42,903 nucleotides of DNA, taken from the IMG/VR virus record IMGVR_UViG_3300021961_000198, positions 1 through 42,903 of that record, one strand, 5' to 3'. The notes beneath the pieces were generated by a model. The model ran no database searches, was not told where the DNA came from, and saw nothing but the letters and a program-made list of their open reading frames with translations. This DNA is from a virus. The stretch's first letter is position 1. Every line of letters starts with the position of its first letter. The position numbers were made by a program, and so were the translations under genes. Positions 1 to 42,903 of this stretch are shown here, one piece after another.

Positions 1-302
1 AACAGGAGCTCCGTCGTCGCCACGGGCCACGCTCCGCGAGCCGTGCGCCGCTTCAGTTGGCACAACCCGAAGCTCGTCCCCCGGTCCCCGACGACCTCGG
101 GGCGAAACGACGACTCCACGAACGCCGTCGCCACGAGCCAACGCGGGTCGATGTCCCCGATGAGTCCGCCCACGAGCGCGCCGACTTGCACCGACGCTTC
201 GAGCTCTACGCTGACGTGCGGCCAGTGCTCGCGGACGGCGGGCCAGTGCCATTGGAATGGGGGCGGGGCGAGGGTGAGGAGGAGGGTGGTCAGGGCGTGC
301 AT
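1..302 (-). CDS. lytic transglycosylase (SLT-like), truncated by window edge
   Basis: Reading the minus strand from an ATG at 302-300 gives an open frame of 100 codons to the left edge with no stop. Residues about 50-80 read IDPRWLVATAFVESSF, then GDRGTSFGLCQL. This is the soluble lytic transglycosylase pattern: a catalytic Glu in ESSF followed by the G-L-x-Q-L motif. Such enzymes cleave the glycan strands of peptidoglycan, in phages either at entry or for lysis. The first 15 residues are hydrophobic and Pro-rich, perhaps an export signal. It overlaps the upstream gene by 13 bases and is the last visible gene of the minus-strand operon. Joined end to end, the window would make this frame continue antisense to the right-edge ORF, so the C-terminus cannot be recovered here. 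The family call is fairly secure from the motif pair. Confidence 0.75.
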   Translation of the reverse strand, partial: MHALTTLLLTLAPPPFQWHWPAVREHWPHVSVELEASVQVGALVGGLIGDIDPRWLVATAFVESSFRPEVVGDRGTSFGLCQLKRRTARGAWPVATTELL

Positions 303-574
303 AGCGGGGCGGCGGCGGCGGTCACGACGATCATGTTTTGGCAGGCGAGTTGAGCCGCTTCGACGGTCTGGTAGGTGACCTCTGACATGTGGTTCTGGCG
401 TAGCGAGAAGCGCCACCCGTTGTGCGCGATGTGGTGTTTCTCCACCATCGCCGTCCATGACACGAGCCGCCCGTCCTCGGGGTGCGGGGTGATGTACTTG
501 CGGCGGTACACGGGGCCGTCGGGGAGCCATGCGGGGTCCATCCAGATGACGGTGCGAGGGTCGAGGGTGGTCAT
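290..574 (-). CDS. hypothetical protein, 94 aa
   Basis: The ATG at 574 overlaps the TGA of the upstream gene (ATGA), which favours this start over a longer in-frame extension that would run through the upstream coding sequence. The product starts MTTLDPRTVIWMDPAWLPDG, is rich in aromatic residues and shows no membrane segment. It contains KYITPHPEDGRLVSWTAM and ends in a short alanine-rich stretch. It overlaps the start of the transglycosylase gene by 13 bases, so translation of the two is probably coupled. I recognise no family; position suggests an accessory role in the minus-strand early operon. Confidence 0.6.
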   Translation of the reverse strand: MTTLDPRTVIWMDPAWLPDGPVYRRKYITPHPEDGRLVSWTAMVEKHHIAHNGWRFSLRQNHMSEVTYQTVEAAQLACQNMIVVTAAAAPLCTP

Positions 575-1146
575 AGCGTTTTCCAATGGTTGTTCGGAAC
601 CTCCCACCAGAAGGTGAGGTCGTGCGTGGCGTCGTCGTAGTACTCGCCTACGAAGTCGGACTTGAAACAACTGCCAATGTTTTCGTACATGGCGAGGGTC
701 TTGGTCTTGACCGGCACGTCGTCGAAGTAGTCTCGGATGAGACTCACGAGCGTCGCGTAGTTGCTGCCACGGATGACGCCGGCTTCCACGAGCAGGATGG
801 TCTTGCTCGTGATGGCGTCGGCGTGCATGTCGAACATGGTTCGGATGTTGCGCTCGAACGTGTCGTCGAACCGCTGGTCCGCGTACGGCACATCGACCCC
901 GAACCCGTCGCAGATTTCGCCGTCGTGACTGAGCTGGTGGCGCAGGTACTGGCCGATCATGGCTGAGTAGTCGGTGGAGACCGTGACGATGACGGTGTTG
1001 GAGGCGTTCATGTTGGCCGCGAGGAGTTGGTCGCGGAGCTTCTTCGCGAGGCGCACCTCCTCGTTCAGATAGACGATTAGTTCAGTGCGCGTGCTCATTG
1101 GATTTTGTGTCTCCAGGGCTTTGGTGGTGTAGTTGGTGTGGGTCAT
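571..1146 (-). CDS. possible phosphoribosyltransferase-fold protein
   Basis: A 191-residue protein. The ATG at 1146 has a strong Shine-Dalgarno (AAAGGAGA, 5 bases upstream) and overlaps the preceding stop as ATGA, so I prefer it to the internal Met at 1098. Residues about 116-133 read TILLVEAGVIRGSNYATL, a hydrophobic strand, an acidic residue and a Gly/Ser/Thr-containing turn. This resembles the PRPP-binding loop of type I phosphoribosyltransferases, although the usual Asp-Asp pair is Glu-Ala here. An aromatic segment near the C-terminus, FWWEVPNNHW, is similar in place to the closing Pro-Trp segment of those enzymes. If so, it could act in nucleotide salvage. The assignment is weak; a hypothetical phage protein is the fallback. 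Confidence 0.45.
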   Translation of the reverse strand: MTHTNYTTKALETQNPMSTRTELIVYLNEEVRLAKKLRDQLLAANMNASNTVIVTVSTDYSAMIGQYLRHQLSHDGEICDGFGVDVPYADQRFDDTFERNIRTMFDMHADAITSKTILLVEAGVIRGSNYATLVSLIRDYFDDVPVKTKTLAMYENIGSCFKSDFVGEYYDDATHDLTFWWEVPNNHWKTL

Positions 1147-1499
1147 GGGGTCTCCTTTGGTATTGGCTCGAAGTCTGGCGCGACGATGGCGAGGACTTGT
1201 GCGAGTTGGTCAATGGTAAGCGTGCGGAAGTGGAGCCGCTGAAGGTGAGTGGTGGCGCGGTTTGACCACGATGCGAGCTGGATAGCGCGCTCGCTGGTGT
1301 AGGCATAATTGCCGGCTCCGTAGCCGACGTTATCCACGTCGTGTGACCCGTCGAGATTTGGCTTCACCTTGACGCGCCCGAACCGGGTTTGTGCCCAAGT
1401 GCGACCGACCGCCGTTACGGGAGTGTTTCTGATTTCACGCACGCGCTGGCCACCGACCCACTTCCACGACGGCTGGTAAACGACGTCTCCGACTTTCAC
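1143..1499 (-). CDS. hypothetical protein, 118 aa
   Basis: The frame is open from a TTG at 1523, but that would overlap the end of SSB. A GTG at 1499, two bases after the SSB stop, gives MKVGDVVYQPSWKWVGG, which looks like a genuine N-terminus with an SH3/KOW-like start (KVGDVVY). The rest has alternating beta and basic stretches (FGRVKVKPNLDG) and a helical C-terminus (TIDQLAQVLAIVAPDF). It ends in an ATGA overlap with the next gene. No family recognised; its place beside SSB suggests replication or recombination accessory work. Confidence 0.55.
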   Translation of the reverse strand: MKVGDVVYQPSWKWVGGQRVREIRNTPVTAVGRTWAQTRFGRVKVKPNLDGSHDVDNVGYGAGNYAYTSERAIQLASWSNRATTHLQRLHFRTLTIDQLAQVLAIVAPDFEPIPKETP

Positions 1500-1500
1500 G

Positions 1501-2010
1501 TCACACCCCCATGAACTGCGCAAAATAGCCCGCGATGGGGGCGAGGAGCATGAAGGCGAAGGGCACGTCGTCTAGGTCTACGGCAGGGTTGCCACGAGCC
1601 GGCCCCTGCGCCCCACGCTGAGCCGCGCTCGGAGCCCCGCCGTAGGGTTGGTTGCCTTGGGGCGGGCGGGCGTCTTGGCGGTCGCTTTGACGCTCGGGCA
1701 CGAACAGAATCTCGACGCTGAACGCCTTGACCTCCGTGGTCGTCTTCTTCACGCCGTCGCTGCCCGTGTACTCGCGGACGTCGATGGACCCTTCGATGTA
1801 GACGCGCTGGCCCTTGTGGAGCGCCTGAACGTGCGGCTTGGCGTCCCAGATGGCGACGCGGTGCCATGTCGTCTTGCCCTGCCACTGGTCCTGCTTGTCC
1901 TTGTACCGCTCCTCGGTTGCTACCGAGAACGAGGTGAGAGTGGAGCCCGAGGGCATGGTCTTGACCTCGGCGTCCTTGCCGAGATTGCCGATGAGTTGAA
2001 CGCGATTCAT
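1501..2010 (-). CDS. ssb: single-stranded DNA-binding protein
   Basis: A 169-residue SSB. The N-terminus MNRVQLIGNLGKDAEVK and the core segments FSVATEE, TTWHRVAIW, GQRVYIEG and VEILF are the classic bacterial-type OB-fold (residues 1-105). A Gly/Gln/Pro-rich linker follows (about 106-143). The acidic tip DLDDVPF, normally the last residues of SSB, lies at 145-151 and is followed by 18 mostly hydrophobic residues. It coats single-stranded DNA during replication and recombination, and the tip usually recruits partner proteins. The ATG at 2010 has GGAG 8 bases upstream and overlaps the RuvC-like stop (ATGA), which rules out the longer ORF. The family call is secure; the tail is unusual. Confidence 0.92.
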   Translation of the reverse strand: MNRVQLIGNLGKDAEVKTMPSGSTLTSFSVATEERYKDKQDQWQGKTTWHRVAIWDAKPHVQALHKGQRVYIEGSIDVREYTGSDGVKKTTTEVKAFSVEILFVPERQSDRQDARPPQGNQPYGGAPSAAQRGAQGPARGNPAVDLDDVPFAFMLLAPIAGYFAQFMGV

Positions 2011-2726
2011 GGTGATGTCTCCTTGATCTGTCGTGAGCCCCACACCGCAATGCACACAGCGTCCGCGAGGCCGTCGTGAGGGTTGCGAGCGCGGGGAGGT
2101 ACTAGGTTGAGGTCGGGGAAGTGCTCGCGGACGTAGGCAATGGAGGCGGCTTTGGTGTCGTGGGACACGACGGTCTTGACGGACACCGTGCAGTCGTCGC
2201 GTGTGACCGAAAGACCCTCGATGGCGTCTGCGCGCTTCTGCCCCTCTTGGCGGTTGTAGATGAACACGCGCCCGCCATTACGGAGCGACCACGCAAAAGC
2301 GCCCGCTGCGATTGTGGCCTTCAGCGTCCACCCCTCTGCGAGCCGGGGCTTGCATGGGCGCTCCGTCCGAACCTCAAACCGCGCGAGGTCCAGAAGCTCC
2401 CGCTGCCACGTCTTCGCCTGAACGCCGACAACCTCGTACCCCAGCGTCCAGAGCAGGGATTCAAGCTGCCCGAAGCGACGCCACGACCCCATTACGCCAC
2501 GCTCTCGACCCGGTGGGGCGAAGGGCTCTTCGATGAAGGCGGCGCGCGGCGCGTCGGGGAGCTTCGCGCCCATGAGTTGGACCCACTCGCGGATGGTCCC
2601 GAAGTCCAGCCGGCGCTCGGGGTCGAGGAACTGCCGGGTCGCAAGCTGCCCAAGGATTCGCCCGCCGTAGTGCCACGCGAACGCCCCGTCGAGGCCGCTG
2701 TCGATGCCGAGGACAAGGGCGGTCAT
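2007..2726 (-). CDS. ruvC: RuvC-like Holliday junction resolvase
   Basis: 239 residues with an RNase H-like nuclease fold. LGIDSGLDGA (Asp9) opens the first strand, AAFIEEP (Glu66/Glu67) is the second acidic site, and NPHDGLADAVCIA near residues 215-227 gives the last Asp residues. These are the RuvC metal-binding positions. RuvC-type enzymes cut four-way junctions; in phages they resolve branched replication products before packaging. At 239 residues it is longer than bacterial RuvC (about 170), with extra sequence in the middle (residues about 110-190). It starts in an ATGA overlap with the upstream small gene and ends in one with ssb, consistent with a recombination-replication operon. The gene symbol is by family only. 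Confidence 0.8.
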   Translation of the reverse strand: MTALVLGIDSGLDGAFAWHYGGRILGQLATRQFLDPERRLDFGTIREWVQLMGAKLPDAPRAAFIEEPFAPPGRERGVMGSWRRFGQLESLLWTLGYEVVGVQAKTWQRELLDLARFEVRTERPCKPRLAEGWTLKATIAAGAFAWSLRNGGRVFIYNRQEGQKRADAIEGLSVTRDDCTVSVKTVVSHDTKAASIAYVREHFPDLNLVPPRARNPHDGLADAVCIAVWGSRQIKETSP

Positions 2727-2911
2727 GGCGACAGGTCATCGAGGTCGGGGCCGGGGTCTTCCTCGAGCTCGTCCTCGTCCTCTTCCACGTCTTCCTCGTC
2801 TACCTCTTTGGGCTCGTCGTCGTCCTCGCGGTCGTAGCCGGGGCCGTAGCAGGTAGAGCAGTCGGTAGCGCCGCACATGCGGTCAGAGCAGTATCGTCGT
2901 CGCAGAATCAT
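2723..2911 (-). CDS. small Cys-rich, acidic-tailed protein
   Basis: 62 residues. The ATG at 2911 has GGAG 7 bases upstream (AGGAGCCTAACC), which picks it over the much longer shadow frame. The N-terminal part is basic and holds four close cysteines after Cys8 (Cys8, Cys13, Cys18, Cys21, in CSDRMCGATDCSTCYG), a possible zinc or metal site. The C-terminal 35 residues are almost entirely Asp/Glu, which could mimic DNA or bind a basic partner. Small phage proteins with a CGA-x-DC-x-x-C motif are common in replication operons, but I know of no assigned function. It overlaps the resolvase start. Confidence 0.65.
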   Translation of the reverse strand: MILRRRYCSDRMCGATDCSTCYGPGYDREDDDEPKEVDEEDVEEDEDELEEDPGPDLDDLSP

Positions 2912-2913
2912 GG

Positions 2914-3660
2914 TTAGGCTCCTTGCGCGTAGTCGGCGCGTAGTTGTTCGCCCCTGGGGCACTTGCGGCACGTTTCGATGAGGCCGCGTCGTCCGCTCGC
3001 GGCGGTGGTGTGGTCGTCGTAGCAGGTGGCGAACGTCACGAACATACGTCGGCGCTCGCACGCGAACCCCTCGGTGGTCGGGGCGACCTCGAGCCAGGAC
3101 GTCGAAGACGACTCGACGCACGCGTACTCGTCGCCGGGGGTGCGCAGCACGCGGTTGGCTTCGCGTCGTGGCGGCGCTGAGGGCTCGGTACCCCAGACCC
3201 AATTCAAGCCGGGGGTACAGCCCATCTTTTTGAGGGCGCGCACAATGTAGGTCGGGCTTCTGCCGGTCTTGGCGTGCAAGTCCTTGACGGTCGCAGGGAG
3301 GAGGCTTGCGAACCGTGCCTGCTCGGCGTCGTGGTCCGTGATGCGTTGACGGCCTTGACCGATGACGGCGTTGCGCGCGATGACTTGGCGGTACTTGTCG
3401 CCAGTCAGGAGCACGGTGCCCTCTTCGAGTAGGGCTATCAGCGCGGGGCTGATAGAGCTCAGACGCTTGCCCGTTTCCGCGACCAGCTCGGCTTTGGTCC
3501 AGGCGCGGCGGTGGTGGCGGAAGATGGCGCGTAGGGCGGAGAGAGTGGTCATAGCGGCAACTCCAATTGCACGTTGGGGCATGGCCTCCCGGAGTTCGGG
3601 GAGGGACCATGCTTGGCGCGCGGGGAGGATGATGCTGAGGAGGGCTTGGGAGTGGGTCAT
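2914..3660 (-). CDS. winged-helix-like putative DNA-binding protein
   Basis: 248 residues from the ATG at 3660, which overlaps the helicase stop (ATGA); the longer frame to 3747 lies inside the helicase gene and is rejected. Residues about 2-25 and 35-85 look like two tandem helix-turn-helix units. The second is ALRAIFRHHRRAWTKAEL, then SSISPALIALLEEGTVL and a beta wing with LLTGDKYRQ. A third helical unit (VKDLHAKTGRSPTYIVRALKK) follows at about 120-140. The C-terminus has spaced cysteines (CYDDH, CRKC) that could hold zinc. It probably binds DNA or assists the neighbouring helicase, but this is inferred from local motif shape and context. Confidence 0.55.
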   Translation of the reverse strand: MTHSQALLSIILPARQAWSLPELREAMPQRAIGVAAMTTLSALRAIFRHHRRAWTKAELVAETGKRLSSISPALIALLEEGTVLLTGDKYRQVIARNAVIGQGRQRITDHDAEQARFASLLPATVKDLHAKTGRSPTYIVRALKKMGCTPGLNWVWGTEPSAPPRREANRVLRTPGDEYACVESSSTSWLEVAPTTEGFACERRRMFVTFATCYDDHTTAASGRRGLIETCRKCPRGEQLRADYAQGA

Positions 3661-5048
3661 GCGGACGCCTGCTGCTGCGAAAACATGGATTGGAGCGTTT
3701 GGACGTCCTTGTCGAACGTCCGCATCTTGGACTGAAGCAGGCCCCACACCGGCTGTTCGATGTCGGTCACGGGAACGTGAACCGTGAGCCGACCCTCACG
3801 CCCGAATCGGTGAGCACGCCGGACAGCTTGGTAGAACTGCTCGAAGCTGAATGTGTAGCCCGAATAGAGCATGTCGGTGGCTTCGGGAAGGTTCACGCCA
3901 AACCCGAGCACCGACGGCTTGCTGATGATCGTCTTCGTGCGACCGGCACGGAAGTCGTCAATGAGGTCAACGCGCTCCTCGATGGGCGTCGCGCCGCTGA
4001 TAACGTGGCCGCCGATGGCGCGGCGGAAGGCGTCCTCTTCTGCGTTGCGCGAGCACCACACGATGGCGCGCTTGCCTTCGATGGCGGCGACGGACTCTTT
4101 GAACCGGGGCTGGGTGACGTCGGCGCGCATGGCTCCGAAGATTTCACGGGACTCGCCCAAGCTCACGGCATCTTGGAAGAGCTTGCCCTTGGGCTTGTAG
4201 TCAGGCGCGTCGGTGCGGATCTCGTGGTAGTTGGGCGGGTCGCGGAGTTCGGCTTGGTGGTCCTTGAAGCCGAGCGTGGACGGGCTTTGGATGTAGGTGC
4301 ACCACGAGCGGAGGTTCCGGTAGAACGCCGCGTGAGCGTGCCCCTTCAGACGCCAGTCGGTGCCGTCCTTGCGGAAGAACTGCCCATAGAACTCGTTGAG
4401 CGTGGTCGCGTGACCGAGCCAAACGGCGTGCGTTGCGTACTCCGCAAGCTCATTTGGGCTGGGGGTCGCGGAGCACGCGAGACGGAAGCGGCACTGCTTC
4501 ACGAGCGCCGTGGCCCACTTCCGGGTCTCGCCCGACTCGTTCTTCAGGCAGCTTGATTCGTCGAGAACGACGCCTACGACGTTGGTCATGTCGACGTCAC
4601 GGCGGGATTCGATGTTGAGGATCGCCACGTCCGTCTGCCACGACTCGCTGCGAAGGTTGCTCATGCGGTAGCCGTAGAACTTTGCCGTGAAGCGCTGAAT
4701 GTCCTCCACGACGGCGAGCGGCGCGAGGAAGAGCACGCGCCCGAACTTGCGCGCAATGGCGTGAGCCCATGCGACTTCGACTGCGGTCTTGCCGAGCCCG
4801 CAATCCATGAAGACCGCGAACCGCTGGCGGTCGAGCGCGAGGTTCGTTACCCACGCTTGATAGTCGAAGAGGTGGTTGTCTTCAGTGGAGACTTGGCGGT
4901 CTTGGCCCGCGCCGAAGATGAGGCGGTAGCTTGCCTCGTCCGTCTCGACGGTGCGACCGACGACGCGGTACGACGGGAGCGACTTGCATCGGATGAAGGT
5001 TGCGTAGCCTTCGGAGGTCGGCGGGATGTCGATGGTGACGGCGCTCAT
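3657..5048 (-). CDS. SNF2-like DEAD/DEAH-box helicase
   Basis: 463 residues with superfamily 2 motifs in order: Walker A DCGLGKT (82-88), motif Ia FLAPLAVV (about 108-115), DEAH-type box LDESSCLKN (162-170), motif III SATPSPN (193-199), motif V GFGVNLPEA (382-390) and motif VI QAVRRAHRFGR (407-417). The DES instead of DEAH/DEAD and the arrangement fit the SNF2-like branch found in many phages. It should use ATP to move along or remodel DNA. It is coupled through ATGA overlaps to the methyltransferase upstream and the winged-helix protein downstream, so it may act in replication, repair, recombination or with the methylase. Confidence 0.88.
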   Translation of the reverse strand: MSAVTIDIPPTSEGYATFIRCKSLPSYRVVGRTVETDEASYRLIFGAGQDRQVSTEDNHLFDYQAWVTNLALDRQRFAVFMDCGLGKTAVEVAWAHAIARKFGRVLFLAPLAVVEDIQRFTAKFYGYRMSNLRSESWQTDVAILNIESRRDVDMTNVVGVVLDESSCLKNESGETRKWATALVKQCRFRLACSATPSPNELAEYATHAVWLGHATTLNEFYGQFFRKDGTDWRLKGHAHAAFYRNLRSWCTYIQSPSTLGFKDHQAELRDPPNYHEIRTDAPDYKPKGKLFQDAVSLGESREIFGAMRADVTQPRFKESVAAIEGKRAIVWCSRNAEEDAFRRAIGGHVISGATPIEERVDLIDDFRAGRTKTIISKPSVLGFGVNLPEATDMLYSGYTFSFEQFYQAVRRAHRFGREGRLTVHVPVTDIEQPVWGLLQSKMRTFDKDVQTLQSMFSQQQASA

Positions 5049-5968
5049 TCGATGTCCTTGCCTTCGACCTGGAAGGTCTGGCGCACGGCGCTTCCAAAAA
5101 AGTCGCCTTGCGAGCCCGCTGCTTCGCGGTCACGGATGGCCGTATCGAGGTTGAGCTTGGCGCGCTCGTAGTATGCGCGCTTCAGCTCGGTGCCGACGAA
5201 CTTGCGCCGGAACGTGAGGGACACGAAGCCTTCGGACCCGATGCCTGTGAACGGGGAGAAAACGGTTTCGCCGGGGTTGCTCCAGAGCTTCACGCACCGC
5301 TCGATGAGGTCGAGTTGGAGCGGGCAGAGGTGGCGCTCGTCGCTGTCCTCGCGGGCCAGGGCGGCATTGAGCGTGTTCGTTTCCTTGATGGAGTACCAGA
5401 CACCGCGAGCCCACCGAATCCAGTCCTCATTCGTGATCTCGCCCCGGTCTACGCCGTCGATGCGGGTGAGGTTGACGCCCGGTTTCACGAACATCATCAC
5501 GTAGTCCACGAGCGCGGGGCGGTTGATCGCGGAGTCTTTCTTGAGGTTCACGAACATGAGCGCGTGAGACTTGGTGCGGATGGCTTGAGCCTGCGGGCAC
5601 TTATCGACCGTGACCTCGCCGTAGTAGATGAACCCGGCTTGCTGGTACTGCCGGATCATGTCGCCGCGCATGTCCCAGATCCCCATGAACCCGTGGGAGT
5701 TCTTGGTGCGGGTGGGGTTCTGGACGTGGACGCAGACACGCCGGCCCGGCTTGATGAGCGGAAACAGGGCATTGACGAAGAACTGGTGATGCAGAAGGAA
5801 CTCGTCGTCGGAGTCGCGAGAGTTGCCCATGTCCGCATCGTGGTTGGAATAGGTGAATAACGATGCGAAAGGCGGAGAATACACGGCGAGGTCGAACTGG
5901 CGACCTTCCTCCGCGAGCCGTCGCATGGCCGTGACGCAGTCTTCGTTGAACAGTTCGTATTCGCTCAT
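5045..5968 (-). CDS. DNA adenine/cytosine-N4 methyltransferase
   Basis: 307 residues from an ATG with GGAG 8 bases upstream (AAGGAGTGGGGACA). The catalytic motif SPPF is at 31-34 (VYSPPFASLFTYSN) and the S-adenosylmethionine site FSPFTGIGSEG at 237-247. The catalytic motif thus precedes the cofactor motif, as in beta-class N6-adenine or N4-cytosine methylases. A target-recognition-like middle region of about 150 residues lies between. The SPPFASL plus YSN signature is typical of phage orphan methylases, which protect phage DNA from restriction. No cognate nuclease is adjacent; the next gene is a helicase. The target base cannot be read from sequence. Confidence 0.87.
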   Translation of the reverse strand: MSEYELFNEDCVTAMRRLAEEGRQFDLAVYSPPFASLFTYSNHDADMGNSRDSDDEFLLHHQFFVNALFPLIKPGRRVCVHVQNPTRTKNSHGFMGIWDMRGDMIRQYQQAGFIYYGEVTVDKCPQAQAIRTKSHALMFVNLKKDSAINRPALVDYVMMFVKPGVNLTRIDGVDRGEITNEDWIRWARGVWYSIKETNTLNAALAREDSDERHLCPLQLDLIERCVKLWSNPGETVFSPFTGIGSEGFVSLTFRRKFVGTELKRAYYERAKLNLDTAIRDREAAGSQGDFFGSAVRQTFQVEGKDIE

Positions 5969-6081
5969 TGTCCCCACTCCTTGTTGATACAACCCCAAAC
6001 CCAAACGGCCACGACGACCGCCACACACACGAAAGCCCCGATGACGTGGGGCCAGTCCAGATTCATGCGGGAGAAGTCCAT
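5965..6081 (-). CDS. small single-pass membrane protein, 38 aa
   Basis: The ATG at 6081 shares one base with the upstream TGA (TGATG), and the stop overlaps the methylase start. The peptide MDFSRMNLDWPHVIGAFVCV continues with a strongly hydrophobic Val/Ala/Trp stretch and ends CINKEWGQ. This is one transmembrane helix of about 20 residues with a short polar tail. No obvious Shine-Dalgarno is present, so translation is probably coupled to the gene upstream. The function is unknown; a small membrane-modifying or host-interaction protein is possible. It is too short to recognise by family. Confidence 0.5.
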   Translation of the reverse strand: MDFSRMNLDWPHVIGAFVCVAVVVAVWVWGCINKEWGQ

Positions 6082-6461
6082 CAGGCCGACCCAAGCCCAT
6101 GAAGCAGGCGCTCCGCGCGCTCGATCATTGCCGGGATGGCACCGGCAAGCGCGCCGCCTTCGGCATTCATGCGCTCGGCCTCGGCGCCGGAGAACTTGGA
6201 CCGGTGGGTGCCGCCCCACTTGCCGGCTCGCAGCAACTCGGCGGCGCGCTCCTTGGCGTCGTCGATGGCCTCGATGGCCTTGACCACGGCGGCGCTCCCC
6301 TCACGCGGGGTTGCGCGGAGTGCCCACGCTGCGTCGATGAGGGCACCGTGCCGGCGCTTCACGTCGGCTTCGGCGTTTCGTGCTGCCTCATCGGCAGCGT
6401 AGAGCGCACGAGCCCGGACGTTGGCAGCGTCGGTGGCTGCCTTGACGCTGGCGGGCGTCAC
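6081..6461 (-). CDS. hypothetical alpha-helical protein, 126 aa
   Basis: The GTG at 6461 overlaps the upstream stop (GTGA), making the start clear; the longer frame runs into the upstream gene. The product is Ala/Glu/Arg-rich and predicted mostly helical (SVKAATDAANVRARALYAAD), with a short Gly-rich break around KWGGTHRSKFSGAEAERM, and ends IERAERLLHGLGSA. No enzyme motif is visible. The ending TGATG couples it to the small membrane protein. Function unknown. Confidence 0.55.
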   Translation of the reverse strand: MTPASVKAATDAANVRARALYAADEAARNAEADVKRRHGALIDAAWALRATPREGSAAVVKAIEAIDDAKERAAELLRAGKWGGTHRSKFSGAEAERMNAEGGALAGAIPAMIERAERLLHGLGSA

Positions 6462-6910
6462 GGGCGCACCAACCGAGTCACGGCGACGATGTGTCCAGCA
6501 TCGTTTCGCACGGCCCCGTCGTTGGGGCCGGTTCCGGGACAGAGCACGTCTCGCCGCGTCGAGCCCGTGGCGCGGAGGGCCGCACCAACAATCCCTGATA
6601 CCACGTAGTGGGCTGCCACCACGTAGTGTGGGCATTCAAGCGCCCCTGCCATGTCGAGGCGGAATGCCGAGGGGCACTCAACCCCGTTGCCGCACCCGCA
6701 TTGATAGTGCGGAGCAGGAAGGCCAATAACCTCCCCGAACGCGGTGGGGCTTGCCACGGGGACGGGAATGCCGTCCACCGTGGCGAGAGCCCCCGGCGTC
6801 GAGGTGACGCGCGCAGCGCCACCTTCCGCAGTTGCACGCGGGTTGATGGTGGTCTCTGCGCCGTCAGCGGCGCGGAGAGTGATGGGGTGCGGAGTCAAGT
6901 TTACGATCAT
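6458..6910 (-). CDS. conserved phage protein, INLTPH-type family
   Basis: 150 residues; the ATG at 6910 has GGAG 6 bases upstream. The start MIVNLTPHPITLRAADGAET, followed by a Pro-Arg-Ala turn, GGAARVTSTPG, VDGIPV, GEVIGLPAP and a late PGTGPNDGAVRNDAGHIVAV, matches a widespread but uncharacterised phage protein pattern (N-L-T-P-H start, GxIxA/G end). It differs in an inserted cysteine-rich segment (CGCGNGVECP and a later ECPHYV, about residues 78-100) that could bind a metal. It is the first gene of the minus-strand operon, right behind the divergent promoter region, so it is probably expressed early and strongly. Confidence 0.7.
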   Translation of the reverse strand: MIVNLTPHPITLRAADGAETTINPRATAEGGAARVTSTPGALATVDGIPVPVASPTAFGEVIGLPAPHYQCGCGNGVECPSAFRLDMAGALECPHYVVAAHYVVSGIVGAALRATGSTRRDVLCPGTGPNDGAVRNDAGHIVAVTRLVRP

Positions 6911-6949
6911 TGGAGGCTCCTTCGGGCGCACGGCCCGGCTATGGAAAGC

Positions 6950-6977
6950 AGACTACCGGGAGAATCGTCCGCGTCAA
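6950..6977 (-). promoter_or_regulatory. candidate promoter for the minus-strand operon
   Basis: On the minus strand TTGACG (6977-6972) is followed after 16 bases by TAGTCT (6955-6950), a sigma70-like arrangement with a good -35 and a modest -10. It lies about 40 bases upstream of the first minus-strand gene. Confidence 0.45.
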
Positions 6978-6990
6978 CAACAAAACAACG

Positions 6991-7018
6991 TTGACACGTT
7001 CGTTTCTCCGGGCATCAT
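6991..7018 (+). promoter_or_regulatory. candidate promoter for the 7047 operon
   Basis: Consensus -35 TTGACA at 6991-6996, 16-base spacer, then CATCAT at 7013-7018 (4 of 6 to TATAAT). It faces the plus-strand genes from 7047. Its -35 and that of the minus promoter form an inverted repeat (GTCAAC 6973-6978, GTTGAC 6990-6995). Confidence 0.45.
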
Positions 7019-7023
7019 CGGAA

Positions 7024-7046
7024 CAGGCTGAGGCCGAGGAGGAATC
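7024..7046 (+). repeat. degenerate copy of the start-associated leader
   Basis: CAGGCTGAG-GCCGAGGAGG then AATC and ATG. Compared with the five leaders at 14-15.5 kb it lacks two bases in the hairpin but keeps GGCTGAG, GCCGAGGAG and the spacing to the start codon. Confidence 0.5.
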
Positions 7047-7385
7047 ATGGAAGGCAAGACGATGTGGTGCAGCGACGGCAGCGTGAGTCAGGTTCAAGTG
7101 CGCGTGGAGAACGGCATCACGCTCGTGAGCGGTGGCGGTGAGCCGTGGTGGGCGTCAGAGCCGGGAATTCTTCACGAGACCAAAGCGGAAGCTCAACGGG
7201 CGCACGTCGATAATGAGGCGGACGGGCTGGAGGAGATGGCTGACCGCTACGACCGGGAGCGGGTGAACGCAGAAGCCTTGGCGGTGCGACACATGGGCGA
7301 TGCGGAACAGAGCCGGGTTAGGGCGGCTGAGTTGCGAGCGCGGGCTAAGGGCTTGCGTGATGCGCTTGCGGAATTTGGCCAGTGA
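7047..7385 (+). CDS. hypothetical coiled-coil protein, 112 aa
   Basis: First gene of the plus-strand early operon, with a strong GAGGAGG site. The N-terminal half is beta-like and contains Trp residues (MEGKTMWCSDGSVSQVQVRV, EPWWASEPG). The C-terminal 65 residues are highly charged and helical (heptad-like pattern through ERVNAEALAVRHMGDAEQ and RVRAAELRARAKGLRDAL), a probable coiled coil. It ends with a GTGA overlap into the next gene. No family recognised. Confidence 0.65.
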   Translation: MEGKTMWCSDGSVSQVQVRVENGITLVSGGGEPWWASEPGILHETKAEAQRAHVDNEADGLEEMADRYDRERVNAEALAVRHMGDAEQSRVRAAELRARAKGLRDALAEFGQ

Positions 7386-7954
7386 AAGCCGTCGAGGCAC
7401 TCCGCGCCGCACTCCAGGGCGGGCGGCGACTCACGGTGGCTGAGATGGTGGCCGAGACGAGGTGCTCCTACAACGGGCTCGTTAAGGCTATCGGTAAGTT
7501 GCCGTGGGTCGTGTGCGTCGGCATGGTGCGAGCCAGCGACGGCGCGAACGGCGGGGGCAAGCCGGCCAAACAGTGGGCGCTTGTCGGCACCGCTCCCGAG
7601 TGGAGCGCACCGTCGCCGGACTTGCTCGGACCGGATGGACCCGGACGAGGCGACGTGAAAAACACCGATGGGGTCGCTATCGAGGACGGGAATGATGAGA
7701 CGTCGAATGAGCTACTGAGCCAGAGCAGTATGGCCCAATGGGTCACGCTGGAGGTGAGCGCCGAGACCGCCGAGTGTCCGAGCCAGGGCACCGTGAGGCT
7801 TGCGGACTGCATTGATGGTTATGTGGACGCGACGGCGTGCGAGCGCGGGACGCCTTGTGATGGGTGCGCGATTGGTAGAGCTCGGCGGGCGGCGTGGGCG
7901 GGGATGGATTTTGAGGAGAGCGCCGACGAGTTGGAGGACGCGCTTGAAGCCTGA
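7382..7954 (+). CDS. putative HTH protein with Cys-rich region
   Basis: 190 residues, GTG start overlapping the previous stop (GTGA). Residues 1-60 form a likely winged helix (ALRAALQGGRRLTVAEMVAE, TRCSYNGLVKAIGKL), with a basic loop and strand GGKPAKQWALVG. The middle is acidic and disordered. Near the C-terminus several cysteines occur in a short span (TAECPSQGTVRLADC, then CERGTPCDGCAIG), which could hold zinc. It may be an early transcriptional regulator or DNA-binding accessory factor. The inference rests on local pattern only. Confidence 0.55.
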   Translation: MKAVEALRAALQGGRRLTVAEMVAETRCSYNGLVKAIGKLPWVVCVGMVRASDGANGGGKPAKQWALVGTAPEWSAPSPDLLGPDGPGRGDVKNTDGVAIEDGNDETSNELLSQSSMAQWVTLEVSAETAECPSQGTVRLADCIDGYVDATACERGTPCDGCAIGRARRAAWAGMDFEESADELEDALEA

Positions 7955-8501
7955 AGGCGCTCGCCGCGTGGATGTGGTTCCGGTGACGCTCCCGGTCGCC
8001 AATGCGGCGGTTGTGAAGTGGCACCGGCACCACGCGCCTATCCCTGGCGGGTTCGCGTGGTACTGCGTCGGGGCGGTCGTCGATGGGCAACTGGTCGGCG
8101 TCGCTATCTGTGGGCGACCGACCAACCGCAACAACGACAACCGGCAGACCGTTGAGGTCTTGCGGCTCGCGACCGATGGCACGGTGAACGCTTGCAGCGC
8201 GCTCCTCGGTGCGTCGGCACGGGCGGCGCAGGCCATCGGTGCCCATCGCATCATCACCTACACGTTGACTGAGGAGCCCGGCGCATCGCTTCGCGGCGCT
8301 GGGTGGGTCTGCGAGTGCGAAGACACCGGGCGGTCTTGGTGGACGCACGGCACGACGCGACCTGCTGCCGTCGCCCGAGACCACATGATGAAGTTCAAAG
8401 CGCGGTGGGTCCGGGTGTTTCGAGAGCCTATCGAAGTCGCCGGGACCGATGGCGCACAATCAACAAGCGACGCAGTTCAGCAGGCGCTTGACCTGACGTA
8501 G
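7944..8501 (+). CDS. XF1762-family protein (acetyltransferase-like)
   Basis: 185 residues. The TTG at 7944 is chosen because GGAGG sits 6 bases upstream, and the frame before it overlaps the real upstream gene. The hallmarks VPVTLPVANAAVVKWHRHH, GVAICGRPTNR, VEVLRLATDGTVNACS, GASARAAQAIGAHRIITYTL and EEPGASLRGAGW are those of the XF1762 family, a phage-common group with a GNAT-like fold but no proven substrate. The C-terminal segment (WWTHGTTRP onward) is also typical. It probably modifies a small molecule or a host protein. Family call firm, function open. Confidence 0.8.
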   Translation: MKPEGARRVDVVPVTLPVANAAVVKWHRHHAPIPGGFAWYCVGAVVDGQLVGVAICGRPTNRNNDNRQTVEVLRLATDGTVNACSALLGASARAAQAIGAHRIITYTLTEEPGASLRGAGWVCECEDTGRSWWTHGTTRPAAVARDHMMKFKARWVRVFREPIEVAGTDGAQSTSDAVQQALDLT

Positions 8502-8543
8502 ACGCCCCGACGGCACGCGGCTGGGTATCAGCGCTAGGGCGTC
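8501..8543. terminator. inverted repeat between convergent genes
   Basis: GACGCCC (8501-8507) and GGGCGTC (8537-8543) form a 7-bp stem with a 29-base loop exactly between the plus-strand XF1762 gene and the convergent minus-strand gene. There is no T-run, so a terminator role is only suggested by position. Confidence 0.25.
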
Positions 8544-8829
8544 AGAACAACGGGAGCTGCGCGGGGGCGCTCACCGTGGGGGCGGGCTCGTGCTCGTGCT
8601 TGGCGCGGCAGGCCAGAGCGTCGGCGTGGGCGGCTTCGAGGGTGGGGCCGGCACCTTGGTAGTCCGTCAGGCGTCCGCGAACCACGGCGGCGAAGTCGTC
8701 CTCTCCAACGAACTGGAGGATGCGCAGCTCGGGCGAGCGCGCGGAGATGGTGCGGGCCGTGTCGATGGGGGCGAAGGTGAGGGTTGGAAACGCCGCAGAG
8801 GCGAGACGGCAGAGGTCGGTGGCGGTCAT
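8542..8829 (-). CDS. small protein ending in clamp-binding-like QLPLF
   Basis: 95 residues, the only minus-strand gene inside the plus-strand early region; AGGAG lies 6 bases before the ATG. The body (MTATDLCRLASAAFPTLTF, LRILQFVGEDDFAAVVRG, DYQGAGPTLEAAHADALA) is a compact alpha/beta sequence without known motifs. It ends in a Pro-rich linker and the terminal pentapeptide QLPLF. Bacterial sliding-clamp ligands use the consensus QL(S/D)LF, often on a flexible C-terminus, so it may dock on the host beta clamp to recruit or inhibit it. The protein family itself is unknown to me. Confidence 0.6.
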   Translation of the reverse strand: MTATDLCRLASAAFPTLTFAPIDTARTISARSPELRILQFVGEDDFAAVVRGRLTDYQGAGPTLEAAHADALACRAKHEHEPAPTVSAPAQLPLF

Positions 8830-8920
8830 CGGTTGCTCCTGTGTGAGACGCCTAATGAGTGCGTCGTGGTGGCTGGAGGATGGCGGTGGGGTGGGGAGTG
8901 GTCAAGTTGAAAGTTGTTAC

Positions 8921-8949
8921 TTGCGAGTGAATGTTGCGTTGTGTAGGGT
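8921..8949 (+). promoter_or_regulatory. candidate promoter P1 (TTGCGA-N17-TAGGGT)
   Basis: The -35-like TTGCGA (8921-8926) and -10-like TAGGGT (8944-8949) are 17 bases apart, just upstream of the HTH gene at 8978. It shares the CTTGC core and an upstream TTGAAAGT with the promoter at 14928. Confidence 0.45.
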
Positions 8950-8956
8950 GGGCGGC

Positions 8957-8973
8957 GCGGCATAGGAGGCCGC
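8957..8973 (+). promoter_or_regulatory. hairpin with the Shine-Dalgarno in its loop
   Basis: GCGGC (8957-8961) pairs with GCCGC (8969-8973); the 7-base loop ATAGGAG contains most of the ribosome binding site of the 8978 gene. It could present or mask the site. Confidence 0.35.
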
Positions 8974-8977
8974 TTCG

Positions 8978-9160
8978 ATGAGTAAATGGATGCGCGAAGT
9001 GAAGGCGGCGGAGCACCTTGGGGTGACGCCGATGACGATGGCGAGGATGCGCGTGGCGGGTGGAGGTCCGAAGTGCGGGAAGGTGGGGCGCTTCTGGGTC
9101 TACAAGGTCGAAGACCTCGATGAGTGGGCTCGCGGGAAGGCGCAGCAGGCGACGCCGTGA
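8978..9160 (+). CDS. MerR/excisionase-type HTH protein, 60 aa
   Basis: The sequence has the small helix-turn-helix pattern of excisionase/MerR-like domains: KAAEHLGVTPMTMARMRVAG (residues about 9-28), then a wing GRFWVYKVEDLDEWARG. The turn normally reads A-A-x-x-L-G-V-(S/T)-x-x-T, as here. AGGAGG lies 8 bases before the ATG. Since no integrase is visible, it is more likely a transcriptional or replication regulator than an excisionase. It precedes a second similar HTH gene and the primase-helicase; the stop overlaps the next GTG. Confidence 0.75.
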   Translation: MSKWMREVKAAEHLGVTPMTMARMRVAGGGPKCGKVGRFWVYKVEDLDEWARGKAQQATP

Positions 9161-9537
9161 CCCAAGCGGCGGCGTCAAAAGCGATGCGACGGGGCGGCTA
9201 CGAAGTGCGTCTAGTGTCGCCCGTGCTCGGGACGCTGTATCTGCTGGTGCGCCACGAGGGGAGCGGCGAGACGCAGACGGTGCCGGTGCATCCGCTGTCT
9301 TGGTACTGGTTCATGGAGTCTTGCCGGCCCGTCGCTTCAAGCGCGTGGCTTCATCGGGTGTTGAATGGGGACGCTGAAACGGGCGGGAGTCCGCGAGTTG
9401 CCGCCAGGCTGGGTCTCGGCGGTGGAGGCGGCGGCGATGATGGGGGTGGATGCGGTGACGCTGGAGTTTCTGCGGAAGCAGAGGACGGCTCCGACGTGGG
9501 CGCTTCTGAACGGGGACGTGCCGATCTATCGGCGTGA
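9157..9537 (+). CDS. hypothetical protein with a long out-of-frame overlap
   Basis: The GTG at 9157 overlaps the stop of the HTH gene (GTGA). Residues 1-68 look like an ordinary small globular protein (GYEVRLVSPVLGTLYLLVRH, VHPLSWYWFMESC). From about 9365 onward the frame becomes Gly/Asp/Ala low-complexity sequence (RLGLGGGGGGDDGGG), while the +1 frame clearly codes for the next HTH protein. The true protein may end near 9364 and have lost its stop, or the pair may be joined by frameshifting, or the overlap is tolerated. Unknown function. Confidence 0.5.
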   Translation: MTQAAASKAMRRGGYEVRLVSPVLGTLYLLVRHEGSGETQTVPVHPLSWYWFMESCRPVASSAWLHRVLNGDAETGGSPRVAARLGLGGGGGGDDGGGCGDAGVSAEAEDGSDVGASERGRADLSA

Positions 9538-9571
9538 GGGGGTGCGGGAATGGGTCAGAGCACGGGCGTGA
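9365..9571 (+). CDS. second small HTH protein, 68 aa
   Basis: The frame starts with an ATG directly after an in-frame TGA (9362-9364), so 9365 is the first possible start. VSAVEAAAMMGVDAVTLEFL is a helix-turn-helix of the same HTH_17-like type as the 8978 protein, followed by a strand and helix IYRREGVREWVRARA. Codon third positions are strongly G/C, marking this as the coding frame of the overlap. There is no clear Shine-Dalgarno, so coupling to the upstream gene is likely. Possible regulator or DNA-binding partner of the primase; it overlaps the primase start by 22 bases. Confidence 0.65.
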   Translation: MGTLKRAGVRELPPGWVSAVEAAAMMGVDAVTLEFLRKQRTAPTWALLNGDVPIYRREGVREWVRARA

Positions 9572-12369
9572 GATGGGTCGATGAGGACGCGGTGATGGTG
9601 GCGCTCGATGCGCTGGCGGCGCACGGACTGAGAGAGGGTGAGTCGTTCGAGGTCCGCATACTGAGCCGGGGCGAGCGTGGCGTGACCATCGGGACGTTCG
9701 GTCCCGGCGACGTGGCGACGTGCGTCAAGGCGGTGGCCGCGCACGGAAGGCGCAACGGGTGGATGGGGTGTTACTTCACGCCAAACCCGGTGACGCGAGC
9801 CGTGACCGGCGCGCTTGCGAAGGCCAAGACTGGCGACGGCTCGAAGGACTCGGACGTCACGCGGCGGCGATGGCTGCTGGTGGACATCGACGCGGTGAGG
9901 CCGAAGGGCGTTTCAGCGACGGAGGAAGAGCGCGGGCATGCGCGGCGCGTGACGTCGTTGGTCATCGGGGAGTTGTGCGACGGGCTAGGGTGGCCGCGCC
10001 CGGTGGTGACGGACTCGGGCAACGGGGCGCACATCATGTGGGCGTGTGAGCTCGAAGCGGCGAGCGACTTGCCGATGCGCTTTTTGAAGGCGCTGATACG
10101 GTTCTCGACGGGCTACGCGACGGTTGACCCGGTGGTCGGCAACGCGGCGCGTATCTGGCGAGTGCCGGGGACGTGGAGCGCGAAGGGCGAGCCAACTGAG
10201 GAGCGCCCGCACCGGATGGCGACGGTGCTGGAATGGGGCGACGGCGCAGCGGTTAGTCAAGAGCAGATAGAGTCGTTTGTGGGGCCGGTTGCCGCGCCAA
10301 GGACGACGCCGGCTGTGTGGGCCAGTGGCGCAAGCGGGGCAGCGTCAACGCGCTTTCAGGATGCTGCCGCACGCTACGTCGCAGAGCGCAGCCGGGCTTA
10401 CCCGACGTCAACCGCGCAATGTCCGGTGTGTCATCACAAAGGCTGTTTCAAGGAGTTGGCTGGCGCGCCGTCGCGGTGGATTTGCTGGTCATCGGGACAC
10501 ACGGACGGGGTGGGGGTTGGCGGCTTCGCGGAGGGTAAGAACGCCGTGACCGGGGACGCACTCGACATTGACGCGCACGCAGCGGGCAGGACTCCGAAAG
10601 AGCATCTTGTGACCGAGGGATACCTGAAGGCGTGGGAGGAGCGACCGGCGCGAGTGGCAAGGACTGAGCCGGAGCCGCCGGCATGGGCCAGTGAGCGGAT
10701 TCCAGACGAGTTCGGCGCGGTGGCGGCTGAGGTTGCGCCCGCGCAAGCGTCGAAGCCGCAAGTGGAGCGAGACGCGGTTATCGTGGTCGATGGCGACCTA
10801 GGCCCGCAAGTGGACGCGGTGGTCACGGCGCTGGCTAAGCATCCAGACCTCTACTCGCGGACGAACTCGATGGTGATGGCAGGGCGCGGCGGCGACGGGC
10901 TGACGCAGCTTCGAACAGTGTCTAAGGCGTCGGCACGGGTCATCATGGAAGAGCGCGCGGTGTTTCTCGAGGAGCGGCGCGGCAAGGACGGACCCACGAT
11001 GAAGCGGTGTAGGGTCGATGACCGGCTGGTTGATGCGGTGCTGGCGATGCCCGAGCGATGGGGCGGCGTGATTCGGGAGGTTCGGGCGGTGCATCGGTTG
11101 CCTGTGCTGCGGATAGACGGGTCGATGATCGGGGAGGGATACGACCCCGATTCGAAGCTACTGGTGGACTTCAGCGGGGCGACGTACCCGGAGCCGAAGA
11201 CGACGCGGGAGGCTGCGGTCAAGGCGGTGGAATGGCTCGAAGACCTCGTGTGTGACTTCCCATGGGAGTCAGAGCTTGACCGCTCGACGATGGTGGCGCT
11301 GCTGATTACGGCGACGATGCGCCGCACGTTTCGGCTGTGTCCTGGCTTCCTGATTGACTCTCCCAGCTCGGGCATCGGTAAGGGCACTCTGGTCAACATG
11401 ACCTCGATGCTGATGAGCGGGCGCATGCCGGCGAACATGAATCAGCCGGGGGGCGAGGACGAACTGCGCAAATCGGTGTTCTCGTTTCTGCGGGATGGCG
11501 TCGAGCATCTGTCCATCGACAACATCACGCTGCCGTTCGGCGGCGAAGCCTACGACACGATGATGACCTCGGAGGTCTACACGCAGCGAGTTTTGGGCAA
11601 GAGCGAAACGGAGTCGGTGCCGAACCGGACGCTGATCACTATCACGGGGCGCAACGTGAAGTTTCGGGGCGACGGAGTGGGGCGAACGGTGCGGGCTCGC
11701 ATGATCACGATGATGGAGCGCCCCGACGTGGGGCGAACGTTCAAGTATCCCGACCTCGTGGAGTACGTCTTAGAGCATCGGGCCGAACTGGTGGCGGCGT
11801 GCCTGAGTATCGCGAGGGCGTACCTGCTAGCGGGGCGGCCCAACAAGTGCGCGCCGCTTCGCGAGTACGGCGAATGGAACGCGATGGTGAGGGAGCCGCT
11901 GATGTGGCTGGGTCGGGGCGACGTCATCGCGAGCATTGAAGCGCAGCGCGTGGACTCGGACGAAGACGTGACCGCGTACCTAGAGCTCGCGGCGGCGTGG
12001 TTCGACGTTTACGGCGAGCGCCCGGTGTCGCTGGCCGAAGCGGTCGAGGAGCTCGTGGCGCTGAAGCACGGCGGCGGCGGTGGGTCGATGACGGAGGTGG
12101 ATAAGGCGAAGCGACGCCGGTTGACCCACGCCATCGTGACCGCGTGCGGGGTTCAGATCGACGCGGCGGCGATCACGAAGCACCTGAGGCGGGCGGTGGC
12201 GACGAACGAGGGTCGCGTTGTGGCGGGTTTGAAGTTCGGGCCATCGGCAAAGCGCGGACTGAGAGGCTTGCAGTTTCAAGCGGTTGCGACTGGCAAGCGG
12301 CTAGACGCGAGCGCCGGTCCTTCGACGCTGGCCACGACTGATGCGAAGGAAGAGACGTGGTGGAGTTGA
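9550..12369 (+). CDS. primase-helicase (AEP-type primase, Zn site, ATPase)
   Basis: 939 residues, the main replication protein. Residues about 1-220 carry archaeo-eukaryotic primase (prim-pol) motifs: LLVDIDAVRP (catalytic DxD, 112-114), VVTDSGNGAHIMW (152-164, S-G-x-G-x-H type) and RIWRVPGTWSAKG (201-213). A zinc-ribbon-like element follows (CPVC 291-294, Cys299, Cys312, His317). The C-terminal half has an ATPase: Walker A SPSSGIGKGTL (604-614; Lys611), Walker B EHLSIDN (652-658) and a sensor Asn in LITITGRN. It should prime and unwind DNA at the origin. The iteron region starts at its stop codon. No DNA polymerase is encoded in the window, so the host enzyme is probably used. Confidence 0.85.
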   Translation: MGQSTGVRWVDEDAVMVALDALAAHGLREGESFEVRILSRGERGVTIGTFGPGDVATCVKAVAAHGRRNGWMGCYFTPNPVTRAVTGALAKAKTGDGSKDSDVTRRRWLLVDIDAVRPKGVSATEEERGHARRVTSLVIGELCDGLGWPRPVVTDSGNGAHIMWACELEAASDLPMRFLKALIRFSTGYATVDPVVGNAARIWRVPGTWSAKGEPTEERPHRMATVLEWGDGAAVSQEQIESFVGPVAAPRTTPAVWASGASGAASTRFQDAAARYVAERSRAYPTSTAQCPVCHHKGCFKELAGAPSRWICWSSGHTDGVGVGGFAEGKNAVTGDALDIDAHAAGRTPKEHLVTEGYLKAWEERPARVARTEPEPPAWASERIPDEFGAVAAEVAPAQASKPQVERDAVIVVDGDLGPQVDAVVTALAKHPDLYSRTNSMVMAGRGGDGLTQLRTVSKASARVIMEERAVFLEERRGKDGPTMKRCRVDDRLVDAVLAMPERWGGVIREVRAVHRLPVLRIDGSMIGEGYDPDSKLLVDFSGATYPEPKTTREAAVKAVEWLEDLVCDFPWESELDRSTMVALLITATMRRTFRLCPGFLIDSPSSGIGKGTLVNMTSMLMSGRMPANMNQPGGEDELRKSVFSFLRDGVEHLSIDNITLPFGGEAYDTMMTSEVYTQRVLGKSETESVPNRTLITITGRNVKFRGDGVGRTVRARMITMMERPDVGRTFKYPDLVEYVLEHRAELVAACLSIARAYLLAGRPNKCAPLREYGEWNAMVREPLMWLGRGDVIASIEAQRVDSDEDVTAYLELAAAWFDVYGERPVSLAEAVEELVALKHGGGGGSMTEVDKAKRRRLTHAIVTACGVQIDAAAITKHLRRAVATNEGRVVAGLKFGPSAKRGLRGLQFQAVATGKRLDASAGPSTLATTDAKEETWWS

Positions 12370-12495
12370 CGGAGACGGGTGGTTCGTCAGTGCTCCGTCA
12401 GTGTCTCCGTCAAGCCGAAGTTCAACGACGGCGCGTGGTTAGGATAGCACTGACGGAATTGACGGAGTTTTCGAGGTTCGTGTGCAGGTGCGTGT

Positions 12496-12523
12496 ACGTC
12501 TGCACGTCTGCGGGTACGTCTGC
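12496..12523. repeat. triple ACGTCTGC direct repeat
   Basis: ACGTCTGC occurs at 12496-12503, 12504-12511 and 12516-12523, in the middle of the iteron region, followed by an alternating GTGCGCGCG tract. Confidence 0.5.
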
Positions 12524-12612
12524 GTGCGCGCGTGAGCGCGGGCGTGATTTCTGCGTCAATATCGTCAGTACCCATACAAGTGCATAGAATCATGGAAAAA
12601 AGTCTTGACGGA

Positions 12613-12656
12613 GTTATTGACGGAATGGTGACTGTACTTAGTACTCCGTCAATAAC
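12613..12656. repeat. 12-bp perfect inverted repeat
   Basis: GTTATTGACGGA (12613-12624) and TCCGTCAATAAC (12645-12656) with a 20-base spacer that itself contains GTAC-TTA-GTAC. Each arm holds one iteron. Confidence 0.7.
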
Positions 12657-12698
12657 CAAGGGGAAGACCTCGGCTGGTAGTCGGGGCAGGAGGGCAGC

Positions 12699-13025
12699 GT
12701 GAGCAACGGAAAGATGAATGACGTTGGGGTGTTGAGTGCGTTTGTGGCACTTGCGACGGACGGTGCGGCTAAAGCGTGGCGTCAGGGCGGTCCTGCGGGA
12801 CTCGCGGCGGTCACGGTCATGGCTAAGGCGTACTTGGGCGGGGTGGACGCTCCAACGCTGAGGGAGGCGGTGGGTCAGTGCATGGCCGAGATGAGCGGCG
12901 AGCAGGTCAAGGCGTACCGGGTCGCGGTCAAAGCGTTTCGGGATGAGGCGGCGGTGTTTGCAGAGGAAGGGATGGCGGCGTTCGTGGAGCGGTCGCAGTC
13001 GCTGGCGGCGAAAGGAGGTGCGTGA
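12699..13025 (+). CDS. hypothetical helical protein, 108 aa
   Basis: GTG start with AGGAGGG about 5 bases upstream, directly after the candidate origin. The protein is Ala/Val-rich and helical (GVLSAFVALATDGAAKAWRQ, TLREAVGQCMAEMSGEQVKA, YRVAVKAFRDEAAVFAEEG), with no membrane segment long enough to be certain and no known motif. It shares one base with the next start (TGATG). Position beside the origin suggests a replication-linked or early accessory role, but I cannot name it. Confidence 0.6.
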   Translation: MSNGKMNDVGVLSAFVALATDGAAKAWRQGGPAGLAAVTVMAKAYLGGVDAPTLREAVGQCMAEMSGEQVKAYRVAVKAFRDEAAVFAEEGMAAFVERSQSLAAKGGA

Positions 13026-13510
13026 TGCGGTTGGTGATTGAGCGAGAGGGTGGGTTCGTGGTCGTCGAGACGGATGACGTCACGGCGGTGGACGTGCTGA
13101 GCAACGGGGTGGAGGTGAGCACGCGGGATGGGAAGGCGGTGACGCTGGAGCGGGAAGGTCATGCGGCGTCGGTGGCGCTCTCGGCGGCGATTGCGGTGCG
13201 GTGCGGGGAGCTGGTGGAGCCGTTGGCGGAACAGCCAAGCAACGGACTCGATGACGCGGCAGACGATGACCTCGTTGGGGTCGCGATGGCTGGACTGGTG
13301 CGGAAGAGCTCGACGCCGGCAGCGGTCCAGGCGGGCGAGTGGGTGGCGGGCGAGCCTCCGAAGGGTGGGCTTTGGTACGTCGTGGAGCGAGGCGGGGTGT
13401 TCGGCTGCGTGGCGTGGGACGGCTATCGGTTTCGGGACTGGCACTCGGAGGCGGTGGGGATGGGCGGGGAGGTGGCGCACTTGCCGACGCCGCTGCCGCC
13501 GAGACGGTGA
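13025..13510 (+). CDS. hypothetical protein, 161 aa
   Basis: The ATG at 13025 has GGAGG 6 bases upstream; a GTG directly before it would leave only 3 bases, so I use the ATG. The N-terminal 60 residues are strand-rich with acidic patches (MRLVIEREGGFVVVETDDVT, GVEVSTRDGKAVTLEREG). An acidic, low-complexity linker follows. The C-terminal part has an aromatic, Gly-rich fold (GLWYVVERGGVFGCVAWDGY, RFRDWHSEAVGMGGEV). The two parts may be separate small domains. Not recognised. Confidence 0.6.
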   Translation: MRLVIEREGGFVVVETDDVTAVDVLSNGVEVSTRDGKAVTLEREGHAASVALSAAIAVRCGELVEPLAEQPSNGLDDAADDDLVGVAMAGLVRKSSTPAAVQAGEWVAGEPPKGGLWYVVERGGVFGCVAWDGYRFRDWHSEAVGMGGEVAHLPTPLPPRR

Positions 13511-13581
13511 AACGGGCGCGCGCAATTTGCGGGCGTAGATGTACCTAGGAGGCGCGCGGGAGTGGTGAGGCTACCACCCTA

Positions 13582-13637
13582 GCGAGCATGTCGCTCGCGG
13601 GGCTAATTCACAGGACGGAGCCGGCAGGAATCGGCTC
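13582..13637. repeat. two hairpins before the 13652 gene
   Basis: GCGAGC (13582-13587) pairs with GCTCGC (13593-13598) around a 5-base loop; GAGCCG (13618-13623) pairs with CGGCTC (13632-13637) around 8 bases. Neither has a T-run. They could shape the leader of the 13652 transcript; otherwise nothing was seen in this 141-base gap. Confidence 0.35.
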
Positions 13638-13651
13638 GAAAGAGGTGGGGT

Positions 13652-13963
13652 ATGGTGAGCGTAACGGAGAGCATTGGAATCGACGGAATCGACCGCAACT
13701 GGACGGTGAATCGGTGGCAGGAGCCGAAGCTCATGGAGCACGGGTTCTCGGCTGGTCAGATGAGTAAGGGGAAGTGGGCCGTGATGGGCTACCACCCGTC
13801 TCTCGGAGACGCGCTGAAGCGGGCGCTCGATGAGGCGCTGAAGGATGGGGTTGCGGCGGAGACGGTGACGACGCTGGGCAAGCTTTTGACGGCGGTGGGT
13901 GAGGCGAAGGCGGCGTGCTTGGCGGTAGGGCGCGCTGAAACGCTGTCGCCACCGGAGCCGTGA
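13652..13963 (+). CDS. hypothetical protein, 103 aa
   Basis: The ATG follows AGAGGTGGGGT. The N-terminus is beta-like (SIGIDGIDRNWTVNRWQEPK) and the middle holds KGKWAVMGYHPSLGDALKRA, a pattern (Trp, then Y-H-P-S/T-L-x-x-A-L) that I associate with small uncharacterised phage proteins containing a YHP motif. The C-terminal 45 residues are helical (ALDEALKDGVAAETVTTLGK). No catalytic motif. It is the last gene before the leader-headed small genes and has its own, unrelated leader. Confidence 0.6.
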   Translation: MVSVTESIGIDGIDRNWTVNRWQEPKLMEHGFSAGQMSKGKWAVMGYHPSLGDALKRALDEALKDGVAAETVTTLGKLLTAVGEAKAACLAVGRAETLSPPEP

Positions 13964-13992
13964 GGAAAAGCGCAGCGTGCGCAAAAAAAAAC

Positions 13993-14021
13993 TTGCGGAC
14001 TGATTCAAGGGGCGGCATAGT
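13993..14021 (+). promoter_or_regulatory. candidate promoter P2 (TTGCGG-N17-CATAGT)
   Basis: TTGCGG (13993-13998) and CATAGT (14016-14021) separated by 17 bases, right after an A9 tract that may act as an UP-like element. It drives the first leader-headed gene at 14067. Confidence 0.5.
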
Positions 14022-14036
14022 CAGGACATCAACCGA

Positions 14037-14060
14037 GACGGGCTGAGCGCCCGAGGAGAA
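14037..14060 (+). repeat. start-associated leader copy 1
   Basis: GACGGGCTGAGCGCCCGA (14037-14054) then GGAGAA, 6 bases before the ATG at 14067. CGGGC and GCCCG form a 5-bp stem with loop TGAGC, immediately followed by the Shine-Dalgarno. Confidence 0.85.
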
Positions 14061-14066
14061 AACACC

Positions 14067-14240
14067 ATGCTGACGACGACTGTAAAGAACCCTTTCGGCA
14101 CCAACAAGAACCAGACCTCGCAAGCTTACTACGATGGCAAGACGGTGCGTGTGTGGGACTCGGCAGCGCGCCATTACACCACTGCGCACAGCCTGACGAA
14201 GCATCAGCTACAGCGCGTCAAGATGCTTACTGCTGAGTGA
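14067..14240 (+). CDS. small hypothetical protein, 57 aa (cassette A)
   Basis: ATG placed by leader copy 1. The product begins MLTTTVKNPFGTNKNQTSQA, then YYDGKTVRVWDSAARHYTTA and a basic helical end (SLTKHQLQRVKMLTAE). It is small, polar, Thr/Asn-rich at the start and basic overall, with no cysteine or membrane segment. It stands alone between leader 1 and the intercistronic hairpin at 14253-14272, so it is a discrete one-gene cassette. Function unknown; nucleic-acid or host-protein binding would fit its size and charge. Confidence 0.7.
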   Translation: MLTTTVKNPFGTNKNQTSQAYYDGKTVRVWDSAARHYTTAHSLTKHQLQRVKMLTAE

Positions 14241-14252
14241 TAGGACGCCGAC

Positions 14253-14272
14253 GGCCCCCGGCAAAAGGGGCC
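14253..14272 (+). repeat. intercistronic hairpin 1
   Basis: GGCCCC (14253-14258) and GGGGCC (14267-14272) with the 8-base loop CGGCAAAA. Same layout and near-identical loop as the hairpins at 15216 and 15484. No T-run follows. Confidence 0.75.
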
Positions 14273-14278
14273 ACAACC

Positions 14279-14300
14279 AGGGCTGAGCGCCCGAGGAGAG
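14279..14300 (+). repeat. start-associated leader copy 2
   Basis: GGGCTGAGCGCCCGAGGAGAG, with CAG replacing the usual GAC at its 5' edge, followed by AACATC and the ATG at 14307. The hairpin core and Shine-Dalgarno are unchanged. Confidence 0.85.
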
Positions 14301-14306
14301 AACATC

Positions 14307-14528
14307 ATGGTCAAGACGACGGCAGAGTACGTGGATGGGGCGGCGGCGCGGTTCGCGGCGGACAACAAGGGCGACAAGGTGAAGCGGGCACGCCGGGTCA
14401 TTCCGAAGACGTGGGCTGAGCGAGTGGCGCTGTACTTGTCGCTTGCTGCTGACGAGCGAGCGCACGGCAGGCTGACTGTTGCGGAACGGTGGGAGCGGCT
14501 CGCTTTGCGAGTGGAAGGGGGTGAGTGA
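14307..14528 (+). CDS. small basic helical protein, 73 aa (cassette B)
   Basis: Start fixed by leader copy 2. MVKTTAEYVDGAAARFAADN leads into a very basic stretch (KGDKVKRARRVIPKTWAERV) and an amphipathic helical end (LYLSLAADERAHGRLTVAER, WERLALRVEGGE). Probably a single compact helical domain that may bind nucleic acid. It shares one base with the next start (TGATG), so here a cassette has grown into a three-gene unit under one leader. Not recognised. Confidence 0.7.
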   Translation: MVKTTAEYVDGAAARFAADNKGDKVKRARRVIPKTWAERVALYLSLAADERAHGRLTVAERWERLALRVEGGE

Positions 14529-14662
14529 TGGACGTGGAGCAACTCAAGGACGCAATCAGAAAGGCCGTGGCCGCGAACAATGACGCAAAGGGCGTATGCC
14601 CTGCGACCAAAGCGCGGCTACAGGCTGCCATTGACGCCTACGTCAATCGGGGACGGTCGTGA
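14528..14662 (+). CDS. small helical protein, 44 aa
   Basis: The ATG overlaps the upstream stop (TGATG) and the TGA overlaps the next GTG start. The product is MDVEQLKDAIRKAVAANNDA, then KGVCPATKARLQAAIDAYVN and RGRS. Two short amphipathic helices around a turn with the only cysteine suggest a tiny helical hairpin. The coupling on both sides supports it being real despite its length. Function unknown. Confidence 0.6.
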   Translation: MDVEQLKDAIRKAVAANNDAKGVCPATKARLQAAIDAYVNRGRS

Positions 14663-14898
14663 CGCCGACCGAGCGCATCGCCACTGCCCTCGCTATCTGG
14701 CCGGGGCGCGAGTTGGACGTGGCCGAGAAGGTCGGGGTGAGCAAGTCCCGGCTTAGGGTCTGGGCAGAACTTGCGGAAGGTCGGTACCTTGCGCCGACGG
14801 AGGGGGACGCGGCGAGGGTTGAGGTGGCGGTGCGGGAGTTGTTGGTGGAGCGGTTGTCTCGGTTGGTGGTTACGATGCCGGTGGGGGCGCTGGCCTAG
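14659..14898 (+). CDS. small HTH protein, 79 aa
   Basis: GTG start in a GTGA overlap. ELDVAEKVGVSKSRLRVWAE (residues about 17-36) is a clean helix-turn-helix (x-x-V-A-x-x-x-G-V-S-x-x-x-L), followed by LAEGRYLAPTEGDAARVEVA and a hydrophobic helical end (LLVERLSRLVVTMPVGALA) that could dimerise it. It closes the first cassette unit and sits just upstream of promoter P3, so it is a candidate regulator of the second unit. That link is inference from position. Confidence 0.65.
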   Translation: MTPTERIATALAIWPGRELDVAEKVGVSKSRLRVWAELAEGRYLAPTEGDAARVEVAVRELLVERLSRLVVTMPVGALA

Positions 14899-14927
14899 AC
14901 AAAACGACATTGAAAGTAGAAAGTTGC

Positions 14928-14955
14928 TTGCAAGGGTCGGTTAGAGGGGTATTCT
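14928..14955 (+). promoter_or_regulatory. candidate promoter P3 (TTGCAA-N16-TATTCT)
   Basis: TTGCAA (14928-14933) and TATTCT (14950-14955) 16 bases apart, ahead of leader copy 3. An upstream TTGAAAGT (14910-14917) matches the region before P1. Confidence 0.55.
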
Positions 14956-14968
14956 TCTCTCACACCAA

Positions 14969-14993
14969 GACGGGCTGAGCGCCCGAAGGAGAA
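14969..14993 (+). repeat. start-associated leader copy 3
   Basis: GACGGGCTGAGCGCCCGA then AGGAGAA, with the ATG at 14999. Same hairpin as the other copies. Confidence 0.88.
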
Positions 14994-14998
14994 AGACC

Positions 14999-15202
14999 AT
15001 GGACACGATTCAGTTTGTCGTCGAGTGGAACACGGGAACGAAGGAAGACTGCTGCGGGACGTGCCGCGACATCGCAGCGGACAACGAGGACGTGCATGCA
15101 GTCGTGCCACTGATGGAAGCGCGAATGGGGATGTGTGCGTGGTGCGAAGCCACGGACGAGTTCGGCGGCGACGAGGGTGGCGTCAAGGTCGGCGCTCTCT
15201 AA
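14999..15202 (+). CDS. small Cys-rich protein, 67 aa (cassette D)
   Basis: Start fixed by leader copy 3. After MDTIQFVVEWNTGTKEDCCG the cysteines run CCGTC and later CAWC (about residues 18-22 and 46-49). Two C-x2-C-type pairs about 25 residues apart form a likely zinc ribbon. The rest is acidic (DIAADNEDVHAVVPLMEARM, EATDEFGGDEGG). It may be a zinc-stabilised adaptor that binds a host protein. It is followed by an intercistronic hairpin. No family recognised. Confidence 0.7.
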   Translation: MDTIQFVVEWNTGTKEDCCGTCRDIAADNEDVHAVVPLMEARMGMCAWCEATDEFGGDEGGVKVGAL

Positions 15203-15215
15203 ACACACGGACGAC

Positions 15216-15237
15216 GGCACCCCGGCGAAAGGGTGCC
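15216..15237 (+). repeat. intercistronic hairpin 2
   Basis: GGCACCC (15216-15222) and GGGTGCC (15231-15237) with loop CGGCGAAA. Located between the cassette D stop and leader copy 4. Confidence 0.78.
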
Positions 15238-15246
15238 ACCACACAA

Positions 15247-15268
15247 GACGGGCTGAGCGCCCGAAGGA
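15247..15268 (+). repeat. start-associated leader copy 4
   Basis: GACGGGCTGAGCGCCCGA then AGGA, followed by AGCTGAAC and the ATG at 15277. The hairpin is exact; the region after the Shine-Dalgarno is slightly different. Confidence 0.85.
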
Positions 15269-15276
15269 AGCTGAAC

Positions 15277-15471
15277 ATGAACGCAATCAAGCAAGGTTCC
15301 CAAGTCCGGCAGGCACGCGCGGGCAAGTCCAACCTCGGCGTTGGTATTGTTGTTGAAGCCGACTCCGAGCATTACCACGCTCGGGTCAACGGTCGCGTTG
15401 TGTGGACCGTCCGGTGGGCTAAGTGTGGTATTGGGACAGGGTGGTGCAGCGAAGACCTCGTAGCGGCGTGA
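15277..15471 (+). CDS. small beta-rich protein, 64 aa (cassette E)
   Basis: Start fixed by leader copy 4; the longer open frame from 15025 lies across cassette D and is rejected. MNAIKQGSQVRQARAGKSNL, then GVGIVVEADSEHYHARVNGR and VVWTVRWAKCGIGTGWCSED suggest a small SH3/KOW-like beta barrel: a Gln-Gly turn, a GIVVE strand, and V-x-W strands at the end. Two cysteines lie near the C-terminus. Such folds often bind nucleic acids or proteins. The fold guess is by eye; function unknown. Confidence 0.68.
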   Translation: MNAIKQGSQVRQARAGKSNLGVGIVVEADSEHYHARVNGRVVWTVRWAKCGIGTGWCSEDLVAA

Positions 15472-15483
15472 TGAGTAGCCGAT

Positions 15484-15505
15484 GGCACCCCGGCTAAAGG
15501 GTGCC
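15484..15505 (+). repeat. intercistronic hairpin 3
   Basis: GGCACCC (15484-15490) and GGGTGCC (15499-15505) with loop CGGCTAAA. It differs from hairpin 2 by one loop base. Confidence 0.78.
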
Positions 15506-15511
15506 AGTGCA

Positions 15512-15536
15512 GACGGGCTGAGCGCCCGAACGGAGA
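15512..15536 (+). repeat. start-associated leader copy 5
   Basis: GACGGGCTGAGCGCCCGA then ACGGAGAA, with the ATG at 15544. Exact hairpin, one base inserted before the Shine-Dalgarno. Confidence 0.85.
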
Positions 15537-15543
15537 ACAAGCC

Positions 15544-15732
15544 ATGGTCAAATTTGAGAAGCACGTTGGCGAGCGGGTCGCGGTGGTTTTGAGCGCTGAT
15601 CGCGGCACCTGCTACGCTGTTGCGTTTGGCTACGAAGACAGGGACGGGTTCAATTGCACGCGGCCCACGAGGTGGTTCAAAACGCTGGCCGGCGCGCAGC
15701 GCGCGGCTCGCGAGTACGCAAGCAGGCCCTAA
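15544..15732 (+). CDS. small hypothetical protein, 62 aa (cassette F)
   Basis: Start fixed by leader copy 5. MVKFEKHVGERVAVVLSADR, then GTCYAVAFGYEDRDGFNCTR and PTRWFKTLAGAQRAAREYAS. Three or four strands followed by one amphipathic helix give a small beta-alpha domain resembling compact ferredoxin-like or KTSC/WYL-sized folds. The F-K-T-L-x-x-A-x-x-A-A ending is common in small phage proteins with a sheet packed on one helix. It is the last cassette; an intrinsic terminator follows 25 bases later. Confidence 0.7.
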   Translation: MVKFEKHVGERVAVVLSADRGTCYAVAFGYEDRDGFNCTRPTRWFKTLAGAQRAAREYASRP

Positions 15733-15756
15733 CGTCAAGGTGAGAGCGTCACAACG

Positions 15757-15790
15757 AAAGCCTCGGGGTCAGCCTCGGGGCTTTTGTCGT
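15757..15790 (+). terminator. rho-independent terminator of the cassette operon
   Basis: AAAGCCTCGGGG (15757-15768) pairs with the segment 15773-15784 (two G-T wobbles, 4-base loop TCAG) and is followed by TTTTGTCGTTT. The strongest intrinsic terminator I see in the window. Confidence 0.8.
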
Positions 15791-15802
15791 TTGGGGCCCA
15801 AG

Positions 15803-15836
15803 ATGCAACCCGTTTGCATTTGCAATCGCTTTGCAA
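15803..15836. promoter_or_regulatory. duplicated TTGCAA operator-like array
   Basis: Two abutting palindromes with 5-base spacers: ATGCAA-N5-TTGCAT (15803-15819) and TTGCAA-N5-TTGCAA (15820-15836). Half-sites in each pair are 11 bases apart, one helical turn. It lies between the terminator and the end of the convergent minus-strand gene. Confidence 0.45.
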
Positions 15837-15902
15837 AGACCGAAAGGAAACATGACCGCTTAGTCACGGTTTCCAACCGTCACGCGCTCGCGCGCGCACT
15901 GA

Positions 15903-16364
15903 CTACGCCTTCCGCGTCAGCCCCTGCTCGATGAGCGAGCGTCCGCGCAACCGGATCTTGGGCGAGCGTCCAAGCCAGCCTGCAAGCTCCCGCAGGGTGG
16001 TCGAAGCGAGCACACCAACCGAGCACCCCAGCTCTGCCGCGCGCAAGGCGTGGTGCTCGTACCAATCCCTTGAGACGACGTAAGCCCCTGCGTACCCACC
16101 CTCGGGCTGTGGTGGCAGGTCGTGGCGTGCGAACCCTTGCGCGCGTGCTTGTCCGCATCCGAGCGCCACGCAGAACGAGAGCAGGTCTTCCGGTGAGATG
16201 TTGAGCCGCTTCGCTAGCAGGGTGATGAGCGCCGGCTGGTCGCTGGGCAGCGAGAGCGCCACGGTCGCGGGCTCCTCGATAGGGGTCTCGGCGGTCGGGG
16301 CGAACTCGACGACATCGACGGGCTCGACGGTGGCGTGCCGCGCGTTGCGGGTGGCGTGCGTCAT
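15903..16364 (-). CDS. lone minus-strand protein, candidate regulator
   Basis: 153 residues; the ATG at 16364 has AAAGGA 6 bases upstream. The first 40 residues are Pro/Glu/Ala-rich and flexible. LITLLAKRLNISPEDLLSFC (about 46-65) is helical with an H-T-H-like turn, and the C-terminal part (STTLRELAGWLGRSPKIRLR, then GRSLIEQGL) is helical and basic. It is the only minus-strand gene between the early and late blocks and is transcribed away from the terminase operon. The shared upstream gap (16365-16426) carries a GTCTCA palindrome. That layout is typical of a regulator gene, but no family is recognised. Confidence 0.6.
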   Translation of the reverse strand: MTHATRNARHATVEPVDVVEFAPTAETPIEEPATVALSLPSDQPALITLLAKRLNISPEDLLSFCVALGCGQARAQGFARHDLPPQPEGGYAGAYVVSRDWYEHHALRAAELGCSVGVLASTTLRELAGWLGRSPKIRLRGRSLIEQGLTRKA

Positions 16365-16403
16365 GGGTCATCCTTTTCGCCGCTTGGTAGTTGACGCGGC
16401 GTT

Positions 16404-16418
16404 GTCTCAAAGTGAGAC
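16404..16418. promoter_or_regulatory. operator-like palindrome GTCTCA-AAG-TGAGAC
   Basis: A perfect 6-bp inverted repeat with 3-base spacer in the divergent gap before the terminase operon. It lies 7 bases after a TTGACG (16391-16396) that could be a -35. The same palindrome recurs at 21822. Confidence 0.6.
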
Positions 16419-16426
16419 TGGATGAC

Positions 16427-16873
16427 GTGGCAACGAAACGCAACACTGACGACATCGACGCCGTGGCCGTAGGCGGGCTCTCGACTAGGGTTCAAGCGTG
16501 GCTGGACCGCGAGCGCCAGAGCGGTGAGTCTGAGGCCATCTGGGTGGCGCGTATGCTCTGCGCGGACATCGAGAGCAAGCGGTGGGCTCTCGAAAACGCC
16601 ATCGACCCCGATGAGAAGCGCCAGGCCGCGCTCGACTTGAAGGCCGTGGCCGACGCCCGCAAGGTCCAGATGGAAATCATCTCGCGCGCATCAGACGTCG
16701 AGCAAAAGAAGAGCGACGACGCGATGCAAGCGCAAGCGTGGCGGCAGATGCAAGACGCGCTTGCCTTTCGCGCAAGCCGTCCCGGCGGTGCCGAGGTCAC
16801 AGAGAAGCCCCTAACTAAAGCGGAGAAACGTTACCAGTGGGAGCACTCTCGCCCGAAGCCGTCAGCGTCCTAG
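16427..16873 (+). CDS. putative terminase small subunit
   Basis: 148 residues from the GTG at 16427, which follows GGA by 4 bases and lies outside the palindrome; earlier in-frame starts at 16391 and 16412 fall before or within the operator. The protein is charged and helical: a recognition-like N-terminal half (LSTRVQAWLDRERQSGESEA), a central helix with Lys/Asp/Ala repeats (DEKRQAALDLKAVADARKVQ) and a disordered basic tail. It precedes and overlaps terminase large by 37 bases. The small subunit binds the packaging site and activates the motor. The call rests on position, size and helical character. Confidence 0.55.
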   Translation: MATKRNTDDIDAVAVGGLSTRVQAWLDRERQSGESEAIWVARMLCADIESKRWALENAIDPDEKRQAALDLKAVADARKVQMEIISRASDVEQKKSDDAMQAQAWRQMQDALAFRASRPGGAEVTEKPLTKAEKRYQWEHSRPKPSAS

Positions 16874-18726
16874 CCGAGCTGCGGGACGACTTCGAGGCGT
16901 TCTGCGAGTTGGCGGTTCGCATTCGCGCGCTCGCAGACGACGAAGACGACGACGCGCCGACGCGCAAAGGCAAGCCGAAGCGGTGGCGCATTATCCCGCT
17001 ACGCCTGAACGACGAGCAACGGGCGGTGGTTGAGACCATCCTAAAAGACGAAGCTGAGGGTCGTGGCTCGCGCATCATCGTGCTGAAGGCCCGCAAGCTC
17101 GGGATATCGACCGTGGTGCAGGCGCTCGCGTTCTGGTTTGGTTGCTTTCGGCCTGGCTGGCAAAGCGTCACCATCGCTCACATTGCTCCATCTACGCGTG
17201 TCATCGGGCGCATGGGCGTGGACATGGCGAAGCACCTCCCCGAGCTCTTCGTCCCCTTCATGGGCGCGACCCCGCGAGAGGGAGGCATCGTCTGGGCTAA
17301 CGGTTCCTCAATGTCGGTGCAGACCCAACGCTCGGATCATGCGGCCCGTGGGTCGTCCCCGTCGCTGCTTCACATGTCTGAGGTGGGTCTCTGGGACCAC
17401 GGGCGGCGAGCGAGCACGGCTGAGGAGTCCATCGCGGCGACCCTCGACGCCCTGGAGACCGACGGCGAGACGGCAGCACCGGGCACTATCGCCATCATCG
17501 AGAGCACGGCCAACGGCCAGCAGGGCAGCTTCTACGAGCGGTGGCAGCGCGCATCGTCGGGCGAGAGCGGTTGGACTCCGCTATTCTTCCCGTGGCAGAC
17601 CGCGCGAAAGCACGTCTACCCATTACGAGCGGGCGACGCCGAAGTGGTCGAGGCCATCGCGGCAGCCTCGGACCCCATCGAAGCGTGGAAGGCGTCGGGC
17701 ATCTTTGTCACGTCCAAGGGCAAGTTTGACCCGGAGGCTGCCGACCTGTTTGCGTGTAGAGCTCACGAGTGGAAGCTGACCCCGCCGCAAGTTCGCTGGT
17801 ACGTCTCGAAGTGGAACGAGAAGAACCGCGATATCACCATCGTGGACCAAGAGTTTCCTCTATCCCCTGCCCATGCCTTTGCGGCGTCGGGACGTCCTGT
17901 GCTCCCGTCGTCGGTGGTCGATGCTATTGCAGAGCCCGAAGTCCCCGCGCCCATCTGGGCAGGGTGTCTCCCGATGCAGACCCCCGGCGACAAGCGGAAG
18001 CCTGCCGAGCGGTGGCGCACGGCCATCGCCAACGCAGGGCGGTATTGGCGCATCTACTCGGAGCCCGTGCCGTCATGGCGCGAGCGGTACGTCATCGGTT
18101 GTGACGTCGCGGGCGGTGGTGGCCCCGACGCGAGCGCGATACAGGTCTTAGATCGCGTTACACGGCGGATCGTGGCCGAGTTTCACGGTGAGGACGTCAC
18201 TCCCGATGATCTAGGTGTGCAACTCGACGCCATTGGGCGCTTGTACGGTGGGGAGCTTGGCCCGGCGATGGTGGTGCCCGAGTCCAACAACCACGGCGTC
18301 GCCACTATCCGAAAGCTGCTCGACCTGGGGTATCCGCGCATCTTCACGAGGTCGCACCCCACGGCGCACGCAGGAGCTCGGCCCGATGCGTGGACGTCCA
18401 TCTATGGGCACGAGACGAACCAGAGCACGCGGCCCGTGCTGATGTCGTCGTGGCGGGCGGCGCTGGTGCAAGGGACGATGGTTCTCCACTCACCGCGCAT
18501 CCAGGCCGAGTGCCGAACCCTGGTCTACGACGAGCAAGGGCGCATGGACCACACCCCCGGCAAGCGGAGTGACCTCATCATCGCGTCGGCTCTCGCCTTG
18601 GCGGGAGACCGAGTGCTATCCGCCCCTGTTGAAATCACCGTGGTTCGCCACGACCCCAACAACATCGATTACCGGGAGTCGTTGCACCGCCCCGAAAGGA
18701 CTAACCGATGGTTTGGCTCGCGCTAG
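16837..18726 (+). CDS. terL: terminase large subunit
   Basis: 629 residues with packaging ATPase and nuclease motifs. The Walker A variant VLKARKLGIST is at about 81-91, and SLLHMSEVGLWD (about 177-188) is the Walker B region with Ser-Glu in place of Asp-Glu, as in some terminase families. IIESTANGQQGSF is the coupling motif. The C-terminal RNase H-like nuclease has YVIGCDVAGGGGPDASAI (first Asp), MVVPESNNHG (Glu) and KRSDLIIASALAL (last Asp). It pumps DNA into the prohead and cuts the concatemer. The GTG at 16837 overlaps the small-subunit gene; a GGAG lies 11 bases upstream. Confidence 0.92.
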   Translation: MGALSPEAVSVLAELRDDFEAFCELAVRIRALADDEDDDAPTRKGKPKRWRIIPLRLNDEQRAVVETILKDEAEGRGSRIIVLKARKLGISTVVQALAFWFGCFRPGWQSVTIAHIAPSTRVIGRMGVDMAKHLPELFVPFMGATPREGGIVWANGSSMSVQTQRSDHAARGSSPSLLHMSEVGLWDHGRRASTAEESIAATLDALETDGETAAPGTIAIIESTANGQQGSFYERWQRASSGESGWTPLFFPWQTARKHVYPLRAGDAEVVEAIAAASDPIEAWKASGIFVTSKGKFDPEAADLFACRAHEWKLTPPQVRWYVSKWNEKNRDITIVDQEFPLSPAHAFAASGRPVLPSSVVDAIAEPEVPAPIWAGCLPMQTPGDKRKPAERWRTAIANAGRYWRIYSEPVPSWRERYVIGCDVAGGGGPDASAIQVLDRVTRRIVAEFHGEDVTPDDLGVQLDAIGRLYGGELGPAMVVPESNNHGVATIRKLLDLGYPRIFTRSHPTAHAGARPDAWTSIYGHETNQSTRPVLMSSWRAALVQGTMVLHSPRIQAECRTLVYDEQGRMDHTPGKRSDLIIASALALAGDRVLSAPVEITVVRHDPNNIDYRESLHRPERTNRWFGSR

Positions 18727-18941
18727 CTGTCTCTCTTGTGTCGCTGACCCTCTCGCTGTGGGCCATCCTGCGCTGTTGCCGTTCTGCGCCGTCTCATATT
18801 GAGATTGCGCCCAAAGTGGTGCAGGCTGGAGCGCCACCCACGCAGGACGCCGCGTGGCAACGGTTCGAGGTCCACCACCGGCCCGCGTTCGAGCGTGCCT
18901 TGGCAGAGCAACGGAAGCGCGTCGCAGAAGTGAGGGATTAG
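18708..18941 (+). CDS. small membrane-anchored protein, 77 aa
   Basis: AAGGA lies 7 bases before the ATG and the gene overlaps the terminase end by 19 bases. The start MVWLALAVSLVSLTLSLWAI is a typical N-terminal transmembrane or signal-anchor segment, ending LRCCRS. The rest is charged and helical (WQRFEVHHRPAFERALAEQR, KRVAEVRD). It is close in shape to inner-membrane spanins or other anchored accessory proteins but lies in the packaging/head block, so its role is unclear. A near copy of the GTCTCA palindrome falls in this coding region at 18791-18805. Confidence 0.6.
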   Translation: MVWLALAVSLVSLTLSLWAILRCCRSAPSHIEIAPKVVQAGAPPTQDAAWQRFEVHHRPAFERALAEQRKRVAEVRD

Positions 18942-18942
18942 C

Positions 18943-19206
18943 ATGGACCCGTTTAGCCTGATCGCGATGCTGGCTGGCCCTATTCTTGGCATGGCTGGGA
19001 CGGCCATGAACTCCTCTGGCGGCTCGACAACGGGGAAGTACCCGCCTCCAAAGCCGAAGGCAGAGTTTCAACCGATGCAGCGCACTGCGTCGCAGTTTGG
19101 TCAGCAGCCGATGAACTTCGACCCCGGCGCATCGAGCGGCGGTATCGACCCCAACGACACACGACTTCAGGCCATATCGAGCCTGAGAGGGAAGCTCGGA
19201 CTATGA
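18943..19206 (+). CDS. hypothetical protein, 87 aa
   Basis: Starts one base after the preceding gene, with AGGGA 5 bases upstream. The first 22 residues MDPFSLIAMLAGPILGMAGT are hydrophobic and Gly-rich (membrane or virion-inserted). The remainder is polar and Gln/Pro/Ser-rich (PPPKPKAEFQPMQRTASQFG). A MF/GG-rich helical start with a disordered tail is common in small virion-associated proteins of podophages. It overlaps the next gene as ATGA. Not recognised further. Confidence 0.55.
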   Translation: MDPFSLIAMLAGPILGMAGTAMNSSGGSTTGKYPPPKPKAEFQPMQRTASQFGQQPMNFDPGASSGGIDPNDTRLQAISSLRGKLGL

Positions 19207-19484
19207 TCCCCATGTTCAAAAGCAAGATGGAAGAAGCTCCCAGCTACGACTCGATGCGGCAGTCTGACGACGACGCGCGCGAACAAGCAATTGCTAAGAT
19301 GCGGGAGATGACGGCGGGGCAGCCTGCGCAAGCGATGGCACAGCGCCCCGATACGTCGTCAATCCAACTGCAAGCACTCCGCCGCCAGCGCGGTCCAAGT
19401 GGGTCGATTGCGGCGCTGCTACAGAGCCTCTCGATGCCGCAAGGTCGCCCGATGCCTAGCCCCGGACGAGGTTACGGCGCGTGA
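19203..19484 (+). CDS. hypothetical protein, 93 aa
   Basis: ATGA overlap with the previous gene and GTGA overlap with portal. Met/Gln/Arg-rich, apparently disordered (MIPMFKSKMEEAPSYDSMRQ, AREQAIAKMREMTAGQPAQA), ending GRPMPSPGRGYGA. It lies directly before portal and may be a small portal- or connector-associated protein, but the sequence carries no diagnostic motif. Confidence 0.55.
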   Translation: MIPMFKSKMEEAPSYDSMRQSDDDAREQAIAKMREMTAGQPAQAMAQRPDTSSIQLQALRRQRGPSGSIAALLQSLSMPQGRPMPSPGRGYGA

Positions 19485-21799
19485 GCACGTCACCCGTTGC
19501 CGACTGGTACCACGAGCGCGACCAGCGCCAAACGTACAGCCCCGACACACGCACGGCGAAGACCGTTGCCGCCATCAACCGACTCGTGCAGACGGGCGAG
19601 GATGCGCGGCAGACGTTCATTGCGACGGCGTGGGAGTGCGTGGCGTACTACACCGGGCGGCAATGGATTGAGTACTCGCGCGGGCTCCAGACCCTTCGAG
19701 ACCTGCCGGCAGACCCTTGGCAAGTCCAGATGGTCCTTAACTACATCCGGCCCGCTGTGGATACCGCCGTTGCAAAGCTGACCCAGCATCAACCGGGTTG
19801 GTTGGTTATCCCGGTCACGGACGACGAAGAGGACACGGAGTCGGCCCGCGCATCTGAGAAGCTGCTGGAGTACCTCTGGCATCAGCTCACAATGGGCAGC
19901 AAGACCCAAGAGCTGATGAAGTGGGCACTCATCACGGGCGTCGGCGTCTTGCGCGTGGATTTTGACACCGGCGCAACGGACATGGTGGGCGGCTCTAATG
20001 CGGACATGGAGGGCAAGGCTCCGGGTCTCCCGTTTGGCGCTGACCCGTCCGAGCCCATGCCGATGGGTGCGGAGTACGAGACGGGCGAAGAGCTGCTTGA
20101 CGGCACGCCTGCTGCGCCATCTGTAAAGGGCTTTCCGTCGCTCGAGGTGGTGCCGCCGTTTTGTGTCGTTTTTGACCCTGGCGCGGCACGCAAGGACTTG
20201 TCCGACTGTCAATGGGCGGCTGAGGTCCGATACCTGCACATCGACGTGATACGCGACCGTTACCCTGCGCTTGCCGAATTTGTCCAACCGGATCGTGCGA
20301 TGGGCGGCGACAACATTGCAGCCACGCTTCTGGCGGACATCCGCACCGATGGCGGCTCCACGAAGGAGCTGACTCTTGACCGCGCTCGCGTCGTGTTCTA
20401 CTACGAGCGACCCGGCCCGCGTCACCCTCGTGGGTACTACGCCGTGACCTCGGGGTCCGTGCTCCTCGAGGAATACGAGGGACTACCCGCCGGTCGCTTG
20501 CCGTTCGTCGTCGTCCGCTACAACTCGATCCCTGGCAAGCTGTTTGGTCAGGGCATGGTTGACGTGGTGCGACCTGTCCAAGACATGCTCAACGGCCAAA
20601 TCAGCAAGCGGCTCGAAGTCGTGGCACTGAACGGCGCCCCGAAGTGGGCTGTGATGAAGGGCTCAATTGACGAGGGCTCGATGACCTCGGCCCCCGGCGA
20701 GACCGTTTTCTACAACCCTGGGACCGTGCCGCCGCAACCCATCCAGTCCCCGCAGGTGAGCCCGCAACATGCGGCCCTGGAGTCGGAAGCCATTCAGCAT
20801 CTCCGCGAGATTTCGGGCATTAACGAGATCACGCAAGGCATCGTCCCGGCGGCTATCAGTGGTCGCGCCGCTCAATGGATGGCAGAGCTTGACGCGACAA
20901 AGCTAGCCCCGACAACGCGCGAACTCGAGGAAGCCTTTAGCGTTGCTGGCTCAATGCTGCTGAAGCTCTGGCGGGATTACATGCCCGTCGAGACAACTAT
21001 TCAGGTAATGGGCAAGTCCTCGAAGCTGGAGGTCTTGGCGTTCGAGTCGCAAGATATCGCAACTACTAACGTCCGCGTGCTTCCTGGCTCGATGGCAGTC
21101 CGCCACCCGTCCGTGAACCGCGAGACGGTCCTAATGCTTGCGAACATGGGCATGTATGGCGACGTAGCCAACGACCCGGAAGCCCGAGCGCGCGTACTAC
21201 AGGAGATGGAGTTCGGTAAGGCTGGCCGTCTTGACGGCGAAGCGGACTCGGAGGCCAAGTACCAGAGGGAGGAAAACTACCAGATTCTCACCGCTGACAT
21301 CGTGGCGTCCTCTGACCCGATGGTGTCACCGCCAAGCCCGGTGAGCGCGCAGCCGTGGGAAGACCACCTTGCCCACATCCGTGAGCTGAAGATGCTGCTG
21401 ACCTCTGACGCGCTACGCGAAGGCGAGGTGGAGCGGTATCAGTGGGCCGTGCGTCACCTTGCCGAGCACGAAGGCTATCTGTCGGGGATGCGTCAAGGCT
21501 ACGAGTGGTGGAAGGAGTTCGCCCCTGACATTGCCGCGAAGATGGTTCCACCGACGCCGCCAGCGCAGCCGCCAGCGCAGCCGCAACCGACGACGCCATT
21601 ACCGCCGCAGGCACCGCCCCCGGCAATGACTGAGGCGATGATTGACCCCGCCACGGGCATGCCAATGGACCCCTTTGGGCCAACGCCTATGCCGATGGAC
21701 CCGTCCATGCCGGTGGGTGAACCGCTGCCAATGGAGTTCGGCATGCCGTCCGTTCGTGGTCCTGGCGTCCCGGCGATGGACCTCAATTCTGGGATGTAG
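19481..21799 (+). CDS. portal protein
   Basis: 772 residues, GTG start in a GTGA overlap. The N-terminal segment YYTGRQWIEYSR, the motif LNYIRPAVDTAVAKLTQHQP and a helix LLEYLWHQLTMGSKTQELMK are characteristic of the portal family in podoviruses. The core ends in the clip and stem region with GMVDVVRPVQDMLNGQISKR, and later ISGINEITQGIVPAAISGRA. The last 90 residues are Pro/Met/Gln-rich and disordered. The portal forms the dodecameric ring through which DNA is packaged and ejected and on which the tail is built. It follows terminase, as usual. Confidence 0.9.
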   Translation: MSTSPVADWYHERDQRQTYSPDTRTAKTVAAINRLVQTGEDARQTFIATAWECVAYYTGRQWIEYSRGLQTLRDLPADPWQVQMVLNYIRPAVDTAVAKLTQHQPGWLVIPVTDDEEDTESARASEKLLEYLWHQLTMGSKTQELMKWALITGVGVLRVDFDTGATDMVGGSNADMEGKAPGLPFGADPSEPMPMGAEYETGEELLDGTPAAPSVKGFPSLEVVPPFCVVFDPGAARKDLSDCQWAAEVRYLHIDVIRDRYPALAEFVQPDRAMGGDNIAATLLADIRTDGGSTKELTLDRARVVFYYERPGPRHPRGYYAVTSGSVLLEEYEGLPAGRLPFVVVRYNSIPGKLFGQGMVDVVRPVQDMLNGQISKRLEVVALNGAPKWAVMKGSIDEGSMTSAPGETVFYNPGTVPPQPIQSPQVSPQHAALESEAIQHLREISGINEITQGIVPAAISGRAAQWMAELDATKLAPTTRELEEAFSVAGSMLLKLWRDYMPVETTIQVMGKSSKLEVLAFESQDIATTNVRVLPGSMAVRHPSVNRETVLMLANMGMYGDVANDPEARARVLQEMEFGKAGRLDGEADSEAKYQREENYQILTADIVASSDPMVSPPSPVSAQPWEDHLAHIRELKMLLTSDALREGEVERYQWAVRHLAEHEGYLSGMRQGYEWWKEFAPDIAAKMVPPTPPAQPPAQPQPTTPLPPQAPPPAMTEAMIDPATGMPMDPFGPTPMPMDPSMPVGEPLPMEFGMPSVRGPGVPAMDLNSGM

Positions 21800-21800
21800 C

Positions 21801-21836
21801 TTGACAAGCGCGCGTGGCATAGTCTCAATATGAGAC
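21801..21836 (+). promoter_or_regulatory. promoter/operator before the scaffold-capsid genes
   Basis: Consensus -35 TTGACA (21801-21806), then CTCAAT (21824-21829) 17 bases on as a possible -10. The perfect palindrome GTCTCA-ATA-TGAGAC (21822-21836) covers the -10, so a bound protein should block or modulate it. Confidence 0.6.
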
Positions 21837-21863
21837 GCGCAAGATGCGTTGGAGCTTAACCGC

Positions 21864-22817
21864 ATGTCCGAAATCGTCACATCCTCCCCTGCCCCCGTTG
21901 CGGCTCCCGCTGCACCGGCTCGCACGGCTAAGACCTTGGCAGAGGCGACGCGCAATGCGATGTCGTCGGACTATGTGCCGTCGAGCGAGTCGGGCGATAG
22001 TGCTCCCGCTGCGCCATCATCGTCTACAGACCCCATGTCGCAGATTGCGGCAGCCGCCGCGTTGACCGAAGCGGCAGCGCGTGGCGATAACCCGCCCGCT
22101 GTCGAGCAGGAAGCGCTTGCCGCAGAGGCTGTGTTGGAAGAGGTCAAGGCGGAAACGGCCAAGCCGGATTTTGGTTTGGTCAAGCACTTCCGCGCCAAGG
22201 CCGACAGCGAGACGCAAGCCCGCATGCGCGCAGAGGCTGAGGTTGGCTTGCTCCGTGACCAGCTCCAGCAGGTCGTGGACTACCTCCAGAAGCAGCAAGC
22301 GCAGCAGTCGGCACCGCCTGAGCCCGCCGCGCCCGAGTACGCAGAAGACGATTACGGCGACCCGGCACTTCAGCAGCTTGCCGCCATGCGCCGCGAGATG
22401 GCCGAGTTCAAGGCGTTAAAGGCCGAACTCGACAACATCAAGAACGAACGCGAGTCCGAGAAGTTCTCTGCCAAGGCCACGGTCATCGAGACCGGGCTGC
22501 GCAAAGACTGGGACGCTGCGAAAAGCAAATACTCCGTGCTGAGCAACCGCGAGCACGCGGGCAAGTTGTGGGACATGGTCAAGGCGAACCCCGGCCTCGG
22601 AGTCGAGGACGCCGCCATCATCCTCCAGCATCGTTTTGGCGAGAGCCGCACCGGGCCTGTCCCGCGAGCATCACAAGCGCCACCCGCGCTCGTGGCTGCG
22701 CCGCCCCGACAAGCACCGCCCCGGCCTCCTCCTGGGGGTACGGCTGCCATGTTGGCACCGCCTGCAAAGATTCGGACGCTTGAAGACGCGAAACGCGCCG
22801 CTATGGCGATGAGGTAG
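21864..22817 (+). CDS. scaffolding protein
   Basis: 317 residues; the ATG at 21864 has GGAG 9 bases upstream, better than a TTG at 21849. The N-terminal third is disordered, Ala/Pro/Ser-rich. Two long coiled-coil stretches follow (RMRAEAEVGLLRDQLQQVVD, then AMRREMAEFKALKAELDNIK) and a Lys/Arg-containing helical end (FSAKATVIETGLRKDWDAAK). The C-terminal 65 residues are Pro-rich with a final basic helix (TLEDAKRAAMAMR), as in scaffold proteins that bind capsid through a basic helix-turn. Position between portal and major capsid protein, high charge and coiled coils make the call sound though not motif-proven. Confidence 0.8.
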   Translation: MSEIVTSSPAPVAAPAAPARTAKTLAEATRNAMSSDYVPSSESGDSAPAAPSSSTDPMSQIAAAAALTEAAARGDNPPAVEQEALAAEAVLEEVKAETAKPDFGLVKHFRAKADSETQARMRAEAEVGLLRDQLQQVVDYLQKQQAQQSAPPEPAAPEYAEDDYGDPALQQLAAMRREMAEFKALKAELDNIKNERESEKFSAKATVIETGLRKDWDAAKSKYSVLSNREHAGKLWDMVKANPGLGVEDAAIILQHRFGESRTGPVPRASQAPPALVAAPPRQAPPRPPPGGTAAMLAPPAKIRTLEDAKRAAMAMR

Positions 22818-22821
22818 ACCA

Positions 22822-24051
22822 ATGGCTGTTCAGACAACCACCACGGCTGATGCGATTCTCAAGGACAACTACATCGGTCCTATTGAGACCATCATCAACG
22901 AGTCCCACCCGCTCCTGAGCGAGACGGAGCAGGACCAAACCAAGTTCACGGGCAAGCGCGTCGTGTTCCCGGTCAAGGTCGCCCGCAACAACGGCGCAGG
23001 CGCGCGTAATACGTCGCTGCCTACCGCTGGCTTCACTGCCACTGAGGATTCAATCGTCACCGCAAAGCGGCTCTTCTCGCGTTTTGAGATTGAAGACACC
23101 CTCATCAGCGCCGCGAGCAACGACCGTGGCTCGTTCGTCGAAGCGGTCACGATGGAGATGGACGGGGCTATTGAGTCCCTGAAGTACGACATCAACCGCC
23201 AGCTCTACGGAAACAAGATTTCCGGCAACTCGAACACTGGCCCCATCACGAAGGTGAACGGCGCGGTTGGTGCGTCGTCCACCATTATCATGGACGACAA
23301 CCACAACATTGAGCCGGGGCAGACCCTCGTGGTCGGCACCACCGCCGAACTGACGGGCACCGGTTCGCCGGTCTTGCTCACGGTTGCAACGGTTTCGGAC
23401 GACGGCGTCACGATCACGTCGGTGTCTCCCGTTACCCTGGTGGATGACGACATCGTTGTGCGCGGCGACGGCACCGGCGTTGCAAATCACGGCTATACCA
23501 ATGAGGTTGCCGGCCTGAGCTTCATCGTCAACGACGAAGACGACGACTTTCAAGGTGTGGACACAGGCAATTATCCGGGCTGGAGCGGCACGGTCAACGA
23601 CAGCGCATCTTTGCGCAACCTCGAACTGCGGCTCATGTTCGCGACTTGCGATCAGGTCAAGCGTAAGAGCGGCTTCGCCCCGACGAAGGTCATCATGCAT
23701 GACTCGATGCGGCGCGAGTACACCGACCTGCTGGTTCAGGACGTACGCTACCAGCCGCAGAAGCTGGAAGGCGGCGTCGAGAAGCTGACCTTCGCAGGCT
23801 TTGACAAGCCGATCGAAATCTTCACCGACCGTCAATGCACGCTCGGCGCGATCTACTTCCTGGGCATGAAGCACATCAAGCAATTCACCCTTCAGCCTTG
23901 GGGCTGGATGGACAAGGACGGGGCCGTGCTGGCTCGCGTGGTCGATAAGCCTAATTACGAGGCTACCTTCCGCAAGTACTTCAACCTTGGAACGCGCATG
24001 CGCAACTCCTCGGGCGTGCTGAAAGACCTCAACTACTCGCTGAACGCTTAA
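22822..24051 (+). CDS. major capsid protein (HK97-like)
   Basis: 409 residues, starting 4 bases after the scaffold gene with GAGG upstream. The N-terminal arm (MAVQTTTTADAILKDNYIGP), the peptidoglycan-unrelated beta pair KRVVFPVKVARNN, and the spine-helix region (FVEAVTMEMDGAIESLKYDI) are followed by P- and A-domain strands and a C-terminal NYEATFRKYFNLGTRMRNSS. A beta-rich insertion (residues about 137-215) with repeated Thr/Val strands looks like an insertion domain. Placement after scaffold and before connector genes is decisive. No protease gene is present, so maturation is probably by conformational change only. Confidence 0.85.
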   Translation: MAVQTTTTADAILKDNYIGPIETIINESHPLLSETEQDQTKFTGKRVVFPVKVARNNGAGARNTSLPTAGFTATEDSIVTAKRLFSRFEIEDTLISAASNDRGSFVEAVTMEMDGAIESLKYDINRQLYGNKISGNSNTGPITKVNGAVGASSTIIMDDNHNIEPGQTLVVGTTAELTGTGSPVLLTVATVSDDGVTITSVSPVTLVDDDIVVRGDGTGVANHGYTNEVAGLSFIVNDEDDDFQGVDTGNYPGWSGTVNDSASLRNLELRLMFATCDQVKRKSGFAPTKVIMHDSMRREYTDLLVQDVRYQPQKLEGGVEKLTFAGFDKPIEIFTDRQCTLGAIYFLGMKHIKQFTLQPWGWMDKDGAVLARVVDKPNYEATFRKYFNLGTRMRNSSGVLKDLNYSLNA

Positions 24052-24074
24052 TCGGCGCGTAGGAGGGCTCTACC

Positions 24075-24731
24075 ATGCCAATTGATACCGCCAACCTGAG
24101 TCAGTCCCTGGAGTACGTCACGCTCCGGGCCAAGGACTTTGACTTTCTCCCGTTCGGGGCCGTCTCCGCCGACGCCGCACTCGCAAGCAAGGCGGCGTTC
24201 GACGTTGGCTTTGCCGGTCTGCTGCTTGGCTCCAACGACGTCACCGTGAGGTGCCAGGAGATCAGCACGTTTGGCGTCAACGGTGCTCTGATGAACACCG
24301 ATGGCGATCTGGCTCACACCGCGTGGGCTGTGCCTCCCGATTTTGACGAGGGCAAGCCGTGTTACGTTCGCGTCTGCTGGGCCAGTGGCTCTACGGACGT
24401 GGCCGACACGGTGCTCTGGAAGGTAACGTACAAGCTCCTGACAGTGAACGTGACCGCCCTGAGCGCCACGGTTACAACGGCGCTTGATACGGTTGTCCCC
24501 GTGGATACGATCCCGCTGGCACAAGCGTATGTGGTTGCTGGCACTCGGGGCGGCACTATCAACGCAAATAAAGTAGGAGCGGCGACCAGCACGCTCTTGC
24601 TTGCGGTGGAGATGGATACCAAGGACACCGACATGTCGGAGGACTTGTATTTCTACGAGCTACAAATCGCCTATCACCGCAAGGTGAAGACGGCGGGACG
24701 TGGGCGCGTGCTCGTCAACCCGTGGCCGTAA
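24075..24731 (+). CDS. putative head decoration or head-associated protein
   Basis: 218 residues with AGGAGGG 7 bases upstream. The protein is almost wholly beta-like with aromatic and Thr/Val strands (KDFDFLPFGAVSADAALASK, NGALMNTDGDLAHTAWAVPP, ATVTTALDTVVPVDTIPLAQ), and DLYFYELQIAYHRKVKTAGR near the end suggests a jelly-roll. Directly after the major capsid protein such proteins are typically capsid decoration or fibre-base components. No family name is certain. Confidence 0.6.
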   Translation: MPIDTANLSQSLEYVTLRAKDFDFLPFGAVSADAALASKAAFDVGFAGLLLGSNDVTVRCQEISTFGVNGALMNTDGDLAHTAWAVPPDFDEGKPCYVRVCWASGSTDVADTVLWKVTYKLLTVNVTALSATVTTALDTVVPVDTIPLAQAYVVAGTRGGTINANKVGAATSTLLLAVEMDTKDTDMSEDLYFYELQIAYHRKVKTAGRGRVLVNPWP

Positions 24732-24741
24732 GAGAGACCGC

Positions 24742-25347
24742 GTGATTCTACTGAACTCCGCAGCGCCACCCCCGGTCATGCTCTCGCAAGAGGGCTGGAC
24801 CAAGCTAAAGGCTCTTGATTGGAACACGACGTACACGCGACGGGTTCAAGAAGGGGCTAGCGATAACGGCTTGCGAGTGGCTTACGACCCAGAGCGCGGG
24901 TGCTGGGTCGTGGCGACACTGCGCAAGGTGCAGGTGGTCAAGCACTTCGGAGTTCAGACGATCACGGAGATGGAGACGGTGCCGTGGGTTTGGGGCGAGT
25001 GGCGTGAAGACCCCACCGACTCTGACACGGCACCGCTGTCCATCGAAGACCCACGGCTGATTCCGTGGATTCAAAAGTCGTCGCTACTCCGCACCGGTCC
25101 AGAGAAGTTTCTGGCCGATGTGGAGTTAGCGCGGCAGAAGAAAGACCGCGAACTTCGCAACGCGGTCATTGACCAGCGGTCATCGGATGACGTGTTCCAG
25201 GCGATGCGGCAGGTCGCGGCGAGGGACAACATCGTTCCGCACCGCAAGACCGGCACAGACGCGAAGAAGATTTCCAGCGCCGGCCTCTGGCAAACAGGGG
25301 CGGCAGCCAAGCCAGCGCGCGGGAGCATCATCTTCGCCAGCGCCTAA
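24742..25347 (+). CDS. hypothetical head/tail-junction protein
   Basis: 201 residues from the GTG at 24742; the frame is open upstream but within the previous gene. The N-terminus ILLNSAAPPPVMLSQEGWTK is followed by strands (GLRVAYDPERGCWVVATLRK) and the tryptophan-rich VPWVWGEWREDP. The C-terminal 90 residues are charged and helical (EKFLADVELARQKKDRELRN, AVIDQRSSDDVFQAMRQVAA). It lies in the slot between capsid and adaptor where podophages place minor virion proteins. Unrecognised otherwise. Confidence 0.6.
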   Translation: MILLNSAAPPPVMLSQEGWTKLKALDWNTTYTRRVQEGASDNGLRVAYDPERGCWVVATLRKVQVVKHFGVQTITEMETVPWVWGEWREDPTDSDTAPLSIEDPRLIPWIQKSSLLRTGPEKFLADVELARQKKDRELRNAVIDQRSSDDVFQAMRQVAARDNIVPHRKTGTDAKKISSAGLWQTGAAAKPARGSIIFASA

Positions 25348-25359
25348 GAGGTTCCGCCC

Positions 25360-26079
25360 ATGGCGCTGACTGTTGCGAACGTCAAGACCCAAGTCCAAGC
25401 TCTGATGGACACGCAGGGCACCGCTGCCGTGTCGTCGGCTGAGTGGCTCACGCTTATCGACTTTGCGGACGACTACGTGTGGCGCGCATTGGTCGGGGTC
25501 AACCCTGACTTCTGGTTGACTGAGACTCGCATCGCATGGCCGTCCGACGTTGATAACGTGGACTTGTCAGGCGCGCAGTACCTGAACGCGAAGCCGTACA
25601 AGATTGTGGCTGTGGACCTCCTGGGGGCTAACGCCGCCGTGAGCACCACAAACCTCCCTATCCGCTGCGCTCCGATGCGGTGGGACGAGCGGTCGATCTA
25701 CCTGATTCAAAACAACGCCCAATACCGCGCGTCGATTACGCCGCTCGCGGGCATTGACAGCCCGCCATACCACTTCATTTTGAAGGACACGGCTGACCTG
25801 TACTTGGCTCCTATCCCGGTGACGGGCACGGTGTTCCAAGTCGGCTACATCCCGCCGCGAGCCACGTTGACCTCTACGTCGGACACCATCCTAGCAGGCA
25901 AAGCGGACGCCTACGGGCAAGCGGTCGTGGCCTACGCCGCCTGGACCCTGAACAACCGCAAGGGCGGCAGCAACCCGCAAGTGGGCTCGATCTGGGGTCA
26001 GTGGGAATCGCAGCTAGCGGCCACGGGCTCCTCGAGGCAGGTAGCTGGCGCGCGCTTCGTCAAATGGGCACGGTGGTAG
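25360..26079 (+). CDS. head-tail adaptor protein
   Basis: 239 residues. The helical start with two buried aromatic segments (LTVANVKTQVQALMDTQGTA, LTLIDFADDYVWRALVGVNP), then DFWLTETRIAWPSD, LNAKPYKIVAVDLL and IRCAPMRWDERSIYL are a pattern often seen in connector adaptors (gp4/gp6-like) of podoviruses. The second half holds beta strands (YHFILKDTADLYLAPIPVTG) and a helical end with GQAVVAYAAWTLNN. It should ring the portal's exit and join the tail. The next gene is the large tail-hub protein, as expected. Confidence 0.7.
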   Translation: MALTVANVKTQVQALMDTQGTAAVSSAEWLTLIDFADDYVWRALVGVNPDFWLTETRIAWPSDVDNVDLSGAQYLNAKPYKIVAVDLLGANAAVSTTNLPIRCAPMRWDERSIYLIQNNAQYRASITPLAGIDSPPYHFILKDTADLYLAPIPVTGTVFQVGYIPPRATLTSTSDTILAGKADAYGQAVVAYAAWTLNNRKGGSNPQVGSIWGQWESQLAATGSSRQVAGARFVKWARW

Positions 26080-26082
26080 GTC

Positions 26083-27981
26083 ATGGCGATGCTGACGCTC
26101 AAAGGCCCTTGGAAGGGCATGGACCTCCGCGAGACCGACGCCGAAGAGGGCACCTATGCGCTCGGCTTCAACGTGGACGTGTCGCAGGGGACGATTCAGG
26201 CTCGCCCGCCGTGGCAATTTGTGAACGAGGACAACCGAGGCAAGTTTCCGGTTGCCACCGTTTTCGACTGCCCCCCGTTTGCGCCCGTCATTCTCGACGC
26301 AAGCAACACAAACGGCGTGCCGCGAGTCTCCGTCACCAACGCGGCCTCACTAGCCTACGTCACCGAAATTGACTGCCCCGACCCTGCGGGGCCGGTTGGC
26401 AGCTATCCCGTTGCCGTCTCATGGGTGCAAGCCTACCTGAACGATGGCGGCGTGGCGGTGCCCGTCGCGCTCCTCGTCACGGCGTATGCCACCTACGTCT
26501 ACGACCCTCGCCTTGTGGCCGGCGCTGCAACGCAGATGCGCGCGCTCGACCCGGCTACCGACGCCTTTCGCGTCAACGCGGTCAACTACTCCTACTGGTC
26601 ATCGGTCCCGCGCGGACCCATTGCGGTCATGCACCAGACGCGCGTCTACTACGCCGGCTTCAACCGCGGCGTCGCGGCAACACTGGCAGCCCCGGTTCCG
26701 GCAAGCCAGTCGAGCAAGATAGAGTCTGTCTTGTCGGCGTCCCGAGCCGAAATCAACCTCAACCCGTCGATGGTGTACTGGTCCGACGAAAGCGACCCCG
26801 CCGGTATTCGCGTGGACCACTTCATCCAAGTGGGCTTTGGCGAGACGGTGACGGGCCTGAACTCGACGGGCGAGGTCTTGCTTGTCTTCACAAACAAAAA
26901 CATCTACGCCCTGACCGGCTACAGCGACGACACCTTCCAACTGTCCCGCGTCGTCACCGGCACCGGCTGCGTGTCGCACCAGTCCATCGTGACCAAAGCG
27001 GGCGTGACCTACTTCGCGTCAACCGACGGCATCTACGCTTTCGGTGGCCTCGGCGCTCCCGAAGCCATCAAGCTCACGGACGGGCTCCAACAGCTCTGGA
27101 CGGGCTGGACGGCGCAGATGGACAACCTGCCCGACCCCATCCGACTGCGCCTACAGGGCACGCTTGGATGGCCGTGGACGTTCGGGCCGGCGCGCTTCCC
27201 CTTCATTCAAGGTCGTGTTTCCAGCACCCGAAACGTCATCGCGTGGTGCATGCCCGTAGAGGGCCGGTCCCTGTTTGATGAGTTCGCGTGCTTGCTGGTG
27301 TACGACCTGAAGCGGCGCGGGTGGAACATCTGGTCCATGTCCGAGGGCGACGACATCTACGACATTGTGGAAGTGGGCGGCATGACCCTGGGTCTCGGCG
27401 CTGAAGGCGGCATGTTCCGTCTTGCGCCGACCACCACGAAGGACGGGTCGTTAGTGAGCGTGGGCGTCCCTATGTTCTGGGCCTCCCAACGCATCGCCCC
27501 CGAAGAGGACGAGTTCCGCCAGTGCCGGTCGGTGCGTTTCAAGGCGCTAAGTGCGGGCGTGTTCGCCACGACACAGAGCGGGACGCCGGTCACGGCGGGT
27601 TCTGATGCCGTGGCTATTGACCTTCCCATGTCGTGCATCGAGGGCGAAGAGGCGTCTTGGGACGTGGTTGACGACGCAGGCGTGGTGAACTCCTACGACG
27701 AAAGAATCACGCGGACGCAAGCCTTCAATACCAAGGGCACGACCGCGCTACACCCGAACCCGGATGGTTCGGCCTTTTACGGCTCGGCGGTGTGGGGCAC
27801 CGGCGTCTGGACGCCGCTTGATTGGTACACGTCCCGCTTGGACGTCAACATCACGTCGCGATGGTTCCGCATCGCCATCATCGACGACCCCTACACGAGT
27901 GTCAGCGGCATCAGGGCGAACGCCGTGAACGTCGCGAGCATCACGTTAGAGCTCGGCTCGCCCGAGAGCCCGAACCGATGA
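26083..27981 (+). CDS. tail hub/nozzle-like beta-propeller protein
   Basis: 632 residues, beginning GPWKGMDLRETDAEEGTYAL, which resembles the N-termini of podoviral gp10-type tail-hub proteins (G-x-x-x-x-D followed by A-L/A-x-N). Repeated beta-rich units with Tyr/Trp and Asp-Gly turns follow, for example EVLLVFTNKNIYALTGYSDD and GVTYFASTDGIYAFGGLGAP, as in beta-propellers. These build the six-copy short tail below the adaptor and close the head. It fits after the adaptor. The homology is judged by layout and repeat shape, not by search. Confidence 0.68.
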   Translation: MAMLTLKGPWKGMDLRETDAEEGTYALGFNVDVSQGTIQARPPWQFVNEDNRGKFPVATVFDCPPFAPVILDASNTNGVPRVSVTNAASLAYVTEIDCPDPAGPVGSYPVAVSWVQAYLNDGGVAVPVALLVTAYATYVYDPRLVAGAATQMRALDPATDAFRVNAVNYSYWSSVPRGPIAVMHQTRVYYAGFNRGVAATLAAPVPASQSSKIESVLSASRAEINLNPSMVYWSDESDPAGIRVDHFIQVGFGETVTGLNSTGEVLLVFTNKNIYALTGYSDDTFQLSRVVTGTGCVSHQSIVTKAGVTYFASTDGIYAFGGLGAPEAIKLTDGLQQLWTGWTAQMDNLPDPIRLRLQGTLGWPWTFGPARFPFIQGRVSSTRNVIAWCMPVEGRSLFDEFACLLVYDLKRRGWNIWSMSEGDDIYDIVEVGGMTLGLGAEGGMFRLAPTTTKDGSLVSVGVPMFWASQRIAPEEDEFRQCRSVRFKALSAGVFATTQSGTPVTAGSDAVAIDLPMSCIEGEEASWDVVDDAGVVNSYDERITRTQAFNTKGTTALHPNPDGSAFYGSAVWGTGVWTPLDWYTSRLDVNITSRWFRIAIIDDPYTSVSGIRANAVNVASITLELGSPESPNR

Positions 27982-28610
27982 CGCAGTCCCGCTACGTCGC
28001 GCCGGTTTCGGGCGGGGCCATTGGCCTTGGCTTCGCTCCTCAGCGTCTCAACCGAGTGGCGCAAGGTTCACTCCCTGCGATGCGCAACGGCATCGGTCTG
28101 GGCGAAGCGCAGGACCGCATTGCTGCACTCGGCCACGTCGTGCTTCCCGGCCAGTCCATCGAGGACGCTATCCGCGCGGTCACAGGGACCATCTCGGGCA
28201 GCGAGGGTGCGCGCATCTTCGTCTCTGAGGGTGACTACGACATCGGCGCGGCGGGCCTGTCCATTGCGTTCACGCGCCTGGAGATCATCGCTCTCGCACC
28301 GGGCAAGACCGTGCTTCGCCGCATGGTGACGCCAACCGCCCCCATCTTCACGCTATCGGGCTCACGGCTACGGCTGCAAGGGCTGAGGCTTAAAGACTCG
28401 CTCAACACGGGTTACGACACGGTGCGGGTTACGGGCGACTACTGCGAGGTTGTCGAGTGCCACTTTGATGGGGCGTCGTCGGCGGTGGAGCTGGCAAGCG
28501 CGGACTACTGCGTGGTGCGGGATTGTCTCTTTGAAAACGTCACGTCCGTCACCGTGGACATCACAGGCACTTCGAGCGGCTACGTCGTCGCGAACAATAG
28601 GACCGTCTGA
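27978..28610 (+). CDS. beta-helix tail-spike-like protein
   Basis: 210 residues; the ATG at 27978 overlaps the previous stop (ATGA). The sequence VLPGQSIEDAIRAVTGTISG is the start typical of pectate-lyase-like spike proteins (a catalytic or shaft domain introduced by IEDAI). The following rungs (ARIFVSEGDYDIGAAGLSIA, KTVLRRM, GSRLRLQGLRLKDS, NTGYDTVRVTGDYCEVVECH, ASADYCVVRDCLFENVTSVT) show the repeated V/I/L-x-N/D-x pattern of a right-handed parallel beta-helix. It would be short for an enzyme spike and may be a tail-associated adhesin. Role from fold only. Confidence 0.65.
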   Translation: MTQSRYVAPVSGGAIGLGFAPQRLNRVAQGSLPAMRNGIGLGEAQDRIAALGHVVLPGQSIEDAIRAVTGTISGSEGARIFVSEGDYDIGAAGLSIAFTRLEIIALAPGKTVLRRMVTPTAPIFTLSGSRLRLQGLRLKDSLNTGYDTVRVTGDYCEVVECHFDGASSAVELASADYCVVRDCLFENVTSVTVDITGTSSGYVVANNRTV

Positions 28611-29545
28611 TGGGCTTCAAGTACCGCGTAGTCAGCACCGTTAGCACCGCTGAGACCCTGTTTCGGATATACGACTTTGTGACGAATACAAGTTCCCAAA
28701 GCATATACCGCCTCGTCAATGACACAGGCACGGCGGTCGCCCTTCACAACGGCACAACATTCGTCACGAGCTTCGCCAACGCGGCAGCGGTCGCGGCGGG
28801 CTCGTATATGGTCATCGAGCCGACGACCGCATTGGGGTCGGGCAACTACCGCCACCAAATCCGCATCAACAACACTGGAACCACGGTCAACTCCGTTCAA
28901 GTCTCCACGCGCGGAGGGTGGACCAACGCGGGCGCGGCGTTCGGCGCATCCTCGGCGACCGCTGCGACGCAGTTCAACGACGGAGCCGCACCGGGTGCAG
29001 GGTCGCAGCTTTACTTGGGGTGCGGCACTTTTGCTATCGACGGCAGCAACACGGGGACCTATTTTTGGGCCAACATCCGGGACACGGGGTCAGCCAACTG
29101 CGACCAGATGGCCTATGCGGGCAACTACTACCCGTGGGCTATCGCGTCGGACGTCAACCCCGTGTGCATGTTGGCTCGTGTTCCTGAGCTCGATGGCGGG
29201 AGCAACAACGAGTTTGGCCGGTCTGCACTGGACGCAAACACGCTGAGCCGGTGCGTGGTGGAGTACGCGCAAACCACATCGTTGGTCTCGGCGGGGTACG
29301 CTCGCGTCGGCATCAACGATGACCCGAGAGCCCCTGGCGCGGTGACAATCCTGCGCGACCTTGCGGGGAATTACGTCCCGCTCCCGGTGTACCTGTTCCG
29401 CAACTCGACGGCGATGTTGGGTAACTTCGGAGACCATCTGCGCGGTATCGACACATCCCTCAACGACTACGACGTGAACCATGCCACGACGCCAACCCGC
29501 ATCGTAATGGGTCACTTGTCCATGCACTTCGACATCACCCTCTGA
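28610..29545 (+). CDS. putative tail-associated virion protein, 311 aa
   Basis: Translation is coupled to the beta-helix gene (TGATG). The protein is beta-rich and low in charge, with Thr/Ser/Ala/Gly strands (RIYDFVTNTSSQSIYRLVND, AVAAGSYMVIEPTTALGSGN, RHQIRINNTGTTVNSVQVST) and aromatic turns (GGWTNAGAAFGA, FDITL at the end). It resembles receptor-binding or collar proteins with a jelly-roll, but no diagnostic motif stands out. Its position within the tail block makes a virion role likely. Confidence 0.6.
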   Translation: MGFKYRVVSTVSTAETLFRIYDFVTNTSSQSIYRLVNDTGTAVALHNGTTFVTSFANAAAVAAGSYMVIEPTTALGSGNYRHQIRINNTGTTVNSVQVSTRGGWTNAGAAFGASSATAATQFNDGAAPGAGSQLYLGCGTFAIDGSNTGTYFWANIRDTGSANCDQMAYAGNYYPWAIASDVNPVCMLARVPELDGGSNNEFGRSALDANTLSRCVVEYAQTTSLVSAGYARVGINDDPRAPGAVTILRDLAGNYVPLPVYLFRNSTAMLGNFGDHLRGIDTSLNDYDVNHATTPTRIVMGHLSMHFDITL

Positions 29546-30084
29546 TGGCAGTCGTCGCCATGACCGACCCGGTAGAGTTCACCTACTCGGAAGCGACAAG
29601 GCTATTCACCGACCCGGCGTCTATGTCGGCCTATGTCGCAGCGGGGGCCAGCGTGCCTGACACCACCATCACATCAGCGCAATCCGTAGGTCTTACGCGC
29701 GTCCGTCTCACCCTTGCAGTCACGGTCCCAAGCGACTCGACGTGGACCACGGCGGGCAACTACACCATCACGAACTTTGGCGGCGCGGCGGCGGTCACGG
29801 TCTCCTCGGCGGCAGTCGGTCACGACGGTAGCTACATTGACCTAACCACGACCGCGCACACCGAATCTGGAGCCTACACGGCAGCATGGACGGGGCTAAC
29901 CGGGGTCACGGCAGGGTCAGACGGCTACAGGGCCGCATCGCTTCCCGCAGGCCGCAAGATACGCCTTGGCGTAAGCGTGGGTCACGGCACCATTGTCGGT
30001 AACGTGCTCACAGACGGGACCATCGAATACACGGCGGGCACGGCCACCGTCACCGGCAACGACGCCTTCTCTCTCGTCTCGTAG
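29545..30084 (+). CDS. Ig-like beta-sandwich virion protein
   Basis: Coupled by TGATG. After a short N-terminus the sequence consists of strand-turn units rich in Thr/Val (DTTITSAQSVGLTRVRLTLA, VTVPSDSTWTTAGNYTITNF, AAVTVSSAAVGHDGSYIDLT), with Ala/Val/Thr strands to the end, as in bacterial-type Ig-like or fibronectin-like domains attached to phage surface proteins. It probably forms part of the tail or head exterior and may bind carbohydrate. Function inferred. Confidence 0.58.
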   Translation: MAVVAMTDPVEFTYSEATRLFTDPASMSAYVAAGASVPDTTITSAQSVGLTRVRLTLAVTVPSDSTWTTAGNYTITNFGGAAAVTVSSAAVGHDGSYIDLTTTAHTESGAYTAAWTGLTGVTAGSDGYRAASLPAGRKIRLGVSVGHGTIVGNVLTDGTIEYTAGTATVTGNDAFSLVS

Positions 30085-30092
30085 GAGCGCCC

Positions 30093-30584
30093 ATGTCCAT
30101 CACGATCCCCAACACCTTCACTAACGGGCAGACCATCAGCGCGTCCGCGATGAACGCCAACTTCGCCGCCGTGACCACGAAGTTCGCAGGCGCAGCCATC
30201 ACAACGGGCGAGCTGGCGAACCCCTACTCGTTCATGACGATCCCGATCCTGTCGGTTGCCGGCAACCTCGTGGCGGGGACTTACCGCGTGGCGTTTCGGG
30301 TGCAAGGCAACGACCCCTATATTCCGGTTTCGTTTGAGTCGTACTTTTACTCGACCGCCGGCAGCCCTGCGCTTTCGATCCAGGGCAGTAACGGTGCTAT
30401 AAATCTCCTGACGGCGGCGCTGACTTCCGCATCGGGCGACGCCAACACCGTAAAGTACACCACCGCGTTTAACGACGTGTCACTTGGTGCCGGTGAGACC
30501 ATCACGGTCACAGTGTCGCTAGCAACAGCGACGATTGTAGACTTCTCGTGTACCCTGCTGGTCAAGGTTCTGCACAAGGCGTAA
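30093..30584 (+). CDS. small tail-fibre-like protein
   Basis: 163 residues with AGGAG 5 bases upstream. The N-terminal SITIPNTFTNGQTISASAMN followed by ANFAAV is a motif recurring in phage tail-fibre and spike proteins (F-x-N-G-x-x-I-x-A-x-x-x-N-x-N-F). The remainder is beta-rich (YRVAFRVQGNDPYIPVSFES, INLLTAALTSASGDANTVKY) and ends LLVKVLHKA. It probably contributes to receptor binding. No chaperone or long fibre gene follows. Confidence 0.68.
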   Translation: MSITIPNTFTNGQTISASAMNANFAAVTTKFAGAAITTGELANPYSFMTIPILSVAGNLVAGTYRVAFRVQGNDPYIPVSFESYFYSTAGSPALSIQGSNGAINLLTAALTSASGDANTVKYTTAFNDVSLGAGETITVTVSLATATIVDFSCTLLVKVLHKA

Positions 30585-30594
30585 GGGGTCCAAC

Positions 30595-32439
30595 ATGCTG
30601 CCACAAGTACCGCTCCCGAGAATGACCCCTAGCGCCCCACCGCGCACGCTCGCCAAGCCCCCAAAAGCGCCGCTTCGCGGTCAAGGCCCGAGTGGCGCAC
30701 CGGCCCCGGCGCAGGACGACCCAATCAGGGCAATCGCAATGCAGCAGGCGCAGGCCGCGCAAGCTGCTCCCGTGCGCGCGCAACCGGCCCCAGTGCCTGT
30801 CCGGTACAGCCCTGCACCCGCACCTGCACCCGCTCTTGCTCCGGCTTCGCCCTATGCGCAGCAGCCCCCGGCTAAAAACCCGATGCCACAACAACAGATG
30901 GCGTTGGACCCACGCGCGCAGGCCATCGACGCGATGAAAGCCAAGACAGCGGGCGACCTCCTCAGCCCTACGTCGCAGTTCGCATTTATGAAGACCGGCG
31001 ATCCGTACACGCCCGCTCCGGTGGGTAACGTGGTCCCGGCGTCGCTGGCTCCCGCTCCCATGAACTACGTCCCGCCAAACCCAAACGCGGCCCCGGTAGC
31101 AGCAACGTTAGCGCAGGCAAAGGTGCCGCAAGGATTGCCCCCGGCGCTACTCCCTGACAACTTGCTTCCGTACGATCCCGAGCGTGTTGGTGCTGATGTG
31201 TTTGGCCCCAAGTCGTCTGTGGGGATGAATCCCAATTACGACCCTACCAAGCCGCATCTGGGAGAACGCCTGAAAGTCGATATTGAGCCGCCCGTGCGCA
31301 CTGAAGAGACCGTGGGGCTGGACCCATCATCTGCTATCGATTGGGACGTTCTTGACCCGTCGAAAAACCCTGGACCGGGTTTCGACTGGGATAGTGAAGT
31401 TGGCAAGTGGAAGGCTGTCCCGATGCCGCCCGGAGTTACGGCGGACTCGCCTGGGTGGTACTACGACATGAACGACGGGTGGCAATACGATCCGTATAGT
31501 TCGGTGAAGGATAAGGTCGCACTGAACGCCAGCGAAGTCATGGACAAGGACTTGTCCGAGTTCGGGTTCAACGCCGAAGAGCTCCAGGCGCAGGAAGACC
31601 AGATCATTCGTCAAGCGGCAGAGGCCAAGGCAAAGGCGATGCAGCAGATGGCGGGCCGTGGTCTTGGCGGGAGCGGCTTGGAGATCGCAGGTCTCGGCAA
31701 CATCGACGTGGGAGCTATCAGCGCCATTACGGACCTAAAGACCGAGAACAAGGCGCTCCAAATCGAACAGAGGCTCAACGAGATCAAGACTTACCTCGCG
31801 GCCTTCGGCTCACAGCTCGACGACAAGACGCGCAACGAACTTGCAGCGGAGGCGATGCAGCTTCAGAAAGACCAAATCGAGTACGAGAAGGACGAGCAGA
31901 AGGAATCCGACCGCCACATGACGCTCAACAACCTCCTCGCGCAGCTCGGCGGCGAGCAGTGGGACGTTGACGCACTCGCGTGGGCATACGACCAACTCAA
32001 CGCGGGCGCATCATACTCGGACGTGGTCAGGGCCATGTTCACGGGTTCGGATCAAGACATTACCGTGTCGCCGTCCGTGCTCGAGGCGGCGGAAGATGCG
32101 GACCAACAAGAGCAGAACCAAGACACCACCACACCGCCGCCCGTGCTCAAGGCGGCGGAAGACGCAGACGCATCGGAAGCGGGCACGGATGGCGGCGGAA
32201 CCCCGTCGGGCGGCAGCGGTCTCGCGGGCGTTGCCGACCCGGTACCTAACCTAAAGAACGGGTGGGCTTGGCAGTGGCCGCAAGCCCAAGCTCCGGGGAA
32301 ATGGACAAAGCCCGACGACCCGAACTGGCTCAACTCGTGGAACGCATACCGCGAAGCCGCCGAGGAGCGCGGCAAGGGCTTTATGAGTTTCCCCGAGTTC
32401 CAAGACTACTGGTACTCCACGCTCGACGGAGAACAATGA
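30595..32439 (+). CDS. putative internal virion/ejection protein, 614 aa
   Basis: AAGGGGT lies before the ATG. The N-terminal 150 residues are Pro/Ala/Gln-rich and disordered. A middle acidic part contains W and D repeats (IDWDVLDPSKNPGPGFDWDS). Helical, coiled-coil sequence follows (AEELQAQEDQIIRQAAEAKA, KALQIEQRLNEIKTYLAAFG). A 9-residue element recurs as VLEAAEDAD and VLKAAEDAD near the end, before a Trp-rich C-terminus (WAWQWPQAQAPGKW). Large, low-complexity, coiled-coil proteins between tail and lysis genes are usually ejected with the DNA in podoviruses. The role is inferred from position and composition. Confidence 0.62.
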   Translation: MLPQVPLPRMTPSAPPRTLAKPPKAPLRGQGPSGAPAPAQDDPIRAIAMQQAQAAQAAPVRAQPAPVPVRYSPAPAPAPALAPASPYAQQPPAKNPMPQQQMALDPRAQAIDAMKAKTAGDLLSPTSQFAFMKTGDPYTPAPVGNVVPASLAPAPMNYVPPNPNAAPVAATLAQAKVPQGLPPALLPDNLLPYDPERVGADVFGPKSSVGMNPNYDPTKPHLGERLKVDIEPPVRTEETVGLDPSSAIDWDVLDPSKNPGPGFDWDSEVGKWKAVPMPPGVTADSPGWYYDMNDGWQYDPYSSVKDKVALNASEVMDKDLSEFGFNAEELQAQEDQIIRQAAEAKAKAMQQMAGRGLGGSGLEIAGLGNIDVGAISAITDLKTENKALQIEQRLNEIKTYLAAFGSQLDDKTRNELAAEAMQLQKDQIEYEKDEQKESDRHMTLNNLLAQLGGEQWDVDALAWAYDQLNAGASYSDVVRAMFTGSDQDITVSPSVLEAAEDADQQEQNQDTTTPPPVLKAAEDADASEAGTDGGGTPSGGSGLAGVADPVPNLKNGWAWQWPQAQAPGKWTKPDDPNWLNSWNAYREAAEERGKGFMSFPEFQDYWYSTLDGEQ

Positions 32440-32440
32440 C

Positions 32441-34669
32441 ATGGCAATCCCCAACCTCGCCCCGAACTACCTCGGCCAAGTCAAAGGCATCCGTGCCCAA
32501 CGCGAGGAGAACGAGAAGCAACGCGCGTTCGAGAACGACCAAGGGAGCAAGAACTTCCTCCGTCGTCTCGGCGGTGACGTCCTCGGCGCGGCGCTCAACA
32601 TCGGCGGCGACATCGCGGGCTCTGCGTTCCGCGACTCGCTGACGAAGAACGAGCGCTCGGCAGCGGCGGGCACCTACTACCCTGACGACGACGTGATGGG
32701 GGACAGCAGCGCGGCGATTCGCCAAGTTGCGGAGTCTCGCGCGGCGACGGAGCTTCGACCGCAAGCGTCGTATGGTGGTGGCGCTGAAACGAGCTACGGT
32801 CGCCGTGCTCCTGACTTTGGAACTCCGGCGCTCGGTGGGGTCAAGGCGAACGTGCTTCGCCCGCAGCCGGCTCCGATGCGTGCTCCGACTCCTGCCCCGA
32901 CCCCATCGAACCCGATGCTCACCCCCGACATCGAAGCGCAGTTTGGGCGCGTGCTCAACGCTCCTTTGGGACCGCCGGCCATTCCCCGCCGTGACCTCGC
33001 GGACGAGACGCCGCGCCGTTCAATGGCGGCTCCACTAAGCCCTATGGCAGCCCCGCCAAGCCCCGTGGCGCAGCGCGCCGCACCGATGCCGCCCCGTGAG
33101 ATGCGCGAAGCTCCAGGCGGCTACCAGCCCCCGCGAATGATGCCGTCTACGACCGCTGCCATAGCGCGCGAAACCGGCTACCGCGACGCCATCCCGTCGA
33201 TGCCGACCTCGGTGCGCGGTCTGGCGCAGCAGTCGCAGGACGTGCGGGACGAGCGGATGCTGAGCCTAGAACTTCAGCGCAAGAAGTTGCTCTGGGAGGA
33301 GCAGCAGGCGGCGGCGAACGTCAGCATGTTGGAGCAGCGCGGCGCGTCGGCTACGGCCATTGCGGCAGCGCGCGCCAAGGAGGCGGACGCCAAGGCCAAG
33401 GCCGAAGAGATGCGGCAGCTTGACCTTCTGATGAGCGCGCGAAGCCGTGGCGCGCCGAAGTACGTCCGGGGTCTGGGCGTTTACACGCCACCGCAGACCG
33501 TGCTCCCCACGGGCAACACCGACGACGGGTTGCGCGGCGACATCGTGCCGCAGGGTCCGATGGGTCGGCAGGGCGGCACGGGCGGCAGGCGTGGTGGCGG
33601 ACAAAGCAGTGCGGGCGCAGGCGAAGACACCGGACTCGACGGCGACGCCATGACCATCGTCGTCCAGAAGCGCGACAAGAAGGGAAACCCAACGGGTCCG
33701 TCCCAGCCGCTTCGCATCGCAGCAGGACCGGCGCTTTTTCGTGCGGTAGCGGCTGCACCCATTGACCACGGTTTTGAGACTGCCGAAGACATCGGTGATT
33801 TCAAGTCGTACTTCCGTGGCTATAACGAGGCCGCACCCGGACAGAAGAAGGGCGACGCCGAGGACGTTAGCAAGTTCAATGCAGCGCGGGACAACATGAT
33901 CCGCCTCATCACCACCGCTCAATCCAAGTACGCGCCGGCTGTCGCTGGAACGCGCGAAGGGTTCGGCACGTCTCTCACCGACGTGGCACGAGCCGCACGG
34001 GTGGACGAGTCGCGCACTACCGCCGAAGCACGCGCCGAAGCGGGCCGAGTCACGCAAGAGCGACGCGAGCGAGCCGGTGCGGTCGCCAAGTCCATTCCTG
34101 CCGTCACCGAAGGCGAGGTCACGGTGGGCGACGTGGCGCAGATCGTGAAGGGCGACCCGTCCATCGGCGCAGGCTTCGGGAACTACGTTGCGAGCGTGGG
34201 CGAGGGCTTGCTTAACGCGGACCAGTTCGCCGCCGCGATCCGGGGTGCGGAGCCAACAGGCGACATGCTGAATCCGCAAAGCGCCGCCGACCTCGCGGCC
34301 TACAACGCCGTTCGGGCGAAGGCCGCTAGGGCTCGAAATCAGTTGGAGACCGACCGCCGCAACAAGACCAAAGCCGTCGTCGGAACTGCCGCCGCGTCTG
34401 CGGGAATGACGCCAGAAGAGATCGCAGCTGACCTCGAAGCGCAGGGGCTCCCGGTGCCCGAGTACATCCGAGGAACCGGCCCCGCCCCGGCACGTCCCCC
34501 GATGGTGCCACCGCCCGTGACGCCAAGGACGGCAACGCCCACGATCAACGCGGGCAACCGGGCTGAGCTTCTCAACAAGATTCAGGCAATGAAGCTCACG
34601 CCAGAGCAGAAGATGGCGCTATTCAAGCGCGAGGCCAACGCCTACGGATGGGATGACAATCTGGACTGA
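32441..34669 (+). CDS. putative internal virion/ejection protein, 742 aa
   Basis: Starts one base after the previous stop. The N-terminus MAIPNLAPNYLGQVKGIRAQ and a helical Glu/Arg stretch lead to a hydrophobic Gly/Ala segment (GGDVLGAALNIGGDIAGSAF) that could insert in the membrane on ejection. A long Pro/Met/Ala-rich disordered region follows, then coiled-coil sequence (LELQRKKLLWEEQQAAANVS, AAARAKEADAKAKAEEMRQL) and a helical C-terminus ending MALFKREANAYGWDDNLD. Second member of the three-protein ejection-like set. Unrecognised by family. Confidence 0.62.
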   Translation: MAIPNLAPNYLGQVKGIRAQREENEKQRAFENDQGSKNFLRRLGGDVLGAALNIGGDIAGSAFRDSLTKNERSAAAGTYYPDDDVMGDSSAAIRQVAESRAATELRPQASYGGGAETSYGRRAPDFGTPALGGVKANVLRPQPAPMRAPTPAPTPSNPMLTPDIEAQFGRVLNAPLGPPAIPRRDLADETPRRSMAAPLSPMAAPPSPVAQRAAPMPPREMREAPGGYQPPRMMPSTTAAIARETGYRDAIPSMPTSVRGLAQQSQDVRDERMLSLELQRKKLLWEEQQAAANVSMLEQRGASATAIAAARAKEADAKAKAEEMRQLDLLMSARSRGAPKYVRGLGVYTPPQTVLPTGNTDDGLRGDIVPQGPMGRQGGTGGRRGGGQSSAGAGEDTGLDGDAMTIVVQKRDKKGNPTGPSQPLRIAAGPALFRAVAAAPIDHGFETAEDIGDFKSYFRGYNEAAPGQKKGDAEDVSKFNAARDNMIRLITTAQSKYAPAVAGTREGFGTSLTDVARAARVDESRTTAEARAEAGRVTQERRERAGAVAKSIPAVTEGEVTVGDVAQIVKGDPSIGAGFGNYVASVGEGLLNADQFAAAIRGAEPTGDMLNPQSAADLAAYNAVRAKAARARNQLETDRRNKTKAVVGTAAASAGMTPEEIAADLEAQGLPVPEYIRGTGPAPARPPMVPPPVTPRTATPTINAGNRAELLNKIQAMKLTPEQKMALFKREANAYGWDDNLD

Positions 34670-34687
34670 GGTCGGTAGTGTAAGCCC

Positions 34688-37600
34688 ATGCCGCCATTCA
34701 AGTTCACTGACACGTCTGAGCCCGCCCCGGCAACCCGGTCGAGCTTCAAGTTCACTGACACCTCTGAACCGGCAACCCCGCCCCGGCCTAGCTTCAAGTT
34801 CACTGACACGTCCGAACCTGTAGCGCCGGAACCTGCTTTCCGTCCCACCCCAGCTCCCGCCTTTAAACCTCCCGCCGCGCCGCAGCCCATTGGCGAGCGC
34901 GTGCGAGAGCGTTTTATTGGCGAGCGGGCAGCGTCGAACATCGGCGGGCTCGATGACGTGCTGGACCCGACGCGGCGCGCGGCGCTCGTGAACGAAGCCA
35001 CGGACACGGCACGGGCCGAAGGCATCGGCAGGGAGATGTATCCCGGCGGCTCAATCAAGGCGGGCGTGAGCACGCCAGCGCGTCCGCTTGGGCGCGAGAC
35101 CCCCGGCAGCATCGACACCCCAGAAGCCCGCTTCGCTCTCGACAAGTTCCGCAAGGAGCGCGAGGTCGCGTCTCGTGGTGGCGACCCGGACGACGCCTTT
35201 GCAGTCCCGCGCACGTTGCCGGGTGGGCGGCGTCTCGTCGGTGAGCCGTCCGTCATGGAGCGTGTGGGCCAAGTGGCGGGGCTCCCGGTCACGGCACCGC
35301 TCGGTATCGCATCCGAACTCTACCGTCAAATTAAGCAGACGGTCACGGGCGAGCCGCAAGCGGAGGGCTTTCTTCCATCGGGCGACGACTACGGCACGAA
35401 CATTGGCCGCAACGTCGCCGCGCTCCCCGCCGCACTTGGCAACGTCGCCATGCGCAAGAGCGAAGAAGCCTACAAGGCCATCGATGAAAAGGGGTTCAAC
35501 CGTGCTCTGTACGAGGGTCTCGGCCTTGACCGCGACCCGGTGTCCATGCCGGGCGAAGCGTCGGCAGCGAAGGGCGAAGGGTGGAGTGAGTCCATTTTGC
35601 GCGGGCTCAAGCGCATCCCGTCCGAGATCGGGGACATCGCCACGGGCTTTACCCAGCTTGGCGTCGCGGGCGCTGAGGCTCTGGGCTCGCTTGGCACGCC
35701 CGAAGGCAACATTGAGAACGTGGTCAAGCAAGGCGTCGAAGGCGTCAAGGAAGTCGGGACCGGGGCGTTTCGCTCGTTTGCCCGAACGGCACTAGACCCA
35801 CGCGCTGAGTTCGAGCGCGGACCTATTGGAACGGCACTTAACGCCGCGATGTCAGGTCAAGGCGTGCGCAAGCTGACGGAGCCGTTGACCGACGCGAGCG
35901 CGGCCCGAACCGCCAAGATGACGCGGGAGTTAGATGGCCTACGCGCCGAGACCGCCCCCGCTGCACTGACCCGGCAATCGCTGTACTTCGATGCGGACGA
36001 AGCGGCCCGCGCGTCGGCACGAACGAAGGATGCGCTTGACGCTATGGACGCGCGCATCGACGTCGCGGAACGTGCCGGCAACGCTATCGACGACTCGGCC
36101 TATGTGGAGCGCGCAGACCTTGGCAAGCGGTTTGCCGCCCAAGAGGCACGGGTTCGCGAAACTCGCCGCGCGGTCGAGGTGTTTGACGGACCGAGCGCCA
36201 AGACCGATGCCGCCGCCGAAGGGTGGGCGCGTGCGGTCAAGGCTGGCACAAACGCAGAGCGCGGGATGGCAGAAGCAGTTGCAAAGCTCGAGGAGCTTGG
36301 CGTCCCCGGTCGCGCACTGAACGAAGGCATCGCCAAGACGATGGGCCTAGAGCGCCGGCTATCTACGGAAGCGGCCAAGCGGGCTGTCGCAGAGACGGCG
36401 GCGCGCGTCCCGTCCTATGTCGCGACGCTCGGGCTGACGGGCGCAACCGACCTCCTGAGTCACGGCATCAAGCGTCTCGGCGTCAAGTTCCCGGAGCTTC
36501 GGTGGTGGCTCAACCCACGCAACGAGCAAGTCGGGGAGATCGTCGGCGCGTTGGAGCGCGAGGGCATGGGGCGCAAGACGAAGCGAGAGCAGCAGCTTTC
36601 CGAGGCGCTCGCCAACGTCCCCGATGAGGCACGACCCACGGTGCGGCGCTTCCTGCAAGCTGAGCACTCGCCGCTTGAAGGCGGCTACTGGATGCCGGGC
36701 AACGACCGCTCGCGGCAGATGTTCGAGTTCAAGTCATGGGACCAATCCGGCAAGCCCGCGCGACCCGGCGGCAAGGCACGGCAGCAATCCGCGTTCACTC
36801 GTACCGAGTACGGCGAGATGATGCGGGCGAAGAAGCTCGCAGAGGCGAAGGCCCTGCGCGAGATGGCGGGCGACCTTGAACAAGGCGCACCGGCTGTCAA
36901 GGCGTTCGACAACCTCGCCGACTCGGCGCTCGACGTGGCACGGGCAGAAGCGGCGGCACGACTCGACGACATCAACGCGCGCATTGACCAAAGCGTCGGC
37001 GCTCGTGCTGAGCGTGGCGCGGCGGCAGTATCGAAGGCCGAAGACGCAACCATTCGCGCGCAAGGTGCCGACTTCGCATTAGGCGCCGCGAAGGTACGCG
37101 AGGCTGAGCTTGCGCAAGGTCTCGGCGGGCGTGCCGACAACCGGCCTATGGGCGCGGACGCCTTTCAAGCCGAACAGGCCCGCATCCTCGACCTGTCCGC
37201 GTCACTCCGCGCGACCCGCGAAGCCGCGACCAAGCAGGCGAAAGCCGAAGTCCGTCAAGGCTTGTCGGCGCAAGCGGGCGAGGCCATCGGCGGGGCTCTT
37301 GACGCGCGTACGGCTAAGGTCGGGGAGATGAAAGGCGTCTTCGCGGATGCGCTGAAGATCGCCCGAGAAGAGGCGCAAGCGGCCATCAACGCGACCCCAC
37401 GCGGCGGCAAGACGGCCACGCGCGAGACGTGGGACAAGGCCATCGGTGCCGAGCGCCGGGCCGAAGACCTGAAGCAAGCGCGCACGCAAGGGGCCGAAGA
37501 CCTCCGAACGCAGCTATCCATCAAGGCGGCGCGTGCGGCTGAGTCGCGGGCGTGGGCAGCGTGGCAAGACAGCCTCACGCGGTCAGAGCGCGCACAGGCC

Positions 37601-40600
37601 GCAGCGGACGGGGCGAAGCTACGCGGCGAGGTGGCCGACCTGAAGGCGACGCAAGCAGCCAAACAAGCGGCAGCGACGGCCTGGGACAACGCGCGGCGGT
37701 CAACCTACCGAGCTGAGGTTGCGGCGCGTAGTCGTCTCGAAGACCTCGCCCGCATCGAGGAAGCTGCTAACGCTGCCATTCGGCGCGAGACGGGCCTAGG
37801 ACCATCGGACGCCATGAGGATGGGCGCATCGGTTCCCCGGCTGCCGCGCGGCGCTGAAGGTCCGATGATGCCGCGCTCGCAAAGCGCCGGCCCGGTACTG
37901 GACCGCAACGCTTCGCAGTCTCGCGAGTCGCTCGTTGGGATGATGGAAGAGTCCGCGTTGCTATCGGCCAAGGTGAGAGAACTCGACGCACTGGCAGACC
38001 TTCGCCGGCAAGGGCGCACCGTTCCAAACGCAACAGACCTCGCCGCGATGGCGGCTGACTTTCGACGCCAATCCATCGGCGCTGACGAGTGGGTCGCCAA
38101 GATGGACGGCGAGCAGCGCGTGGTGAATCGCTACGGGCGAGGGCTTGCGGAGCTATCCCGCGCGGCGACCGAGGATGCGAAGGCGCTCGGCATGTTCGAG
38201 AACGCGGAGCAGATTCGGCAACTTTACTGGCCGCAGGTCATGGACCGCGCGATTCGTGACGGCACCATCGCGGACCCGTTGCAAGCGATGGGCAAAAGCG
38301 ACCGCAAGAAGCTGAACCCGTACCTCGAAGGGTCTCGGCTACGGGCGAACGCGCTGCGTCGCGAAGGCGTCCCGATGACCCGGCGTGAGGCGGAGTACGG
38401 CCTATCAACCGATCTCGCTGAGGAAGCGATGGCCGGGCTCATGGGCTTTATCGACGACGTGGAGACGTACAAGCTGTACGACCGTATCGACAAGTCCGGC
38501 GTCCCACTCGACGAAGCGGCGTTTCTTCAGAAGCGGGCACTTGCCGTCGCAGAGCACAACGCGCGCGTGTCAGCGAAGTACCGGGGCAACCCTGCTAAGA
38601 TTGCCGCCGAAGCCATCGACCCCGTAAACCCTCGCGGCGACATTCCCGGCATGGATGACTGGATCATGGTCCCCGACGAAGCGCGGTTCCCGGAGAACGT
38701 GCGCAAAGCGGCGGGCATGACGGACGATGCGGGCTCGCCGGGGCTCAAGAAGTACGGCGCGCTCGGCGGCAAGTACATTCCCGCAGACCTGTTCTTCGAC
38801 ATGGTGAACAAGCGGGCGGCGCTCGAAGAAGCCAGCAGCGCAATCTCGCAAATGAACCGCCGATGGAAGAGCGCCAAGACCGTGTGGTCTCCCGCGACCC
38901 ACGCGCGCAACGTGCTGTCGTCGGCGCTCGTCTTCGCGCCCATGGTCGGGATGAGTCTGTGGAACCCGCGCAACCTCGGTTACTACTCCGACGCGCTGAG
39001 CGACCTCGCGCGCGGCAAGAAGAGCGACGTCTACCGGATGGCTGAGCGTGACGGCGTTTTTCAAGGCACATTCGGGCGCTCTGAGCTGGGCCGTGACTAC
39101 CTCGCGTCGCAACTTGAAGGAGCGTTTCAAAATACGACGGAGCCTATGGCGCGGCTGTTCGAGATGGTGGGCGAAGCGGGCCAAGCGGCGAAGGGTGCCG
39201 TGGACGACATCAAGAGCGGTGCGTTCCAGCGAGAGCGGCAGACCCGCGCGAAGCTTCGCGATGTCGAAGGCCAAGACCAATGGGTCCGCATGCGTCAAGG
39301 CGCACCGGAGCCAAAGAGCTTTGCCCCGTCGCGGCGGGCATGGGCAGCGGCCAAGGCGTCGGGCTCGGCGCTGACTCGACTCCCCGGCATGGTCTACGGC
39401 GCGCAAGATGACCTGTTTCGCCTTGCCTACTACCGGAAGATGATTGACCAAGCGGCGCGGGCTGAAGGCGTATCTCCGACGCTCGTGAGCCAAGAAGCGC
39501 GGTCGTCGGCAGCGATGAAAGCCCGCGAGGCGTTCATTGACTACGAGAACGTTCCGGGGTTTGCGCAAGTGCTCCGGTCTCCTATGGCCCCGGTCACGCG
39601 CGAGGGCAAGTCACGGGCGGGCGGTCGCGCGGCGTTCTACCTTGCCGGCCAACCGTTCGTGGCGTTCTCCGCGCGGGCCATTCCGCGCATGCAACGGTGG
39701 CTTGCAGAAGACCCGCTTCGCGCGCAACTCTGGATGCAAACGAGCGACTACCTGAGCGACGTCAACCTTGCGCGGTCGGGCATGACGTCCGAGGAAGTCG
39801 AGGCAGCCAAGGGCGGCGTTCGGGGCACGTCCCCGTCGAGCATGACCGCTATGGGCGAGATTGTGCCGGGCATGGGCAAGGACGCGGAAGGGCGCATCGA
39901 GCTTCTAAACACAGGCTATCTCTCGCCGGTCTCGCAGTACTCGGGCGGCAAGACGACGCGGTACGACTCTGACAGCGCGCAACTCTGGGACTTCATGGGC
40001 GAGGTGTTGAACATCGACATCAACCCGCTTGTGCGTCCTGCCGCAGAGCAGCTCGGCATCGTGCCCACCTTCACGGGTCAACCGCTTGTGCGTCGGGGCA
40101 TGACGTCCGAGGAAGAGACGGCGGCGCGGCTGTCGCATCTCATTCAATCGTACCTCCCGCCCATCACGCCGTCGCTGTCCGACATGGCCGGCGAAGGCTC
40201 GATTGGGTCTGGGCCGATGGACCGAACACGCATCAAGGGCGGCTCGCAATACGAGCGTATCGCCGCGTCGGCAGCGGGGGTGCCTGACTACCAAGGCCGA
40301 GAGCGCCCGCTTTCTGGCGCGGTGAGGGACGTCTTTCTTGGCACGCGCGGTCAGTCGGTGGACATCGACGACGCGCTTGTGAATCAGACGGAGCAGGTGG
40401 AAGGCAAGCGTCGAGACGTTGCCCGTTCCGCGCAAGAGGCGACCGGCATCCTAGTACCCATGTCGCAGATGCGCCCGCCGCAGCTTCGCGCGTTCGCGAC
40501 CGAGTACCGCAAGCGGCTAACTCCGCTTTTGGCGGTCTACGCCGAAGCGGTTGAGCCCTACCCGCCATCGCGACTGGTACGCGGCATCAAGAAGAACCTC

Positions 40601-40744
40601 GACCTACTCGAGCGCGGGACCATGAACGACATTCGCTGGATGGCGACGGCAGACAAGCTCTTTGACGACGCCTTGCGCGAGGGCATCCAGAATCGAACCA
40701 AAGCAAAAGCGGCCCGCACGAAGGCCGCGCAGGAGCGTAACTGA
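34688..40744 (+). CDS. giant internal virion/ejection protein, 2018 aa
   Basis: The largest gene, about one seventh of the window. The N-terminus carries three exact FKFTDTSEP units at residues 4-12, 20-28 and 36-44 (period 16). Very long Ala/Arg/Glu-rich helical and coiled-coil regions follow (about 350-1200). Around residues 1390-1420 it contains MNRRWKSAKTVWSPATHARN, a segment found in large phage ejection proteins and polyvalent proteins. Hydrophobic stretches nearby (NVLSSALVFAPMVGMSLWNP) may cross a membrane. It is shorter than, and without visible motifs of, a virion RNA polymerase. Probably delivered into the cell with the DNA. The ribosome site before the ATG is weak. Confidence 0.7.
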   Translation: MPPFKFTDTSEPAPATRSSFKFTDTSEPATPPRPSFKFTDTSEPVAPEPAFRPTPAPAFKPPAAPQPIGERVRERFIGERAASNIGGLDDVLDPTRRAALVNEATDTARAEGIGREMYPGGSIKAGVSTPARPLGRETPGSIDTPEARFALDKFRKEREVASRGGDPDDAFAVPRTLPGGRRLVGEPSVMERVGQVAGLPVTAPLGIASELYRQIKQTVTGEPQAEGFLPSGDDYGTNIGRNVAALPAALGNVAMRKSEEAYKAIDEKGFNRALYEGLGLDRDPVSMPGEASAAKGEGWSESILRGLKRIPSEIGDIATGFTQLGVAGAEALGSLGTPEGNIENVVKQGVEGVKEVGTGAFRSFARTALDPRAEFERGPIGTALNAAMSGQGVRKLTEPLTDASAARTAKMTRELDGLRAETAPAALTRQSLYFDADEAARASARTKDALDAMDARIDVAERAGNAIDDSAYVERADLGKRFAAQEARVRETRRAVEVFDGPSAKTDAAAEGWARAVKAGTNAERGMAEAVAKLEELGVPGRALNEGIAKTMGLERRLSTEAAKRAVAETAARVPSYVATLGLTGATDLLSHGIKRLGVKFPELRWWLNPRNEQVGEIVGALEREGMGRKTKREQQLSEALANVPDEARPTVRRFLQAEHSPLEGGYWMPGNDRSRQMFEFKSWDQSGKPARPGGKARQQSAFTRTEYGEMMRAKKLAEAKALREMAGDLEQGAPAVKAFDNLADSALDVARAEAAARLDDINARIDQSVGARAERGAAAVSKAEDATIRAQGADFALGAAKVREAELAQGLGGRADNRPMGADAFQAEQARILDLSASLRATREAATKQAKAEVRQGLSAQAGEAIGGALDARTAKVGEMKGVFADALKIAREEAQAAINATPRGGKTATRETWDKAIGAERRAEDLKQARTQGAEDLRTQLSIKAARAAESRAWAAWQDSLTRSERAQAAADGAKLRGEVADLKATQAAKQAAATAWDNARRSTYRAEVAARSRLEDLARIEEAANAAIRRETGLGPSDAMRMGASVPRLPRGAEGPMMPRSQSAGPVLDRNASQSRESLVGMMEESALLSAKVRELDALADLRRQGRTVPNATDLAAMAADFRRQSIGADEWVAKMDGEQRVVNRYGRGLAELSRAATEDAKALGMFENAEQIRQLYWPQVMDRAIRDGTIADPLQAMGKSDRKKLNPYLEGSRLRANALRREGVPMTRREAEYGLSTDLAEEAMAGLMGFIDDVETYKLYDRIDKSGVPLDEAAFLQKRALAVAEHNARVSAKYRGNPAKIAAEAIDPVNPRGDIPGMDDWIMVPDEARFPENVRKAAGMTDDAGSPGLKKYGALGGKYIPADLFFDMVNKRAALEEASSAISQMNRRWKSAKTVWSPATHARNVLSSALVFAPMVGMSLWNPRNLGYYSDALSDLARGKKSDVYRMAERDGVFQGTFGRSELGRDYLASQLEGAFQNTTEPMARLFEMVGEAGQAAKGAVDDIKSGAFQRERQTRAKLRDVEGQDQWVRMRQGAPEPKSFAPSRRAWAAAKASGSALTRLPGMVYGAQDDLFRLAYYRKMIDQAARAEGVSPTLVSQEARSSAAMKAREAFIDYENVPGFAQVLRSPMAPVTREGKSRAGGRAAFYLAGQPFVAFSARAIPRMQRWLAEDPLRAQLWMQTSDYLSDVNLARSGMTSEEVEAAKGGVRGTSPSSMTAMGEIVPGMGKDAEGRIELLNTGYLSPVSQYSGGKTTRYDSDSAQLWDFMGEVLNIDINPLVRPAAEQLGIVPTFTGQPLVRRGMTSEEETAARLSHLIQSYLPPITPSLSDMAGEGSIGSGPMDRTRIKGGSQYERIAASAAGVPDYQGRERPLSGAVRDVFLGTRGQSVDIDDALVNQTEQVEGKRRDVARSAQEATGILVPMSQMRPPQLRAFATEYRKRLTPLLAVYAEAVEPYPPSRLVRGIKKNLDLLERGTMNDIRWMATADKLFDDALREGIQNRTKAKAARTKAAQERN

Positions 40745-41712
40745 TGAGCACCCTACAGCCCTTAATCCCCACCTACGGCGACAAGCGGACAGAACTCGTC
40801 AAGGTCTACCAACGCTGGCTCAACGAGCAAGGCGCGAAGCTCACCGTGGACGGCAAGTACGGCCCCGGCACGCGCGCTGCCGTTGAGAAGTACGGCTACC
40901 CCCTGCCCCGACGAGTGCCGCCCCTGTGCGCGTGGACCTCTCGTGAGTGGTCGTGGTGGAACACGACGGACGGCGCGGCCAAGGAGGTCGAGGAGCTGTA
41001 TCAGAAGACTGGCTTCCGGCCTGCGAGGTTGGGGCTGTTTCTCAACTCGCACTCCGATGGGCCAGTGTTCAAGCCCTTCGGCAGCATGGCGCATCTCAAA
41101 GGCGTCATTAGCGAACTCAAGGCGGCGGGCGTCGGTGTGGACCTGACTGCGTGGATTTGGCCGTCAACCAAGTACCTCGATGGGCTCCTTGCCTACGTCC
41201 TGCCCATCCTGAAGGCGTTTCCCGACGTCAAGTTGGACCTCGATACCGAGATGGCCTGGGCCAGCGGTGGCCGTGGCGCAGCCGGCGAGCGGGCTCACGT
41301 CGTGGGTCGGCTTTACGATGCGGTGCCCCCGAAGCGAGTCAGCATCAACGACTACGCCTATCTTCAAGGCGTGACCGAGCAACTCCTTGTGTGCGGCGTC
41401 CAGCTGCGCCCGCAAGCGTACTCTGTCGGGGAGAGTAACGGACTGAAGGCGCAGCCGGATAACATCCTCTGGCCTGGCGAAACGCAATCGGTCGCGATGA
41501 CCGAGAAAAACTGGGGCGAGTTTACTGAAGGCCGTCGTCTTGGCGTGGGTCTCGCAGCCTACGACCCCATTGACGGCATGCCCAAGAAAACGCAGATCAA
41601 CGAACAGGTCGCGGCGGCACTCTGGTTTGAGCCTGAGCAACTCTGGTTCTGGCAGATGAAGTCGATTGACGTGAATTACGGGCGCGCGCTTGCGGCCCTT
41701 CAAGGAGCCTAA
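40744..41712 (+). CDS. endolysin-like protein with peptidoglycan-binding domain
   Basis: 322 residues, coupled to the giant gene (TGATG). Residues about 11-48 (GDKRTELVKVYQRWLNEQGA, then LTVDGKYGPGTRAAVEKYG) form a PG_binding_1-type domain; the G-x-x-G-P-x-T turn is diagnostic. The rest reads as an alpha/beta barrel: LGLFLNSHSDG, VGVDLTAWIWPSTKY, VKLDLDTEMAWASG, RVSINDYAYLQG and QLWFWQMKSIDVNYG. The acidic strand ends (DLDTE) suggest a glycoside-hydrolase-like active site. It most likely degrades peptidoglycan at lysis or entry. The N-terminal binding domain is secure, the catalytic class is inferred. Confidence 0.75.
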   Translation: MSTLQPLIPTYGDKRTELVKVYQRWLNEQGAKLTVDGKYGPGTRAAVEKYGYPLPRRVPPLCAWTSREWSWWNTTDGAAKEVEELYQKTGFRPARLGLFLNSHSDGPVFKPFGSMAHLKGVISELKAAGVGVDLTAWIWPSTKYLDGLLAYVLPILKAFPDVKLDLDTEMAWASGGRGAAGERAHVVGRLYDAVPPKRVSINDYAYLQGVTEQLLVCGVQLRPQAYSVGESNGLKAQPDNILWPGETQSVAMTEKNWGEFTEGRRLGVGLAAYDPIDGMPKKTQINEQVAAALWFEPEQLWFWQMKSIDVNYGRALAALQGA

Positions 41713-41714
41713 CG

Positions 41715-42239
41715 ATGAGCCAGCAGCGCGGTGTGTTTGGTACGACCTACGAGATGACGTTCGACGCGGGACAGGACGCAATCATCCGGGGCACGGCCTA
41801 CGAGATTTCAACGCGGGCGACGCTTGCAACGTCGGCTGACATTCTAGAGATCGGGTTCACGATCCCGGCATCAGTGGCGGCGTTCGCTGTTATTGAGGCG
41901 ACTGCTTCGACCATCGCTACTTTGACCATTGCAGAAGGGGTGACGTCGCTAGTGATTGCGGCGGGCGCGGTGGCCGTGGCGTACAACCAAAACCGCAACT
42001 TGGCGCTGACCTCCGAAATTACGCCAAAGTTTACGGGCACGACGGGCGCGGCGTTTACTTACTCGGGCGGCACTGTGATATCGACACGACAACTCGGGGC
42101 AAACAGCCCTGGCGGTAACGCGCATGTGCTTTCTGGCATCGTGCTCAAGTCGGGAGTGTCCACGGTGATTCGGCTCGCATCCGGCGCGAACACTTGCAAC
42201 GCGGGGTTAGTCCTTCGCTGGTGCGAAGACCCGCGCTAA
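41715..42239 (+). CDS. hypothetical beta-rich protein, 174 aa
   Basis: AAGGAG lies 7 bases before the ATG. The protein is strand-rich with Thr/Ala/Val/Ile and few charges (ADILEIGFTIPASVAAFAVI, ATIATLTIAEGVTSLVIAAG, GTVISTRQLGANSPGGNAHV), ending in a Cys-containing strand (NTCNAGLVLRWCEDPR). Composition is like phage surface or decoration proteins, although it sits between the endolysin-like gene and the small membrane-protein gene. No membrane helix, no known motif. A head-fibre or tail decoration role is as likely as a lysis one. Confidence 0.58.
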   Translation: MSQQRGVFGTTYEMTFDAGQDAIIRGTAYEISTRATLATSADILEIGFTIPASVAAFAVIEATASTIATLTIAEGVTSLVIAAGAVAVAYNQNRNLALTSEITPKFTGTTGAAFTYSGGTVISTRQLGANSPGGNAHVLSGIVLKSGVSTVIRLASGANTCNAGLVLRWCEDPR

Positions 42240-42412
42240 AACTCCATCCGGCTGAGCAAGACAGCGCAGGCTGACACCCGCGAAACGCTTGGGCAAAACA
42301 GCAGGTTTCGCTACAGTGCGTAACATGGCCGTCGCGGCCTACAGTTTACGGCCTGAGTGATGCTCAGGAAGCTGTGGCTTGCGACCCGACGTGCTCGGAG
42401 AGGTGGTGATGG
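42240..42412. other. intergenic region before the last genes
   Basis: No convincing gene. A possible promoter TTGGGC-N17-TACAGT precedes an 11-codon ATG frame that is probably spurious. CCTGAG (42352-42357) and CTCAGG (42363-42368) form a 6-bp hairpin with loop TGATG shortly before the ribosome site of the 42413 gene. Confidence 0.35.
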
Positions 42413-42655
42413 ATGCTCTCAAACTTGAAGATGACGGTGGGCGTTGCTGCGTCGTCGGCAGTCCTGATTATCGGCACGGTTTGGACTCTTCGGGGCGACC
42501 TTGTGACACAAGCCCAGCTCGCGGCGGCGGTCGCGGGAATGGACGCCAAACTCGGCCCCATCGCGGGACAAGTCGAGAAGGTGGCCGACCGGGTTGGGCA
42601 CGTCGATACGCGGCTGTCGCGGCTCGAAGGGCGCATGGACTCCTCGCCACGCTGA
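42413..42655 (+). CDS. small membrane/coiled-coil protein (holin- or i-spanin-like)
   Basis: 80 residues. LKMTVGVAASSAVLIIGTVW (residues about 5-24) is one transmembrane segment. A periplasmic-type coiled coil follows (LVTQAQLAAAVAGMDAKLGP, then EKVADRVGHVDTRLSRLEGR). One N-terminal membrane helix plus coiled coil is the architecture of an i-spanin and also of some class III or N-out holins. It lies after the endolysin-like gene and overlaps or abuts an edge ORF with lipoprotein-like sequence. The ribosome site AGGTGG is present. The exact lysis role is not determinable. Confidence 0.6.
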   Translation: MLSNLKMTVGVAASSAVLIIGTVWTLRGDLVTQAQLAAAVAGMDAKLGPIAGQVEKVADRVGHVDTRLSRLEGRMDSSPR

Positions 42656-42657
42656 CA

Positions 42658-42903
42658 GTGCTTGGGTGCGAGAACAGGAGTGGTGATGCGGCGTGCGCGA
42701 GCGACGCCCCGACGCCAAATCTGGACCGCATCAACGCCGCGATAGAGCGACTCGACGAGGACACCGCCTCGATGCTGGCGCGGGTCCACAACCTTGAATC
42801 AGAGTTACAAGGTGAGGCCATACACGCCGCCGTAACGTTCATCGGCGAGGATGGGTGGGCGCTTGCGGTCGTGAGTGAGACGGGCCAAGCGGTGCATGAG
42901 TGG
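42658..42903 (+). CDS. edge-truncated coiled-coil ORF, possible o-spanin-like
   Basis: An open frame of 82 codons to the right edge. From the GTG at 42658 it reads VLGCENRSGDAACASDAPTP, a coiled-coil helix (NLDRINAAIERLDEDTASML) and a strand-rich end (HAAVTFIGEDGWALAVVSET). The same frame is open upstream and encodes GLLATLTVLGC just before, a lipobox-like sequence, but no ATG lies there (only a TTG at 42481). The start is therefore uncertain: GTG 42658 would lack the signal. If it is a lipoprotein, it would pair with the 42413 protein as a spanin. The window ends inside the gene. Confidence 0.45.
   Translation, partial: MLGCENRSGDAACASDAPTPNLDRINAAIERLDEDTASMLARVHNLESELQGEAIHAAVTFIGEDGWALAVVSETGQAVHEW

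Follow-up and report, generated by a model that had tools for sequence, protein, structure and literature searches.

Results

A repeated leader precedes small genes

The window, that is, the whole stretch of 42,903 nucleotides analyzed here (IMG/VR record IMGVR_UViG_3300021961_000198), is a virus record with a terminase, a portal and a major capsid protein. The nearest named capsid proteins, about 25-30% identical, come from Arthrobacter, Microbacterium and Cellulosimicrobium phages; the window phage is thus likely to have an actinobacterial host. On the plus strand of the window, the sequence GGGCTGAGCGCCCGA, hereafter leader B, occurs five times, 13-15 nt upstream of five ATGs (Table 1). Under an order-3 Markov model, 0.0008 copies of its 15-mer core are expected on both strands of the window, and no shuffled sequence contained the pattern of leader, Shine-Dalgarno sequence (SD) and ATG.

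A preliminary description of the locus had listed near-identical leaders before the starts at 14067, 14307, 14999, 15277 and 15544, and all five are present there, so that each of these genes indeed opens with the same element. The common 18-base core that it proposed holds for four of them: copies 1, 3, 4 and 5 are identical over the full 18-mer, GACGGGCTGAGCGCCCGA, whereas copy 2 (14277-14294) reads CCAGGGCTGAGCGCCCGA, and has therefore lost the outermost stem pair and matches over the last 15 bases alone. Between the last stem base and the ATG, copies 1 to 5 have 13, 13, 13, 13 and 15 nt; the SD begins 1-4 nt past the stem and is itself variable in sequence. A sixth copy, the variant B' (GGGCCGTGCGCCC), differs from B by two loop changes and stands at the start of a leftward operon. 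All copies in the window are linked to a start and oriented with their gene.

The six leaders all precede small genes without structural match. No convincing family match was obtained for the five proteins behind copies 1 to 5, and protein comparison bore out the earlier impression that their genes are mutually unrelated.

Table 1. Positions in the window of the leader copies, of the elements upstream of them and of neighboring genes (G001, G005 and G006 are other virus records, see text)
Feature	Position	Strand	Remarks
Leader B copy 1	14037..14054	+	Stem 14039-14043 / 14049-14053; SD GGAG 14055-14058; ATG 14067
Leader B copy 2	14277..14294	+	Outer pair lost (CCAGGGC...); SD GGAG 14295-14298; ATG 14307
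Leader B copy 3	14969..14986	+	SD AGGAG 14987-14991; ATG 14999
Leader B copy 4	15247..15264	+	SD AGGA 15265-15268; ATG 15277
Leader B copy 5	15512..15529	+	SD GGAG 15532-15535; ATG 15544
Variant B' (sixth copy)	6922..6939	-	CGGGC-CGTGC-GCCCG; SD AGGAG 6921-6917; ATG 6910
Promoter-like TTGCGG-17-CATAGT	13993..14021	+	5' of copy 1; putative, from conservation
Promoter-like TTGCAA-16-TATTCT	14928..14955	+	5' of copy 3; putative, from conservation
Promoter-like TTGACG-16-TAGTCT	6950..6977	-	5' of B'; promoter and leader also in G005
Hairpin A, 6-bp form GGCCCC-CGGCAAAA-GGGGCC	14253..14272	+	5' of copy 2
Hairpin A, GGCACCC-CGGCGAAA-GGGTGCC	15216..15237	+	5' of copy 4
Hairpin A, GGCACCC-CGGCTAAA-GGGTGCC	15484..15505	+	5' of copy 5
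57-aa protein of unknown function	14067..14240	+	Behind copy 1
73-aa protein	14307..14528	+	Behind copy 2; homologues in G005 and G006
Helix-turn-helix (HTH)-like 79-aa protein	14659..14898	+	Weak match; leaderless; homologues in G005, G006 and G001
67-aa protein	14999..15202	+	Behind copy 3; G005 homologue 54%
64-aa protein	15277..15471	+	Behind copy 4
62-aa protein	15544..15732	+	Behind copy 5
150-aa protein	6458..6910	-	Behind B'; no relation to the G005 gene that follows B' there

Promoter-like sequences and a second hairpin upstream of the leader

Leader B is found in two settings, either 12-17 nt downstream of a sigma-70-like promoter or 6-11 nt downstream of another hairpin, designated A; the preliminary description had missed both of these upstream elements, as well as B'. 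Promoter-like sequences precede three leaders of the window (copies 1 and 3, and B'). Those of copies 1 and 3, at 17 and 15 nt, gave no call in a strict consensus promoter scan, and they align with a like arrangement in relatives. Hairpin A, GGCACCC-CGGCNAAA-GGGTGCC or variants of it, lies 6, 11 and 8 nt upstream of copies 2, 4 and 5, respectively. Over six copies from three phages (five distinct sequences), three of its seven pairs carry double changes, and its covariation score exceeds those of all 500 shuffles and of all slid pairings. An RNA structure is thus well supported for A by sequence comparison, and better than for B, since its covarying pairs outdo every shuffle.

The leader is confined to one lineage

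Sequence scans took in 2.9 million viral contigs (IMG/VR). Leader B was found in four other virus records: G005 (3300042518_000793) has three copies of B and one of B', while G004 (3300022179_001313), G001 (3300031951_011464) and G002 (3300042691_029819) have one B each, G001 and G002 being near-identical over their shared part. The covariance-model search found the motif conserved in related phages. Together with the pattern scans, it restricts the leader family to one lineage, and a mobile element spreading between phages is not supported. The terminase of G001 and most other proteins that it shares with the window are about 35% identical to their counterparts, a few reaching 62-68%; CAAGACGGGCTGAGCGCCCGAAGGAG is nevertheless unchanged in G001, 25 nt of leader being kept despite a terminase of about 35% identity. 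The small-gene module of G001 (L051 418-957, minus strand) is opposite in strand to the structural genes, unlike that of the window. In the window, a terminator-like palindrome (AAAGCC..GGCTTT, 15750-15800) ends the small-gene operon, and it is kept in G005 and G004. Elsewhere in the window, at 34697-34840, a 48-bp repeat stands three times head to tail near the start of the gene for a 2018-aa protein and codes for FKFTDTSEP-like units.

A further related record, G006 (3300015376_000426), lacks leader B and contains three copies of a different motif linked to starts, [CT]GTGAGGACGG; hairpin A, or one resembling it, precedes two of these copies. Outside G006, no other contig had GTGAGGACGG as a repeated start-linked motif, and the scattered matches look like chance. 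A 185-aa frame of G006 (L049, 30-587) spans hairpin A as well as the GTGAGGACGG start element and continues in frame into the gene that follows, which may reflect a gene fusion or else the loss of a stop codon.

Other matches to leader B were rejected. Its 17-mer is present in 11 further viral contigs, always within open frames without SD or ATG, and these occurrences are therefore attributed to chance. Matches in eight bacterial or archaeal contigs mostly overlap long open frames and come close to the chance number by a rough estimate; a single SD-linked copy in an unrelated phage (G003/L050) has different flanks, and about one such copy is expected by chance, again by a rough estimate. The blast match in Bradyrhizobium phage BDU-MI-1 covers the SD part, without the hairpin. 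No close relative of the leader was found in plasmid and phage collections, Rfam gave no match at the gathering score (one chance-level match, E 4.8), and a search for more phages with the HTH-like gene family as marker returned the already known records alone. No description of this leader was found in the open-access literature searched, although one may exist elsewhere.

Genes have been replaced behind a conserved leader

Three promoter-leader units of the window can be aligned with counterparts in relatives, over 68 nt upstream: copy 1 with G005 (85% identity), copy 3 with G004 (78%) and B' with G005 (82%). Behind all three, the first 90 coding bases are at the level of shuffled sequence and the encoded proteins have no similarity. 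Conversely, the copy 2 gene is matched in G005 by a leaderless homologue, overlapping the preceding gene, and in G006 by one that carries the GTGAGGACGG motif instead; the G005 homologue of the copy 3 gene is leaderless as well. As unrelated genes lie behind homologous leaders, and homologues exist without a leader, leader and gene are inherited separately. These comparisons show that genes have been replaced and that the leader marks the boundary of the replacement; recombination may have taken place within the leader itself. The recombinogenic start cassette of the preliminary description fits this in the sense of a junction behind which genes are exchanged.

Leader B is a probable RNA hairpin

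The stretch upstream of the SD has a predicted energy of about -5 to -9.7 kcal/mol, and 98% of the stem cells are paired in an alignment of 12 copies of leader B. The outer pair is lost in one copy, and two one-sided changes in a G005 copy (L048 9554-) both lead to G-U pairs. The hairpin that had been described, CGGGC/GCCCG with loop TGAGC, is thus predicted to pair, but no double compensatory change was found in stem B across the 12 copies. Covariation consequently gives this stem no support, which leaves room for a protein-bound or DNA-level role. In longer folds that include the coding region, B dominates in four of seven promoter-linked transcripts (probability 0.88-1.0); it is minor (0.15-0.44) in the three others (G001, G005b and copy 3), where other pairings are favored. 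An RNA hairpin is nonetheless probable from the position of B, fixed to the SD and not to the promoter, from its orientation, and from the copies that have no promoter.

Discussion

A proposed leader for exchangeable genes

The reading that we prefer, with a confidence slightly short of even, is that B is a standardized 5' leader, hairpin plus SD, which would secure the 5' end and the translation of exchangeable small genes. It consists of a 5-bp stem and a 5-nt loop, ending 1-4 nt before a good SD and 13-15 nt before the ATG. Behind promoters, transcripts would begin about 5-10 nt before B, which could there shield the 5' end from decay while keeping the ribosome site single-stranded regardless of the gene behind. 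Inside the operon, hairpin A would close the upstream cistron and B would open the next one, with possible RNA cleavage in the single-stranded spacer between them. Small genes could then be inserted behind the leader because initiation would be independent of the coding sequence, and the shared leader sequence may itself aid recombination. We infer the transcription starts, the RNA folding of B, stabilization, processing and recombination at the leader. The distance from the leader to SD and ATG is near-fixed and that to the promoter -10 variable (12 to 17 nt), some copies being promoterless; near-fixed spacing and orientation beside a variable promoter distance count for a leader. So do the unchanged leader of G001, the predicted pairing of stem B, the covariation of hairpin A and the unrelated genes behind homologous promoter-leader units.

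Work on other bacteria bears on this proposal. The nearest precedent that has been tested comes from an actinobacterium: as reported in PMC2358910, a 5' stem-loop followed by the SD protects the gyrase mRNA of M. smegmatis, which becomes less stable when the stem-loop is disrupted. The katG mRNA treated in that paper is processed upstream of the start and stabilized by a polypurine SD (PMC2358910). In Bacillus, a hairpin or ribosome binding site close to the 5' end stabilizes mRNA (PMC3997798). On the other side, one Bacillus subtilis construct had a shorter-lived mRNA when a stem-loop was placed close to the SD (PMC7509114), which counts against the leader reading. The same holds for the lack of covariation in stem B, for the promoters that a strict scan misses, for the other pairings favored in some longer folds, and for the hairpins before SDs outside the B family, which are not significantly commoner at spaced than at coupled starts. 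An extended version, which we consider doubtful, is that A, downstream of one gene, and B, upstream of the next, frame cistron cassettes: cleavage between them would yield single-gene messages with protected ends, the shared ends would serve as joints for exchange, and each lineage would have its own start element.

The main rival, possible though on the unlikely side, is a site of translational or mRNA control: a protein of phage or host, or else a small RNA, would bind the hairpin (loop YGWGC) next to the SD, so that the genes form one regulon. Such a site would explain why loop and flanks are conserved besides the stem (UGAGC in 10 of 12 copies), why the element is constant while the genes change, and why motifs are lineage-specific, as with GTGAGGACGG in G006, which is expected if a motif co-evolves with its factor. 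However, no candidate binding protein was found, two positions of the loop are not the same in B and B', and recent duplication accounts for the identity equally well.

Descent by itself is also to be weighed: a good promoter or ribosome binding site would have been copied along with small genes, through duplication and recombination, and kept by descent and selection on the SD alone, the structure having no function. Stem B without covariation agrees with this, as do hairpins beside SDs being common background at 64% GC, and several pairs of copies sharing sequence further upstream, into the promoter or hairpin A. We hold it to be unlikely all the same, as the flanks have diverged far more than the 18-25 nt of leader, which is perfect in G001 although most of the other proteins that G001 shares reach about 35% identity, and the conserved part is the hairpin, upstream of the SD.

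A DNA operator, the palindrome CGGGC-N5-GCCCG being recognized by a phage transcription regulator such as the HTH-like protein of the module, appears quite improbable. The site is palindromic and just downstream of promoters, and small HTH-like genes are present in the modules of the window, G005, G006 and G001; yet copies 2, 4 and 5 have hairpin A in place of a nearby promoter, the distance is fixed to the SD and not to the promoter, the asymmetric center always has the same orientation, the G005 variant breaks the DNA symmetry at two positions while keeping G-U pairs, and G006 has the HTH gene without the site. A promoter-proximal antitermination signal (nut- or put-like RNA) is extremely improbable. 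Promoters of both directions are indeed closely followed by a stem of 5 bp and a loop of 5 nt, but no boxA is conserved by eye, loop B is not GNNNA as is the loop of lambda boxB, and the leader abuts the SD and repeats every 240-700 bp in one operon.

Comparison with known systems

The start-associated sequences (SAS) of cluster K mycobacteriophages, to which the preliminary description had likened the leader while noting a different motif, lie at unrelated non-structural genes in one orientation, with promoters upstream of a subset (PMC3203893; PMC11373665), and their function is still termed ill-defined (PMC11373665). The comparison is apt: both are short oriented repeats directly before the ATG of unrelated small non-structural genes, conserved beyond the SD and in part directly preceded by promoter-bearing sequence, and SAS ends in GGG...CCC, much as leader B does. 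They differ in that the SD (AGGAG) is inside the SAS repeat but downstream of leader B, in number (six copies in the window versus 11-19 for SAS), and probably in what lies upstream: promoter-like sequences or hairpin A, as opposed to the pair of 17-bp imperfect inverted repeats carrying a promoter in ESAS. The 13-bp SAS consensus GGGATAGGAGCCC, allowing up to two deviations, has three matches in the window (0.62 expected), none of them at the six leader sites. With the SAS sequence absent from the sites and the SD outside the repeat, the leader is not a member of the SAS family.

The M. smegmatis gyrase leader and ompA-type stabilizers have a hairpin near the 5' end followed by the SD, as is predicted for leader B, with a proposed role in mRNA stability; they are single-gene leaders, unlike leader B, which is repeated before unrelated genes. 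By analogy, the way in which leader B works may resemble that of SAS/ESAS or of the gyrase leader. The 17-bp repeats of cluster O mycobacteriophages (PMC4351075) are also repeated palindromes with signs of recombination, but they are not closely linked to starts, one third lie in genes, and their orientation has no meaning.

The role of phage start-associated repeats has been open since 2011. Leader B, which has another sequence and belongs to another phage group, is a case independent of SAS; it adds comparative evidence for gene exchange behind a conserved leader, and a hairpin probably forms next to its SD. Since the element is small and portable, the function of start repeats becomes testable. 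If the host is an actinobacterium, leader B could serve as an insulated ribosome binding site in actinobacteria.

Hairpins before other genes

When the B family is excluded, a hairpin precedes the SD at 44 of 93 SD..ATG sites of any kind, at 12 of 24 spaced starts and at 23 of 58 coupled ones (p=0.27 for spaced versus coupled). A general rule by which each SD of these phages would follow a hairpin is not supported, as the difference (p=0.008 with the B copies) vanishes without them. Individual cases exist: the leftward gene at 15903-16364 has a leader hairpin of its own, CGCCGC-12 nt-GCGGCG, abutting AAAGGA (16364-16440, minus strand), also present in G004 and G006, and the last gene of the window (42390-42413; counterparts L075 and L076) has a small hairpin before GAGGTGGTGATG; no two of the three phages have the same stem sequence there, and their SD region does not vary.
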